Below are positions 1 to 64,000 of a stretch of DNA of 64,000 nt, one piece after another; the first letter of the stretch is position 1; every line of letters starts with the position of its first letter. The notes below the pieces were generated by a model. The model was not told the DNA's origin. It made no database searches and saw only the letters and a list, made by a program, of their open reading frames with translations. Position numbers and translations under genes: made by a program. Source of the DNA: Dehalococcoidia bacterium (lineage in GTDB: Bacteria; Chloroflexota; Dehalococcoidia; UBA6926); contig VXMO01000029.1 of the NCBI GenBank assembly GCA_009841045.1, positions 12,766-76,765 of the forward strand, given 5' to 3'.

Positions 1-104
1 CCCCCCCCCCACACCCCCCCCCTCCCCCGCGCCGCCCCCCCCCTTTGTTAAACCCCCCCCGCCCCCCCCCCCCCCGCCCCCCCCCCCCCCCCCCCCGCGC
101 CCCG
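1..104. other. Near-homopolymeric poly-C low-complexity stretch, probable contig-end or sequencing artefact
   Basis: Bases 1-104 are almost all C with scattered other bases; the sequence becomes normally complex afterwards. Confidence 0.8.
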
Positions 105-473
105 GGTCTCGTCGTGCGCCTCCCTGATCCGCCGTCTATCGAGAATGGTTGAGTGACCTCCGGTAGATGTTCGTGGGTACCTACAGAGATGATAGCGGAC
201 GGGGGTGGGGTGGCATCCAGAACGTCCCCTGTTGACTACAATTGAGCACAGGAACTAGAGACGGGAGCGCGGGATGCCACTCAATCGCATCGTAAGAACC
301 TACGGGCGGCGTGCTGAGCGCAAGGCGCTGGAATCAGCCGCTCGAAGTAAGTCGCGCCAACAATTCAAAAGGGAGGCGTTGGATGACGTCTGCCCATCGT
401 CAACAACAGACGACGAGTTGTATCCGCGGCAAGGTGAACGCAGTGAGGCCGCTAGCAAGGGAGTAGCGGCAAG

Positions 474-842
474 CTAGCTGGTTACAGCGGACACGATAGT
501 CAAGAACACGAACAACAGAATTGCACCCCCGACTACGGCGGCGATTATGCCTTTGGCAAGGTCTGTGCCCTTTTCTACCCGCGTGTTGCCGAATTCGTCG
601 GTACGCACGATGTAGCGTTTCTCGCCGCCGGTCAGAGCAAGGAATATCCAGACAATCCACCACCAGCCGCAGGTGAAGATTCCTACGAAGAAATGGAGCA
701 GATGGTTGACTCTGTTGCCACTTACCAAGATGGCCTGGTAGTCAGCATCTGATTCTACTCTTGCCCCCTGCATGACTTCCCGGGCGACCGCGTCTGCCTG
801 TCTCTGGCGTCTTCCCTCATGTCCGGTTGGGCTACTCATCAA
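474..842 (-). CDS. Small membrane protein with two hydrophobic segments, unknown function
   Basis: 122 aa ORF; hydrophobic stretches HLLHFFVGIFTCGWWWIVWIFLAL and GIIAAVVGGAILLFVFLTIVSAV. Confidence 0.6.
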   Translation of the reverse strand: MMSSPTGHEGRRQRQADAVAREVMQGARVESDADYQAILVSGNRVNHLLHFFVGIFTCGWWWIVWIFLALTGGEKRYIVRTDEFGNTRVEKGTDLAKGIIAAVVGGAILLFVFLTIVSAVTS

Positions 843-906
843 ATGTGTCCTTCCCTTCCTCAGGTGGTCTTTAATTCAGATCAATTCACTTAGAACAAAG
901 AACCCA

Positions 907-1359
907 TTAGGTTATTGGCTGGCACATTCTCAGCGACGTGACGCTCTCGAAATCAAAGGTGGCCATGTCTTCGACGGGGACATAGCAAACCGTAGTGATT
1001 TCGTCGTCAACGTCTAACGTTTCCAAGTAATCGCGATGACGTTCGGCGAACTGTGCAATGAGGCTCTGAAATGCAAAGGCATCCTGACCGACATCGAACT
1101 CCACGACAGGTTCGAAGTCATCGTCATCCCTTATTTCGAATACAGTGCCAGTTATTCGAACTCGCCTGCCCTCATACGTGTCTGTCGCGGTTTCTCCATC
1201 ACGCACGTAGTCCCTGTACAATTCATCAGCCGTCACTTCAATTGCTGGCTGTGCGAACTTCGAGGCCCAGCGTTCAATTTGGGTGTCGGTTGCAGTGCAA
1301 GCTACCCCAGCCGCTAACAGCAGAAGACAAGACATCCATATGAGATTTACCCGAGTCAT
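907..1359 (-). CDS. Putative lipoprotein with OB-fold (tRNA_anti-like) domain
   Basis: N-terminal signal with lipobox-like LLLAAGVAC; YEGRRVRITGTVFEI motif typical of OB-fold lipoproteins. Confidence 0.55.
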   Translation of the reverse strand: MTRVNLIWMSCLLLLAAGVACTATDTQIERWASKFAQPAIEVTADELYRDYVRDGETATDTYEGRRVRITGTVFEIRDDDDFEPVVEFDVGQDAFAFQSLIAQFAERHRDYLETLDVDDEITTVCYVPVEDMATFDFESVTSLRMCQPIT

Positions 1360-1374
1360 TTATTATTCCTTTCT

Positions 1375-1803
1375 CTATTCACCAAACTGTTCACGCAGAC
1401 ACCGCAACAACTCTTCATCCGTAAGCATTTCTTCTACCTCGTACTCCGCCGTAAGGAGATCGTCACAGCGCTCAGCGTCGTCAACCTGAGGCGCTGCTGT
1501 AGCGGTTGGTGTCGGAGTAGGTAGAGGTGTGGCTGTCGGTGGGGGAGTTGAAGTCGGCACTGGGGTGGGAGTTGGCATCGGCGTAGCGGTTGCCGTTGGT
1601 GAAGGAGTTGCGGTTGGGGTTGATGTTGGTATGGGAGTCGCAGTAGGTGTAGCTGTCGCAGTTGGCTCGGGCGTCGCCGTAGGTTGCTCAATCACAGTGG
1701 TTGGTGCCGGTTGGACCTGCTCTTCTGATTCACAGCCCAAAACGGCAAGCGTAAACACGCTGGCTAAGACAGCCAGCACTAGAAGTGGGAATCGTCTCCT
1801 CAT
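1375..1803 (-). CDS. Lipoprotein with long Pro/Thr/Ala-rich low-complexity linker
   Basis: MRRRFPLLVLAVLASVFTLAVLGC lipobox followed by ~80 aa of PTATP/PTPTP repeats. Confidence 0.6.
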   Translation of the reverse strand: MRRRFPLLVLAVLASVFTLAVLGCESEEQVQPAPTTVIEQPTATPEPTATATPTATPIPTSTPTATPSPTATATPMPTPTPVPTSTPPPTATPLPTPTPTATAAPQVDDAERCDDLLTAEYEVEEMLTDEELLRCLREQFGE

Positions 1804-2038
1804 TTGAATGCCCCCCTGCAGCATGGTGACCGGGACTTCTTGCTACAGCAGCCGACGATCTGCACAAACCTGCAAGGGGACAGGGAATCCCTGCCGCCAT
1901 GCAAAAGCGGCTTGTGCAGTCGGTTTTAAGCAGAAAAACCGCCGCTGCTGTAGCCCGTTCATTCTGCAAGCGCAGGGAGAGGGTGTCAACGCGCATCGCG
2001 TCACTGCGTCGAACGGGTGTGTCAGAATAGGAGGGCGG

Positions 2039-2064
2039 CCCTTCGACAGGCTCAGGGCGAGCGG
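2039..2064. repeat. Dispersed repeat family B (CCCTTCGACAGGCTCAGGGCGAGCGG)
   Basis: Similar copies at 24400-24425, 26841-26866 and 29881-29906, all intergenic. Confidence 0.75.
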
Positions 2065-2095
2065 AGAGTGGGGGGGCCGCCCTATGGGCGGCACT

Positions 2096-2146
2096 GGATT
2101 CCCGCCCCGTATCGGAGTACGGGGCATGCTTTCGCGGGAATGACGG
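2096..2146 (+). repeat. Dispersed palindromic repeat family A, nested form
   Basis: GGATTCCCGC...GCGGGAATGACGG with an inserted inner palindrome CCCCGTA-TCGGAG-TACGGGG (2105-2124). Confidence 0.75.
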
Positions 2147-2189
2147 AGGGTAGCGAGGAGGAGGCCCCTCTTCGCGGGGGATTCGGTGA

Positions 2190-4571
2190 GTGGCGCGGGA
2201 GGGAGTGACGCTGGATACGCAGGGGTTTCTTAATGATATGCGCTCGCGTGTGGGGTACGCGGGGCAGATCGTGCATGTGGAGTCGATGCCGCATAGCTCT
2301 GCGGCGTATGGTCGGCTCAGCGCTTCCCTGAATCCGCTGCTGCAACACGCCCTGCAGTTACGGGAAATCGACCGTTTCTACACGCACCAGGCGCAGGCCA
2401 TCGACGCGCTCCTGGCAGGCGAGAACGTTGTCGTCGCGACGGGGACGGCATCCGGCAAGAGCCTGTGCTACAACGTCCCCGTCCTGAACGTCTGCGCGGA
2501 TTCATCTCGCACGGGCGCGACGGCGCTCTATCTCTTCCCCGCCAAGGCGCTGGCGCAGGACCAGCTCCGCGCCCTGAACGAACTCACCGCGCCCCTGCCC
2601 GCGCGGCCAACCGCCGCGACGTACGACGGCGACACTCCGCAGCATGAGCGCGCCGCCGTCCGCAAGAACGTTCGACTGCTGCTCACGAATCCGGAGATGC
2701 TGCACGTCGGCATCCTGCCGAACCACAGGCTGTGGTCGCGGTTCCTGCGTCGCCTGAAGTTCGTCGTCATTGACGAGGGGCACATGTACCGCGGCGTGTT
2801 CGGCTCGCACATCGCGATGCTGATCCGGCGGCTGCGGCGTATCTGCCGCCGGTACGGGGCGAATCCGCAGTTCATCGTCACGTCCGCCACGCTCGGCAAT
2901 CCGAAGGAGCACGCGGAGGGAATCACCGGCCTGCCGATGACGGCCATCACGGACGACGGCGCGCCGAGTGCAGGGCGGGAGTTCGCGTTGTGGAACCCAC
3001 CGATCATCGACGATGCCAAGTCGGCGCGGCGCAGCGTTTTGGTGGAGGGGGCGGAGCTGTTCTCGTGGCTCGTGGCGACGGGGACACGGACGCTGTCGTT
3101 CGTGCGGACGCGGCAAGCGGCGGAGTTGATGTATCGAATCTCTGAGGAGAATCTGCAACGGTACGAGACATCGAACGCGCGGGTGAGTTCCTATCGGGCC
3201 GGCTACGTGCCGGAGGAGCGCCGAGAGATCGAGGCCGCGCTGTCCACCGGCGAGTTGACGGGTGTGGTGACAACGAACGCGCTGGAGCTGGGCATCGACA
3301 TCGGCCACCTGGACGCGACGGTGCTGAACGGCTACCCCGGCTCACTTGCGTCCACGTTCCAACAGGCGGGGCGGTCCGGGCGGCGGGGCGAGCGCGGCCT
3401 GTCCATCATGGTCGTGTATGACAACCCGCTTGAGCAGTACCTGGCGCGGCATCCGGATATTCTGTTCCGTCGGGGAATGGAACATGCACGAATATCCACG
3501 ACAAATCCGCGCATCCTTGACCCACACCTGGTGTGCGCAGCGGTGGAGGCACCCTTCGGCGAGATACCGGGCGATATCGAACTGTTCGGCGGCGATGAGG
3601 TGGTGACTGAAGCGCTGGATCGGCTTTCGCACGACAGTTACCTGATTGGGCGGGATCGGCGCGGCACTGAGCAGTGGTACCCCCACCCCAAAGCGGGCGC
3701 GCATCCGGCAAGCGACGTTTCGCTGCGCTCAACGTCCGGCGACAACTATGTGCTCGTTGAGGAGACGACAGGCGTAGTGCTGGAGACCATCGCGGAGGAG
3801 CATGCCTTTGCCTACGCGCACGAGGGGGCTGTGTACCTGCATCGAGGCGACCAGTACATGGTCAGCGACCTGAATCTGACCACAAAGAACGTCATGCTGC
3901 AGCGCACCAACGTGGAGTACCACACGACCTCAATGGCGGACACGGACATGACCGTGCTAACCACAGAGAATGAGAAGCAAGAGGGGCCGGTGAAGGCATC
4001 CGTCGGGCAGGTCGAGGTGGAGCGGACGGTTTACAGGTACAGCAAGCGCAGGCATGACCGGGATGACGTAGTCTCGTACGGCGACGTGGACCTGCCATCT
4101 CGTAACTTCAAGACAGTGGGCCTGTGGTGGACGGTGCCAGAGGAGATGACGGACGCCCTGCGAAAGTATGCTCCTAAATCTGCGAACGAAAAGGAGGCTG
4201 AAGCTCTTGCCGATGCGTTCGTGGCCAGCGCGCTCCACGCCTGCGAGCACGCCTGCATCAGCCTCTTGCCGCTATTCGCGCTGTGTGATCGCAATGACAT
4301 CGGCGGGCTTTCGACGCCCTACCACCCGGACACGAAAGAGGCGACGATCTTCATTTATGACGGCATCCCGGGCGGCGTCGGCATCGCGGAGCGGGGCTAC
4401 GACGTGCTGCGCGAGTTGTGGCAAGAGACTCTGACGATGTTGAACGAGTGCCCCTGCGAGAACGGCTGCCCCTCATGCGTGCAGTCGCCGAAGTGCGGCA
4501 ATAACAATGAGATGCTGGACAAGGGCGGGGCGCGGCTGCTGCTGGAGATGTTGGTGGGGGAGACGCAATAG
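2190..4571 (+). CDS. DEAD/DEAH-box helicase, YprA/MrfA-like, with C-terminal DUF1998 Zn-cysteine cluster
   Basis: GTASGKS Walker A, DEGH, SATLGNP, QQAGRSGRRGE; C-terminal CPCENGCPSCVQSPKCGNNNEMLDK. Confidence 0.9.
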   Translation: MAREGVTLDTQGFLNDMRSRVGYAGQIVHVESMPHSSAAYGRLSASLNPLLQHALQLREIDRFYTHQAQAIDALLAGENVVVATGTASGKSLCYNVPVLNVCADSSRTGATALYLFPAKALAQDQLRALNELTAPLPARPTAATYDGDTPQHERAAVRKNVRLLLTNPEMLHVGILPNHRLWSRFLRRLKFVVIDEGHMYRGVFGSHIAMLIRRLRRICRRYGANPQFIVTSATLGNPKEHAEGITGLPMTAITDDGAPSAGREFALWNPPIIDDAKSARRSVLVEGAELFSWLVATGTRTLSFVRTRQAAELMYRISEENLQRYETSNARVSSYRAGYVPEERREIEAALSTGELTGVVTTNALELGIDIGHLDATVLNGYPGSLASTFQQAGRSGRRGERGLSIMVVYDNPLEQYLARHPDILFRRGMEHARISTTNPRILDPHLVCAAVEAPFGEIPGDIELFGGDEVVTEALDRLSHDSYLIGRDRRGTEQWYPHPKAGAHPASDVSLRSTSGDNYVLVEETTGVVLETIAEEHAFAYAHEGAVYLHRGDQYMVSDLNLTTKNVMLQRTNVEYHTTSMADTDMTVLTTENEKQEGPVKASVGQVEVERTVYRYSKRRHDRDDVVSYGDVDLPSRNFKTVGLWWTVPEEMTDALRKYAPKSANEKEAEALADAFVASALHACEHACISLLPLFALCDRNDIGGLSTPYHPDTKEATIFIYDGIPGGVGIAERGYDVLRELWQETLTMLNECPCENGCPSCVQSPKCGNNNEMLDKGGARLLLEMLVGETQ

Positions 4572-4612
4572 CTCCCAACGGGGCGTAGAATGGTGTCCGT
4601 GTGAGGTGACGC

Positions 4613-4858
4613 GTGGAACTGTATCAGCTGGATTACGTTCTCCATGAGCCCTCTGAAGAACAGGGCGGCCTCTACATGGCCGAGATTCCGGAACTTCCCG
4701 GCTGCCGCGCGTGGGCGGAAACCGCCAAAGAGACCCTCGCCGAACTGAGCGTTGTTGCTGAGCAGTTCATCCTCTCGTACAAGGATCGCGGCAAACCCCT
4801 GCCCGCATCGATAGCCCGGCTCCAGGCCGGTCAGGGCAGGATATCCGTTGCCGTATGA
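4613..4858 (+). CDS. hicB: HicB-family antitoxin
   Basis: GGLYMAEIPELPGCRAWAETAKETLAEL HicB partial RNase-H-like fold; overlaps downstream HicA by ATGA. Confidence 0.8.
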   Translation: MELYQLDYVLHEPSEEQGGLYMAEIPELPGCRAWAETAKETLAELSVVAEQFILSYKDRGKPLPASIARLQAGQGRISVAV

Positions 4859-5064
4859 CCTATCGGGAACTTACACGAAAACTCCGACGGCTGGGATGCG
4901 AATTCGATCGGCAGGCAGGCGGTTCACACGAAATCTGGATAAACCCGGCCAACAATCGCGAAACCACCGTTCCCAGACATGCCAATCGGGACCTGGCCAC
5001 GGGAACCATCCATGCAATTCGCAGAGATTTAGGCCTCACCAGAGAGGAATTCGAACGGGCCTAA
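4855..5064 (+). CDS. hicA: HicA-family toxin (mRNA interferase)
   Basis: TYRELTRKLRRLGCEFDRQAGGSHEIWINP...TTVPRHANRDLATGTIHAIRRDLGL: dsRBD-like HicA with SHEIW. Confidence 0.85.
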   Translation: MTYRELTRKLRRLGCEFDRQAGGSHEIWINPANNRETTVPRHANRDLATGTIHAIRRDLGLTREEFERA

Positions 5065-5070
5065 GCCGCC

Positions 5071-5099
5071 GGACTCCCGCTTGCGCGGGAATGGCGGGG
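5071..5099 (+). repeat. Dispersed palindromic repeat family A (degenerate copy)
   Basis: GGACTCCCGCTTGCGCGGGAATGGCGGGG. Confidence 0.6.
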
Positions 5100-5116
5100 T
5101 GATAAGGAGGTAGGCC

Positions 5117-5779
5117 ATTCGCACTCGCAGTGTCACGATTGAATCGACCGCCGGGATTGTGCTTGAGGGGCAGCTTGATCTGCCGGATGAAGGGGCGGCG
5201 ACACCCTCGGCAGGTGCGGTCATCTGTCATCCGCATCCGCAGTACGGCGGGGAGATGACGAACAACGTGGTTATGGCCGTTTCGTCGTCCGTCGTGGCGT
5301 ATGGACTCGCGGCGCTGCGTTTCAATTTCCGCGGCGCGGGGCGCAGCGGTGGGTCGTATGACAACGGCATCGGCGAGCAGGACGACGCGCTGGCAGCATT
5401 GACTGCTCTGGCCACAGGCTCCGTATCGGACGAATTGCCTAATGAGATGCGCGTCGCGTTGGCGGGGTATTCGTTCGGGGGCGGTGTGGCGCTGGGAGCG
5501 GCGGGGCGTGCGGAGAACCTGGCCGCGCTGGCGTTGATCTCACCGGCGATGGGCGAGGGAACTCCGGAGGCTTATGCGGCGCTGACGATGCCCAAGCTCA
5601 TCGCGACAGGCGAGGCGGACAATTTCGCGACGGTGGAGCGCGTACGGGGTCTGGCAGGGATGCTGCCGGGCGCGACGGAGATCTACATCGCGCCGCAGAC
5701 GGACCATTTCTGGTGGGGCGAGGAGATGAACCTGGGCCGGCGCGTGGGCGAGTTTCTGAGTTCTGCGTTGGGGCGGTGA
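5117..5779 (+). CDS. Alpha/beta hydrolase (dienelactone-hydrolase-like)
   Basis: VICHPHPQYGGEMTNNVV, RFNFRGAGRSGG, GYSFGGGVALG; proposed start is ATT at 5117 preceded by AAGGAGG (first ORF-track start is GTG at 5159). Confidence 0.75.
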   Translation: MRTRSVTIESTAGIVLEGQLDLPDEGAATPSAGAVICHPHPQYGGEMTNNVVMAVSSSVVAYGLAALRFNFRGAGRSGGSYDNGIGEQDDALAALTALATGSVSDELPNEMRVALAGYSFGGGVALGAAGRAENLAALALISPAMGEGTPEAYAALTMPKLIATGEADNFATVERVRGLAGMLPGATEIYIAPQTDHFWWGEEMNLGRRVGEFLSSALGR

Positions 5780-5791
5780 GGGGATAACGAA

Positions 5792-5823
5792 AGCCCCCGC
5801 CCATCGTGTAATGGGCGGGGGCT
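5792..5823. terminator. Bidirectional intrinsic-type terminator between convergent genes
   Basis: Perfect 13-bp stem AGCCCCCGCCCAT / ATGGGCGGGGGCT with 6-nt loop CGTGTA. Confidence 0.75.
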
Positions 5824-5856
5824 CCTTCTCTCAAGAGTTGTCAGGTGGTCGTTAGC

Positions 5857-6948
5857 CTAGCCCTTGCTTGGCAGGGTGGCGATGACGGGGCCGGGGCCGA
5901 CGGAGGTGTTGCCGTTCGTCGAGAGGACGGACTGCAACTCCAGCTCAATGAGGTTCTCGCCGTTCTCCTGCCACTTGCGCTTGACGGTGCCGCCCGTGAC
6001 GACGGTATCGCCGACGGTGCTGAACACGCGCATGCGGAATGAGCCGATCTGCTTGATCGTGCCGCCCAGCCCGATGAACTCGCGCGCAACGCGTTCCCAC
6101 ATGCCGTTGTGGAAGTAGTTCATGGCGTACATGTCCGCCGCGCCACCCTCTTGGGCCACGTGCGTGTTGTGATGGATGGCGTTGAAGTCGCGATTCGCGC
6201 CCGCGGCCATGACCATGCGCTGAACCGTGAGTGGATAGTGTACGGCGGGGACCTCATCTCCCTCGTTCACGTCCTCCCAATACCGCTGGAAATCCCAGTC
6301 GATGATCGGGTTGGCGCGGGGCTCGATGGCGCGGGCGGGCTTTTCGCCGCCGCCGCCAGCAGCAGCGGCAGCTGCCCCCGCGCCTGGATTCGGGACGTAG
6401 GTGTAGCTGACCATGATCTGGCGACCGACTGGTGTGCCGTCCTGGTTGTTCCACTTGTACTCGTATCGCAGGAATGCGCCGTCGCCGACCCGCGTCTTGC
6501 GCGGATTCACGTCGAGCAGAACCTGGGACACCTGGGAGACACGGTCGCCGATGTAGAGCGGCCTGAGCGTCTCAACTTCGAGATCCGTGACGAAGCCTGC
6601 GGTGCCGGGCGAGGGAACTTCCAGGGTCTTGCCCGCGCGGCCCGTGCCGGAGTTGCTGTAATGCGGATCATCCGTCGGCCAGATGCTGCCCATGCCCGGC
6701 TCCCACATGGAGGCGGTCTGGAAGACCTGGATCATATGGGCAGGGGCAAAAACGCCCTCGTAGCCGTACTTCTTCGCAACGGCCTCATCGAAGTGCAACG
6801 GGCAGTCGAACTCCAGGACCTCCATCTGTCGACGGATACCGCTCTGCTCAACGGCATCGATGCCAGTCTTGGGCTCGATCATGATGTCCTTGCCGAGGAG
6901 TTCGCGAGTTGGGCCCCACTCCAGTTCTGAGTCATTGTTTGACGTCAT
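5857..6948 (-). CDS. MaoC-family / FAS1-like dehydratase (double hot-dog)
   Basis: N-terminal FAS1-like dehydratase region, Ala/Gly linker, C-terminal DFNAIHHNTHVA; start at MTSNNDSE. Confidence 0.8.
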   Translation of the reverse strand: MTSNNDSELEWGPTRELLGKDIMIEPKTGIDAVEQSGIRRQMEVLEFDCPLHFDEAVAKKYGYEGVFAPAHMIQVFQTASMWEPGMGSIWPTDDPHYSNSGTGRAGKTLEVPSPGTAGFVTDLEVETLRPLYIGDRVSQVSQVLLDVNPRKTRVGDGAFLRYEYKWNNQDGTPVGRQIMVSYTYVPNPGAGAAAAAAGGGGEKPARAIEPRANPIIDWDFQRYWEDVNEGDEVPAVHYPLTVQRMVMAAGANRDFNAIHHNTHVAQEGGAADMYAMNYFHNGMWERVAREFIGLGGTIKQIGSFRMRVFSTVGDTVVTGGTVKRKWQENGENLIELELQSVLSTNGNTSVGPGPVIATLPSKG

Positions 6949-7071
6949 CGTCCTCTCCTTACCCCTTATTTCCCGTGGCGTGAGACTAATCACGCCGGAC
7001 AGGGAAATAGTGGCGGATTGCGGGCATGGGCGCAAGCGGGGGTATGCTACATGCTGCTATGGGAGGTACGG

Positions 7072-7656
7072 ATGACTGGTAGTGAAGCCGAAACACGTGG
7101 TGGCGGTCGTGGGGCACGGCGGGGGAGTGCGGCCAATCGCAAGGGACTTGTCATCGTCAATACGGGCGACGGCAAAGGCAAGACGACGGCGGCGCTCGGC
7201 GTGCTGTTCCGCTCATGGGGACGCGGGATGAACGCGCAGGTATTCCAGTTCATCAAGCACACCGGCTCGCGTTTCGGGGAGAGTCGCGCTGCAGACAAGC
7301 TGGAGATTCCGTGGAGCGCGATGGGCGACGGTTTCACGTGGCTGAGCAAAGACATCGACGTTTCCGCGGACATGGCGCGGGCGCAGTGGGAGGAGGCGAG
7401 CAAGGCGATCCTCGCCGGCGAGCGAGAGCTAATCATTCTCGATGAGTTCACATACCCGCTCACATACGGCTGGGTTGACGTGGACGGCGTGATTGAGGTG
7501 CTCAAGCAGAGGCCGGAGATGATGCACGTCATCATCACGGGCCGGAATGCGCCGCAAGCACTGATTGACTACGCGGACCTCGTGACAGAGATGCGAGAGA
7601 TCAAGCACCCGTTCAATGAGCAGGGCATTCGGGCCCAACCCGGCATCGAGTTCTGA
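7072..7656 (+). CDS. cobO: Cob(I)yrinic acid a,c-diamide adenosyltransferase
   Basis: GLVIVNTGDGKGKTTAALGVLFRSWGRGM P-loop; LIILDEFTYPLTYGW; VITGRNAP. Confidence 0.9.
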   Translation: MTGSEAETRGGGRGARRGSAANRKGLVIVNTGDGKGKTTAALGVLFRSWGRGMNAQVFQFIKHTGSRFGESRAADKLEIPWSAMGDGFTWLSKDIDVSADMARAQWEEASKAILAGERELIILDEFTYPLTYGWVDVDGVIEVLKQRPEMMHVIITGRNAPQALIDYADLVTEMREIKHPFNEQGIRAQPGIEF

Positions 7657-7659
7657 GCA

Positions 7660-8757
7660 ATGGCGACCCCTGCCCCGTCCCTTGAGCAAGCCGTCGCTGC
7701 CATCCGTCCGCCGGACGAGGAGGCGATGAGTCGCGCGGCGGCGCGGCAAGCGACGCTGACCAAGCCGCCGGGGAGCCTCGGGCAGCTTGAAGAGTTGTCG
7801 ATTCGGCTGGCAGGCATGATGCGGACGGAGCAGCCGCGCATCGGCGGCAAGGCGATCATCATCGCGGCGGGGGACCATGGCGTTGTCGCCCAAGGAGTTA
7901 CCGCGTATCCGCAGGACGTAACGGCGCAGATGGTGCTCAACTTCTTGGCCGGGGGCGCGGCGATCAACGTGATGTGTCGGCAGCTGAGCATCCGGCAGAT
8001 CGTTGTCGATGCTGGCGTCGCAACGAAACTGCCACCCCACCCGGACCTAAGGGCACTAGGTATCGGGCGCGGCACGGCGGATATTTCTCGAGGCCCGGCC
8101 ATGACGCGCGAGCAGGCACAAGCGAGTGTGGAGAACGGCATCAGCCTCGCGCAGGAGTGCGTTGAGAGTGGAATCGACCTCATCGGCACGGGCGATATGG
8201 GCATTGGAAACACGACAGCATCGGCGGCCATCACGTCTGCCATTACAGGTCTGCCGCCGAAGGATGTGACGGGGGATGGTGCTGGGCGGCCTGCGGCGGG
8301 GCTGGATCACAAGATAGCCGCTATTAAGCGGGCGCTTGAGGTCAATAGTCCTGACCCTGCAGATGGTCTCGCGGTTCTTTCAGGCGTGGGCGGATTTGAG
8401 ATCGGCGTGCTGTCGGGGGTGATGATTGGCGCGGCGGCGAGTGGCAGGCCGGTCGTGCTGGACGGGTTCATCTCAGGGGCGGCGGCGCTCATCGCGAACG
8501 TCATTGCGCCTGCGGCACGGGACTATATGATCGCGGCGCACCTATCCGCCGAGCGTGGACATCGGGCGGCGCTGAATCATCTTGGACTGTCGCCGCTGCT
8601 TGACCTCAATATGCGATTGGGGGAGGGAACAGGAGCGGCGCTGGCGATGCCAATCATCGAGGCGGCCGTGGCTACCCTGTCAGAGATGGCGACGTTTGGT
8701 GAGGCGGGGGTCTCCGGCCCGACGGACGAGCCGGGGGTGCGAGAGGGCGAGCAATGA
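7660..8757 (+). CDS. cobT: Nicotinate-nucleotide--dimethylbenzimidazole phosphoribosyltransferase
   Basis: TKPPGSLGQLEELSIRLAGM, AAGDHGVVAQGVTAYPQDVT, GDMGIGNTTASAAI, LDGFISGAAAL. Confidence 0.93.
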   Translation: MATPAPSLEQAVAAIRPPDEEAMSRAAARQATLTKPPGSLGQLEELSIRLAGMMRTEQPRIGGKAIIIAAGDHGVVAQGVTAYPQDVTAQMVLNFLAGGAAINVMCRQLSIRQIVVDAGVATKLPPHPDLRALGIGRGTADISRGPAMTREQAQASVENGISLAQECVESGIDLIGTGDMGIGNTTASAAITSAITGLPPKDVTGDGAGRPAAGLDHKIAAIKRALEVNSPDPADGLAVLSGVGGFEIGVLSGVMIGAAASGRPVVLDGFISGAAALIANVIAPAARDYMIAAHLSAERGHRAALNHLGLSPLLDLNMRLGEGTGAALAMPIIEAAVATLSEMATFGEAGVSGPTDEPGVREGEQ

Positions 8758-9587
8758 GCAGTCTGTTTGCCGCCATTGGGTTCCTGACCATCATCCCTAT
8801 GCCTCGTGTGAGCGAGGGTGCGCTTGCGCGGGCGCGGATGTGGTTCCCTGTTGTCGGGCTTGGAATCGGCGGGCTGTTGGCCGGTTTCGACTATGCCCTG
8901 CGGGAAGGGTTTTGGGCGCTCACTGACGTCGGTTTCCCCTCCTTGCTGCTGGCTGCGTTAATCCTTGCCTTCCTTGTAATCATCACGCGGGCGCTGCACC
9001 TGGACGGTTTCATGGACACGTGCGACGCGCTGTTTGGCGGAGATAGCGCAGAGCGGCGACTGGACATCATGCGTGATTCGCGGGTTGGGTCGTTCGCGGT
9101 GGCGGGCGCACTCTGCCTCTTCCTGATCAGCTTTGCCGCCATCGTCTCGCTGTGGCCACCGGGCCGTTTCTGGGCGCTCTTGCTTATTCCATGCCTCTCG
9201 CGGTGGGCGATGGTGGTGACGATGGCGGCGTTTCCTTATGCCCGAGGTGAGGATGGGCTTGGGTCGGCGTTTCTCACAGGCGGCACAGGCGTTCAGACAG
9301 TTGTCGCGACCGTGTTGGTGGTTGCAGCGGCAGTCGTACTGGCCGGGGCAACGGGCATCGTCTTGCTGGTGGTGGCGGTCGTAGTGGCGCTGGGCGTGGG
9401 GCAGTTCGCGACGAGTCGCCTTGGCGGGCTGACCGGCGACATCTACGGCGCGGTGAATGAGCTGGCGACCATGGCGATGCTCGTGGCGGCGTCTTTGATC
9501 GTCTTGGGCGATGTCATGCCGTTGGAGCCGGTATGGTCCGGGATGGATATCAACTTTAGCTTCGGGGATGACTCTTATGCGCCGTAG
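8754..9587 (+). CDS. cobS: Adenosylcobinamide-GDP ribazoletransferase
   Basis: FLTIIPMPR start, FPVVGLGIGGLLAG, LHLDGFMDTCDALFGG; overlaps cobT by ATGA. Confidence 0.92.
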   Translation: MSSLFAAIGFLTIIPMPRVSEGALARARMWFPVVGLGIGGLLAGFDYALREGFWALTDVGFPSLLLAALILAFLVIITRALHLDGFMDTCDALFGGDSAERRLDIMRDSRVGSFAVAGALCLFLISFAAIVSLWPPGRFWALLLIPCLSRWAMVVTMAAFPYARGEDGLGSAFLTGGTGVQTVVATVLVVAAAVVLAGATGIVLLVVAVVVALGVGQFATSRLGGLTGDIYGAVNELATMAMLVAASLIVLGDVMPLEPVWSGMDINFSFGDDSYAP

Positions 9588-9596
9588 AGGAGCGTT

Positions 9597-10157
9597 ATGG
9601 GCGCGGGGCTGACACTCATCATTGGCGGAGCGCGTTCCGGCAAGAGCGCGTTCGCGGAGAAGCTGGCTGCGCAGTATGAACACGTGCTGTTCGTCGCGAC
9701 GGCGGAGGCGCTTGACGAGGAGATGGAGCGGCGCATCGAGAAGCATCAACGCAGCCGACCCGACACCTGGCGCACGCTGGAAGAGCCGCGTGATGTCGCG
9801 GAGGTCATTGTTAACTTCGACCCGGCTTACGATGTTCTGCTGTTCGATTGCCTGACGCTGTGGGTGACCAAGTTGCTGCTGGACATGGAGGAGGGGGCGG
9901 ACGCGGAACAGCACATCGCGGCAGAGGCTGAGCGGTTGTTCGCGGTGTATGAGGCCTCCGCCGCGGAATGGATTGTCGTGACGAATGAGGTGGGCGAGGG
10001 GGTTGTGCCGCCGACAGTGCTGGGCCGGGCCTTTCAGGACGCGCTCGGCCGTGTGAACCAGCTATTCGCCGCACGGGCAGACAGGGTCTATCAGATGACG
10101 GCGGGGCTGGCGGTGGACCTGAAGGCGTTGGGTGGGAGGCCATACGGGGGATTGTAG
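9597..10157 (+). CDS. cobU: Adenosylcobinamide kinase/guanylyltransferase
   Basis: LTLIIGGARSGKSAFAEKLA; EWIVVTNEVGEGVVPPTVLGRAFQDALGRVNQ. Confidence 0.93.
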   Translation: MGAGLTLIIGGARSGKSAFAEKLAAQYEHVLFVATAEALDEEMERRIEKHQRSRPDTWRTLEEPRDVAEVIVNFDPAYDVLLFDCLTLWVTKLLLDMEEGADAEQHIAAEAERLFAVYEASAAEWIVVTNEVGEGVVPPTVLGRAFQDALGRVNQLFAARADRVYQMTAGLAVDLKALGGRPYGGL

Positions 10158-10197
10158 GCGTATCCCTGCTACAATCGCGGTTGCGGCTACGTTTGTG

Positions 10198-10226
10198 GAT
10201 TCTCGTGAACGCGGGAATGACGGGGG
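10198..10226 (+). repeat. Dispersed palindromic repeat family A (degenerate copy)
   Basis: GGATTCTCGTGAACGCGGGAATGACGGGG. Confidence 0.55.
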
Positions 10227-10238
10227 AGTAATCAACCA

Positions 10239-11150
10239 ATGACGCAAGAGAATCGGCCGAGCGGCCCGCCGGAGCCCGTGGATGATGAGAGCGGCGGCCA
10301 GCCCGTCCTGTATGAGACGGCGGAGGACGGCACTGTCGCCATCGTCACGCTGCACCGCCCCGGCGTGCTGAACGCCATCAACGGCGCGTTGACGGAGGCG
10401 CTCAAGGAGGCGCTCGCCAAGGCGGACGCGGACGACGACGTGCGCGTGGTGATCATCCGCGGCGCGGGCCGCGCGTTCTCCGCCGGCGGCGACATCACGG
10501 AGTCGTCCCGCCGCATCCTGGCCAACGATGATTCGTTGGAGCGCGCGACGCCCGGGGCGGCGCACATCACTGTGTGGGAGCTGGGCAAGCCGGTCATCGC
10601 CGCCGTGCATGGCTACGCCATCGGGCTGGCATTCGAGCTGGCCGGCGTGTGCGATTTCACGGTGTTGGCGGACGATGCGAAGGTGGGCGAGATCCAGATT
10701 CGGCACGGCTACGGCCCGCCGGTGCTGATGACGCCATATGTAGTGACGCTCAAGCGGGCGAAGGAGATCCTGTTGCTGGGCGACATGGTGGACGCGCAGG
10801 AGGCGCTGGCGATGGGGCTGGTGAATCGCGTCGTGCCCGCGGACAAGGTGATGGACGAGGCGCTGTCCATCGCGCGGCGCATCTCGGCGCTGCCCGCGGC
10901 GACGGTGCGGATGAACAAGGCGCTCATCAACCGCTCGTATGAGGTAGGCGGGTTCCGCACGGCGCTGAACTATCGAGACGATGAGGCGTTCGCCGATCTG
11001 TGGGCATCATCTCAGCAGGACGACGAGACGCGAGAGCGGCTGCAGGTGCTGCAGGACCGCGGCTGGGAGGCGTTCCGCAACGAGCGCGACGCCAGGTATC
11101 ACGGCCGCACTGCTGAGGAAGAGGCGGCGGCGCGGGAGAGCGGGGGATAA
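10239..11150 (+). CDS. Enoyl-CoA hydratase/isomerase family protein
   Basis: VAIVTLHRPGVLNAINGALTEAL, VVIIRGAGRAFSAGGDI, crotonase fold motifs. Confidence 0.9.
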   Translation: MTQENRPSGPPEPVDDESGGQPVLYETAEDGTVAIVTLHRPGVLNAINGALTEALKEALAKADADDDVRVVIIRGAGRAFSAGGDITESSRRILANDDSLERATPGAAHITVWELGKPVIAAVHGYAIGLAFELAGVCDFTVLADDAKVGEIQIRHGYGPPVLMTPYVVTLKRAKEILLLGDMVDAQEALAMGLVNRVVPADKVMDEALSIARRISALPAATVRMNKALINRSYEVGGFRTALNYRDDEAFADLWASSQQDDETRERLQVLQDRGWEAFRNERDARYHGRTAEEEAAARESGG

Positions 11151-11159
11151 AGCCGCTCG

Positions 11160-11209
11160 TCATTCCTGTGAAAGCATGTCCCGTACTCGATACGGGGCGG
11201 GAATCCAGC
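11160..11209 (-). repeat. Dispersed palindromic repeat family A, nested form, inverse orientation
   Basis: Reverse complement CTGGATTCCCGCCCCGTATCGAGTACGGGACATGCTTTCACAGGAATGAC matches the 2096 element. Confidence 0.7.
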
Positions 11210-11240
11210 GCCCTGACCTGACCCTTGTGAGGACACCTGC

Positions 11241-11393
11241 TTGATTCTGTACGTTGTCGGCATGGCCATTGGGATTGGCGTCGGGTTGTTCATCGGCCTG
11301 ACGGTGGGGCCGCTGTGGGTGGGGATCGTGCTGGGGACAGCTATCGGCATCGCCCTTACCGTTGCGTTACAACGAGGGCGGGGCGAGAGGTGA
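11241..11393 (+). CDS. Small Gly-rich hydrophobic protein (50 aa), not in ORF track
   Basis: TTG start; translates LILYVVGMAIGIGVGLFIGLTVGPLWVGIVLGTAIGIALTVALQRGRGER*. Confidence 0.4.
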   Translation: MILYVVGMAIGIGVGLFIGLTVGPLWVGIVLGTAIGIALTVALQRGRGER

Positions 11394-11402
11394 GGGGAAG
11401 GG

Positions 11403-11765
11403 CTATCCAAGAAGTCTCAAATCACCAAGAAAGCTCTCTAGCGTTTGCAAGTGCGGGCGAATGGCCGCCGGATAGCCGCTTTGAAGGGAAACTGGCACAA
11501 CCAAAGTGATTCCGGCCTCTGTTATCTCACGGAACTGATTCATTGAGACACCTTGCTGTAGAGTCAGTATGTGCTTGCTTGGGACCCTTTCCGCTGCGTT
11601 AGGAAACAGGAAGTCCGGTTCACGTTTCGGTTCTGATTCTGGCTTGTAATCGAAATGTACGCCTTCTCTAAAGCCTTCTTCCAGGAGGATTTGACGAAGA
11701 TTCAGCTCCAGGGAATTGCCCGAACGTGACTTTCGTCTTTGCAGTACAGATTGCGCGTGCTCCAA
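11403..11765 (-). pseudogene. C-terminal fragment of EcoRII-like type II restriction endonuclease with internal deletion
   Basis: HAQSVLQRRKSRSGNSLELNLRQILLEEGF...PDFLFPNAA then directly ERVPSKHILTLQQGVSMNQFREITEAGITLVVP; the expected TCKDRWRQ segment is absent; in-frame TAA just upstream of the homologous region. Confidence 0.75.
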
Positions 11766-11852
11766 GAATTCCGCGCGAGTGCCCCGTTACCCCGGAGCAA
11801 TCCTGCTGTTATACCAGAGTCTGCCAGTCACGCCAGCAGTCATTGGCTAAGC

Positions 11853-12380
11853 TTAATATCGCTTCTCCTGCACTCCATTGGCCTTTGATATAAGTACTTC
11901 CACGCCCGGGAGAATTGGACCCCAAATGGGTTCGACTACATCTTCCTCTTCTGCCAAATTGGCGCAGATCCACACATGACACTCAGGTAAGGTATCCCCA
12001 GACCGTGCATGGAAAGCGAATACGGCTGCAGCTCCAGTGTTTTCTGGGTCAAGCAGAGGATTCGAGACACCACCCCAGTCCGTAACCAACCCAGCTTTGC
12101 GAGATTCTCCCCTTGCCAGCCTGACGGTAATGGAGCTTGCGGTAACCAAAACTCTGTCCCCGCTACTATCAACGTTGAGCAAGAACTTTACTTTGGGCTT
12201 GCTTTCATGGGGATTGCCCAGTTCGGGGAGGAACTCAAATAGTAGCTCCCGCGGAATTCTTGGGCCGGGATTGCGTGCACCCATTGCCAAGGTGTCTCTA
12301 CCTGACAGCCTCTTGACCCACCAAGATGCGGCATGTGTCAATTGTTCCTCTACCCATTCGTGAATCTCTTGCGAGCGCAA
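11853..12380 (-). pseudogene. N-terminal effector-binding-domain fragment of EcoRII-like restriction endonuclease
   Basis: WWVKRLSGRDT...PGPRIPRELLFEFLPEL...GGVSNPLLDPENTGAAAVFAF...EEEDVVEPIWGPILPGVEVL resembles the EcoRII N-terminal domain; adjacent and co-oriented with the C-terminal fragment. Confidence 0.65.
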
Positions 12381-12416
12381 CTGGTTCCTCCAATCTACTC
12401 TTCGCGGGAGCGCTAG

Positions 12417-13226
12417 CTAACCCAAGAATATGTTCTCGCGATGGTAGGCAAGAAAGTCGGGGTGAGGCGTGAATTTCTCAGGAGGAGAAATCGCTTGGCC
12501 ATCGTACACCGCAACAGTCTGCGAGAAAAACACGTCATTACGGAGCAAGCTAGTGTTCGATACTCGCACAACTAGGTTGTCATCCAAGGTAATCAAACCG
12601 CGATCGAACGCCTTGTCATGCAAGACAGACAGAAGCAAACCGTTACGTGGATTGAGCCTGTTCTTCGTGTCGTCTTTCCATGGCTTAATGTGGCTCGCTA
12701 CAAGAAGGGGTTCAACCGCTAATCCGGAGATACAGCACTTGTAGTTGTAAGCGCTGAGCAGAGTGTCCCGGAAAAAAGTTTGTCCAACTCGCTGCGTAGC
12801 AACTCCTTGCCGCTCGGGGACTTGGTCTTCCAGATCTTCGTCTTCTGTTGTGGTGGTGGTCTGCGAATCACTCATCAGACCAAGATCACGACGTGCTAAG
12901 GCCGCTTCTTCCACGAAGGTTTCCCAATTCGAATGCATTTCTGACCAGACATCCTTGTCTGTTTGAGAGGCATTTCGTAACCCAGAGACTCCTCGCTGCT
13001 GCAACTGAGGGTCTAGACTTGCAAAGTTGACAAGTTTCATCGCTACCGCGTCGGCCGATCTTCCAATTGCCCCTGCCAGCGAGGCCACTTCTGGATTGCG
13101 GGAGTGCATCTGACCGAAGGTGATTCGACAATAGAAATCAAGGACTGCTAGCAACTCTTGTCGTGTCCAGCGCCGCCGAACTGGAGAGGATTGTGGGACT
13201 TCTGGTCCCTGTCCTTGACTAGTCAC
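12417..13226 (-). CDS. HNH endonuclease family protein
   Basis: YNYKCCISGLAVEPLLVASHIKPWKDDTKNRLNPRNGLLLSVLHDKAFDRGLITL: HNH_2-like with S-H-I-x-P-W, NPRNGL and HDKAFDRG; GTG start. Confidence 0.85.
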   Translation of the reverse strand: MTSQGQGPEVPQSSPVRRRWTRQELLAVLDFYCRITFGQMHSRNPEVASLAGAIGRSADAVAMKLVNFASLDPQLQQRGVSGLRNASQTDKDVWSEMHSNWETFVEEAALARRDLGLMSDSQTTTTTEDEDLEDQVPERQGVATQRVGQTFFRDTLLSAYNYKCCISGLAVEPLLVASHIKPWKDDTKNRLNPRNGLLLSVLHDKAFDRGLITLDDNLVVRVSNTSLLRNDVFFSQTVAVYDGQAISPPEKFTPHPDFLAYHRENIFLG

Positions 13227-13354
13227 TCACGAAGTGGAGATATGGTCGAATGGACCGCCGGGGTGAGGTCGAAACCCCGCCGAAGTCCTCCAATGCCTGC
13301 AAAGAGATCGATGAAACGAAATTGAGGCTTCGATCGTCCGTCCGCCTCACTCAA
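13223..13354 (-). pseudogene. Truncated or internally deleted C5 DNA (cytosine) methyltransferase, 43 aa stub
   Basis: Hand translation from TTG at 13354: M(L)SEADGRSKPQFRFIDLFAGIGGLRRGFDLTPAVHSTISPLRE*; FIDLFAGIGGLRxGF is C5-MTase motif I; absent from the ORF track. Confidence 0.8.
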
Positions 13355-13432
13355 ATCCCAAACCCTCCCCGACAGTCAAGTGAACGCCTGTTCTCCGAAA
13401 TCGTATCACATTTGGACAGCGGTTGCAGACCT

Positions 13433-15217
13433 CTACCTTCCACCATCCTCTCGTTCCGCTTGCGGGGGCTGCCCGTTGCCACTACTGATGCCCGGCATGC
13501 TTCGTCCTCTCAGGAGGGCCTGGTAGTGGCGGCCCCAGAGGCGGTCGTTTTCGAGTGAGCTGAAATCGTCCTGGCCCCAGATCCAGCTCCGAACTTCTTC
13601 GTTCGACGCGACGGCGGCGCGCAGGGCGTTCAGCGCCAATTCCGCCCGACCCTGCCTCCCCAACACGCGCGCGTACCAGAACAGGGCGTCCGCAGAATCA
13701 TCCGGTCGCGCTTGAACAGCCGCGTTCAGGGAGTCCAGCGCCTGCGTGAGCATCCCCACGTCAGTGAAGGCAACACCCCTGTTGTAGAGGGCATCCGCGT
13801 GATTGGGGGCGATGCGCAGCGCGGCATCGAATGAATCGATGGCTTCCATGGTGCGTCGCATCTGCGCGAGCGCGTTGCCCCGGTTGTTCAACGCGTCCGG
13901 GTCATTGGGACGCAGCGTGAGGACGCGGTTGTATGACTCCAGCGCCGCGGCGTAGTCCTGCAACTCCATATAGGTGTTGCCACGGCTGTTCTCCGCGTCG
14001 GCGTGGCGAGGCTCAATCTCCACCGCGCGGTTGAACTCGCTCAGCGCGTCGCCCAGCAGATCCTTGCGGTAGAAGATGATGCCGCGTCCGTGGTGGGCGT
14101 CCGGGTGTCGCTCCGCCAATTGGAGAGCGAGGTTGAACGTGCCGAGCGCATCATCAAGCCGGTCCAACTGATTGAGGACGAGACCGCGATACACAAGCGC
14201 CTCAATATGATCAGGACGTCTGAGCAGCGCGTCTTGCAGGGCAACCAGGGCCTCCTCCGCCCTGCCAACCGCCAGAAGGGCGCGGCCCTTGGTGGAGAGG
14301 GCGCGCGCATGACCGGGCTCAAGGGCGATGGCGCGGTCACACGCCGCGATTGCCTCATCGTATCGTTCCAACTCTGTCAGGGCGGCGGCGATATTGACGT
14401 GCATTATCGGCAGGGATTCATGATCGCGCAGCGCCTCCTGGAAGGAGACCAGCGCCTGCTGGGGCTGGCTGGCCAGCATGAAGACGTTGCCGGAGTTGAC
14501 CTTCGGCTCAATCAGGTTCGGGTCGATTTCAGTCGCCCGGCGATAACTGGCGAAGGCGGGCTCTATGCGCCGCAGCCGTACGAGGGCGTTGCCGCGATTG
14601 TTGAGGACGCGAGCGGGATGGGCAGCGCCAAGCTGCAGAACACGTTCCAGGGCCTGCAGGGCCTCGTCAAATCGGCTCAGTGCCGCCAGCGCCGCAGCGC
14701 GCCCTGCAACGGCGTCCGAATTATCAGCGTCAGCGGCGATGACCCTGTCGAAGGCGTGGAGGGCGTCCTGTGGTCTGGCCAGCGCCAGGTGTGAGATGCC
14801 ACTGGCGTACGAGACCTTGCCGATGATCTTGCGATTGCGTCGGGCGAAATCGAACGATTCAACGGCAGCATCGAACTGCCGCTGCCGCATGAGCGCCAAG
14901 CCGCGCAGATACCAGATATCCGGGGCCTGCTTGTCGGTTGCGCCATCAAGCGCGTATTCATAGGCGACGAGGGCGCGAAGCCACTCGCCGGTGCTTGCCC
15001 ATGCGCGTCCCTCAAGGAGCCAGTCCGAGATCTGCTTGTCATCAGAGGCTTGTTCGAGGAGATGGTACAGGAGGATGCCGATCTGCTCGGAGGCATCCGG
15101 CAGGCGGGATGCGAGGATGTCGGCGTCAATCCAGTCATCGCCGCGCGGCCAGTCCAGAGGCATGTCAAGGAGTTCGATGGCGGTGCCCCGAAGATCGAGG
15201 AGGGGCGGCAGGCTCAC
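13433..15217 (-). CDS. TPR-repeat protein
   Basis: Many tandem 34-aa TPR units (e.g. ADALNNRGNALAQMRRTMEAIDSFDAALRIAPNH). Confidence 0.9.
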   Translation of the reverse strand: MSLPPLLDLRGTAIELLDMPLDWPRGDDWIDADILASRLPDASEQIGILLYHLLEQASDDKQISDWLLEGRAWASTGEWLRALVAYEYALDGATDKQAPDIWYLRGLALMRQRQFDAAVESFDFARRNRKIIGKVSYASGISHLALARPQDALHAFDRVIAADADNSDAVAGRAAALAALSRFDEALQALERVLQLGAAHPARVLNNRGNALVRLRRIEPAFASYRRATEIDPNLIEPKVNSGNVFMLASQPQQALVSFQEALRDHESLPIMHVNIAAALTELERYDEAIAACDRAIALEPGHARALSTKGRALLAVGRAEEALVALQDALLRRPDHIEALVYRGLVLNQLDRLDDALGTFNLALQLAERHPDAHHGRGIIFYRKDLLGDALSEFNRAVEIEPRHADAENSRGNTYMELQDYAAALESYNRVLTLRPNDPDALNNRGNALAQMRRTMEAIDSFDAALRIAPNHADALYNRGVAFTDVGMLTQALDSLNAAVQARPDDSADALFWYARVLGRQGRAELALNALRAAVASNEEVRSWIWGQDDFSSLENDRLWGRHYQALLRGRSMPGISSGNGQPPQAEREDGGR

Positions 15218-15858
15218 GCGCGGCGCCTCTCGTTGTCCGCGCCCTCCGAGAGGATATCGCCGATGGAGTTGCCGGGGGGCTCCTCATCATCAAAGGGGTC
15301 TGCCGCCTCGGATGGGGAGTCCGAGAGGGCGAACGGGGACACGATGGGGATGTCCTCGAACGCGGCGGAGCCGTCCGCGCGGAGTCGCCGGACCTCGGCT
15401 TCCGCCTCGGCCAGGTAGGACGCGATGGCCTCTCTCTCAATGCGGGCGATTTCCGGGCGCGCGCGGATGAATCCGCGGAGGACGGTGTAGTAGCGCTCCG
15501 CAGCCGTCACCAGTTCCTCGGCCAGGTCCTGCCGTTCCTCCTCACTATCCCCCGTATCCACGGAAAGGCGCAGTCGGATGGCGTTGACCAGTTCCCCCTG
15601 CCGGCGCACGGCGTCAATCTCGGCAGCAGCCTCCAGGTAATCGAGTTCCCTGTTTCGCACTTCCGCCTGGTTGCGGAGGGTGAGCGCCAGAATGACCAGA
15701 GCTGAGAACGCGACAATCGTGATGACCACGGGGATAAAGCCCGTGACGATGGCCTCGCCAATGTCAGAAAAGGGGATGGTGATGACACCGGTCAGGTGCA
15801 GAACGCCGACACTCAGTGAGATCAGCACCAACGCGATGCTGACGGCGAGCGTCTTCAC
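15214..15858 (-). CDS. Membrane protein with two N-terminal TM segments and charged cytoplasmic region
   Basis: VSIALVLISLSVGVLHLTGVI and AIVTGFIPVVITIVAFSALVILALTL; overlaps both neighbouring TPR genes by ATGA-type overlaps. Confidence 0.65.
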   Translation of the reverse strand: MKTLAVSIALVLISLSVGVLHLTGVITIPFSDIGEAIVTGFIPVVITIVAFSALVILALTLRNQAEVRNRELDYLEAAAEIDAVRRQGELVNAIRLRLSVDTGDSEEERQDLAEELVTAAERYYTVLRGFIRARPEIARIEREAIASYLAEAEAEVRRLRADGSAAFEDIPIVSPFALSDSPSEAADPFDDEEPPGNSIGDILSEGADNERRRA

Positions 15859-17198
15859 GACGCGATCAGTTGCTCGAACCGTGACGCGACGTCCGGGTCT
15901 GAGTAGAGGGCGCCAAAGTCCGTTTCCGTCCTGGCCTGTTCACGCAAGGTGGGAGAGGCGGTCACCGCCTGTCGCAGAGCTTCAAGAGCCTCCGTCGTCT
16001 GGCCGAGTCGGCTCTGCGCCCTGGCCTTGTGGAAGAGCGCGTCCGCAAATCCTGGGCGCAGGACGGAGGCGCGGTCGAATGCGGCAACGGCGTCTCGGAA
16101 CTGCTCCAGCCGCGCAAGGGCGACACCTCGGCCATAGTGCGCTTCCGGGATATCCAGACGCAGGCGCAGGCAACGCTCAAAGGCGTCCGCCGCCTCTTCA
16201 AACCGCCCCATACGAGAGTAGGTGACGCCGCGGTTGTAGTGCGCGCGGGCAAAGGCGGGGCGAAGATCAATAGCCCGCTCATAGGACCGCAAGGCCTCGT
16301 CATTGCGCCCGGAGAGCGCAAGCGCGTTTCCGAGATCATTGTGCAAATCAGGGTTATCAGACAGATATGTTCGGGCGTTCTCAAAGCCGGTGATGGCGTC
16401 TTCAAGACGGCCCGAATCGGAGAGGGCCCGGGCGCGGTCATAGAGTGTGTCGCCGTCCTGTCCGTTGATGCTTAGCGCGGAGTCAAAATCCCGAATGGCA
16501 TCTTCAAACCTGTCCATATCGGCAAGAACGTTGCCTCGGCCGGCCAGAACCACCGGATCGTTTTGTCCGTTCGCGGACAACAGTGAGTCATAGACCTGGA
16601 GGGCGTCACGCAGTTCACCGTCCCGCTGCAACGCGACGGCGTACAGCAGGCGAATCTGGGGGTCTTCCGGCAGCTCTCGCAGCGCCTGCCTGTACGCGGC
16701 GGCGGCGCGTTCATCCTCGCCAATGGCGAGGTAGGCGTTGCCGCGGAAAACCCAGTCCTGCGCCGAGAAGGTCTCAAGGACTTCAGAGCGCTCGAGCAGC
16801 AAACGCACTTCCGGCCGCAGATGCGCCTGCAGCGCATTTGGCGAGGCGGCATCCCTTGAGGACGGCGCGCGGCTTCTCAGGGCCCGTTGCGCGCGCCATG
16901 CCTCTTCATGCGATTCATAAATGCGGCGGAGGCGCTCAGCCTCCTCGTTGTCGCCGCGCCGCTCGGCTGAGGCGATCTGTCGCTCAAAGCTGCGCCAGAA
17001 GTCCTGCTCCACCTCCGCATGCACTTCCTCAAGATCGGCAGTGTCCGCGACTGTTGTGTCCGGCGGTGTTTCAGTCACGCTGCGCTCGGACATTCCGGCG
17101 AAGAGGTTGGTAAAGAATTTCATGCGCCATTCCAGCACCGCGATGGCGATAAGCGATGCCCCAACAAGCACAACTATTACCAGCATTAAGTCCTGCAT
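15855..17198 (-). CDS. TPR-repeat protein with N-terminal TM anchor
   Basis: DLMLVIVVLVGASLIAIAVLEWRM anchor followed by multiple TPR units. Confidence 0.88.
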   Translation of the reverse strand: MQDLMLVIVVLVGASLIAIAVLEWRMKFFTNLFAGMSERSVTETPPDTTVADTADLEEVHAEVEQDFWRSFERQIASAERRGDNEEAERLRRIYESHEEAWRAQRALRSRAPSSRDAASPNALQAHLRPEVRLLLERSEVLETFSAQDWVFRGNAYLAIGEDERAAAAYRQALRELPEDPQIRLLYAVALQRDGELRDALQVYDSLLSANGQNDPVVLAGRGNVLADMDRFEDAIRDFDSALSINGQDGDTLYDRARALSDSGRLEDAITGFENARTYLSDNPDLHNDLGNALALSGRNDEALRSYERAIDLRPAFARAHYNRGVTYSRMGRFEEAADAFERCLRLRLDIPEAHYGRGVALARLEQFRDAVAAFDRASVLRPGFADALFHKARAQSRLGQTTEALEALRQAVTASPTLREQARTETDFGALYSDPDVASRFEQLIAS

Positions 17199-17359
17199 AT
17201 AGGTGAAAGGTTACTCCCCCTATGTGATAACGGCAATACGACAGAACATAAGAGAGCGCATTCATATGCCACATGGAGTTGCGTGACAAGTACTCATGTT
17301 CTTATCTTTCCGCCATTGGATACCGCCGGAACAACGCCGCTCACAGGGAGGTGAAACGA

Positions 17360-18250
17360 ATGGCGCTGACATTGACGGAAGCAGCCAAGCTCTCCAACGA
17401 CGTCCTGCTGCAGGGCGTGATTGAAACCGTGATCAAGGACAGCCCCGTTCTCCAGACGCTGCCCTTCATTGAGATTGTCGGAAACGGTCTCACGTACAAC
17501 AGGGAAAAGGCCGCGCCGACGGTCAGTTTCTACAGTGTTGGCGATACGTGGGCGGAAAGCACGCCGACGTTCACCCAGTTGACAGCGACGCTCTCCATTT
17601 TGGGCGGCGACGCGGACGTGGACAACTATCTTGCGACCACGCGGTCCAACATCCAGGACCTTGAGGTGGCGGTCGTTCAGTTGAAAGCGCGGGCCATCCA
17701 GCACAAGTTCGAGGACACGTTCATCAACGGAAACACTGACACGAATGACGACTCGTTTGATGGGCTCGATGTGCTGGCGACGGGCGATCAGGCCCTCACG
17801 ATGGGGCAGGACGGCGGCACGCTGACGCTGGACAAGCTCGATGAACTGATTGACTCGGTCAAGGGCGGGAAGCCGGAGATGCTCCTGATGAGCCGCCGCT
17901 CCCGCCGTAAGCTCAACTCGCTTGCCCGCGCTTCCGGCTCCGGCGTCGTGGTGTCCGACCGCGACGAGTTCGGTCAGATGGTGCAGTACTACGACGGCAT
18001 CCCAGTGGGCGTGAACGACTGGATCTCCGATGCGCAGACGGTTGGGAACAGCGCCGACTGCTCGACAATCTTCGCCTACCAGGCAGGCGAGGGTGGTCTC
18101 GTTGGGCTAACGTCGCCGGGCGGGCTGCAGGTGGAGCGTGTCGGCAACCTGGAGACGAAGGACGCGCGGCGAACGCGCGTGAAGTGGTACGTGAGCCTTG
18201 CCCTGTTCAACACGGCCAAGCTCGCCAAGCTGACGGGAGTCCGGGACTAG
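17360..18250 (+). CDS. Phage major capsid protein, epsilon15 gp7-like (HK97 fold)
   Basis: MALTLTEAAKLSNDVLLQGVIETVIKDSPVLQTLPFIEIVGNGLTYNREKAAP...LGGDADVDNYL...FINGNTDTNDDSFDGLDVL...NSLARASGSG; ATG preceded by GGGAGGTG. Confidence 0.85.
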   Translation: MALTLTEAAKLSNDVLLQGVIETVIKDSPVLQTLPFIEIVGNGLTYNREKAAPTVSFYSVGDTWAESTPTFTQLTATLSILGGDADVDNYLATTRSNIQDLEVAVVQLKARAIQHKFEDTFINGNTDTNDDSFDGLDVLATGDQALTMGQDGGTLTLDKLDELIDSVKGGKPEMLLMSRRSRRKLNSLARASGSGVVVSDRDEFGQMVQYYDGIPVGVNDWISDAQTVGNSADCSTIFAYQAGEGGLVGLTSPGGLQVERVGNLETKDARRTRVKWYVSLALFNTAKLAKLTGVRD

Positions 18251-18254
18251 TTTC

Positions 18255-18347
18255 CCGGTTCGCGATCACCGCAGAAATATACCCACATTCGGTTCCCGCG
18301 TTCCGGCATGGGCAGATTATGAAGATTCATTCCGGTTCGCGATCACC
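18255..18347 (+). repeat. 16-bp direct repeat CCGGTTCGCGATCACC at 18255-18270 and 18332-18347, within intergenic spacer
   Basis: Two perfect copies 77 bp apart between capsid and adaptor genes. Confidence 0.85.
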
Positions 18348-18368
18348 ACAGGGATAGAAGGACGAACG

Positions 18369-18983
18369 ATGAGCACGTTGGGACAGGTGCGGGAGCGCGT
18401 GCGGCGCGATCTGCATGACGAGGACGCCAGCAGCTACCGCTGGACGGACGATGTACTGAATCGTCACATCGAGCGGGCGCTTGCGAAGGTCTCAAAGGTC
18501 GCGCCGCATGAAAAGACCGTCTCCAAGGGGCTGACAGGCGGCAACAGGGAGGTCTCGGTTGCGGATCTGACTGATCGCGTCGTTGTTGAAGCCGTCGAGT
18601 ATCCCGTCGGCAAGCACCCGCCGTCCCGCGTGCGCTTCAACCAATGGGGCGACACGCTGATGTTGAACCTGCCCGGCGAGCCGACGGCCGGCGAGAGCGT
18701 CACCGTGTATTACGGGGCGCTGCATCGGCTGACGGACTCCGCATCCACCCTGCCCGAGGCGCTGGAGGAGTTAGTCATCACGGGCGCGGCGGCGTACGCG
18801 GCGCTGGAGTGGGCCGCCTACGCGGTCAATCGCCTCAACGTCGGGGGCCAGGACGTGTGGCGGCAGTACCTGACATGGGCGGAGGAGCGGATGGCCGACT
18901 TTGAACTGCAGTTGGCGCGAATCGGCCGCCGCTCAGGTTTTCGCGCCCGAAAGCTCTTTCATCCGGACGATGGTGAACTCTAG
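18369..18983 (+). CDS. Phage head-tail adaptor/connector-like protein
   Basis: MSTLGQVRERVRRDLHDEDASSYRWTDDVLNRHIERALAKVS...YYGALHRLTDSASTLPEALEELVITGAAAYAALEWA: typical phage adaptor pattern. Confidence 0.75.
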   Translation: MSTLGQVRERVRRDLHDEDASSYRWTDDVLNRHIERALAKVSKVAPHEKTVSKGLTGGNREVSVADLTDRVVVEAVEYPVGKHPPSRVRFNQWGDTLMLNLPGEPTAGESVTVYYGALHRLTDSASTLPEALEELVITGAAAYAALEWAAYAVNRLNVGGQDVWRQYLTWAEERMADFELQLARIGRRSGFRARKLFHPDDGEL

Positions 18984-18987
18984 AACG

Positions 18988-20973
18988 ATGCATTCGCTAT
19001 CTGAAACCCTGCTCGCGGCGCAGCGCGACCGCGCAGCCATTCCATACGTACACGCCACGCTCGCCGAGCGGTGGGGCGGTGTGACACAACTCCGCTGGGA
19101 ACGCCTTGTCTCCGGGCAGGAGCCAGACGGGCCACATGACGCCGTTATCACGTCCGCCGGCTCACTCATCCGCGTCCGCGCACAGGCCGACCCGAACGGG
19201 CTCTTCGTACAAAGAACCGCCGCTCCCGGCCCGGATTCCCGATTCGGGACGTGGCGAAATCTCGGCGCGACATCCACCTCAGCAGGTGTTGCGGTCATTG
19301 AGCTTGGCGGGCAGATTCATGTGTTTGATGTTGCTGCCAATCAGCGGACGATCCGCGAGCGAACAAGCCGGGATGACGGCGTGACCTTTGGCTCGCCACG
19401 CACAGTCGCTACGGCGGCAGCAAGTGTGATCTCCCTTGCGGCGGCGTCCGGCGCGGGCGGGAGTGCGCTGCTGCTATACGCGGAATCAACAGGCCGCGTT
19501 CGCTCTATGACACGAACGGCGGCGGCATGGTCGTCACCCGCCGCATGGACCAACTCGCTGAGGACGGTACACGGCATCGCCTGCGCTCACATCGACGGCG
19601 ATTGGGCAGTAGTGGTGTGCGGGACACTCCCAAACGGATCGTCAGGAGTATGGACGTGCACCCTTGGCGCGGGCACATCGCAGACCGTGGGGACGTGGTC
19701 GACGCTGCGTGAGGTAATCGCGTCGGCTCCCGGGGCAGAGGTGACATATCGGGAACCCGGCCTCTGCATCGCGGACGGGCCGCGCATCAGCTTTGTCGAG
19801 GTGTATGGCGGGGCCGGCAGCTACACACAGACGATGACAACGCACACTGCAGCGGGGGCGCGCTTCCGCGACCATCGTTGGCGCGAGCCTTGGCCGCTCG
19901 CCCAGATTGGAGGGACAGGGTCTGCGCTCACTGCCAATGCCTCCTTCGCGTGGCTGACGACGCCGTCCGGTGTCTGGCGGGCACGCATCGGCACGCCATC
20001 TATCGATGTTTCCCAGTCCGTCATTGCCGCAGATGCGAGAGAGACGCCGCGCGGCGCTTCTGTGGCACTCGTTCTGGCTGAGGGGCCACATCTTGATTCT
20101 TCGATCATGGTTGGCTCCGGTCCACTGGGGCACGAACTCAGCATCGCATGGGGATATGTGACCGCCGAAGGGCAGGAGACGGGTCAGCCCCAGCGGTATT
20201 GGGTGCGCGAAGTTCGACGCGAGACGCGGCGGGGCAGCCCTGTCACTGTGTTCGGGGCGGAGGACTCATGGTGGTTCCTGGGCAACATGCGGACGCGGCG
20301 TCAACTCACGTGGCCCGCGCACACGGCGTCCGTGTGGAACATCCTCGGCCAACTGCTCACGATGGCGGGCCTGTCCGCCACGCTTGCACGCTCAAGCCCC
20401 GCTATCGTGGCCACTTATCCCGCCATCACGATCTCCCCGAACGACAGCCTCGCGGTTGCCGTCAACCGCCTCGTGTCCCGCGTGCCGGATGTTCTGCGTT
20501 TCTCAGACGGCGTGCTGGAGGTGATCCATACGCGTGAGACTGACCCCAGCGTCTATTCCTATGGGGAGACGGGTGGCCATGCCCTGCTCGACGCTGCGCG
20601 CTCATCCGCGCTCTCCCGCGTCAACCACGTGCAGGTCTACGGGCGCGGGGCGATCGCGCAGGCGGTGAACGAACGCGAGATGGCATCCGTCGGCAGTCTA
20701 CTGGTGCAGGTCGTCGACCCCTCACTGACAACAGTGGAGGTGGCGGCCACGAGGGCAAATGCTGAGCTGCGTTCGCGCGGCACCCTCCAGCCCTATGCAC
20801 GCATCACGGTTCCCGTGAACGCCGGGCAGCAGTTGCATGACGTGGTGTCCGTCACCGCGCTTTCCGTGGGGTGGGTGTCGGAGCGGCTGCGCGTTGCAGG
20901 CCTTCGGACGCGCTACGACATCAGCAGGTCGCAGCCGGTGTACGAACAGGACATCGACCTGAGCGGGGTGTAG
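18988..20973 (+). CDS. Phage tail/baseplate hub-like protein with N-terminal beta-propeller-like region
   Basis: N-terminal half has sialidase/BNR-like repeats (TWRNLGATSTS, DDGVTFGSPRTV); C-terminal half resembles phage tail-hub proteins (QQLHDVVSVTALSVGWVSERLRVAGLRTRYDISR). Confidence 0.6.
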   Translation: MHSLSETLLAAQRDRAAIPYVHATLAERWGGVTQLRWERLVSGQEPDGPHDAVITSAGSLIRVRAQADPNGLFVQRTAAPGPDSRFGTWRNLGATSTSAGVAVIELGGQIHVFDVAANQRTIRERTSRDDGVTFGSPRTVATAAASVISLAAASGAGGSALLLYAESTGRVRSMTRTAAAWSSPAAWTNSLRTVHGIACAHIDGDWAVVVCGTLPNGSSGVWTCTLGAGTSQTVGTWSTLREVIASAPGAEVTYREPGLCIADGPRISFVEVYGGAGSYTQTMTTHTAAGARFRDHRWREPWPLAQIGGTGSALTANASFAWLTTPSGVWRARIGTPSIDVSQSVIAADARETPRGASVALVLAEGPHLDSSIMVGSGPLGHELSIAWGYVTAEGQETGQPQRYWVREVRRETRRGSPVTVFGAEDSWWFLGNMRTRRQLTWPAHTASVWNILGQLLTMAGLSATLARSSPAIVATYPAITISPNDSLAVAVNRLVSRVPDVLRFSDGVLEVIHTRETDPSVYSYGETGGHALLDAARSSALSRVNHVQVYGRGAIAQAVNEREMASVGSLLVQVVDPSLTTVEVAATRANAELRSRGTLQPYARITVPVNAGQQLHDVVSVTALSVGWVSERLRVAGLRTRYDISRSQPVYEQDIDLSGV

Positions 20974-20975
20974 GC

Positions 20976-21191
20976 ATGGAGCTGCGTCGGGGCATGATCA
21001 GGAGTTTCGATTCGACGACGTTCAGGGCGGATGTTCAGCTGGACGGTAGCGTGCCGACATGGCTGACCGGGGCGCGCATCAGCCGGGCCATCCCCTCCAC
21101 GGAGATGCTGGCCGGTCGGTCCTGCATCGTGGCCTTCGCGTCGGACCCATCCGATCCAACTGAAGCCGTCGTCATCGCGGTCTACACGTAG
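20976..21191 (+). CDS. Small OB-fold baseplate/spike (gpV-like) protein
   Basis: MELRRGMIRSFDSTTFRADVQLDGSVPTWLTGARISRAIPSTEMLAGRSCIVAFASDPSDPTEAVVIAVYT; starts 3 nt after upstream stop. Confidence 0.6.
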   Translation: MELRRGMIRSFDSTTFRADVQLDGSVPTWLTGARISRAIPSTEMLAGRSCIVAFASDPSDPTEAVVIAVYT

Positions 21192-21210
21192 TTAGGGCTG
21201 GGTCGCGCCA

Positions 21211-21546
21211 CTACTCCTGAGGGATGCTCAGGCAAGGACGGATGATGGCGCTACCGCCGATGGCGATATGTGGCGAACCCTGCGCAATCCTCGCAGCGTC
21301 CTCCAAGGATTCCGCGTTGATGATCAGATAGCCGCCGATTCCGATCTCCTCGGGCTGAAAGTCGGTAATGCTGTCTTTTTCGACCACCTTGCCGCCGGGC
21401 TCCAATGGCCGGCCGGAGTCCAGCGCGCCGGATGCGACCAGACCTCCCAGCCATTCCTGCCACTCGCCCATGTACGCCTGTGTTTGCTCATCCCCGTCCT
21501 GCGGGTCCAGAGCGCGACCAACGGTCAGCACAAGAAACTGCTGCAT
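21211..21546 (-). CDS. YCII-related / DGPF-type domain protein
   Basis: Repeated YCII signature: MQQFLVLTVG...GEWQEWLGGLVASGALDSGRPLEPGGKVV...IGGYLIINAESLEDAARIAQGSPHI. Confidence 0.75.
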   Translation of the reverse strand: MQQFLVLTVGRALDPQDGDEQTQAYMGEWQEWLGGLVASGALDSGRPLEPGGKVVEKDSITDFQPEEIGIGGYLIINAESLEDAARIAQGSPHIAIGGSAIIRPCLSIPQE

Positions 21547-21589
21547 GACTCCTCCACTTCTGCGCGTGCCGCGCCTGTATAGTATCCGC

Positions 21590-21943
21590 ATGATTCTATT
21601 CAAGGAGCCGAGCGTTCAACTGATCCTGCGGGGCGAGAAGTCGCAGGCGCGCAAGCTGTGGGCGCGAGCGCGGGCGAAGGAGGGGGCGGAGCACCTGCTC
21701 TATCGCCGGCCGCCGATGACCGGCGAGAAGCCGTTTGCCAGGATCCTTGTGACGCGCGTGTGGAAGCAGCGCATCGGCGATATGACGCAGGAGGAGGCGC
21801 TGGCGGAGGGCTGGCTGGACACAGAGGCGTGGATCGAACAGTTCAGCGAGGGGCGCAAGTTCGACCGCCCCGTCGACGAGGTGGAGGTCTACGCGCTGGA
21901 GTTCGAGGTCATCGAACGGTTCGAGGAGCCGACGACGGCTTAG
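21590..21943 (+). CDS. ASCH (PUA-like) domain protein
   Basis: MILFKEPSVQLILRGEKSQARKLW...RILVTRVWKQRIGDMTQEEALAEGW. Confidence 0.7.
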   Translation: MILFKEPSVQLILRGEKSQARKLWARARAKEGAEHLLYRRPPMTGEKPFARILVTRVWKQRIGDMTQEEALAEGWLDTEAWIEQFSEGRKFDRPVDEVEVYALEFEVIERFEEPTTA

Positions 21944-21954
21944 ACGACCGAAAG

Positions 21955-22428
21955 CTACTCCGGCGGCTCAGCTCGCAGGATAAGCACGGGGATGCCTGCA
22001 CGGCGTATGACGCGGCCCGAGACACTGCCCGCGATGAGATCGGTGACCCTGCCTGCGCCATGCCTCCCCATCGCAATCATGTCGGAATTGTTGGCCTCGG
22101 CCACCTCGATAATCACGTCCGGCGTGGGTCCCCATTCCACCATCGTGTTTACCATGAAGCCGTAGTTTTCAAGGTCTTCTTTCGCGCTGTTGACGATTTC
22201 ATCCGCCTCAATACGCGTCTGGGACTCTATCCCTTCCAGGTCTTCGCGGGACGGAAGGCGCGGGACGAACCCGAGCCGGATGGAGGATGGCCCGGGCATC
22301 CTGAGGTGAGCAACATGCAGCACGGTGATCTCGACGGTGGCGGCCTCGTCGCCGAACAGCTTGCCCAACCATTCGACGGATGACACATCCTGGCCGGATC
22401 CGTCCACCGCCAGCAGTATGCGTGTCAT
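21955..22428 (-). CDS. Universal stress protein (UspA family)
   Basis: MTRILLAVDGS...DMIAMGRHGAGRVTDLIAGSVSGRVIRRAGIPVLILR. Confidence 0.88.
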   Translation of the reverse strand: MTRILLAVDGSGQDVSSVEWLGKLFGDEAATVEITVLHVAHLRMPGPSSIRLGFVPRLPSREDLEGIESQTRIEADEIVNSAKEDLENYGFMVNTMVEWGPTPDVIIEVAEANNSDMIAMGRHGAGRVTDLIAGSVSGRVIRRAGIPVLILRAEPPE

Positions 22429-22530
22429 TTTGGTTCACTCGTTATGTCTATTTGCTATCCGGGCTTGTGACAAAAGTAGCAGAGCAGCAGGTTTTTGGGG
22501 CGCGTAATCGCGGTTTCCCAAGCACAGGGG

Positions 22531-22668
22531 TCACTCAGAAGCGGTCGCTCTGCGTCGCCTGATTCTGCTCATGACATAACCTGCGGCGATGCCGATGACG
22601 GGCGCGGCGGTCAGTAGCGCGAGGGACCCGATGACGAGCCAGTGGGTGTAGTCATATCCAAAGATCAT
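22531..22668 (-). CDS. Small single-TM membrane protein
   Basis: MIFGYDYTHWLVIGSLALLTAAPVIGIAAGYVMSRIRRRRATASE. Confidence 0.45.
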   Translation of the reverse strand: MIFGYDYTHWLVIGSLALLTAAPVIGIAAGYVMSRIRRRRATASE

Positions 22669-22847
22669 GGTGGTTGCCTTTGCACATGGGCTTTGCCAAT
22701 CCCATGGTACTCCTGTTTGGGCATGGATGGCACGGTGATGCCATTGATTTTCCGAACACATGTTGCAATGCGGTGCGTGGCGTGTTACCGTCTGTCAGAA
22801 CGCGCGTTCGTTTGAGTTGATTTGGCGCGCGTGCCGGAGGTGTTGGT

Positions 22848-24395
22848 ATGACGTTGGCACATGTGCGCAGCTGCGCAGTCGTCGGTCTTGAGGGTTCGAT
22901 TGTTGAGGTGGAGGTGGACATCGCGCCCGGCCTGCCCGCTTTCACGATTGTGGGGCTGCCGGACACGGCGGTGCAGGAGGCGCGGGAGCGCGTTCGCGCG
23001 GCAATCAGGAATTCCGGGTTTGAGTTTCCGCAGCGTCGAATCACGGTCTCCCTTGCTCCCGCGGACCTGAAGAAGAACGGAACATCCTATGATCTGCCCA
23101 TCGCGGCGGGCATTCTCATCGGTTCGGGACAGGCCGGAGCACAATTCTCTTTGGAGGACGTCGCTTTCCTGGGCGAGCTTTCGCTTGAGGGACAGGTGCG
23201 GCATACGCAGGGCGTGCTGCCGATGACGGCACTGGCGCGAGAGGGTGGACTGACGCAGATCGTCGTTCCGGCTGTCGACGCGCCTGAGGCCGCTCTCGTG
23301 GACGGCATCGAGGTGCTGCCCGCGGGCAACCTGCGCGAGCTTGTGGAGCACATCAGCGGCGAGCAGTCGTTCCGCCCCTTCTATCAGACTGAGCCGCCGG
23401 CAGACCCGGGCGGGACGGCAACCATCGACGGCTTCGATATGTCGCTCGTCCGGGGGCAGGAGAATGTTAAGCGAGCGTTGGAGGTTGCCGCGGCGGGCGG
23501 CCACAACCTGGTGATGATGGGACCGCCGGGCAGCGGAAAGACGCTGCTTGCGCGCTGCCTGCCGTCCGTTCTCCCCACGATGACACGGGAGGAATCACTG
23601 GATGTGACGAAGATCTACAGCGTGGCGGGGTTGCTGCCGCCGGAGCGGCCACTCATCTCCGCCCGTCCGTTCCGCGCGCCGCACTACACGGTTTCCAACG
23701 CGGGGCTGGTGGGCGGCGGGCACTGGCCGCGCCCAGGCGAGATCACGCTTTCCCACCGGGGCGTCCTTTTTCTTGATGAGATGCCGGAGTTCGGCCACCA
23801 CATTCTGGAAGTGCTGCGGCAGCCGCTGGAGGACAAAGCGGTGACAATCAGCCGTGCCCAAGGTTCGATCACGTTCCCGGCCAATTTCATGCTTGTGGGC
23901 GCGATGAACCCCTGCCCGTGCGGGTTCTACGGGGACGTTGTGAAGGCGTGCTCCTGCTCACCCTCCGCCATTGACCGCTATCAGCGCCGCATCAGCGGGC
24001 CACTGCTGGATCGCATTGACATCTTTGTGGACGTGCCGCGCGTGGAGTACGAGAAACTGACGGACGAACGGAAAGGCGAGACATCGGCGGTTGTGCGAAA
24101 TCGCGTGGAGGAGGCGCGGACGCGGCAACGGGCACGATTCGGCAGTTCGCCCGGTGTGCTCACCAACGCGGACATGGGGCCGGTGGAGGTGCGCGAGTTC
24201 TGCGGGCTGGACGATGCGTCGCATGGGCTGTTGCGGGCGGCGATGCAGCAGTTGCACCTGAGCGCTCGAGGCTACCATCGCATTCTCAAGCTGGCGCGGA
24301 CGATTGCGGACTTGGCTGAGGAGCCGGCTATTACCTCCCGCCATCTGAGCGAGGCGCTTCAGTATCGGCCACGCGAACTGGGCGCGGCGGCGTAG
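22848..24395 (+). CDS. comM: YifB/ComM-family Mg-chelatase-like AAA ATPase
   Basis: AFTIVGLPDTAVQEARERVRAAI, MMGPPGSGKTLLARCLPSVLP, GEITLSHRGVLFLDEMPEF, AMNPCPCGFYGD. Confidence 0.93.
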   Translation: MTLAHVRSCAVVGLEGSIVEVEVDIAPGLPAFTIVGLPDTAVQEARERVRAAIRNSGFEFPQRRITVSLAPADLKKNGTSYDLPIAAGILIGSGQAGAQFSLEDVAFLGELSLEGQVRHTQGVLPMTALAREGGLTQIVVPAVDAPEAALVDGIEVLPAGNLRELVEHISGEQSFRPFYQTEPPADPGGTATIDGFDMSLVRGQENVKRALEVAAAGGHNLVMMGPPGSGKTLLARCLPSVLPTMTREESLDVTKIYSVAGLLPPERPLISARPFRAPHYTVSNAGLVGGGHWPRPGEITLSHRGVLFLDEMPEFGHHILEVLRQPLEDKAVTISRAQGSITFPANFMLVGAMNPCPCGFYGDVVKACSCSPSAIDRYQRRISGPLLDRIDIFVDVPRVEYEKLTDERKGETSAVVRNRVEEARTRQRARFGSSPGVLTNADMGPVEVREFCGLDDASHGLLRAAMQQLHLSARGYHRILKLARTIADLAEEPAITSRHLSEALQYRPRELGAAA

Positions 24396-24399
24396 CTCC

Positions 24400-24486
24400 C
24401 CCTTCGACAAGCTCAGGGTGAGCGGGGGTGGACTCAGGGTGAGCAGGAGAGGATGCTGGATTCCCGCTTTCGCGGGAATGACGGGG
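24400..24486. repeat. Compound dispersed repeats: family B (24400-24425), partial B (24430-24447), family A (24458-24486)
   Basis: CCCTTCGACAAGCTCAGGGTGAGCGG and GGATTCCCGCTTTCGCGGGAATGACGGGG. Confidence 0.75.
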
Positions 24487-24489
24487 GCG

Positions 24490-25746
24490 TTACGACACGC
24501 GGATGGGGTGCGGGAGCGGCTGGTTGAAGAGGTAGCCCTTCTCGTTAAAGGGCACATGATCGGGCTGGGTGTTGCCGGCAGTGTCAGTCGCGCGCGTCAT
24601 GATGGTGTGCTCGCCCGCCTCGGCACTCCACGTGAACTCAAAGCGTGCCCACGAGTAGTCGGGCTGCTCGCGGGATAGTTCCGCATTGCGCCATGTCCGC
24701 CCGCCATCCGCGCTCCATTCAACCCGGGAGATAGGCCCGGCGGGCGAGTGCGCGTAGCCGTGAATACGCTGCTGCCCTTGGCTCAGTTGCGCCGGCCATG
24801 ACAAAGCGAGGGCGCTCTTGATGACCTGCGCTGTGACCGGCTTGCCGCGTGCCTCGCCCTCCGGCGGGTAGTCGCCTCCAATGAGCACATACGACGTTGT
24901 GTTGTTGCGTGTCCATAGCTGCTCCGACGACACGACGATCCTGCCAAGCCACTTGATATGGGAACTGCCTATCCAGCCCGGCACAATGGCGCGCAGGGGG
25001 AAGCCATGGTCTTTCGGCAGCGGCTCGCCGTTCAGCGAGTAGGCCAGCAGCGTGTCGGAATCCATCGCCTTCTCGACGGGCAGCACATAGCGGAAGCCAT
25101 TCTCAGGTGCTCCGGTATCCAGGCCGACCAGCAGCACGCTCACCGCGGCATCGGTTATGCCGGCGACCGTCAGGACATCTCGCAGCGACACTCCGGTCCA
25201 CTCGCCATTTCCGATCGCGCCCCTCTCCCACTGCGTGCCCTCTGCCTCCCGGCCCTGCAAGATGCCGAACATGGCGCGATGATTCCCGGCGCATTCCAGG
25301 TAGGAGACCAGTATGCGGCTCGGTAGGCGCTGCAACTCTTCATAGGAGAGCTGGACCGACTCGGTGATTGCGTCGCCCTCTATGGATAGTTGCCAGTTGG
25401 ACACGTCGATGTCGGGAGTCGGCCCGTTATTGCGAACGAAGAACAGGTCGTTGGGCGTGATGAGGTCGTGCAGGTTCTCAAGCCGCGCTTCAAGTCCGAT
25501 GTCATCGCGGGCGATAAAAGGCCCGGGGTCTTTGAAGAGCAGGCGCTGTCGCACCGCCGTCGCCGTTGGATCAGCAGAATCACCCGTGAACAGGTTGCCT
25601 GAACATGCGGTGATGACGGCCGCCGCGCCTCCAATGATCAGCAGTCGCAGGAATTCGCGTCGATCCATCCCGTTCGCGTTTGCGAATCGCCACAGCGACT
25701 CATCGTTGGGACTGCTCGTCGCGTGTTGCGTGTCGTTGTTTGTCAT
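24490..25746 (-). CDS. Sulfite-oxidase-like molybdopterin-dependent oxidoreductase, Tat/lipoprotein-type leader
   Basis: MDRREFLRLLIIGGAAAVITACSG leader; LVSYLECAGNHRAMFG, GFPLRAIVPGWIGSSHIKWL. Confidence 0.87.
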   Translation of the reverse strand: MTNNDTQHATSSPNDESLWRFANANGMDRREFLRLLIIGGAAAVITACSGNLFTGDSADPTATAVRQRLLFKDPGPFIARDDIGLEARLENLHDLITPNDLFFVRNNGPTPDIDVSNWQLSIEGDAITESVQLSYEELQRLPSRILVSYLECAGNHRAMFGILQGREAEGTQWERGAIGNGEWTGVSLRDVLTVAGITDAAVSVLLVGLDTGAPENGFRYVLPVEKAMDSDTLLAYSLNGEPLPKDHGFPLRAIVPGWIGSSHIKWLGRIVVSSEQLWTRNNTTSYVLIGGDYPPEGEARGKPVTAQVIKSALALSWPAQLSQGQQRIHGYAHSPAGPISRVEWSADGGRTWRNAELSREQPDYSWARFEFTWSAEAGEHTIMTRATDTAGNTQPDHVPFNEKGYLFNQPLPHPIRVS

Positions 25747-25929
25747 GGGTCTCTTGTGAGGCGTCTGGATCACATCAGTATTGTGCCGTATGCGTTGAGG
25801 CTGTCGAACTTGACCGCTATAGCGGCGTGTAGCTACGATATTGTGTCAAAAGTCACAAAGTAGACTTCATTTTGACGCCGCAGAGCATCTTTAGCGGCGC
25901 TTTAAGTACAGACAAGGCTGAAAAACCAT

Positions 25930-26613
25930 ATGACAAGTGCAAACGGATCAACACTGACCCTCGAGGGCGAGCGGCGCGAGGCGCTGGGTCGCCACGTGAA
26001 GGCGCTCCGGCGGGACGGCATCACGCCGGCCAACCTGTATGGCCGCGGCGCGGACTCCATCAGCTTCCAGGCCGAGACACGGGCGCTGGACAAGCTGGTC
26101 ACGGACGGCGGGCGCGGATCGCTCGTTGAACTGACCATCGACGGGGAGAGACACCAGACACTGCTGCGCGGTTTGCAGCGGCACCCCGTGACGCGGGCCA
26201 TCCTGCACGCGGACTTCTACATCGTGGAGATGAACCGGCCCGTGCAGACAACGGTCCCGGTGCACCTCGTTGGCGACGCTCCGGCGGCGCGGCTGCCGGG
26301 AGCGGTCATCACGCACCTGACCCACGAGGTCACCATCGAATGCCTGCCGGCCAACATTCCGGCCGCCATCGAGTTGGACGTGACCATCCTGGAAGAACTG
26401 GAGACATCGCTGCACGTTTCGGACATCACCGCGCCTGCCGGGGTGGAGATCCTGACGGATTCCGAGACGATCATCGTGCGGGCGACGCACTCCCGCGTGG
26501 CGGCGACCATCGAGGCGGAAGACGCCGAGGCCGCTGAGGAAGAGGCCGAGGCTGCGGAAGGCGCTCCTGCCGAGGCTACGGCACCCGCCGAGGACTCTTC
26601 GGGGGACGAGTAG
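25930..26613 (+). CDS. rplY: 50S ribosomal protein L25/general stress protein Ctc
   Basis: LEGERREALGRHVKALRRDGITPANLYG...LHADFYIVEMNRPVQTTVPVHLVG...acidic C-terminus. Confidence 0.9.
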   Translation: MTSANGSTLTLEGERREALGRHVKALRRDGITPANLYGRGADSISFQAETRALDKLVTDGGRGSLVELTIDGERHQTLLRGLQRHPVTRAILHADFYIVEMNRPVQTTVPVHLVGDAPAARLPGAVITHLTHEVTIECLPANIPAAIELDVTILEELETSLHVSDITAPAGVEILTDSETIIVRATHSRVAATIEAEDAEAAEEEAEAAEGAPAEATAPAEDSSGDE

Positions 26614-26757
26614 GGGGCGCGTCCCAATCTTCCCCTCTCCCAGCCTGGGAGAATCCGGCCACTTGCACACTTGATGGTTTAAAGACCCAAGGGCCTCGAC
26701 TTACATATGGGGCTCTCCGGTTGACGCTTACAGGGTTGGGCGCACAAGTACGACTTT

Positions 26758-26866
26758 AGATTCCTCGGCTGCGCTCGGAATGACATTTGGGGGCCCTGCG
26801 GGCGGCACTGGATTCCCGCTTTCGCGGGAATGACGGAGTGACCCTTCGACTACGCTCAGGGTGACC
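26758..26866. repeat. Compound dispersed repeats: family C (26758-26786), A (26810-26838), B (26841-26866)
   Basis: AGATTCCTCGGCTGCGCTCGGAATGACAT; GGATTCCCGCTTTCGCGGGAATGACGGAG; ACCCTTCGACTACGCTCAGGGTGACC. Confidence 0.75.
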
Positions 26867-27016
26867 GGAAAGGGCGCTCATGGTGAGGGGTAGCGGCTAC
26901 ACTTCAGCCATGCTCAGGCCGGGCGGTCTCCGGGATGTTTGGCGAAGCGTTAAGAGCATGTCCGGGAACGGCGTGGGCACGCGATTCCTGACGGTTGAAG
27001 CGTGGCATTGACATTT

Positions 27017-27045
27017 TTGAGCGGAACCTGAATTTCTGGTAGAAT
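27017..27045 (+). promoter_or_regulatory. Candidate sigma70-type promoter upstream of gyrB
   Basis: TTGAGC-N17-TAGAAT. Confidence 0.4.
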
Positions 27046-27227
27046 AGACACAGGTTGCGGCCGTATCTGCGAGAGGCTCTGAGGGGGAGTGGAATCGGAC
27101 GCAAATGCGCGGGGAAAGGTAAGCAACAAGAACGGCGATTCGCGGGCACATCCAGGTGGCGTACATATAGCGAATCTATGGCCACTCTTGGCTCGCGTGA
27201 TCGTCGCTCACTAAAGGGGTGAACTAG

Positions 27228-29876
27228 ATGGCAGAACGGTCGGAACGGCGCGATGCAGCCGCGACTGACACGTCCGAGTACACGTCACGCAATATCGAGG
27301 TCCTTGAGGGGCTTGAGGCGGTGCGCCGCCGCCCCGGCATGTATATCGGCTCCACGGATGAGCGCGGCCTCCACCACCTGATCTATGAGATCGTCGATAA
27401 CGCCGTCGACGAGGCGATGGCGGGCTATTGCAGCCGGATCACCGTCACCATCCAGGCGGACGGCTCCGCGCGCATTGACGACGACGGGCGCGGCGTGCCA
27501 ATCGACAAGCACCCGCAGACGGGCCTGACGGGCCTTGAGACGGTGATGACAACGCTGCACGCGGGCGGCAAGTTCGGCGGCGGCGGATACAAGGTCTCCG
27601 GCGGCCTGCACGGTGTCGGCGCGTCGGTCGTGAACGCGCTCTCGGAAAGCCTGCGGGCGGAGATCCGGCGCGACGGACAGGTCCACATGCAGGAATACTC
27701 CCGGGGCAAGACGCTCGCGCCGGTTGAGGCCATCGGTCCTGCTGACGACACGGGTACCACGGTCTGGTTCACGCCCGACCCCGACATCTTCATGCAGGAC
27801 ACCTCGTTTGAGTTCCATACGCTGGCGGCGCGGTTCCGAGAGATGGCGTACCTGAACCCGGGGCTGGAGATTCGATTCGTCGACGAGCGGACGGAGAACG
27901 AGACGACGTTTTATTTCGAGGGCGGCATCCGCTCGCTGGTGCGGCACATGAACGCATCGCGCGGTTCTCTCCATCAGCAGCCCATCTATGTGGAACGTGA
28001 TGTCGACGGCACGCACGTCGAGGTTTCGCTCCAGTACAACGACGGCTACCAGGAGAATGTTTTAGGGTTTGCGAACTGCATCCACACTGTGGACGGCGGA
28101 ACGCACCTGACCGGATTCCGCGCGGCGCTGACGCGGGCGATGAACGACTACGGTCGCAAGTTCAAGATCCTGAAGGACGGCGACAACAACCTGCAGGGCG
28201 AGGACGTGCGCGAGGGCATCGCCGCCGTGATCAGCGTCAAGCTGGCGGAGCCACAGTTCGAAGGCCAGACGAAGGGCAAACTGGGCAACGCCGAGGTCAA
28301 GAACCAGGTTGAGAGCACGCTGGCCGAGGGCCTGTCCTCGTATTTGGAGGAGCACCCGCAGGACGCGCGACGCATCCTTGAGAAGTGCATGAATACGGCC
28401 ATCGCGCGGGAGGCCGCGCGAAAGGCCAAGGAGAGCGTGCAGCGCAAGGGCGCGCTGGAGTCCACCACCCTGCCCGGCAAGCTGGCCGACTGCTCGGACA
28501 AGAACCCGGACAACTGCGAGATCTTCCTCGTTGAGGGTGATTCAGCCGGCGGCTCCGCCAAGGGCGGGCGTGATCGGCGCTTCCAGGCCATCCTTCCCCT
28601 GCGCGGCAAGATTCTCAACGTCCAGAAGGCGCGGCTCGACAAGGTATACGGCCATGAGGAGATCAAGGCCATCGCCTCCGCGCTCGGTGTCGGGTTTGGC
28701 GGGCTGAACGGCCACGCCAACGGCAACGGCACGTCCGAGGATGACGCGGAGATCGACGAGAACGACGGGCTGGACCTGTCCAAACTGCGCTACAAGAAGG
28801 TCATCATCATGACGGACGCGGACGTGGACGGCGCACACATCCGCACGCTGCTGCTGACGCTGTTCTACCGGCATTTCCAGCCGCTGCTCCGCGCCGGGAA
28901 TATCTACATCGCGCAGCCGCCGCTGTACCGCGTGCAGATCGGCCGCAATGACATTCACTGGCTCTATACCGACAAGGAAAAGGACGACACGCTGACCAAC
29001 CAGGCGCTCAAGGACATGACAATCCGCGAGAGCTCCGAGCAGGACGCGGAGATCCTGTACACGGAGCCGCAGGTGCGGGACGTGCTACCGTCCGTGCAGC
29101 GACTTGGTCGGGCAATGTCCGACCTGCAGGCGACGGGATATCCGTGGCCGCTGTTGACAGCGACTGCGCTGACCGTGCGGACGGGCGAGCGGGATCTTTC
29201 CTCCGAAGAGACGCTGCAGGAGTTGATGCGGGCGCTGCAGGATCTAGGCAACGTTCGCATCCTGGAGTTCCAGTACGACGACACACCCATCGCTCCCCCG
29301 CCCTCACCGGCGGCGCCCACTGCAATGCCGGACGTTCGGCAGCCATCGCTGCTCGATCTTACCGATGAGCCTGCCGAGGGGCAGGATGAGACATCGGCGG
29401 ACGATGGTGACGCGGATACCGCGTTCCCATCCAAGAACGAGACGTCCATCCTGATCCAGGACACGGAGAGCGGCCGCACGCTGCGGCTGGACCACGATTT
29501 CTTCAACGAAGACGCGGCGCAGCGCATGACGGAACTGGCCACGGCATTGAGCGATCACCTGCCCAAGGTTGGGACGGTGTACAAGCGGGAGCGCGCCGTG
29601 GGGCGGCTGAACTCCATGATCGACCTCGCGGAGATCGTGGAGGACGTGTCCACGCGGGGCGTCGGCATCCAGCGGTATAAGGGCCTCGGCGAGATGAACC
29701 CCACGCAGCTGTGGGAGACCACGCTGGATCCGGAGACGCGGACGCTGTTCAAGGTTGAGATTGAGGACGCCCAGCAGGCGGCGGAATTGTTCGAGATGCT
29801 GATGGGCGAGGAGGTTCGGCCTCGCGCGAACTTCATCCGGACGCACGCGCAGGAGGTCCAGAACCTGGACGTCTAG
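27228..29876 (+). CDS. gyrB: DNA gyrase subunit B
   Basis: EGLEAVRRRPGMYIGSTDERGLHHLIYEIVDNAVDEA, LVEGDSAGGSAKGGRDRRFQAILPLRGKILNV, IMTDADVDGAHIRTLLLT, RYKGLGEMNPTQLWETTLDP. Confidence 0.95.
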   Translation: MAERSERRDAAATDTSEYTSRNIEVLEGLEAVRRRPGMYIGSTDERGLHHLIYEIVDNAVDEAMAGYCSRITVTIQADGSARIDDDGRGVPIDKHPQTGLTGLETVMTTLHAGGKFGGGGYKVSGGLHGVGASVVNALSESLRAEIRRDGQVHMQEYSRGKTLAPVEAIGPADDTGTTVWFTPDPDIFMQDTSFEFHTLAARFREMAYLNPGLEIRFVDERTENETTFYFEGGIRSLVRHMNASRGSLHQQPIYVERDVDGTHVEVSLQYNDGYQENVLGFANCIHTVDGGTHLTGFRAALTRAMNDYGRKFKILKDGDNNLQGEDVREGIAAVISVKLAEPQFEGQTKGKLGNAEVKNQVESTLAEGLSSYLEEHPQDARRILEKCMNTAIAREAARKAKESVQRKGALESTTLPGKLADCSDKNPDNCEIFLVEGDSAGGSAKGGRDRRFQAILPLRGKILNVQKARLDKVYGHEEIKAIASALGVGFGGLNGHANGNGTSEDDAEIDENDGLDLSKLRYKKVIIMTDADVDGAHIRTLLLTLFYRHFQPLLRAGNIYIAQPPLYRVQIGRNDIHWLYTDKEKDDTLTNQALKDMTIRESSEQDAEILYTEPQVRDVLPSVQRLGRAMSDLQATGYPWPLLTATALTVRTGERDLSSEETLQELMRALQDLGNVRILEFQYDDTPIAPPPSPAAPTAMPDVRQPSLLDLTDEPAEGQDETSADDGDADTAFPSKNETSILIQDTESGRTLRLDHDFFNEDAAQRMTELATALSDHLPKVGTVYKRERAVGRLNSMIDLAEIVEDVSTRGVGIQRYKGLGEMNPTQLWETTLDPETRTLFKVEIEDAQQAAELFEMLMGEEVRPRANFIRTHAQEVQNLDV

Positions 29877-29880
29877 CTCG

Positions 29881-29951
29881 CCCTTCGACAGGCTCAGGGC
29901 GAGCGGGGGCGGATCACCGCTTTCGATTCCTCGGCTACGCTCGGAATGACA
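29881..29951. repeat. Compound dispersed repeats: family B (29881-29906) and C (29924-29951)
   Basis: CCCTTCGACAGGCTCAGGGCGAGCGG; CGATTCCTCGGCTACGCTCGGAATGACA. Confidence 0.75.
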
Positions 29952-29954
29952 GAG

Positions 29955-30254
29955 ATGGCCATCGTTGTCGGTTACACCGTTCTTGAACTGCGCCTGCCCG
30001 AGGCGAGCTCGCTGAAAGACAAGCGGCAGGTAGTCAAGAGCGTCATCGAGCGTGTCAAACGCCGCTACAACGTCTCCATCAGCGAGGTGGCCGAGCACGA
30101 TTCTCCGCGGATGGCGCTGTTGGGAGTGTCATGCGTGGGACAGTCAGAGGCAGGGTGCCGTCGGACGCTGGGCAACGTCGCTGAGTATGTCTACACCTCA
30201 CGCCCGGACGCGGAGGTCATGCCGCACGTGGTTGAGATAGTGGGGGTGGAGTGA
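29955..30254 (+). CDS. DUF503 family protein (YlxP-like)
   Basis: VGYTVLELRLPEASSLKDKRQVVKSVIERVKRRYNVSISEV. Confidence 0.85.
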   Translation: MAIVVGYTVLELRLPEASSLKDKRQVVKSVIERVKRRYNVSISEVAEHDSPRMALLGVSCVGQSEAGCRRTLGNVAEYVYTSRPDAEVMPHVVEIVGVE

Positions 30255-30299
30255 GGACGGCGCGATACAATCTCACCAAGCAGGTAGTGGGGTGTGGGT

Positions 30300-30959
30300 A
30301 TGCCGATTCAGAGATTCGCTGTTGGGCCGATGGGGAACAACACGTACGTCGTGTTTGACGAGGCGTCGAAAGAGGCGGCAATTGTCGATCCGTCGAAGGG
30401 GTCGGGGCCGGTGCTGGTGTGGATGAAGTCGCGCGGTCTGCTGCCCAAGTACGTCCTGAATACGCACGGCCACTCCGACCACACCTTCGACAACGGGCTG
30501 GCAATGGACGGTTCCGACGCGTCGCTGATGATCGGTGAGCCGGATGAAGCGATGTTGGAAGAGTTGGCCAAGGGTGACGGGTGGCTGGGCAAGCCGGAGA
30601 TGCCCTCCCCGATGGCGGACGCCTATCTGGAGCACGAGCAGGAGCTTGTGCTGGGCATGACGGCGATTCGCGTGCTGCACACGCCGGGGCACACACCGGG
30701 GAGCAGCTGTTTCGTCTACGAGAATGTGGTTATGACGGGAGACACGCTCTTCCAGCATTCAATTGGACGGACTGATTTCCCGGGTGGATCAATGCCGGAG
30801 ATTCTCACATCCATCAGGACGCGGCTGTTCGACCTGCCGGACGAGACGGTCGTGCTGCCCGGGCACAACGACATTTCGACGATTCTCAATGAGCGGCGTT
30901 ACAACCCGTTCGTTGGAGAAGGCTCCACTATCGATCTCTCGCAGTTCCAGAAGGGTTAG
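30300..30959 (+). CDS. MBL-fold metallo-hydrolase (glyoxalase II-like)
   Basis: MGNNTYVVFDEASKEAAIVDPS, NTHGHSDHTFDNG, VLHTPGHTPGSSCF, TGDTLFQHSIGRTDFPGG, VLPGHNDIST. Confidence 0.92.
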   Translation: MPIQRFAVGPMGNNTYVVFDEASKEAAIVDPSKGSGPVLVWMKSRGLLPKYVLNTHGHSDHTFDNGLAMDGSDASLMIGEPDEAMLEELAKGDGWLGKPEMPSPMADAYLEHEQELVLGMTAIRVLHTPGHTPGSSCFVYENVVMTGDTLFQHSIGRTDFPGGSMPEILTSIRTRLFDLPDETVVLPGHNDISTILNERRYNPFVGEGSTIDLSQFQKG

Positions 30960-30981
30960 GCATTGGTGGGACGGTTCGGCA

Positions 30982-31224
30982 ATGAGCACTCCCGAAGAGG
31001 AACGGCCTAAAGATGAATCGCCGCAGCTGCAGGCGTTGAAGGCGGCGCAGGAACGGGTGAACGCTCTGCGCTCAGGGCTTGAGCGGCCACCGCTGAAGAA
31101 CGGGGACTCCGGGGACACGTACGCGCACGAGTTGGTGACGGCAATGAACCGTCTGATGTCTTTGATCCGCCATGCGTCGCCGGAGGATGTTGCGGCGTTC
31201 GACGAGTGGCGGAACAGTCTCTAA
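30982..31224 (+). CDS. Hypothetical protein (80 aa)
   Basis: MSTPEEERPKDESPQLQALKAAQERVNALRSGL...; no recognised domain. Confidence 0.5.
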   Translation: MSTPEEERPKDESPQLQALKAAQERVNALRSGLERPPLKNGDSGDTYAHELVTAMNRLMSLIRHASPEDVAAFDEWRNSL

Positions 31225-31335
31225 GTAATCCCTCGACTCGTGCGTGGTATACACTGGAATGGCTGACCGGACGGGCATCTCAATGCTTCTGGTGGGGGAG
31301 CGGCCGTCAGGTGATTCCACCTCACAAGCACGACC

Positions 31336-32484
31336 ATGACAACGAACAAGAAAGACTATTACGACGTTCTTGGATTGTCCCGCAACGCCTCCGCGGAGGA
31401 CGTGAAGCGGGCTTTTCGTAAGCTCGCTTTCGAGCACCACCCGGACCGGAATCGCTCCGCAGACGCCGAGCAGAAGTTCAAGGAGATCAACGAGGCGTAC
31501 GAGGTCCTGCGTGATGAGCAAAAACGGGCCGCGTATGACCGGTTCGGCCACGCAGGACTGAACGGCGCGGACGGATTCGCCAACGGCGACGCGTTCTCCG
31601 GCTTCGGCGGCTTTGGTGACATCTTCGACGCGTTCTTCGGCGGCGCGCGGGGTCGGCAGGCGCGGCGCGGCGGTCCTCAGCGTGGGGATGACCTCGCCAT
31701 GCGTATGCAGCTGCCGTTTGCGGACGCGGTGCTGGGTGTTGAGAAAGACATCAAGGTCTCCCGCAACGAACTGTGCCAATCCTGCAAAGGCTCGGGGGCA
31801 GAGCCCGGGACGCAGCCGGAGGCATGCTCCACCTGCAATGGAACCGGAGAGATTCGTCGCAGCCAGCAGAGCATTTTCGGCCAATATGTGAACATCAGCG
31901 CCTGCGGACGGTGCCACGGCGAGGGAAAGGTCATCACGAATCCTTGCTCTGAGTGCCACGGCGCCGGGCGAATAAGGCGGGAGCTATCCGTGCGAGTCAC
32001 CGTGCCGCCGGGAGTAGACACGGGCAACCGGATTCGCCTCGGCGGCGAGGGCGAGGCCGGCGCGAACGGCGGGCCGCCCGGAGACCTGTATATCGAGCTT
32101 GATGTCGCGCCGAGCGCCGTGTTTGAGCGGGAGGGGCGGCACCTGTTCCACCGCGTGCCCATCAACATCGCGCAGGCAGCGCTTGGGGCAGAGATCGTCA
32201 TCCCGACGCTGGAGGGCGACGAGCCGTTCCATATTCCGGCGGGCGTGCAGTCAGGACAGTCATTTAAAATCAAGGGCCGTGGCGTGGTTGATCCGAAGAA
32301 CCAGCGCGCACGCGGCGATCTGTTTGTGGTGGCATCCGTCCATGTCCCCGATCAGCTCACGGATGAACAGCGACAACTGTTGGAGCAGCTAGCCGCGACA
32401 CTGCCGGCCCCGCCTGAGAACGGGAGCGGCGGCGAGCGCGAGGGCACGGGCTTCATGGACTGGATCAAGAATACGTTCCGTTAG
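31336..32484 (+). CDS. dnaJ: Molecular chaperone DnaJ
   Basis: [34 protein letters not shown]; four CxxCxGxG-type motifs ([36 protein letters not shown]). Confidence 0.95.
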
Positions 32485-32501
32485 TCACCGGGGGTGGGGA
32501 A

Positions 32502-33023
32502 ATGAACGGCGTACAGGTGTTGACCCGGGAGATGCGAGAGATCCAGACGAGCCTGCTGCGCGAGCTGGAACCGCTGACTGAAGAGAACATCTACTACGCG
32601 CCGATTCCCGGCGCGACGACCATCGCGTTCATCGCCTGGCACATCACCCGAACGCTTGATGACGCCGTACACCTATCCATACCGGTGGAGCCGAAGCCGA
32701 CAATCTGGGCGGCGCAGGGCTACCACGAGAAGTTCGTCATGCCCGCCGGGGAGGGCACGGGCACCGGGTTCACCGCGGACCAGGTTGGGGATTTTAAACC
32801 GGGCCTGGACCTGCTACGGGCGTACGCAACGGAGGTGGGGCCGACAATCCCCGCGGCGTTCGAGGGCATGACGGACGACGATCTGGACCGTGTGATGGAC
32901 GAGGAGCGGCCGGATCGGACGCTGGCTCGCCTGCTTCAGACGTTCATCATCGGGCACACGTTCTATCACTTGGGAGAGATCAGGTACCTCAAGGGCATGC
33001 AGGGGATGCCGTTCCCGCTTTAA
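32502..33023 (+). CDS. DinB-family protein
   Basis: IAFIAWHITRTLDDAVHL...LLQTFIIGHTFYHLGEIRYLKG metal-binding four-helix pattern. Confidence 0.75.
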   Translation: MNGVQVLTREMREIQTSLLRELEPLTEENIYYAPIPGATTIAFIAWHITRTLDDAVHLSIPVEPKPTIWAAQGYHEKFVMPAGEGTGTGFTADQVGDFKPGLDLLRAYATEVGPTIPAAFEGMTDDDLDRVMDEERPDRTLARLLQTFIIGHTFYHLGEIRYLKGMQGMPFPL

Positions 33024-33070
33024 GGCCGGCGGTGTGCCGCTGACGTGAGGGCCGCGCCGCCTCTATCCCT

Positions 33071-34210
33071 CTACCACTGCACGAACATGGGCATGACGAC
33101 GTGGACGTAGTCCGTGCCGTCGTCCGTAGTCGCGGGGCGGATGGTGCCCGGGCTGGAGGGACCGGAGACTTCCAGCGTTGCCGTGGAGTTCAGGACGCCG
33201 AGAACATCTTCCAGATAGCGGTGGTTGAAGGCGATGTGCGCCTCTTCTCCGCCGATGTTGGCGTCAATCACGCCCTCGTGATCGCCGATCTGGTCTGAGC
33301 GTGCCTCAAGCCGCATCGTCCCCGCCATCTCATTCTCGCCGGGGGTCATGTACAGGCGGACGATGCCGTTGCCCTCACGGGCGAAGACGGCAGCGGTCTT
33401 GGTGGCGCGCAGGAAGTCCGCGACTTCCACCGATGTTTGCGTGTTGGACGACTCCGGAATGAGCTGTCGATAGTTGGGGAAGTTGCCCTGGATGAGCTGG
33501 GAACCGAGGACGATGTTGCTCAGGTGGAATTGCACCTGCGTTTTGGCCTGGTTCACGGTGACGCGGACAGGCATCTCCTGCTCCGTCAGCATGCGATTGA
33601 GTTCGCGCAGTGAACGCGCGGGGATGATGAGATCGACGCCTTCACTCACCTCTTGCGGCAGCCTGGTGGTTTGGACGGCAAGACGGAAACCGTCCGCCGC
33701 GGCCATGGTGATGCTGTCGCCCTCGATGGACGTGTGGACACCGGTCAGCACGGGGCGGGAATCCTCCGTGGCGGCGGCGATGATGACGCGGTCAATGCCC
33801 GCGCGCAGGACATCTGGCGGCACCTCCGCATTGATGCCATCGTCGGCGACGGGTGTGGGCGGGAAGTCATCCGCATCAAGCCCGCTCATGTGGGTGTTGA
33901 ATCGACCGGAGATGATGTTCAACTGCCGTGTGCCCGTATCAAGCTCCAGGTCGACGCGGTCGCGCTGGAGCGAGGACACGTAGTCAGAGAAGAGGCGGGC
34001 GGGGATGGCGACCGATCCCTGTGTCTCCACGCTGGCGCTGATCCAGCATGAGATTGAGAGCTCAAGGTTGGTGGCCGTGAGCCGTAAGCGGGACTCATCC
34101 GTTTGGAGCATGACGTGGGTGGTGATGGGCATTGTTGTGCGTGTTGCCACCGCCGGCATGACCGTTGCGAGTCCGCGTTGAAGATTCTCCTGGAGAACCG
34201 AGAATTTCAT
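33071..34210 (-). CDS. dnaN: DNA polymerase III beta subunit (sliding clamp)
   Basis: MKFSVLQENLQRGLATVMPAV...ITTHVMLQTDESRLRLTATNLELSI...YVHVVMPMFVQW. Confidence 0.93.
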   Translation of the reverse strand: MKFSVLQENLQRGLATVMPAVATRTTMPITTHVMLQTDESRLRLTATNLELSISCWISASVETQGSVAIPARLFSDYVSSLQRDRVDLELDTGTRQLNIISGRFNTHMSGLDADDFPPTPVADDGINAEVPPDVLRAGIDRVIIAAATEDSRPVLTGVHTSIEGDSITMAAADGFRLAVQTTRLPQEVSEGVDLIIPARSLRELNRMLTEQEMPVRVTVNQAKTQVQFHLSNIVLGSQLIQGNFPNYRQLIPESSNTQTSVEVADFLRATKTAAVFAREGNGIVRLYMTPGENEMAGTMRLEARSDQIGDHEGVIDANIGGEEAHIAFNHRYLEDVLGVLNSTATLEVSGPSSPGTIRPATTDDGTDYVHVVMPMFVQW

Positions 34211-34464
34211 TTGTTGTGTCTCCTGAACGGGGCCAACGGCCCCCCGTACCCCCGATATGGTGCGAGTATCCCGCTTTGAGCGGACTTGGGTCAAGTCACG
34301 GCACAGTCTATCTAGTGCATAAACGCATGGAATCCTCGCATGTTGTGTGGCGTTGGCGAGGTCATCCACAACACATGGAGCATACGGGCCGAGAATGGCG
34401 CGAATGGGGTGCGGACAAGGTATGATGCAACGGAAATACAGGCGGAACGACCGCATACAGGGGG

Positions 34465-35367
34465 ATGGGAATGAAACTGGTGATGTACAACGATTTCCGG
34501 CCAGGCCTGCTGGTGGACGGCAATGTTATTGGGCTGGGCAGCCTGGTGGATGAGTATATGGGTTCACACGTCGAGGACGTGATGATCAACCTCATTGAAG
34601 ACTTCGCTTCCGTGCGTGACGACCTGGAGGACATCGCGGATTCCGGCGGCGGAGTGCCGGTATCGACAGTGCAACTGCGCGCGCCACTGCCCCGACCACG
34701 CAAGCTCATCTGCTGCTTCGGCAATTACAAGGAGGGCCAGGATCGGGAGGCCTTCCCCATCGACATGTTCCTGAAGTCGCCTGAGGCAATCATCGGCCCG
34801 GGCGATACGGTCGTCCTGCCGAACACGCCGTTCACCATCTGCCACCATGAGGCGGAGCTGGCGCTGGTTATCGGCAAGCGCAGCAAGCACGTGTCCCAAG
34901 AGGATGCGATGGACTCCATCTTTGGCTACACGGCGTTCATGGATGTCTCGCCGCGGGCCGGCATCGGCCGCGGGCCGACGATGATTCAGAAGTCCTATGA
35001 CACCTGCGCGCCGATGGGCCCGTGCATCGTCACGGCGGACGAGATCGAGAATCCGCACGAACTCGACATCAAGTATTGGGTGGACGGCCAGGCACGCCAT
35101 GACTACAACACGAGCGACCTGGAGCACACGGTCCCTGAGCTGATCGAGTGGGCGACAAAGGTGATGACCCTGCTGCCCGGCGACGTTATCGCCCTCGGCA
35201 CGAACCATCAGGGCATCGGCCCGCTGCAGGACGGCGAGACCGGCACGATTGAGATTCAGGGCATCGGCGCGTTCAGCGTCAAGGTTATGGATCCGGAGAA
35301 GCGCTCGTGGCCGAAGGAGATCGACCAGGAGATGGCGGGACGCGTACGAGAGGCGCGCCCCGGCTAA
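34465..35367 (+). CDS. Fumarylacetoacetate hydrolase family protein
   Basis: KLICCFGNYKEGQD, HHEAELALVIGKRSKHVSQEDAMDSIFGYTAFMDVSPR, LLPGDVIALGTNHQGIG. Confidence 0.9.
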   Translation: MGMKLVMYNDFRPGLLVDGNVIGLGSLVDEYMGSHVEDVMINLIEDFASVRDDLEDIADSGGGVPVSTVQLRAPLPRPRKLICCFGNYKEGQDREAFPIDMFLKSPEAIIGPGDTVVLPNTPFTICHHEAELALVIGKRSKHVSQEDAMDSIFGYTAFMDVSPRAGIGRGPTMIQKSYDTCAPMGPCIVTADEIENPHELDIKYWVDGQARHDYNTSDLEHTVPELIEWATKVMTLLPGDVIALGTNHQGIGPLQDGETGTIEIQGIGAFSVKVMDPEKRSWPKEIDQEMAGRVREARPG

Positions 35368-35433
35368 AGCAGTATTCAGGCGGGGTGTGCTCACGTTGTG
35401 GGCACACCCGGCTACTGATGTTGCCCTGTCGCC

Positions 35434-36525
35434 ATGAGCTCTACTGAGGCTCTTGCCCAGACAATCCGCGCACCGGAAGCGACGCTGCGCGGGTTCGCCG
35501 TGGCGGCGTTTGTTGCATTAGGCGTACCTGCTGATGACGCCGCGAACGCCGCCAATACGCTCATCGAGGCGGACATGCGCGGCGTCGATTCGCACGGGAT
35601 GGCGCGGCTGGATCGCTTCTACGTCACGCCGCTTGAGTCCGGGCTTGTGAATGCGCGGCCTGAGTGGATCGTGCGCGCGGAATCACCGTCAACGGCCACC
35701 ATCGACGCAGACGGCGGGCTGGGGCTGAGTGTGGGTGTCCGCGCGATGAACCTTGCCATCGAGAAAGCGCGTGAGGTTGGCTCCGGATGGGTGACGGTGG
35801 CGAACAGTCGCCACTTTGGTGCCGCTGGCGTGTACGCCACGCAGGCGCTTGCCCACGACATGATCGGCATCAGCATGACGAACACGGGGCCGATCGTCCT
35901 TCCGGCCGGTGGGGCAGAGCCGCGGCTTGGATCGAACCCGATTGCCGTCGCAGCGCCCACGGCGGACGGGACGCCATTCATCTTTGATGCGGCGACATCC
36001 GTTGTTTCGGCGGGCAAATTCGACACCTATCATCGTCAGGGCAAACTCGCCCCCGAGGGATGGGGGCTGACGGACGACCTGCAGCCGATACGCAATCCGG
36101 CTCGCGGGCCGGGCGGGCGGCGCATCCTGCCGCTGGGCAGCGACCTGGAGCACTCGTCGTACAAGGGCTACGGGCTGGCGATGATTGTGGACATTCTCTG
36201 CGGCGTGCTGTCCGGTATGGGGCCGGGGCTGGCAATAGCGGGCTCCGGCGTCGCGGGGGGATACCAGTCCGCGCACTTTTTCGGCGCGATGCGGATTGAC
36301 GCGTTCACGGACGCTGACGGGTTCAAGCAGTCCATGTCGGACTATATGGCGGCGCTTCGGGCAACACCGCCGCTTCCGGACGTAGAGAGCGTGCTTGTGC
36401 CCGGGGACATTGAGGCCGAGACCATTGAGGATCGCAAGCGGAATGGCATACCGTTGTACATGGACTCCGTGGAGAGTCTGAGGAGCGTGGCGCAGAGGCT
36501 GAATCTGCGCCTGGATCTGGGGTAA
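35434..36525 (+). CDS. Ldh family (Ldh2-type malate/L-lactate/ureidoglycolate) oxidoreductase
   Basis: ADMRGVDSHGMARLDRF, VANSRHFGAAGVYATQAL, GSNPIAVAAPTADGTPFIFD, SSYKGYGLAMIVDILCGVLSG. Confidence 0.9.
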   Translation: MSSTEALAQTIRAPEATLRGFAVAAFVALGVPADDAANAANTLIEADMRGVDSHGMARLDRFYVTPLESGLVNARPEWIVRAESPSTATIDADGGLGLSVGVRAMNLAIEKAREVGSGWVTVANSRHFGAAGVYATQALAHDMIGISMTNTGPIVLPAGGAEPRLGSNPIAVAAPTADGTPFIFDAATSVVSAGKFDTYHRQGKLAPEGWGLTDDLQPIRNPARGPGGRRILPLGSDLEHSSYKGYGLAMIVDILCGVLSGMGPGLAIAGSGVAGGYQSAHFFGAMRIDAFTDADGFKQSMSDYMAALRATPPLPDVESVLVPGDIEAETIEDRKRNGIPLYMDSVESLRSVAQRLNLRLDLG

Positions 36526-36571
36526 GGCGCGGGTTCCGTATAGGAACGCCGGCGCATAAAGGGGGATTGAG

Positions 36572-37393
36572 ATGCCGCACGTGAAGGCCAATGGGGTGGA
36601 GTTGTTCTACGAGCTGTTCGGAGACTCGTCCAAGCCAACGTTTGTGATGACGCACGGTTTGGGCGGCCACGGTCGGGGCTACGAGAATCAGATAGAAGCG
36701 CTTTCTGCCGAATTCCAGCTCATGCTGTGGGACATGCGCGGATTCGGCCAGTCAGAGCGCGTGCCGGTGACCGAAGGGGCGTATTCTCGCTGGACAATGG
36801 CGAAGGACCTTTCAGAGTTGCTGAAGGCGATTGGGATAGGCGCGGCGCACATTCACGGGCATTCGCTGGGCGGCCTCGTTTCACAGCAGTTCGCGATCGA
36901 CTACCCGGAGCAGACGCTCTCGCTCGTCATCCAGGACACGTCGGCTGAGATCAAGCAGGAGTACCTGTCCGGGTGGGACGGGATGCTCAAGACCGTGCGG
37001 GAACAGGGTATTGGCGCGCTTCCATTCGATCCCCAGCGCAGTTGGGGCGACCCGTACATCGAATCCAACCTCGAAGACATCAGGGCGTTCACCACGGCGA
37101 CGGCAGAGCGCAACGCGCCTGAGGTGTACGCCGAGGGCGTGCGCATCTCAGGGCCTGAACTTGGGGCGCACCCGGTCGCGCCGGACCTCCCGGGCATTGC
37201 CTGCCCCGTACTGGTTATCTGCGGCGACCAGGACCGCTTGACGCCTCCGGGCGGCTCGGTCCGCATTCATCGAGCGATTCCGCAGTCGAAGCTCGTGATT
37301 CTCCCGGGCTCGGGACACTTCCCGAACGTCGAGACGCCGGATGCGTTCAACGAGGCGTTGCTGGAGTTTTTGCGGGAGGCAACTTCGAAATAG
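36572..37393 (+). CDS. Alpha/beta hydrolase
   Basis: MTHGLGGHGRGYENQ, DMRGFGQSE, HGHSLGGLVSQQFA, LVICGDQDRLTP, GSGHFPNVE. Confidence 0.9.
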   Translation: MPHVKANGVELFYELFGDSSKPTFVMTHGLGGHGRGYENQIEALSAEFQLMLWDMRGFGQSERVPVTEGAYSRWTMAKDLSELLKAIGIGAAHIHGHSLGGLVSQQFAIDYPEQTLSLVIQDTSAEIKQEYLSGWDGMLKTVREQGIGALPFDPQRSWGDPYIESNLEDIRAFTTATAERNAPEVYAEGVRISGPELGAHPVAPDLPGIACPVLVICGDQDRLTPPGGSVRIHRAIPQSKLVILPGSGHFPNVETPDAFNEALLEFLREATSK

Positions 37394-37538
37394 AGGCCCA
37401 TCGGCCATGACTGCGCTTTCGCTCTATGCAGTCCAATTGGTCGATACCTAGTTCGAATACTCCTCGCCGGCTGCATGGGTAAAGCCTAGCTCTTTCTAGG
37501 AAGAACAATGCCATACCCTTACCGGGAGGGCGCAATCC

Positions 37539-37577
37539 AGTTGTTGATTTATGATACTTGCTTTCAACAACTTTTTC
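37539..37577 (+). terminator. Stem-loop plus T-run, candidate terminator
   Basis: AGTTGTTGA / TCAACAACT 9-bp stem with 16-nt loop followed by TTTTC. Confidence 0.45.
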
Positions 37578-37765
37578 GGTCTCCCGAAATGAGTTCTTGA
37601 TACTTACTGTCATTTAAGGGGACGGCCACACGGGATTTGAGTAAAGCGGGCTCGTACAGGGTATACTTAACAGGTTCCGACAACAGATTGCCGGCCGTCC
37701 CCGCGCGGAATGGCATTTGCTGGGGTTTGGGATTAGGAGCAGTTAGAGACGGGGAGACCGGACGT

Positions 37766-38056
37766 ATGAGGATTTATGTCGGAAACCTGAGCTTTCAGGC
37801 AACAGACGCAGATTTGCAGGAGCTTTTCCAGCAGCACGGTGAGGTTTCGTCAGCGCAAGTCATCATTGACCGCTACTCAATGCGCTCGCGTGGGTTCGGG
37901 TTCGTGGAAATGCCGAACGGTTCGGAGGCAGAGGCCGCCATCGCGGCGCTCAATGGCAACGAGCACCAGGGCAGACAGCTGACGGTGAACGAGGCTCGCG
38001 ATCGCCGCGAAGGCGGCGGTGGCGGTGGTGGTGGCGGCGGACGCCCGCGCTACTAG
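37766..38056 (+). CDS. RRM-domain glycine-rich RNA-binding protein
   Basis: MRIYVGNLSFQATDADLQELFQQHGEV...RSRGFGFVEMPNGSEAEAAIAALNG (RNP2/RNP1) with Gly-rich tail. Confidence 0.93.
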   Translation: MRIYVGNLSFQATDADLQELFQQHGEVSSAQVIIDRYSMRSRGFGFVEMPNGSEAEAAIAALNGNEHQGRQLTVNEARDRREGGGGGGGGGGRPRY

Positions 38057-38087
38057 CGCGCCTTTGGCAACCGTACCCCTGAATTAA

Positions 38088-38115
38088 CTCTCTCCTGGCG
38101 GAGAGGGAGCTTTTT
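38088..38115 (+). terminator. Rho-independent terminator downstream of RRM gene
   Basis: CTCTCTCC-TGGC-GGAGAGGG followed by AGCTTTTT. Confidence 0.6.
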
Positions 38116-38177
38116 GTGGTTGTTTGCGCTACCCTTTTGCCGATCGCAATGGGTGCCGTCGATTCGAGCGTTCGTTT

Positions 38178-38765
38178 CTAGCGGATTCTTCCGCGGGGGT
38201 AGCGGTTGCGGCCGTCTGTGCCGTCGATAGAGTAGTCCTTCAGGTCGACGATGCGGGCTTCGGGTTCCTTGCCCTGTTCAATGTCCAGGATGACGACGTG
38301 GCCGAGACGGGACTCCTGGTTGTGGGGATACGTGGCGCTGCCGCCGTTGATGATCAACATCCCGTCTTCTTTGCGGACGAACTCGAAGTGACTGTCACCG
38401 CAGACGACGATGTCCGGCAGCTTGCCATCGGGCGTCAATCCGAGGTAGGTCTTGACGAGGTCAGTGGCGGTGCGCGATCCCCAGCCGTCGATGATATGAA
38501 CCAAACCGAGGCTAAAGCCCTCGAACTTGAAGAACCACTTGGGGCGAATGCGCTCATCGACCTCGCTGAGGCCGTAATCGTGGTTGCCCTCTGCAGCGTA
38601 CGTCGGCGCGATGCGCTCCAGCCAGTCAATAACGCCGGTCGTGATGAGGTCACCGCCGTGGAGAATAATATCCACGTCCTTGAAGACGATTTCAACCTCC
38701 GGCCAGAGCTCCGGGATTGAACTCGGGATGTGGGTGTCGGAAATGATACCTATGCGTGTTGCCAT
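38178..38765 (-). CDS. Metallophosphoesterase (YfcE/MJ0936-like)
   Basis: RIGIISDTHIPSSIPE, ILHGGDLIT, AEGNHDYG, VVCGDSHFEFVRKEDGMLIINGGSATYP. Confidence 0.88.
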   Translation of the reverse strand: MATRIGIISDTHIPSSIPELWPEVEIVFKDVDIILHGGDLITTGVIDWLERIAPTYAAEGNHDYGLSEVDERIRPKWFFKFEGFSLGLVHIIDGWGSRTATDLVKTYLGLTPDGKLPDIVVCGDSHFEFVRKEDGMLIINGGSATYPHNQESRLGHVVILDIEQGKEPEARIVDLKDYSIDGTDGRNRYPRGRIR

Positions 38766-38776
38766 AAGAGTTGGGG

Positions 38777-39907
38777 CTATTGTCCGGGAGTATCGTGTCG
38801 TGCCGAACGGCGAATCTGCGCCTTGATGCTGTCCAGCGCCAGCGTGGGCGTGGGGTCGACGCCGTTCACCAGCGCCAGGTAGTAGCTGACGTAATCGCCC
38901 AGCAGCACTGCTTCCAACAGGCGGGACAGGGGCGTGGCTCCGGTCAGCGTGGGCCAGTGGGTTGGAACGCCAAGCTGTGTGAGGATGTCACGCGAAATCG
39001 CATAGCGATCATGGATGCCGTTCGGGTGAGCGGATGGGGGGCCGAGCAGGACGACGGCGAGGTTGTCACTGAGATCGGGCTGCTCAAAGCCGACGATGGC
39101 ATTGTGGTGCATCTCCGGCAGTTCTTCTGTCCACGCCGGCGTCTTTGCATTCTCGTTGAACTGGGTCTTCCAGCGGCGCGCGGCGGATTCAAGGCCACGC
39201 GCGCTGACGATAACGGGGATGCGCCCGGTAAGCGCGCGCGCCAACTCCTTGGCGGGATTTACTCGCCCGGCTTCGGTTTGATTGCAGCCAGTATCGAAGT
39301 CTGCCTGCCGTGTTTCAAGTTCAGCAACGGCATCGTTCAGGGCACTCTCTGTGTTCGGAGGCGCGATCCCAAGTTCAACGAGAATCCTTAGAATCGCCCC
39401 GAGCGCATAGGGGAGATAGGTGCGTGGCGGACCACCGTTCTCCGGCATCATCGCAATCGGGATGCCGCTGTCACGAGCTGCGTCTCCAAGCGGGCCGCCA
39501 CCAGTCATCACGATGAGATGCGCGCCGCGTTCACGCGAGGCCTCCACGCCGGACAGCGCCTCCTCGGTGCGCCCGGAGTGGCTCATGACAATCACAAGGC
39601 TCTCAGGTCCGGCGGCGGGGTGAGCGCCGTAGTCCCGAAAGACGTCAATTCGCGGCCCGGCTTCGCTCGGCTCGCAAAGGGCATCCAGAGCCTCGGCCAC
39701 GATGTCTCCCGCGATGGCGGAGCCGCCCATGCCCTGTACGACGACGTGGCGAACGCTACAGAAGTCATCGGGCAGGTTGAGTGAGACAGCGCCGTTCCAC
39801 CCTTGCATAATGCGTTGGGGAAATGCCGCTATATGCCCGCCCATCCCGGAGGGGTCGCCCCTGCCGTCAGCAGATAAGTCGTCCAAATCGATTGAGGCTA
39901 CCTGCAT
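38777..39907 (-). CDS. Bifunctional phosphoglucose/phosphomannose isomerase-type SIS protein
   Basis: VVVQGMGGSAIAGDIVAEAL, VIVMSHSGRTEEAL, ELPEMHHNAIVGFE. Confidence 0.85.
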   Translation of the reverse strand: MQVASIDLDDLSADGRGDPSGMGGHIAAFPQRIMQGWNGAVSLNLPDDFCSVRHVVVQGMGGSAIAGDIVAEALDALCEPSEAGPRIDVFRDYGAHPAAGPESLVIVMSHSGRTEEALSGVEASRERGAHLIVMTGGGPLGDAARDSGIPIAMMPENGGPPRTYLPYALGAILRILVELGIAPPNTESALNDAVAELETRQADFDTGCNQTEAGRVNPAKELARALTGRIPVIVSARGLESAARRWKTQFNENAKTPAWTEELPEMHHNAIVGFEQPDLSDNLAVVLLGPPSAHPNGIHDRYAISRDILTQLGVPTHWPTLTGATPLSRLLEAVLLGDYVSYYLALVNGVDPTPTLALDSIKAQIRRSARHDTPGQ

Positions 39908-40038
39908 GAATGTCGGTTCGTCGTTCTTTTCACGTTTTGTGTTCGTTTGCCGGAGCGGAGGCTGTGTAAGACATCCCGGCGATGTGTGACTGCCTCTAAT
40001 ACTACAGGATGCCGACGGGCAGCGCGTGTATCTACTCG

Positions 40039-41070
40039 CTACAGCGTTTCGCCGGGGTATTCCGTGCTGACGGGACGTTCCATCAGGGACTGTATCGCCT
40101 CGCGCGGGTTCAGCCCCTCATAGAGGACCCGGTGAGTCTCAAGCGTGATGGGGGTCTCCACGTTGAGGCGCTCCGCCAGGCGGATGGCGGCGGGAGTGGT
40201 GTTGTAACCTTCACAGACCTCGTTCAGGTCCTCAATGATCTGCTCGATGTTTCGTCCGCGCCCCAGCTGTTCACCTACATACCGGTTGCGAGAGAGTCGG
40301 CTGTAGCACGTTGCAACGAGGTCACCAACACCGGCGAGTCCGCTGAAAGTCAGGGGCTGAGCGCCTGCGGCGATGCCGAGCCGCAGAATCTCCGCGATGG
40401 CGCGGGAGATAAAGGCCGCCTTGGCATTGTCACCGAACTCCATACCGTCGATCATGCCTGCTCCGATGGCGACGATGTTCTTGAGAGAGCCGCCAAGCTC
40501 GACGCCCGCGACATCCGTGCTTGTATAGACGCGGAAAACGGATGAGGTGAGCGCTGCCTGCGCGCGCTCCGCCATCTTTTGGTCGGCAGACGCAACAACC
40601 GCGGAGGAGGGGAGTCCGGCGGCGACTTCATGCGACAGGTTGGGGCCGGATATGACGCAGTATTGGCGCAGGGCATCCTGCCCCATCTCTTGCGCAAAGA
40701 TTTCGCCCATACGTGAGCCGTCGGCGCGATCAAGGCCCTTGGTGGCGCTCACGATGGCGGCATCAGGCGAAGGGTTCCCTTCCTTGAGCCATTGCAGGTT
40801 TTGGCGGAAGGTCGGGGACGGCACGCAGACGATGATCACGTCGGCGTCTGAAACAGCCTGGGTCATGTACGGAGTGACGCGCAGATTTTCGGGAAAGGGA
40901 AAGCCGGGGAGGCGGTCAAGGTTCTCGCCGGCGTCATTCATGCGCCGAGCGGTCTCTTCAGTGCGAGACCAGAGGAGCGTGTCCGCGCCTGCGCGCGCGA
41001 GGAGGAGGGCAAGTGTGGTGCCCCAACTCGTCGTGCCGATGACCGCCGCCGGTCGCGCCTGCCCGCTCAC
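40039..41070 (-). CDS. gpsA: Glycerol-3-phosphate dehydrogenase (NAD(P)+)
   Basis: [84 protein letters not shown]-like, [16 protein letters not shown]. Confidence 0.92.
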   Translation of the reverse strand: [343 protein letters not shown]

Positions 41071-41130
41071 ACGAGACCTCCTGCGCTTGGTGTCCTCCTA
41101 ATTGTCCCATATGGGACTAGGGGGCGATCT

Positions 41131-42267
41131 TTACCTTAGGCCAGCCGTGTACTCATCGATAACAGAGAGATTAGCTCGAACAGCACCATTCTCGACGACA
41201 ATCAAGCCGAGCCTTTCCAAAGCGATAAGATCGCGAGCAAGGGTTCTAAGACCAACCCTTCGATAGAATCGCGCGAGCGGATGAGCACCAGAGCGAATAT
41301 CCACCACCGGAACTTGCGCTCGCACAAGGCCGAGGATTAGCTCAAGCTGCCGCCGCCCAGTCGATCGGCCCAGGCCACCATCCCGAGCGATTACTTCTCT
41401 TGCATAATCATGGAACGCGATAAGGCGCGTTTCATCGATTACTTCTCCATGGACCCACTCAAGCTCTTCTTCCAAGCCCTTCAACGCGAATCGCACAAAT
41501 GGCGTTACGTCAGGGTCTGAAACGAATCTGACAGCAGTCAGAGCATCAATGTAGGCTTGGCGATCTTGATAATAGTAATTGGCGAGAGAATAGAACCCAC
41601 GAACGTTGATACCTGCTCTGTATAGCAGAAAGCTTTCAATTCCCCGTGAAAGTCGACCGTTCCCGTCACCGAAAGGGTGAATGCTGACGAGGAGAAAGTG
41701 TGCCACCACTGCCCTGATAATTGGATTCATTTGTGCACCTGTCCCCTGGTTGACCCAGTGGATGAAGCGTGTCATCAGTGCAGGCACCTCGTCCGCAGGA
41801 GGGGCAAGGTAATCACCGGCAGTCACTGTGTGTGTCCTATACCGTCCCGGCACGTTATTAGAGTAGTCAATCCCGCGAGTCAAGATGTCGTGGAACTCCT
41901 GTATTAGGTGTTCCGACAGAACAGCTTGCGGATTGTTACGAAGTATGCTCTCAACACGCAAGAAGAGTTCGTGAGCGTTTCGGACTTCCTGCTCCTCTCG
42001 GCGTCTACTAGGGGGAAGAGGCGGCCCTTCCCCGGACAACACCGCATCCACTTCTTCCTCTGTCAAAGTCACCCCTTCGATTCCCGTAGTGCCGCTAACT
42101 GCTCGCACGATATTCATGCGATGGAGTCTCTCCTGCGTCTCCGGCGTGACAGGCACCTCTCGGATTGTTCGGGCAGTTGCCCGAATAGCCGCCGTCAACT
42201 CGATAACATCGGTGTCGGTTCGGACGGCAAGTTCAAAGTTGATTGGCCATGATGGCATGGACGTCAC
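41131..42267 (-). CDS. Fic-domain protein (AMPylator-like)
   Basis: HPFGDGNGRLSRGIESFLL matches HPFxxGNGR; N-terminal SGTTGIEG fits the class II inhibitory [S/T]xxxE[G/N] motif; GTG at 42267 or ATG at 42258. Confidence 0.92.
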   Translation of the reverse strand: MTSMPSWPINFELAVRTDTDVIELTAAIRATARTIREVPVTPETQERLHRMNIVRAVSGTTGIEGVTLTEEEVDAVLSGEGPPLPPSRRREEQEVRNAHELFLRVESILRNNPQAVLSEHLIQEFHDILTRGIDYSNNVPGRYRTHTVTAGDYLAPPADEVPALMTRFIHWVNQGTGAQMNPIIRAVVAHFLLVSIHPFGDGNGRLSRGIESFLLYRAGINVRGFYSLANYYYQDRQAYIDALTAVRFVSDPDVTPFVRFALKGLEEELEWVHGEVIDETRLIAFHDYAREVIARDGGLGRSTGRRQLELILGLVRAQVPVVDIRSGAHPLARFYRRVGLRTLARDLIALERLGLIVVENGAVRANLSVIDEYTAGLR

Positions 42268-42278
42268 TCCAGTATGTA

Positions 42279-42378
42279 GACATTGTCATGGACACTGTCA
42301 CAATGTGCGATTCCTATAAACGGCTTCGTAGACTGCTTTACAGCCATCATATTGTGGACAACACAGTGGACATTGTCA
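42279..42378. promoter_or_regulatory. Operator-like array upstream of fic
   Basis: GACATTGTCA (42279), GACACTGTCA (42291), GACATTGTCA (42369): GACA-N-TGTC palindromes. Confidence 0.5.
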
Positions 42379-42406
42379 ACATGAATGTCACACTTACCGA
42401 AGCGAA

Positions 42407-43069
42407 CTAGGAGTCAGCCGGTTGGCCGAATCGGCGTTCGGTGCCGCGGATCAGGCGTTGGATGTTGTCGCGGTGGGCGTAGATGATGATCGCGCCGCCT
42501 ACGAGAGCAAGTGGGCCAACAACGAAGGGCACTACCTCAAGGAACGGCGGCGCCAACCCCAGGACGGCGAAGGCGACCATGATTCCGACGCACGTCACGG
42601 TGCCTAGCAGGGATCCGAGAGAGACATATCTCGTCAGGGCGATTATCAGGATGCCGACTATCGTGCCGATGATGGCGGCGGGCCAGACGAGGGCGAGCGC
42701 CGCGCCACCCGCGGGGATGACACCGCGTCCCCCGCCGAAGCCGATGAATATCGACCGGCTGTGACCCACAACGACGGCGACAGCGCCCGCAACCTCTCCG
42801 GGCGTGTCCGCGATAAAGCCGCTCATGATGACAGCGACGGAACCCTTGAAGAGATCAAGCAGCACGACGGGCACGGTCGCTTTCCACCCCAGCGTGCGCA
42901 GCACATTGGTCGCGCCAGTGCGGCCGCTGCCGGAGTCCCGGACATCAACGCCGCCAAAAACCCTGCCTACGAGCAGGCCGATTGGCACCGCACCGAGCAG
43001 GTAGCTGCCGAGCGCAGCGATGATGGTGAGCGCGATCCCTACGAAGGTGATGTCGTCAAGGAAATCCAT
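42407..43069 (-). CDS. plsY: Glycerol-3-phosphate acyltransferase PlsY
   Basis: AALGSYLLGAVPIGLLVGRVFGGVDVRDSGSGRTGATNVLRTLGWKA; GHSRSIFIGFGGGRGVIPAGG. Confidence 0.93.
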   Translation of the reverse strand: MDFLDDITFVGIALTIIAALGSYLLGAVPIGLLVGRVFGGVDVRDSGSGRTGATNVLRTLGWKATVPVVLLDLFKGSVAVIMSGFIADTPGEVAGAVAVVVGHSRSIFIGFGGGRGVIPAGGAALALVWPAAIIGTIVGILIIALTRYVSLGSLLGTVTCVGIMVAFAVLGLAPPFLEVVPFVVGPLALVGGAIIIYAHRDNIQRLIRGTERRFGQPADS

Positions 43070-44442
43070 TAGCCAGGCTCCTCATCGTCGCGGCTGCGGC
43101 CGCGGAAGATCAGGCGGATCGCTGTGCCATCGAACCCGAAGCGTCGCCGCAGAACGTTCTCGAGATAGCGACGGTAGGAGAAGTGCACGAGAGAGGGGTC
43201 GTTGCAGAAAAAGACAAATGTGGGCGGATTCACCTCCGGCTGGGTGGCGTAGTAGATCTGGAGCCGCCTGCGCCCGGAAGAGGGAGGTTGGTGATCCGCG
43301 AGCGCATCAAGGAGGGCACGGTTCAGCTGGGCCGTCGTAACGCGCGTCATGCGCTCCATCTGGATGCGGGCGACGGCATCGAGAACCGCGCGAACGCCAC
43401 GGCCTCGCAGAGCCGATGTGAACATGATCGGCATGGACGGGAAGAATTTTAAGCGGGCGCGGACAAGCATCTCCACCTCTTGCCGATCGATCTCGTCCTC
43501 CTGCGCAAGATCCCACTTATTGATGACCAGAACGAGACCCTTGTACGCCTGCTGCACGAATCCGGCGACGTGCAGGTCCTGCGCAGTCAGATATTCCGTG
43601 GCATCTACAACGAGGACGGCCACATCTGCGCGTTCGATGGCCTGCATAGCGCGGGCGACGCTGAATCGCTCCACGCCCCGTTCGATGTGGCCACGGCGGC
43701 GAACGCCCGCCGTGTCAATGAGCAGGTATTTGCGATTTTCGTACTCGAAGAGGGTATCAAGCGCGTCCCGGGTGGTTCCCGGCTCATCCTGCACCATCGC
43801 GCGCTCCTGGCCGAGGATGGCGTTGACCAAAGAGGACTTGCCGACGTTGGGGCGGCCAACGATGGCGACGGGGATTGAGCCCTGTGGCGCGGGGGGTGGG
43901 TCTTCCACGTCCGGCAGGGCGGCCATGATGCCGTCCCACAACTCGTTCAGGCCACGTCCATGGTGGGCGCTGACGATGATGGGGTCGCCGATGCCGAGTT
44001 CATAGAACTCCGCGGCCAGTCGCTCACGCTGGATGTTATCGGCCTTATTGGCAATCAGCACGACGGGCTTGGAGACGCGGCGCAGGAGGTCGGCAACTTC
44101 CTCATCTGCGGGCAAGAGTCCCGCGTCGACATCAACGACGAAGAGCAGCACGTCCGCCTCGCTGAGGGCAACGGCAACCTGGTCGCGGATCGCGCCGATC
44201 ATGCCCTGCTCTTCCCCGAGGATGAGTCCGCCGGTGTCGATAAGGGCGAGGGTGCGGTCGTCACGAGTGACGTAGGCCGTGACGCGATCCCGCGTTGTTC
44301 CCGGCTCATCCGCAACAATGGCGACTCTCTCGGCGACCATCCGGTTGAAAAGAGACGATTTTCCAACGTTGGGGCGGCCAACGATAGCAACCGTGGGCAG
44401 GCCGCGCGGCACTCCGGTGCGTGTTTCAACGAGGGCGGTCAT
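43069..44442 (-). CDS. der: GTPase Der (EngA)
   Basis: Two G domains: VAIVGRPNVGKSSLFNRM and VAIVGRPNVGKSSLVNAIL; NKADNIQ, NKWDLAQ; C-terminal KH-like domain. Confidence 0.95.
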   Translation of the reverse strand: MTALVETRTGVPRGLPTVAIVGRPNVGKSSLFNRMVAERVAIVADEPGTTRDRVTAYVTRDDRTLALIDTGGLILGEEQGMIGAIRDQVAVALSEADVLLFVVDVDAGLLPADEEVADLLRRVSKPVVLIANKADNIQRERLAAEFYELGIGDPIIVSAHHGRGLNELWDGIMAALPDVEDPPPAPQGSIPVAIVGRPNVGKSSLVNAILGQERAMVQDEPGTTRDALDTLFEYENRKYLLIDTAGVRRRGHIERGVERFSVARAMQAIERADVAVLVVDATEYLTAQDLHVAGFVQQAYKGLVLVINKWDLAQEDEIDRQEVEMLVRARLKFFPSMPIMFTSALRGRGVRAVLDAVARIQMERMTRVTTAQLNRALLDALADHQPPSSGRRRLQIYYATQPEVNPPTFVFFCNDPSLVHFSYRRYLENVLRRRFGFDGTAIRLIFRGRSRDDEEPG

Positions 44443-44451
44443 AACGTTTTC

Positions 44452-45399
44452 CTATGAAGCAGAGGGGATCGCGCCAAGCAGCGTGGCGATGAGCGCGGCC
44501 TGTGCGTGCATCCGGTTCTCGGCCTGGTTGAAGACAATAGACTGCGGGTGCGTGAGCATCCCCTCGGAGATCTCCTCGCCCTCATGGGCGGGCAGATCAT
44601 GCATGAATACTGCCTTGGGGTCGGCCAGTTCCATGAGATGCGGGTTGATCTGGTAGCCCCGGAAATCACGGGCGCGCTGCTCGCGTTCCGCCTCCTGCCC
44701 CATGCTCGCCCACACGTCCGTATAGACGACATCCGCGCCCTCAACGGCGTCCTCCGGCTTCACGAACAGTTGGGGGACGTTCCCTTCTTGTCCGGCCAGT
44801 CTGGTCGCCTGTGCCACGATGTTGCCCGGCAGCTCATAGCCGACCGGTGATGCGATGCGGAGCGTCGCGCCGACAAGGGCGCAGCCGAGGGCGAGGCTGG
44901 CCGCCACGTTGTTGCCGTCGCCAATGAACGCAATCGCTAGGCCCTCCAGTGTGCCGAAGTGTTCCCGGATTGCCTGCAGATCAGCAAGTATCTGGCAGGG
45001 ATGCTCGATGTCCGAGAGCGCGTTGATGACGGGCACGTCTGCTGCATTCGCCAATGCAACAAGCGTGTCATGCGAGTTGACGCGGGCTGCGATGACATCG
45101 GCGTAACGGCTGAGGACGCGCGCAACGTCCTCCGGCGGTTCCCGTCCGCCAAGCCCGACTTCCTGCGGCAGCATGCTGAGGCTGTGGCCGCCCATCTTGC
45201 GCATCCCCAACTCAAAGCTGACACGCGTGCGCAGTGACGGCTTCTCCAAGAGCAGTACAAGGCTGCGGCCGTTCAGATCCGGTCGCAGTTCGCCCGTCCT
45301 GATTGCGGTGGCAGCATCCAGCACGGCACGGACCTCATCGGGAGAGAGGTCAGCCAGGGACAGGAAATGGCGGCGCGGGGGCGCTTCAGTGAGTGTCAT
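44452..45399 (-). CDS. argF: Ornithine carbamoyltransferase
   Basis: LEKPSLRTRVSFELGMRKMGGHSLSML, NALSDIEHPCQILADL, FMHDLPAHEGEEISEGM. Confidence 0.9.
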   Translation of the reverse strand: MTLTEAPPRRHFLSLADLSPDEVRAVLDAATAIRTGELRPDLNGRSLVLLLEKPSLRTRVSFELGMRKMGGHSLSMLPQEVGLGGREPPEDVARVLSRYADVIAARVNSHDTLVALANAADVPVINALSDIEHPCQILADLQAIREHFGTLEGLAIAFIGDGNNVAASLALGCALVGATLRIASPVGYELPGNIVAQATRLAGQEGNVPQLFVKPEDAVEGADVVYTDVWASMGQEAEREQRARDFRGYQINPHLMELADPKAVFMHDLPAHEGEEISEGMLTHPQSIVFNQAENRMHAQAALIATLLGAIPSAS

Positions 45400-45528
45400 G
45401 GTCTGTTAATTTTACCCCGCAGTTGCCAGAAGTTGCGTTTCACGGAATTGATAACGTGCGCGGAGCGTTCTGTGTCCGTATGCTTGAATCTAACACTCCA
45501 TAAAAGCACACAAGGATCAGGTATTTCC

Positions 45529-46350
45529 ATGCACAAGCAAGGCCCCCTCTCTGCACGATTTGTCCCGTTGATTGCGATGGCGACGCTAATACTGGTTCTG
45601 TTGGTCGCCGCGTGCGGCACCGGCGATGAGCCGGATGACGGCGACAGCGGGATGGTCGACAGTCCGACAGCAACATCCACTGCAACTGCCATTCCGACAA
45701 TCTCCTCGCCGACTGCCACTCCCGTCGATACGGGGGAAAGTGCCTCTGGCGATGAGGCGACCGCAACGCCAACGGCGTCAGAGGGTGAGCAACGGTTCCT
45801 GCTTGACGTGCCCGCCGGCGGTCTCTCGGCGACGCTGCAAGAGGGTACCCTTGCGCGCTATCTGATACGCGAGGAGTTGGCAAGCATCGAGTTGCCTTTT
45901 GACGCCATCGGTGAGACATCCGAGGTGTCCGGCGCGTTCACGTTCACAGCGGACGGGGAGATTGTGCCGGAGAGTTCACGCATCGTGCTGAACGCGGCCA
46001 GCCTGCGCAGCGACGAGGAGAATCGCGACCGCTACCTGAGACGAAACGGCATCCAGACCGCAACCTACCCCGAGATTATCTTTGTCGCTACAAGCATTGA
46101 CGGGCTTGAATGGCCGCTACCGGCGTCCGGCAAAGCTGAATTCACGATCAACGGCGATCTGACGGTACGCGACGTGACGCGGCGCGTCGAATGGCAAACA
46201 ACCGCCACCTTTGACAGCAACAGCGTGACGGGCACTGCCAAGACGGATTTCACGTTCGGCGAGTTCGAGATGGAGGTCCCGGACCTTTTCTTCATCGTCA
46301 GCCTTGAGGACAACATCCGGCTTGAGCTGGACTTTATAGCGGGCTGGTAG
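45529..46350 (+). CDS. YceI-family lipoprotein
   Basis: ATLILVLLVAACGTG lipobox; EVSGAFTFTADGEIVPESSRIVLNAASLRSDEENRDRYLRRNGIQTATYPEIIFVAT. Confidence 0.87.
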   Translation: MHKQGPLSARFVPLIAMATLILVLLVAACGTGDEPDDGDSGMVDSPTATSTATAIPTISSPTATPVDTGESASGDEATATPTASEGEQRFLLDVPAGGLSATLQEGTLARYLIREELASIELPFDAIGETSEVSGAFTFTADGEIVPESSRIVLNAASLRSDEENRDRYLRRNGIQTATYPEIIFVATSIDGLEWPLPASGKAEFTINGDLTVRDVTRRVEWQTTATFDSNSVTGTAKTDFTFGEFEMEVPDLFFIVSLEDNIRLELDFIAGW

Positions 46351-46422
46351 ATACCTAAGGCAACCCCGCCACTTTCGTTTCTCACCCCCTACAATCTATA
46401 GCGCAGGGGGTGATTGTTCTCG

Positions 46423-47298
46423 ATGGCGTTGGAGTTGATTCGGACGATTGAGGAGTTCCGGCGGGTGCGTGACGAGGCGCGCGCGGCCGGTTCGCTCGGG
46501 TTTGTGCCGACGATGGGTTTTCTGCACGAGGGCCACATCTCGCTAGTGAAGATGGCGCGTGAGCAGAACGCCGTGGTTGCGGCGTCTATCTTTGTGAATC
46601 CGGCGCAGTTTGGCCCCAATGAGGACCTGGCCGCCTATCCACGCGACCTTGAGCGTGACATGGAGATGCTTGAGGAGGCGGGCTGCGACCTGCTCTTTCA
46701 CCCCTCGCCGGAGGAGATGTATCCGCCACCGAAGCAGGATGTCTACGTGGTGCCGGGCGACATTGCCTCCCGCCTTGAGGGGGCCGCTCGTCCTACACAT
46801 TTCAGGGGTGTCGCTACGGTCGTGATCAAGCTGTTCAACATCGTGCAGCCGGATCGCTCATATCTGGGCCAGAAGGACGGCCAGCAGGTGGCAGTAGTCC
46901 GCCGCATGATGCGCGATCTCAACGTGCCCGGGGAATTGGTCGTGGGGCCGACGGTGCGGGAACCTGACGGCCTCGCCATGTCGAGCCGCAACACATACCT
47001 GACAACAGAGGAGCGGGCGGCCGCGCCGGTCATCTACCGCGCGTTGACGGACGCGCTGGACCTCTATCGCGCCGGACAGACGAACGCGGACACGCTGCGT
47101 GCCTCAATCCGGACGACCCTCGAATCGGCGCCGCTCGTGGCATCTATCGACTACGTTTCCATTGCCGACCCCCTGACGCTCGCGGAGGCTGAGGGCGAGG
47201 TGGTCGAGGGCGCGATGGCGTCGACTGCGGTTCAACTGGGCAAGCCGCGGCTGCTGGACAACGTTATCCTCACGAAATCTGAAAGCAGAGGCGCATGA
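46423..47298 (+). CDS. panC: Pantothenate synthetase
   Basis: GFVPTMGFLHEGHISLV, VSIFVNPAQFGPNEDLAAYPRD-like, YLGQKDGQQVAVVRRM. Confidence 0.95.
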   Translation: MALELIRTIEEFRRVRDEARAAGSLGFVPTMGFLHEGHISLVKMAREQNAVVAASIFVNPAQFGPNEDLAAYPRDLERDMEMLEEAGCDLLFHPSPEEMYPPPKQDVYVVPGDIASRLEGAARPTHFRGVATVVIKLFNIVQPDRSYLGQKDGQQVAVVRRMMRDLNVPGELVVGPTVREPDGLAMSSRNTYLTTEERAAAPVIYRALTDALDLYRAGQTNADTLRASIRTTLESAPLVASIDYVSIADPLTLAEAEGEVVEGAMASTAVQLGKPRLLDNVILTKSESRGA

Positions 47299-48101
47299 GA
47301 GCGCCCATGGATTGGGATGACCTCCATCGTGAGGCAGGTGCACTGCGAGACCAACGATTGGGGACGGCATCCAGCCTGGCAGCGAGCGGCGCGCAACTGC
47401 TGCACCGAGCGCTTTCGGAGATGTACATCGGGGAGCCGGAGCCGCTGCGTGAGATTGCGCTCACCATCGCGGACGCGCGCCCGGAGGTCGTAGCGATACG
47501 GAACGTGGGGGTGTCAGCCTACCGAACGGCGCGGGAGGCGCGGAGCGGCGACCGCATGGCGGCGGCGGCGCGGAGTGTCGCGCGGCTGGCGCGGCTGCTG
47601 GGAGACACGCCGGCATCACTAGGAAGGCGGGGGCAGCCACTCTTGCCCGAGAATGCCACCGTCGTGACGATGGGGCGTTCAGAGAGCGTCCGTGCGGCCA
47701 TTGAGCTGGCCGGAGACCGCATTGTTGTGACGCGGGACTTCACGCCAGCCTCGGCGGACAGTCAGGCTGTTCTTGATGGCGTAGACATTGTCCTGCTGGG
47801 CTGCACGGCGTTCCTGGCGGATGGCTCGATGGCGGCGGACCCGGGGACGCTGGCGCTGGTGGAGGCCGCGGCAGACCGCGATCCTGTCGTGCCGGTCCAC
47901 TTCTTCGCGGACACTCTCAAGCTGGCGCCGTGGCTGCCCGGGGCGAGCAATGGCCAATCCCCCATTGAGCTGGACATCATCCCTCCCAAGTACGTCGACC
48001 ACGTGATCACGGAGGACGGTATACGGCGACCGGGGCAGCTGCTACAGGCCGCCGCAGATCTAGCCATGTGGTGGCGGATGCTTGAGACGCCGGAGGGGTG
48101 A
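47295..48101 (+). CDS. eIF-2B alpha/MtnA-like family protein
   Basis: VVTMGRSESVRAAIEL, GVDIVLLGCTAFLADGSMAADPGTLALV, PVHFFADTLKLAP, DIIPPKYVDHVITEDGI. Confidence 0.75.
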   Translation: MRAPMDWDDLHREAGALRDQRLGTASSLAASGAQLLHRALSEMYIGEPEPLREIALTIADARPEVVAIRNVGVSAYRTAREARSGDRMAAAARSVARLARLLGDTPASLGRRGQPLLPENATVVTMGRSESVRAAIELAGDRIVVTRDFTPASADSQAVLDGVDIVLLGCTAFLADGSMAADPGTLALVEAAADRDPVVPVHFFADTLKLAPWLPGASNGQSPIELDIIPPKYVDHVITEDGIRRPGQLLQAAADLAMWWRMLETPEG

Positions 48102-48111
48102 GGGTCTCCAG

Positions 48112-51100
48112 CTACAACGTCAGGCGGGAGTAGAGTTGGGGAAGGCGCTTGGGGAGAAGTTCGATGTCGGCGAGGACTTCGTACGGGAGGTCGCCGCACA
48201 TCTCCTTCATGTAGTCGTGGCCGGCGCGGTCTACCGTCAGCAGGAACGGGATGATTCCCTTGGCCTTGGCCTGCACGAGCGCATCGTGCGTATCGTGGAC
48301 AGCGTATTCCTTTTCGGCTCCCTCGCGGCTGTACCCGCGATCCTGCGGGCGGCCGTCCGAAATCAGGAACAGCACCTTGGTCTTGGCGCTGACGTCATCC
48401 AGTTTTGCGGTCGCGTGGCGGATGGCCGGGCCCATGCGCGTGGCGTGGAGCGGCGTGATGCCGTCAATGCGCTTGGCGACGCGGTCTGAGAACTGCTCTT
48501 CTAGCCCCTTCACGCTGTAGAACTCCACGTTCTCGCGGCCATAGCCGGAGAAGCCGTAGATGCCGTACTGATCGCCGATGGTCTCCAGCGCGCGGATTAG
48601 CAGGACTGTGGATTCCTTTTCGAGGTCGATGATGCGGAGATAGGAACGCTTCTGCTGTTCACGGCGGGACCGTAGCCAGAAGAGGTATTGGCGAGGATCG
48701 TCCGGGATGTCCTCATCGTCATCGTCGAAATCTGAGCGTTCCTCAATAGCCTCAGCGGTGGACGCGCTCATATCCAGCAGGAAAATGACGGCCACGTCGC
48801 GTTCCGTCTTGTTGCGTCGCCAGTAGACCTTGTCATCCGGCGTTGCGCCCGCCCGCCGCTGCACGATGGCGTCGATGACCGCGTCAAGATCGAATTCCTC
48901 ACCGTCTGTCAGGCGCTTCTCCTTGCGGTACGTCTCCGGCACCATCATCTCGAACTGCCGCCGCACCTCGTTGATGAGGCCGGCGTGCCGCTCGATGGTC
49001 TGCTCATAGAATTCGGCGGAGCCCTCCTGCATGGTGGACTCGCGCACACGGCACCACGCGGGCTTGTAGTCGAGCGCCACGAAATCCCATTCGTCGTAGA
49101 GCGCCGTCTGCTCCTGCTCCTCCAGCGATTCCTCGCTCTCTTCGCCATCGCCGCCACCTGACCCAACCTCGCCCATCTCGTCGTTGAACTCGGCGTCCGG
49201 GCCCTCGATGGCTTCGCTCATCAGGCTTGAGATGAACAGGCCGCTGGGGTCATCAATATCGCCCTCAACGACGCTGGAGAGGTCGATTTCCGCGCTCTTC
49301 TCAAGGAGCTGGCGAACCATCTCCTCCGTGAGCTGCGGGGCTTGCACACTGTCCTCGGCGCGCTGCTGGCCTTTGCGGAGGTTGGCGATTGTCTGCACGA
49401 GTTCCGGCTTGAAATCACCGCGATAATCCACGTCCTGTGGCGACTGGTACGGCACGTCCTGTTCGGTGCCTGAACCGGGCACAAACTCCTCGCCGCCCAT
49501 CTGGGCGCTGTCCGCTTCCTGCAGGCCCTGCGCCGCTTCGCCGCCAAGCTCATCAAGGTCCATGTCTTCCCAATCGAGATCGGGCTGCGGCATGGTGTTC
49601 GGCACGTTGATCAGCAGGCGATAGAGGATAACGGTTGCCTCGGCCGAGTCCTCCACCGTTGCCTCGTCATGGCGCAGACGGGCGAGGATGACGGCCATGC
49701 GCTCAACAACGTCGCGCAGGCTCTGCGGAACGGGGATTTTCTGGTCGCCCTCGAGCAGCGTCATGCGTATGAGCAGCTCGACAAGCGCCATGCGGAGAGG
49801 GAGCTGTTGCGGGGCGGGGCGGCCGATCACGGCGGCGGCCTGCACCATTCCATAGGCCGGGCGCAGTCCGCGGTAATGCAGCCTGACCAGGTGGTCAACG
49901 CGGGCGTCCTCAAGCGCGGCGAACAGGTCTGACGCCAGGCGACGCTCCGGGAAAAGGTCAAAGAACCGCTCGTAGTCCGAGAGCACGGCGGTGGTTACGC
50001 CGGTCATCTCCGGGTTGGGCGCAGCGGCAACGGGATCACGGGGCGCAGCGCCTTCGTTCTGCTCCGCTATCCGGGCGGCAAGCGCCGGGCGTGTGAGCGG
50101 GAAGATATTGCCCGCGCGGTCGAAATTGAACGTGAAGCTGTCGAACTCAAGGTGCCCGGTCTGGTGCGTGCAGAGGACCTTGAACCAGCCGAAGTTGTCG
50201 TCCTTGGTCTCAAAGAGCGCGATTTCCGGCGGGAGGAAGACGTTGGTGCCGTCCGTGGATGCACGATCTTCCGTGGCCCAGCCGATGCTGCGATTCGCGA
50301 GTTCCGGTGTGGGGCGCAGCTGCATGTCGCCGCCGGTGAGGCCGCGGGCGTACATCTGCAGGATGGGGGCCACGTCCTCAAGGCTGACAGTGGCGGAGAG
50401 TTCCTGGATCAGTGCCTCACCGCGCGCGGATTCCAGCTTGAAAAAGGCGATACCGGCGGCCTCGTTCCGCTCGAGCATCGTGACGCCCTCCTGGAACCAC
50501 CTGACGAGGTTGTCGTCATCAATGCGCTCAAGCACGTGCGGAGCAGCGCGGAGAAACTCCACGGCGGCCTCCTCAGACAGCCCACACAACACCTCAAAGT
50601 CATCCAGCGCCTGCCGGTGCATATGCAGAGGGAGATCGCTGACGGCGCGTGAGCCCTCGGCCAGGAATGACAGGTAGCGTTTGCCCCCGTCCTCGGCGAG
50701 GTTGATGGCGAATGTAAGGAATCGCTGTCGCTCAGACCGGGCGATGCGTGGCAGCGCAACGGCGGCGGCGCGCTGCGTTTCCTTGGCGTACTTCCAGTTG
50801 CGGTTGGCCGTCTCGTCAAGCAGCTCCAGATACGTGTCGATGGTCTCGTCATCAACGTACGGCAGGGAGTCCGGCGCCATCGTCAGGCACTCCTCTGCGA
50901 GTTCGCTGGAGTGCTGGGCGACGTGGTCAAGGAAGTTTGCGAAAGTGGCGAGGTCGCTCAGCCGAACGTGATCCAGCAGACCGGGGCTCACCTCAAAGAA
51001 CCGGGCGGCCAGCGCGCCGGACTTCCATGTCCCGTGGAAAAGCGTTTCGGCGGCTGAGATCCACGCCGGCAGGCGTTCAACATCGCGGCGTTCAAGGAAG

Positions 51101-51453
51101 CCAGCGCTGGCGCGGAAGAACGACGAGGCAAGCGCGGCGGAATGCGCCGACAATGCCCGCCCGCTCTCGTACCAGGTGTTCGCTTCCTGCGGTCTTTCCA
51201 ACGCGTCAAGGACGGCTGGGGAGGAGCGGACGTACTCCGCGGCGGCCTCCCATGCGCGGAACGAGGCCCCGGCGATGCCAAGAGCCGCCGACAGCCATTG
51301 GTCATAATGCTCTTCACTGCCGAGGCGATGCTCCACGTGGTCAGTCGCGCCGTGATAGGCCTGCCCGACCGCGGCGGGCAGTGAAAGCAACTCGGCAATC
51401 AACTCATCACGCGTTGGTGATGCGCTGCCTGTTCCGCCTTGTTCCGATGTCAT
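48112..51453 (-). CDS. Large VWA-domain protein, NorD/CbbO-like
   Basis: 1113 aa; C-terminal VIFLLDMSASTAEAI (MIDAS DxSxS), LFLISDGRPQDRGYS; paired with the MoxR ATPase. Confidence 0.82.
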   Translation of the reverse strand: MTSEQGGTGSASPTRDELIAELLSLPAAVGQAYHGATDHVEHRLGSEEHYDQWLSAALGIAGASFRAWEAAAEYVRSSPAVLDALERPQEANTWYESGRALSAHSAALASSFFRASAGFLERRDVERLPAWISAAETLFHGTWKSGALAARFFEVSPGLLDHVRLSDLATFANFLDHVAQHSSELAEECLTMAPDSLPYVDDETIDTYLELLDETANRNWKYAKETQRAAAVALPRIARSERQRFLTFAINLAEDGGKRYLSFLAEGSRAVSDLPLHMHRQALDDFEVLCGLSEEAAVEFLRAAPHVLERIDDDNLVRWFQEGVTMLERNEAAGIAFFKLESARGEALIQELSATVSLEDVAPILQMYARGLTGGDMQLRPTPELANRSIGWATEDRASTDGTNVFLPPEIALFETKDDNFGWFKVLCTHQTGHLEFDSFTFNFDRAGNIFPLTRPALAARIAEQNEGAAPRDPVAAAPNPEMTGVTTAVLSDYERFFDLFPERRLASDLFAALEDARVDHLVRLHYRGLRPAYGMVQAAAVIGRPAPQQLPLRMALVELLIRMTLLEGDQKIPVPQSLRDVVERMAVILARLRHDEATVEDSAEATVILYRLLINVPNTMPQPDLDWEDMDLDELGGEAAQGLQEADSAQMGGEEFVPGSGTEQDVPYQSPQDVDYRGDFKPELVQTIANLRKGQQRAEDSVQAPQLTEEMVRQLLEKSAEIDLSSVVEGDIDDPSGLFISSLMSEAIEGPDAEFNDEMGEVGSGGGDGEESEESLEEQEQTALYDEWDFVALDYKPAWCRVRESTMQEGSAEFYEQTIERHAGLINEVRRQFEMMVPETYRKEKRLTDGEEFDLDAVIDAIVQRRAGATPDDKVYWRRNKTERDVAVIFLLDMSASTAEAIEERSDFDDDDEDIPDDPRQYLFWLRSRREQQKRSYLRIIDLEKESTVLLIRALETIGDQYGIYGFSGYGRENVEFYSVKGLEEQFSDRVAKRIDGITPLHATRMGPAIRHATAKLDDVSAKTKVLFLISDGRPQDRGYSREGAEKEYAVHDTHDALVQAKAKGIIPFLLTVDRAGHDYMKEMCGDLPYEVLADIELLPKRLPQLYSRLTL

Positions 51454-51509
51454 TCGCTCTCAGGTTTACCGCGAGGGCGGAGCCGCATACACGCAGCCTC
51501 GCCATCGTC

Positions 51510-52409
51510 CTATTCAAAGATGCTTGTCGTAATCTCCCGGATGCTGCGCTGTACGGAGGGATCGTCTGTCAGCGCGTCTGAGATAGCCACGTCGCACGCG
51601 CGGCGGGCCGGCACGCCCCGGGCAATCAGCTTGCCGGCGTAGATGAGCAAGCGCGTGGAGACACCCTCCTGCAGTCCGTGCTCCTTGAGGTTGCGGACCT
51701 TCTCGCCGAGACGGGCAAGCAGGTCGGCGGAATCCTCATCAACACCGCTCTCCTGCAACACAATCTGCGCCTCATACTCACGCGGCGGGTAGTCGAACTC
51801 CATGGCGACGAAACGCTGCCTCGTGGACTGCTTGAGGTCTTTGAGGGCGCTCTGGTAGCCGGGGTTGTAGGAGATGACGAGCAGAAAGCCGTCCGCAGCC
51901 TCCAGGATCTGGCCGCGCTTCTCAACGGGGAGGAGGCGGCGGTGGTCCGTCAGCGGGTGGATGAGGACGGTGGTGTCTTTGCGGGCCTCAACGACCTCAT
52001 CGAGATAGCAAATCGCGCCGGTTTTGACGGCGCGGGTCAGTGGGCCGTCAACCCATTTCGTCTCCTCGCCCTCAAGCAGGAACCGTCCAACGAGGTCGCT
52101 GGCGGTCAGGTCTTCGTGGGCGGCGATGGTGACGAGCGCCTTGCCGTGGGAATTCTCCTTGCCGTCCGGCCTGACGGTTGTGATGGGGCGGCCAAGCCGC
52201 CACGCCATGTACTCCACGAACCGCGTCTTGCCGCAGCCCGTCGGGCCCTTCAGGATGACGGGAATCTTCTCTTCATACGCTGCCGTGAACACCTCCACCT
52301 CATCCCTGATGGGCAGGTAGTAGGGCTCACTGTCGATTGTGTATTCCTCGATCTCGTACTCGGAGTACGACATCACGGTGGCGTCTTTGAGAACTGTCTG
52401 TTCGGTCAT
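51510..52409 (-). CDS. MoxR-type AAA+ ATPase, CbbQ/NorQ/GpvN family
   Basis: [61 protein letters not shown]. Confidence 0.88.
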
Positions 52410-52451
52410 TCCAATCCCTTTGAGTGGTTTCGATCCGTATAAGGAGTCAGC

Positions 52452-53060
52452 CTAGAGGAACGGGCGGATGCGGGCGTGCCAGAGCTCGCCGACGCGGATG
52501 CGCAGTTCCTCAATGGTGCCGGTGTTCTGGAGGAGGACGTCTGCTTCGTCCGCGCGTGCCTCGTTGGAAAGCTGGGCGTTGATCCGCTGCTTCGCTTGCT
52601 CCTCCGTGAGGCCGTTGCGGGACTGCAGGCGGGCAATGGCATCCGCTTCAGACGCCTCCGTAACCCACAACTCGTCGCACATATCCGTCCAACCGGCCTC
52701 GATCATGATGGCCGCTTCAAGGACGGCAATCTTGGCGCCGCCCTCACGCAGATCGGAGATTGTCTTTTCGGCCAGCGCGCGGATTCTCGGCCACGTGATC
52801 TCGTTGAGGGCCGTGAGTTCCGCCGGATCAGAGAAGACGATTGCGCCGAGCTTGCGGCGGTCGATCTCCCGCGTCTCAGGATTCATCAGGTCGTCCCCCC
52901 ACCGGGCCAGGATGTCCTTCCACGCGTCCGTATCAGGCAGATAGGCTTGATGCCCCAACTCATCGCCGCTGATGACAGTGGCTTCGTACTCATCGCGGAG
53001 AATCTCACTCACGAGACTCTTCCCGCTTGCGATTCCCCCCGTCAGGCCAATGACCTGCAT
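52452..53060 (-). CDS. coaE: Dephospho-CoA kinase
   Basis: MQVIGLTGGIASGKSLVSEIL; ISGDELGHQAY; EAAIMIEAGW; LQSRNGLTEEQAKQRI. Confidence 0.93.
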   Translation of the reverse strand: MQVIGLTGGIASGKSLVSEILRDEYEATVISGDELGHQAYLPDTDAWKDILARWGDDLMNPETREIDRRKLGAIVFSDPAELTALNEITWPRIRALAEKTISDLREGGAKIAVLEAAIMIEAGWTDMCDELWVTEASEADAIARLQSRNGLTEEQAKQRINAQLSNEARADEADVLLQNTGTIEELRIRVGELWHARIRPFL

Positions 53061-53262
53061 TCCTTTACCCCCTCACCGTTCGGCCAATGCCCGAACCAAT
53101 GGTTGTATGAGCGCGCATTTCGCACGCGCGCCCGAACTAGTAGTATACGGCACGACTAGCGCCGTCCGCACTTTAGCGTCATGGGCAGAACACGTGACGG
53201 TGTAGTCTAAATGCGGTTGGCGAGCCTCGAGTTGCGAGTATACGCGTGAGAGGAGACAACAA

Positions 53263-53547
53263 ATGGGTGGTCTGTTTACCTTTGACGGGCGGCGCGCGCG
53301 AGGAGGTTGGCTCCTCGCCTTTCTGATTGCGAACCTGATTTCACTGACGATTATCCTCATACCTGTGTCATTGTGGATCTACTTCGCCACCTCCGCTCAA
53401 AGATGGCATGACATCGGCCAATCGGGCTGGTGGTCATTGATCACATTCGTGCCACTGGTGGGGAGCCTCGCGATGCTGATCATCATGGTGTTCATATCAG
53501 GTCAGGCCGGGAATAACGGCTACGGTCTGTACTCGGACAGGCGCTAA
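53263..53547 (+). CDS. DUF805-like membrane protein
   Basis: LFTFDGRRARGGWLLAFLIANL...RWHDIGQSGWWSLITFVPLVG...GNNGYGL. Confidence 0.82.
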   Translation: MGGLFTFDGRRARGGWLLAFLIANLISLTIILIPVSLWIYFATSAQRWHDIGQSGWWSLITFVPLVGSLAMLIIMVFISGQAGNNGYGLYSDRR

Positions 53548-53584
53548 ACTGCAACCTTCTGGCAAGCGCGTGACAGGATCGGGC

Positions 53585-55006
53585 ATGGCGAACACACGCG
53601 GAGAGCAAGAATCCTCTTCATCTCAGTCAAGCGCCCTGCGCGCGCTGCCAAGCGTGGATCGCCTGGTCGGCAGCGAATCGCTAGGGGCGCTTGCCGAGAG
53701 TGTCGGCGCTGACGCGGTGACGCATGCCGCGCGCCAAGCTATCGACGACGCCCGGTCGGCGATTCTCACGGGTATGGCGGACGCCGCGCCGAACCTGGAC
53801 TCCCTGGCCGAACAGGTCGCAGCCTCTATTGACGACCTCTTGGGCCCGCGGCCACGCCGTGTCATCAACGCGGCGGGCGTCATCATCCACACGAACCTGG
53901 GACGCGCGCCGCTGAGCCGGGCTGCCATCGAGGCGATGAGCAACGTGGGGCGTGGGTATTCCGACCTCGAGTACGACCTGAATGCCGGGGAGCGCGGTTC
54001 TCGCCACGCTCACCCGGAGCGGCTGCTGCAATTCCTGACGGGCGCTGAGGCGGCCATCGTCGTCAACAACAACGCCTCCGCCGTGCTGCTTGCCCTGGCC
54101 GCCATCGCCGGAGGGCGAGAGGTCATCGTCTCACGCGGTGAGGCGGTGGAGATTGGCGGGCGGTTCAGAATACCGGACGTGCTTCGCCAGAGCGGAGCGA
54201 CGCTTGTTGAGGTCGGGACCACCAACCGCACCTATGCCGCGGACTACGCCGAGGCCATCACGGACAACACCGGCGCGCTACTGCGTGTGCATCGCAGCAA
54301 TTTCCTGGTTGTCGGTTTCACGAGCACGCCGGACGCGGCGGAAATCGCGGAGATTGCGCGCGGACGCGGCGTTCCCCTCATCAACGACCTTGGTTCTGGC
54401 TGTCTGCTGGACACCGCGCAGTTCGGTCTCGCGCCGGAGCCGACCGTGCGCGACACGCTGGAGCGCGAGGGATCGGATATTGCGATGTTCTCCGGCGACA
54501 AGCTGCTGGGCGGGCCGCAGGCAGGAGTTGCGGTGGGTCGCAAGGACCTCATCGACAAGATGAAGTCCCACCCGCTCGCTCGCGCCGTGCGGATCGACAA
54601 GCTGGACCTGGCGGCGCTGACGGCGACACTTCAGGCGTATGCCCGCGGCGCGGCGCTAACGGAAGTGCCCGTATGGCGCATGATCTCCGCAGACGTGGCG
54701 GCCCTGGATGAGCGCTCGCTACGGTGGCAAGAGAACATCGGCGGGAAAGGCCTGCGCGTGGTGGAGGCGGAGACGGCAGTTGGCGGCGGAAGCCTGCCGG
54801 GCGGAACGCTGCCGACACGGGCGCTCGCAATCGAGCCTGCGCGGGCAAACGCCGACGCGCTGGCGGAACGGCTGCGCGTATCAGGTTCCCATCCGGCCAT
54901 CATTGGCCGCATCGATGAAGACCGACTGCTGCTTGACCCACGTACCGTGCTGCCGGAAGAGGATGATGAGTTGATCTCGGCGGTTCGAGCGGCGCTGGAA
55001 GGTTAG
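53585..55006 (+). CDS. selA: L-seryl-tRNA(Sec) selenium transferase
   Basis: VINAAGVIIHTNLGRAPLSRAA, GYSDLEYDLNAGERGSRH, DLGSGCLLD, FSGDKLLGGPQAGVAVGRKDLIDKMKSHPLARAVRIDKLDLAAL. Confidence 0.93.
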   Translation: MANTRGEQESSSSQSSALRALPSVDRLVGSESLGALAESVGADAVTHAARQAIDDARSAILTGMADAAPNLDSLAEQVAASIDDLLGPRPRRVINAAGVIIHTNLGRAPLSRAAIEAMSNVGRGYSDLEYDLNAGERGSRHAHPERLLQFLTGAEAAIVVNNNASAVLLALAAIAGGREVIVSRGEAVEIGGRFRIPDVLRQSGATLVEVGTTNRTYAADYAEAITDNTGALLRVHRSNFLVVGFTSTPDAAEIAEIARGRGVPLINDLGSGCLLDTAQFGLAPEPTVRDTLEREGSDIAMFSGDKLLGGPQAGVAVGRKDLIDKMKSHPLARAVRIDKLDLAALTATLQAYARGAALTEVPVWRMISADVAALDERSLRWQENIGGKGLRVVEAETAVGGGSLPGGTLPTRALAIEPARANADALAERLRVSGSHPAIIGRIDEDRLLLDPRTVLPEEDDELISAVRAALEG

Positions 55007-55014
55007 CAAGGCCC

Positions 55015-55917
55015 TTGTCTCCGATAATCCGCGCCGGATATGTTGCCATCGTTGGGCGGCCCAATGTCGGGAAATCGACACTCGTCAACAACCTGGTGGG
55101 GACACGGCTTGCCGCGGTCAGTCCCAAACCGCAGACCTCGCGTTACCGCATCCTTGCCGTCCTGCACGGGGATGATTTCCAGGTGGGGTTGCTGGATACG
55201 CCCGGGCGGCCGGCTGAGCCGCGCATTGATGCCCTGAGCCGCCGCATGCTGCGCGAGACGCGGCAGGCGTTGGAGATTGCCGATCTGGCAGTCCTCGTAT
55301 CCGCGCCGCGCACGCCGGGAGACGTTGAAGAGACCCTGCTCGATGAAATCAGGGCGCAGGACATCCCGGCCATCGTCGCCGTCAACAAGCTGGATACGGT
55401 GCGCAAGGGCTCCCTCTTGCCCGTCATCGAGGCATACAACAATCTCTATGACGAGTTCCGGGATATTGTGCCTATCAGCGCCCGCACGGGCGACGGGCTG
55501 GACAGCCTGTTGCAACGCATAATCGCCAACCTGCCGGAGCAGGAGCCGCTCTTTGATCCGTCCACCCTGACCGACCGCTCGGAGACGTTCCTGATCTCCG
55601 AGCTGATACGGGAGGGCGTGTTCGCAGTCTACGGCGACGAGGTGCCCTACGCGACCGCCGTTGAGGTGGAGAAGCATGTGCCACAGGACCCGGAACACGG
55701 CGACAAGGACTTCATCGAGGCGAGCGTCTACGTGGAGCGTTCCTCGCAGCGGGGAATAGTCGTTGGCAAGGGGGGGCAGGCGCTCAAGGACGTGGGCGTG
55801 CGTGTAAGGCCGCTCATTGAAGAACTCTTGGGCCGTCCGGTGATGCTGTCCCTGTGGGCGCGCACGAGGCCGCGGTGGCGGCGTGACGACCGTTTTCTCA
55901 GGATGCTGGAGGAGTAG
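55015..55917 (+). CDS. era: GTPase Era
   Basis: YVAIVGRPNVGKSTLVNNLVGTRLAAVSPKPQTSRYRI, NKLD, KH domain GIVVGKGGQALKDVGVRVRPLIEELLG. Confidence 0.93.
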   Translation: MSPIIRAGYVAIVGRPNVGKSTLVNNLVGTRLAAVSPKPQTSRYRILAVLHGDDFQVGLLDTPGRPAEPRIDALSRRMLRETRQALEIADLAVLVSAPRTPGDVEETLLDEIRAQDIPAIVAVNKLDTVRKGSLLPVIEAYNNLYDEFRDIVPISARTGDGLDSLLQRIIANLPEQEPLFDPSTLTDRSETFLISELIREGVFAVYGDEVPYATAVEVEKHVPQDPEHGDKDFIEASVYVERSSQRGIVVGKGGQALKDVGVRVRPLIEELLGRPVMLSLWARTRPRWRRDDRFLRMLEE

Positions 55918-56536
55918 TCTGCCCGCTCCGCCCGTAAAGACGGTGGGCCGCGATGTATTTCACAACCGCGTCCGGCACGACTACTCGCAGGTCTGCGCCG
56001 GTCTCCAGCATGTCGCGTATGGACGAGGAACTGACATCCATGCGGGGAGCGTCCTCGAGAACGGTGACCTTTTCGCGCAGGCCCGGGATGGCGTCGTAGG
56101 CAGCGGTGAGGTCGGGGCGTCCCGCGCCGTCCACGCGCGGCATGGCGATGAAGCTGCACAAAGTCACGAGTTCCTGCGGATTGTGCCAACGTGGGAGATC
56201 CGCCACAGAGTCCTCGCCCTGGATGAAGTAGTACTCCGTGTTCGGCGGTGACGTCTCCCGGAGCTCCCGGAGCGTATCGACGGTGTACGTGGGGCCGGGG
56301 CGCGTGATTTCCATGTCGGACACCGCGAAGTCGGCGGTTGAGCCTATCAACAGGTGCGTCATCGCGAGGCGGTCCATAGCGGGGGCTACGTCCTGGCCTT
56401 CCTTGAGCCACTGCTCGCCGGCGGGTATGAACAGCACGCCGTCCAGGCCGACGCGTTCCTTCGCCTCACGCGCAATCATCAGGTGGCCGGCGTGAGGAGG
56501 ATCAAAGCTGCCGCCCAGGATACCGACGCGACTCAC
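55898..56536 (-). CDS. nadD: Nicotinate-nucleotide adenylyltransferase
   Basis: VSRVGILGGSFDPPHAGHLMIAREA; EYYFIQGEDSVADLPRWHNP; VSSSSIRDMLETG. Confidence 0.93.
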   Translation of the reverse strand: MSRVGILGGSFDPPHAGHLMIAREAKERVGLDGVLFIPAGEQWLKEGQDVAPAMDRLAMTHLLIGSTADFAVSDMEITRPGPTYTVDTLRELRETSPPNTEYYFIQGEDSVADLPRWHNPQELVTLCSFIAMPRVDGAGRPDLTAAYDAIPGLREKVTVLEDAPRMDVSSSSIRDMLETGADLRVVVPDAVVKYIAAHRLYGRSGQTTPPAS

Positions 56537-57819
56537 CGCCAGATTACCTCGGTTTCGCCAACCAGGACCCAGTCGCCGGGCTCCGCGCCCGCTCGCTCCA
56601 GCGCGTCGATAGCGCCAATGTGCCCAAGCTCCCGCCAGAACTGCGCGGCGACGGCCATGTCCGTGAGGTCGATGCCGTCCGCGAGCCGCTCGATGCGGGG
56701 GTGCTTGAGCCGCCACACACCCTCTTCCTCAACTTCGACGATCGGCATGATGCGGTCCGGCTCCGGCCTCAGGATGACCTGCGGTTCCTCTATCACGGGC
56801 GTCGGCGCGCTCTTCCGCGCCTCTCTCTCGGCCTCGACGCGGGTGTACGCAGCCCGCATCAATTCCGTCACTCCCTCGCCGGTGGCGGCAGACACTGCAA
56901 ACACCTCGTCGACACCCTCTGCGGTGAATGCTCTCTGAAGTTCCGGCAGTTGCTCCTGGGCTTCGGACATGTCAATCTTGTTGATTGCGACAATCTGCGG
57001 CTTCTCCTCAAGCTGAGCCTCGTGCAAGGCCAGTTCGTTGTTGATGCTGCGCCACGCGTCGAGCACGTCCGGCAGACTGCCGTCAATCATGTGGATGAGG
57101 ACAGCGGTGCGCTCCACGTGACGCAGGAATTGATCCCCGAGTCCCTTGCCCTCGTGCGCCCCCTCGATGAGGCCCGGTATGTCCGCGAGGACGAAGCTGC
57201 TCCAGCCGATGTCCACAACGCCGAGGTTTGGCTCCGTTGTGGTGAACGCATAGGATGCCACTCGCGGATTCGCGCCGGAGCCACTGGCCAGCAGGCTGGA
57301 CTTGCCGGCGTTTGGCAGGCCGACCAGCCCTACATCAGCAAGGAGTTTCAGATCCAGCTGGACATCCACCTCCTCTCCGGGCTCGCCACCCTCCGCTAGC
57401 CTCGGCGCGCGATTCGTCGAACTTGTGAATCGCACGTTGCCGCGGCCTCCGCCCCCACCCTTCGCAACGACGACGCTCGCGCCATGTGATTCCAAATCCA
57501 CCGTGCCGGCGCCTTTCTCACCGGTCCACGTGACAATCGTTCCAACGGGAACCGTCAGAACCAAATCCCCACCGGTCTTACCGGTCTGCTTCTTGCCGCG
57601 TCCCGGCTCTCCATTCCGCCCCGCATAGCGAAGGCGGCGGCCATATTCCTGCAGCGTCATCAGGTTCTCGTCCGCTCGAAACACAACACTGCCACCCTCG
57701 CCGCCGTCACCGCCATCGGGTCCGCCGAACGGCACATACTTCTCCCGCCGGAAGGACACTGCCCCGCGGCCACCGTTTCCACCACGAACATGGATTTGAG
57801 CTTGGTCAATCATCTTCAC
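56533..57819 (-). CDS. obgE: GTPase ObgE/CgtA
   Basis: [38 protein letters not shown] Obg domain; [17 protein letters not shown]; C-terminal OCT domain. Confidence 0.95.
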   Translation of the reverse strand: [428 protein letters not shown]

Positions 57820-58007
57820 AGGATATATGTAGATGATTATTCATAGGTTTGTTAACGCTGTGGACGTGGTGGAAGAGGTATCGGCGTGAGAAGGGGATGC
57901 GTGGTGGATTCTGCGTGGAATCCATGTGGAAAAGCGGTGGAAACGTGGCGGGCGCGGCGCGGCGTTGGTGGAAAGAGATGGGCTATTGCCCGGTGAATGT
58001 GGAAGAA
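57820..58007. other. oriC: Candidate replication origin (oriC): AT-rich segment plus DnaA-box-like cluster
   Basis: AT-rich GGATATATGTAGATGATTATTCATAGGTTTGTTAAC, then GTGGA motifs at 57861, 57870, 57905, 57916, 57927, 57938, 57968, 57999, including TGTGGAAAA (57926-57934). Confidence 0.55.
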
Positions 58008-59353
58008 GCAATCTGGATGATTGCTTCGGCGTCGGCGCGGAGCTTGGCGTCCGTGGATAGCGCGCGCTCCATGCGGCGGATGCTGTGCATGACCGTGGTG
58101 TGATCGCGGTTGCCGAAGGCCTTGCCGATGTACGCCAGAGAATGATTTGTGTGGCGGCTGGCGAGGAAGACTGCGAGGTGCCGTGCTTCAGCCGAGGGGC
58201 GCGCGCGGCTGCGTCCGGTGATGTCTGCCGGGGTCAGCTGGCGATAGGCGGCTGTAGTTCGGATGATGGCCTCGATGGTCAGGGGAACGGGGTCCGGGTT
58301 TGTCGACGTCGCTGAGAGGGCCTGGCGAGCGAGTTCGAGCGTCAGCGGCTGGTCAAGCAGAGTGGCGTGGGCGATGACACGGGTGAGGTCGCCCTTCAAC
58401 TGGTTGATGCTGGAGAACTGCCGGTTGGCGAGATAGGCGAGTACATCGTCAGGGGTTTCCAGGTCATAGCGAGCCGCCTTGAAAGCGAGGATGTGGAGAC
58501 GCGTGCGCCTGTTCGGCGGCCTGACGTCGACGGGCAGGCCCGCGCGCAGCCGGGCGGCAAGGCGGGGGTTCCTGAAGTCCAGAGCGTCCGGCGCCCTGTC
58601 CGCGGACACAACGATCTGTTGGCCTGCTCGCAAGAGCGCCCCGCACGTATGCAGCAGCGCTTCTTCGCTCTTGGCCTTGCCGCAGATGAACTGGACATCG
58701 TCAATCATGAGAATATCCGGAGAACGGTAGCGCTCCCTGAAACCCGCCGTCGTCTTCTTCTGGACGGACGTGACGAAGTCGTGGACAAACTGTTCAGATG
58801 TCGCGAGGAGCGTGGTGCGGCCATGCCCGTGCGCTTCGTTGGCTATCGCATGAAGCAGGTGTGTCTTGCCGAGGCCGGGCGGGCCGTACAGGACGAGAGG
58901 GTTGTAATCGCCGTTGTGATCGTTGGCAACCTTCGTTGCGGCGGCGTAAGCGAGCTTGGTGTTATCGCCGTTGACGAAACTGTCGAAGGTGAGCTGCGGA
59001 TCCGGCCTCGCGCCGATAACGAAGGAGGGGCCGGAGCGGGCGGGTCTCTCAACGACCAATTCCGGCGTGGCAGGCTCCACGGGCTGTTCTATTGGCACAC
59101 CGGAGGCCACCTCAAGGACGACCGTGACAGGACGCTTGAGAACATCGGAAACGGTGCGCTCCATGATGGGAAGCAGGGACCCCTGGATCCAATGCTGGGT
59201 ATACTCGCTCGGCACGGAGACGGTGAACTCACGATCCGTGAGAGATACGCCTGCCGTGCCCGCCAGCCACATGTTGTACGCGGCTGCGCTCATTTGCTTG
59301 CGAAGGCGGCTAAGGGCCTCTTCCCATATATCGCGCACAGACCGATCGGGCAT
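57983..59353 (-). CDS. dnaA: Chromosomal replication initiator DnaA
   Basis: FDSFVNGDNTKLAYAAATKVA, NPLVLYGPPGLGKTHLLHAIA, DILMIDDVQFICGK, C-terminal HLAVFLASRHTNHSLAYIGKAFGNRDHTTVMHSIRRME. Confidence 0.96.
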   Translation of the reverse strand: MPDRSVRDIWEEALSRLRKQMSAAAYNMWLAGTAGVSLTDREFTVSVPSEYTQHWIQGSLLPIMERTVSDVLKRPVTVVLEVASGVPIEQPVEPATPELVVERPARSGPSFVIGARPDPQLTFDSFVNGDNTKLAYAAATKVANDHNGDYNPLVLYGPPGLGKTHLLHAIANEAHGHGRTTLLATSEQFVHDFVTSVQKKTTAGFRERYRSPDILMIDDVQFICGKAKSEEALLHTCGALLRAGQQIVVSADRAPDALDFRNPRLAARLRAGLPVDVRPPNRRTRLHILAFKAARYDLETPDDVLAYLANRQFSSINQLKGDLTRVIAHATLLDQPLTLELARQALSATSTNPDPVPLTIEAIIRTTAAYRQLTPADITGRSRARPSAEARHLAVFLASRHTNHSLAYIGKAFGNRDHTTVMHSIRRMERALSTDAKLRADAEAIIQIASSTFTGQ

Positions 59354-59639
59354 CGAAATGCTGTCCTCCCCCACCGAGAGCGGCCGGGACTGTCCGCATG
59401 ACAACCCTCCGCGAGCATGGAGGGCACGCCGTAGACGGGTAGTGTCGCTGGCGCGTCGAGCCGCAAGAACCTACGTTAACACCCGCGTAGCGAAGGGCGT
59501 CGAGACGGTAGAAACGCAAACCGTCATGGTGCCCACGAATGAGTCAACGGGGCGCACGCCCCCGCCATTGCGGCAGGCTCTCAATACCTCAATAATTCGA
59601 GGGTACGCGTATTGAGGAACCCGTCCGCGGCGGAGAAAA

Positions 59640-60607
59640 ATGGCAGAAAATTCTCGAATCGTCTTTTGTGGCACCGGCGAGTTCGCCGTGCCGACGCTTG
59701 ACGCGCTGATGACGTCGGAGAATCGGCCCGTTGCCGTGCTGACACGCGCGGACCAGCCGGCGGGTCGTGGACGGCGGCCACGCCAATCACCCGTCAAGGA
59801 ACGCGCCCTGCAATATGGCCTCGATGTGCTTGAGCCGACAACGCTGCGATCCGAGGAAGAAGTTGAACGCATACGAGCGCTGGAGCCGACCGTCATCGTA
59901 ACGGCGGCATACGGCCTGATCTTTCCCCGTAGCGTCCTGGACATTGCGCCGCGCGGCGCAATCAACATCCATCCGTCACTCCTGCCGCGCCATCGCGGAC
60001 CTGCGCCGGTGGTCTGGACGCTTCTTGAGGGCGATGAGAACGCCGGCATCAGCATCTTCCTGCTGGAGGAGGGTGTCGACACGGGACCGCTGTTGAGCCA
60101 GCGCGTAGTGCCGATTCGCTCCGGTGAGACGGCGGGCGAGCTGACTGAACGCCTTTCACAGCTGGGCGCGACGCTGCTGGTGGAAACCTTGGGAAACTGG
60201 CTCGACGGATCCATAACGCCCGAGGCGCAGGATCACGATTTGGCCACGCAATCCCGAATGCTGGAAAAGACCGACGGAGCCTTGGACTGGAACAGCCCTG
60301 CCCAGGAGCTTGAGCGGCGCGTTCTGGCAATGACGCCATGGCCGGGCGCGCACACGACACTTGCAGGCAAGCGACTGAACATCCGCCGCGCCATCGCCCT
60401 GCCGCCGGAATACGATCCCAGGGGAGCCGCCCCCGGGCAGGTAGTGCGTCTGAGGCGCTCGGAAGACGGTGGCGGCATGGGTGTCGCCATCGGCACCGGC
60501 GAGGGGTTGCTGGAACTGCTTGAAGTGCAGGCTGAGGGGCGACGGACGATTCCCGCCCGCGACTTCGCGCGAGGCAGCGCGGACTTTATCGGCGCAACGC
60601 TGCCGAG

Positions 60608-60611
<4 letters not shown>
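59640..60611 (+). CDS. fmt: Methionyl-tRNA formyltransferase
   Basis: IVFCGTGEFAVPTLDAL, INIHPSLLPRHRGPAPVVWTLLEGDENAGISIFLLEEGVDTGPLL. Confidence 0.95.
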
Positions 60612-63814
<3,203 letters not shown>

Positions 63815-64000
63815 CAGCCGCCTACCTGCCTGCTATTTCTTGAGTTGTTTTGCTTTTGCGAAAGGCCCGAATTGACATCCCATTGTGGAAAACGGCTATC
63901 GGCAACGTCAAGGTTTCTCCTCGGTTCGCGCTCCGGCACGGCCTCTGAATCAGTTGCCCTGCCGCGTTCCGGCATCGGCGGCATATGAAGTACAGCTACC

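Follow-up and report, generated by a model that had tools for sequence, protein, structure and literature searches.

A dispersed gene transfer agent candidate with SOS-type boxes in Dehalococcoidia of the phylum Chloroflexota

A four-gene island in the chromosome of a Dehalococcoidia bacterium is likely to encode the head and tail parts of a particle of Chloroflexota that resembles a gene transfer agent (GTA), is domesticated and SOS-regulated, and has its genes dispersed over several loci. Given the selection acting on the genes, their vertical inheritance and the presence of switches of the DNA-damage-response type, the host bacteria probably make particles carrying their own DNA. The system most likely works like a GTA.

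Known GTAs are few and mostly alphaproteobacterial. A 2024 review describes further examples as hard to find outside Alphaproteobacteria, and asks how frequent they are and how GTAs are to be distinguished from phages (PMC11841831). A search that covered the open-access literature found no publication that describes a GTA from Chloroflexota or from Dehalococcoidia.

Genes and surroundings of the island

The island lies in a window of 64,000 nt, which is the whole stretch of DNA analyzed (VXMO01000029.1, positions 12,766-76,765; assembly GCA_009841045.1, Dehalococcoidia bacterium, UBA6926). This is a core chromosomal region with gyrB, dnaN, dnaA and a ComM/YifB-like gene, and the GC content of the island (64%) equals that of its flanks. 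As described in the first-pass annotation of this DNA, the flanking genes encode TPR proteins, YCII, ASCH and Usp, with the YCII match scoring slightly below the Pfam cut-off. Within the 64-kb window, we saw neither a terminase or portal gene nor an integrase, tRNA or lysis gene. The four intact, co-directional open reading frames that the annotation had described are present on the + strand, and are listed here with the site that precedes them:

17289-17302, + strand: LexA/SOS-box-like site AGTACTCATGTTCT, upstream of the capsid gene
17360-18250, + strand: major capsid protein (MCP), HK97 fold, GP7 type, 296 aa (Pfam, PHROGs)
18369-18983, + strand: head-tail adaptor, SU10-adaptor type, 204 aa (SU10_adaptor 4.2e-9)
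18988-20973, + strand: tail hub, gp27/gp44/VgrG fold with inserted beta-propeller, 661 aa (AlphaFold, Foldseek, PHROG 1887)
20976-21191, + strand: OB-fold tail-spike-like protein without beta-helix tip, 71 aa (AlphaFold, Foldseek)

The capsid protein had been proposed to be epsilon15 gp7-like, and this identity is borne out by matches to Pfam GP7 (1.5e-9), Phage_capsid (8e-8) and the PHROG 212 major head protein (2.7e-73). Pfam and PHROGs leave no doubt about the identities of capsid and adaptor. A PDB profile search with the capsid gave no match. Phage_cap_E was also considered as the capsid family and discarded as the wrong one, having no match in the genome. MCP is present as a single copy in this genome and was found in 46 of 100 genomes of the class, nearly always as one copy. 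The adaptor is a conserved neighbor, adjoining MCP in the sister species too.

The identities suggested earlier for the last two proteins, hub-like and OB-fold gpV-like, are supported by AlphaFold models. The hub, which starts 4 nt past the adaptor end, has no Pfam match and matches the PHROG 1887 tail protein at 4e-4. Its model (pLDDT 90.4) resembles the hubs of Mu (gp44), T4 (gp27), VgrG and extracellular contractile injection systems (Foldseek, E down to 3e-16). A second, separate set of Foldseek matches is to the Photorhabdus PLL/PHL beta-propeller lectins, from which we conclude that a beta-propeller is set into the hub, at roughly residues 60-360. The spike starts 2 nt past the hub end, in a conserved order, and its model has an OB fold (pLDDT 91.5). 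P2 gpV and the Mu spike make up its viral Foldseek matches; because the translation factor IF-1 gives the best score, this protein is named from its position in addition to its fold.

Packaging genes and their distribution

The first-pass annotation had described the island as being without packaging genes. Packaging genes are indeed missing from the window, but the genome has them at other loci. When the remainder of the genome was searched for split GTA-style loci, using profiles built from longer clusters in relatives, the following genes were located:

C24:3844-5220: large terminase (TerL), Terminase_6C 4e-5, single intact copy
C24:2039-3337: portal, SPP1_portal 2.7e-14, single intact copy
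C11:10195-10608: scaffold-like gene, profile match, single copy

MCP, TerL, portal and the scaffold-like gene all lack internal stops in this genome, and TerL retains the Walker-like RQAGKNE, LLLEIDEAQD and the acidic motifs of the nuclease. The packaging locus on C24 comprises a TerS-like gene, a coiled-coil/TM protein, the large terminase and the portal. The scaffold and TerS assignments are drawn from position in the family and low-scoring profile matches. All three loci keep their neighbors in the sister species (G002, G001), so the scatter of the genes does not stem from the assembly; G001 yielded no portal, as its contig stops there. Neither an integrase nor a replication gene was found at the loci of this genome, and an Amidase_2 endolysin was not found anywhere in it. 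Such an endolysin adjoins the spike in two relatives. The presence of a split GTA-style set in the same genome strongly supports the earlier suggestion that the island is a fragment of a GTA.

Across the class, capsid, terminase, portal and hub are nearly all-or-none. In a set of 60 good genomes, the complete quartet occurs in 23 and none of it in 22, with intermediate cases of three genes in 11 and one or two in 4; co-occurrence of the four is significant (Fisher p 1e-7 to 2e-12). About a third of the good class genomes are without the set. In about 15 of the 23 genomes with the full set, with coordinates taken by reading, the four genes are divided among contigs or separated by over 15 kb, a figure that contig breaks make an upper one for fragmented genomes. 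Dispersal is also seen in a closed Tepidiforma-like genome (G065), in which hub (1.213 Mb), scaffold (1.225), portal (1.288), capsid (1.4006) and terminase (1.404) are spread over about 190 kb. In genomes with one locus (e.g. L060, L029), the order is membrane protein, TerS-like, terminase, portal, scaffold, capsid, adaptor, hub and spike, and the L029 cluster stops immediately before gyrB. Other Chloroflexota classes have related clusters too, and one of these clusters (G407, L369) additionally encodes an Amidase_2 endolysin and a holin.

These distributions bear on another option raised in the annotation, namely that the island encodes a domesticated shell or injection device. Such a device would no longer package DNA, like an encapsulin, a tailocin or an extracellular contractile injection system. 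The island itself is without packaging genes, its hub fold is common to injection systems and MCP stands alone at some loci. However, TerL accompanies MCP in 27 of 28 MCP-positive good genomes, with the remaining one keeping portal and hub, and the TerL motifs are intact. In addition, no sheath or tube was recognized, and no cargo or toxin gene was found nearby. That genomes with the capsid also keep terminase and portal speaks against this option, and we regard it as unlikely.

Selection, inheritance and regulation

The module genes are under purifying selection. Relative to the two sister species, dN/dS is 0.06-0.09 for the capsid, 0.03-0.14 for the adaptor, 0.15-0.22 for the hub, 0.17-0.20 for the spike, 0.11 for the terminase and 0.10 for the portal, compared with 0.10-0.17 for gyrB. 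An XHLA-like gene has a higher dN/dS (0.29-0.34) than most module genes (0.03-0.2). As dS of the module genes equals that of the flanks, the low ratios indicate that the genes diverged alongside their neighbors and under constraint.

This evidence decides against a prophage remnant, that is, the leftover of an integrated phage drifting without function. IMG/VR does contain true temperate phages of 17-22 kb that share the module and have integrases, and some members of the family are decayed. Against this, the frames are intact and under purifying selection, unlinked genes are co-retained, and the same locus and flanks occur in three species; at this locus both sisters have the same four genes and no prophage. 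Relaxed selection, which would have been expected of a remnant, is contradicted by dN/dS values far below 1, and neither sporadic presence nor broken frames were observed in this genus. Prophage decay is thus refuted for this genus by dN/dS of 0.03-0.2 and synteny, and the remnant reading, also offered in the annotation, is rejected; as an account of the system we hold it to be extremely improbable. Elsewhere in the class, stops interrupt the genes of G049 and G099, and the Dehalococcoides-like genomes G018 and G054 keep TerS and terminase, with the rest truncated or absent.

Inheritance of the module is mostly vertical, with some discordance. The capsid tree recovers all eight families with more than one member. 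Quartet agreement with GyrB, calculated with one genome per family, is 0.53 for capsid, 0.59 for terminase, 0.67 for portal, 0.44 for adaptor and 0.54 for hub, against 0.33 by chance, and exceeds all 300 shuffles for each of the five. Mantel correlations with GyrB are significant for TerL (0.49) and portal (0.32); for MCP, the value on raw distances is -0.03 and not significant. Since the topology tests are significant for MCP where the Mantel test is not, there has been some transfer or variation in rate, and the claim of vertical inheritance is based on topology.

The separate operons are preceded by putative LexA/SOS-type operators. The box upstream of the capsid gene (AGTACTCATGTTCT) has one mismatch of eight to GAAC-N4-GTTC, and each of the two sister species has a box at the matching position (AGTACGGGTGTTCT, CGTACATATGTTCT). 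The lexA gene of the genus itself has CGAACATGGGTTCG, or a near variant of it, in front. The pattern AGAAYN4RTTCT has only five sites in this genome: one before recN, two before impB/mucB-family genes, one before the packaging operon and one within a gene. By eye, the packaging-operon site (C24:6225) sits between TTGACG and TATTCT, and would therefore overlap a promoter. No 12-mers are shared among the upstream regions of this genome, and the operator surfaced through a scan for SOS-type palindromes.

The box pattern, which was found post hoc, extends across the class, where the first genes of the module's operons have boxes far more often than host genes; boxes precede 67% of scaffold-gene starts versus 11% of host genes (p 7e-13). 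In the named contigs, which partly overlap the discovery set, the figures are 37% for capsid starts versus 11% for neighboring host genes. Internal adaptor and hub starts have boxes in 9% of cases and show no enrichment, and related viral contigs have them at background level.

Taken as a GTA, the system would operate as follows. DNA damage would cause LexA to leave the operators before the separate operons. Capsid and scaffold would then build a head on the portal, and the terminase would fill it with host DNA. The adaptor, a hub trimer with its lectin-like beta-propeller and the OB spike would close the head as a very short tail, which may recognize and open the recipient cell. The sequences show the parts, their single copies, their co-retention although unlinked, the purifying selection, the mostly vertical inheritance and the box enrichment. 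We infer that particles assemble and are released, that they package and deliver host DNA, and that LexA binds the operators.

Relation to known GTAs and phages

GTAs are defined as particles formed from caudoviricete-derived proteins, whose genes have become fully endogenous to the host, in many cases at more than one locus, and are mostly inherited vertically, co-diversifying with the host; they package mostly random host DNA, never their own whole genome, and deliver it to other cells (PMC9662315). Here, caudoviricete-derived particle proteins are recognized by protein homology only. Endogenized genes occur at several loci, with three in this genome and dispersal in closed genomes, and vertical inheritance is evident from families and quartets, with the MCP Mantel test not significant. 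Unlinked loci imply that the particle probably could not package its own whole genome. With three of the six features that PMC9662315 lists recognizable by sequence, the system qualifies as a GTA candidate, known here from its genes.

Among characterized systems, the RcGTA-like GTAs of Alphaproteobacteria (Rhodogtaviriformidae) likewise have phage-derived capsid, portal, terminase and tail genes that are chromosomal, vertically inherited and partly dispersed (PMC9662315). The Chloroflexota set differs in its phylum, in its GP7-type capsid, in having no recognized tail tube, sheath or tape measure, and in its much stronger dispersal, with single genes over about 190 kb. In the account of Kuchinski et al. 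2016 cited in PMC6473078, SOS/LexA input reaches the GTA of Rhodobacter capsulatus via cckA; relative to that account, LexA-type boxes lie here directly before the structural operons. The Brachyspira GTA VSH-1/BhGTA also has split loci, with its single conserved terL outside the structural cluster, and differs in its spirochaete host and in having genes without close viral relatives (PMC9662315).

If the reading as a GTA is correct, a class-wide and probably phylum-wide GTA would exist in mostly uncultured bacteria, including organohalide respirers, and would offer a route for gene exchange among Chloroflexota hosts. It would explain the short 'viral' contigs from such genomes that fill virus databases. 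It would also provide a rare natural comparison, in which one module can be followed as a free phage, as an intact GTA in the chromosome, as a dispersed GTA and as a decayed remnant. The proposed GTA is directly testable in cultured members: Tepidiforma flava (L142), an isolate with capsid and terminase in its complete genome, and probably Dehalogenimonas and Sphaerobacter.

The closest free relatives are temperate phages of 17-22 kb in IMG/VR. L357 is 18.4 kb with a 62-base terminal repeat, and L334 and L339 are 17-18.5 kb with the hub split across the contig ends. They are homologous to the chromosomal set, in the order TerS-TerL-portal-scaffold-MCP-adaptor-spike-hub, but differ in forming one replicon with other phage genes and an integrase-like gene each (by eye), and in lacking enrichment of LexA-type boxes. 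Among cultured phages, none was found closer than Pseudomonas phage Ab18, Streptomyces phage Rowa and Acinetobacter phage Effie. These have GP7-type MCP homologues (41-43% identity) and differ in their 43-57 kb genomes, with tape measure genes in Rowa and Effie.

Such relatives suggest a further alternative, a split selfish element in which a helper-dependent satellite or split-genome phage mobilizes its own loci. The related phages are temperate and some contigs carry integrases. Nonetheless, the loci of this genome have no integrase or replication gene, the window has no tRNA, the inheritance signal is vertical and the genes of the closed Tepidiforma-like genome span about 190 kb. An active prophage would have a contiguous genome, integrase and phage regulation at one site, and this combination was not observed at the loci of this genome. 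We consider a split selfish element very unlikely, and a domesticated GTA remains our preferred reading.

Trees inform how such a GTA may have arisen. In the portal tree without an outgroup, non-Dehalococcoidales portals form one clade. When other classes and distant phages are added, with the latter as outgroup, chromosomal copies from other classes and from Dehalococcoidia branch off at the base, with the small phages nested within them; support for the phage group is 98/89 and deeper nodes are weak. As the single clade of chromosomal copies is lost once other classes are added, we do not claim one domestication event. The trees fit a single ancient domestication, the phages having split off from the GTA later, and they also fit several captures. 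It is possible, if doubtful, that a phylum-level GTA predates the split of the Chloroflexota classes and became dispersed gene by gene yet stayed a LexA regulon, with the 17-22 kb phages of Dehalococcoidales deriving from it in a return from GTA to virus. Many shorter 'viral' contigs of 4-13 kb were also observed, and the flanks of L175 and L183 consist of opposite-strand genes that resemble host DNA.

Free phages and viral contigs

Three temperate phages in IMG/VR (L334, L339 and L357) are 17-18.5 kb in length and appear complete. They encode both a hub and an OB-fold spike; no tail tube or tape measure is recognizable in any of the three, and their tail is of a minimal design. At least 562 IMG/VR stretches encode an island-type capsid, with the best capsid matches located mostly on contigs of 4-8 kb. 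Many of these capsid-encoding contigs may be host gene transfer agent loci filed under viruses.

Module variants in other Chloroflexota

In two Dehalococcoides-like genomes, G018 (locus L074) and G054 (L075), genes for a TerS-like protein and for the terminase have been kept. Their portal, hub and spike genes are reduced to remnants or lost. In another Chloroflexota class, locus L369 (G407) has genes for TerS, an XhlA-like protein, scaffold, capsid, portal, adaptor and terminase; an Amidase_2 endolysin and a holin are also encoded there. An exact SOS-type box (a LexA-box-like palindrome) precedes this cluster.

Accessory genes and a repeat

Features of the module and of the island's surroundings are as follows:

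Window 18255-18270 and 18332-18347: two copies of the direct repeat CCGGTTCGCGATCACC between the capsid and adaptor genes
Window 22848-24395: ComM/YifB-type Mg-chelatase gene, separated from the island by 1.7 kb
L065:5283-5558 and relatives: k9 family, a small protein with a coiled coil and a C-terminal membrane segment, encoded between TerS-like and terminase genes
L067:10541-10897, for example: ZnHTH family, small cysteine-rich helix-turn-helix protein whose gene in many relatives lies between those for terminase and portal

The repeat is a possible attenuator or operator; its core did not turn up in those other module loci of the genome or sister-species loci that were checked. ComM/YifB-type proteins form a competence-related family, and competence proteins are required in the recipients of gene transfer agents in other systems. 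The ZnHTH protein is a candidate regulator. Judged by eye, the k9 protein is XhlA-like in appearance, and its dN/dS of 0.29-0.34 is the highest among the module genes.
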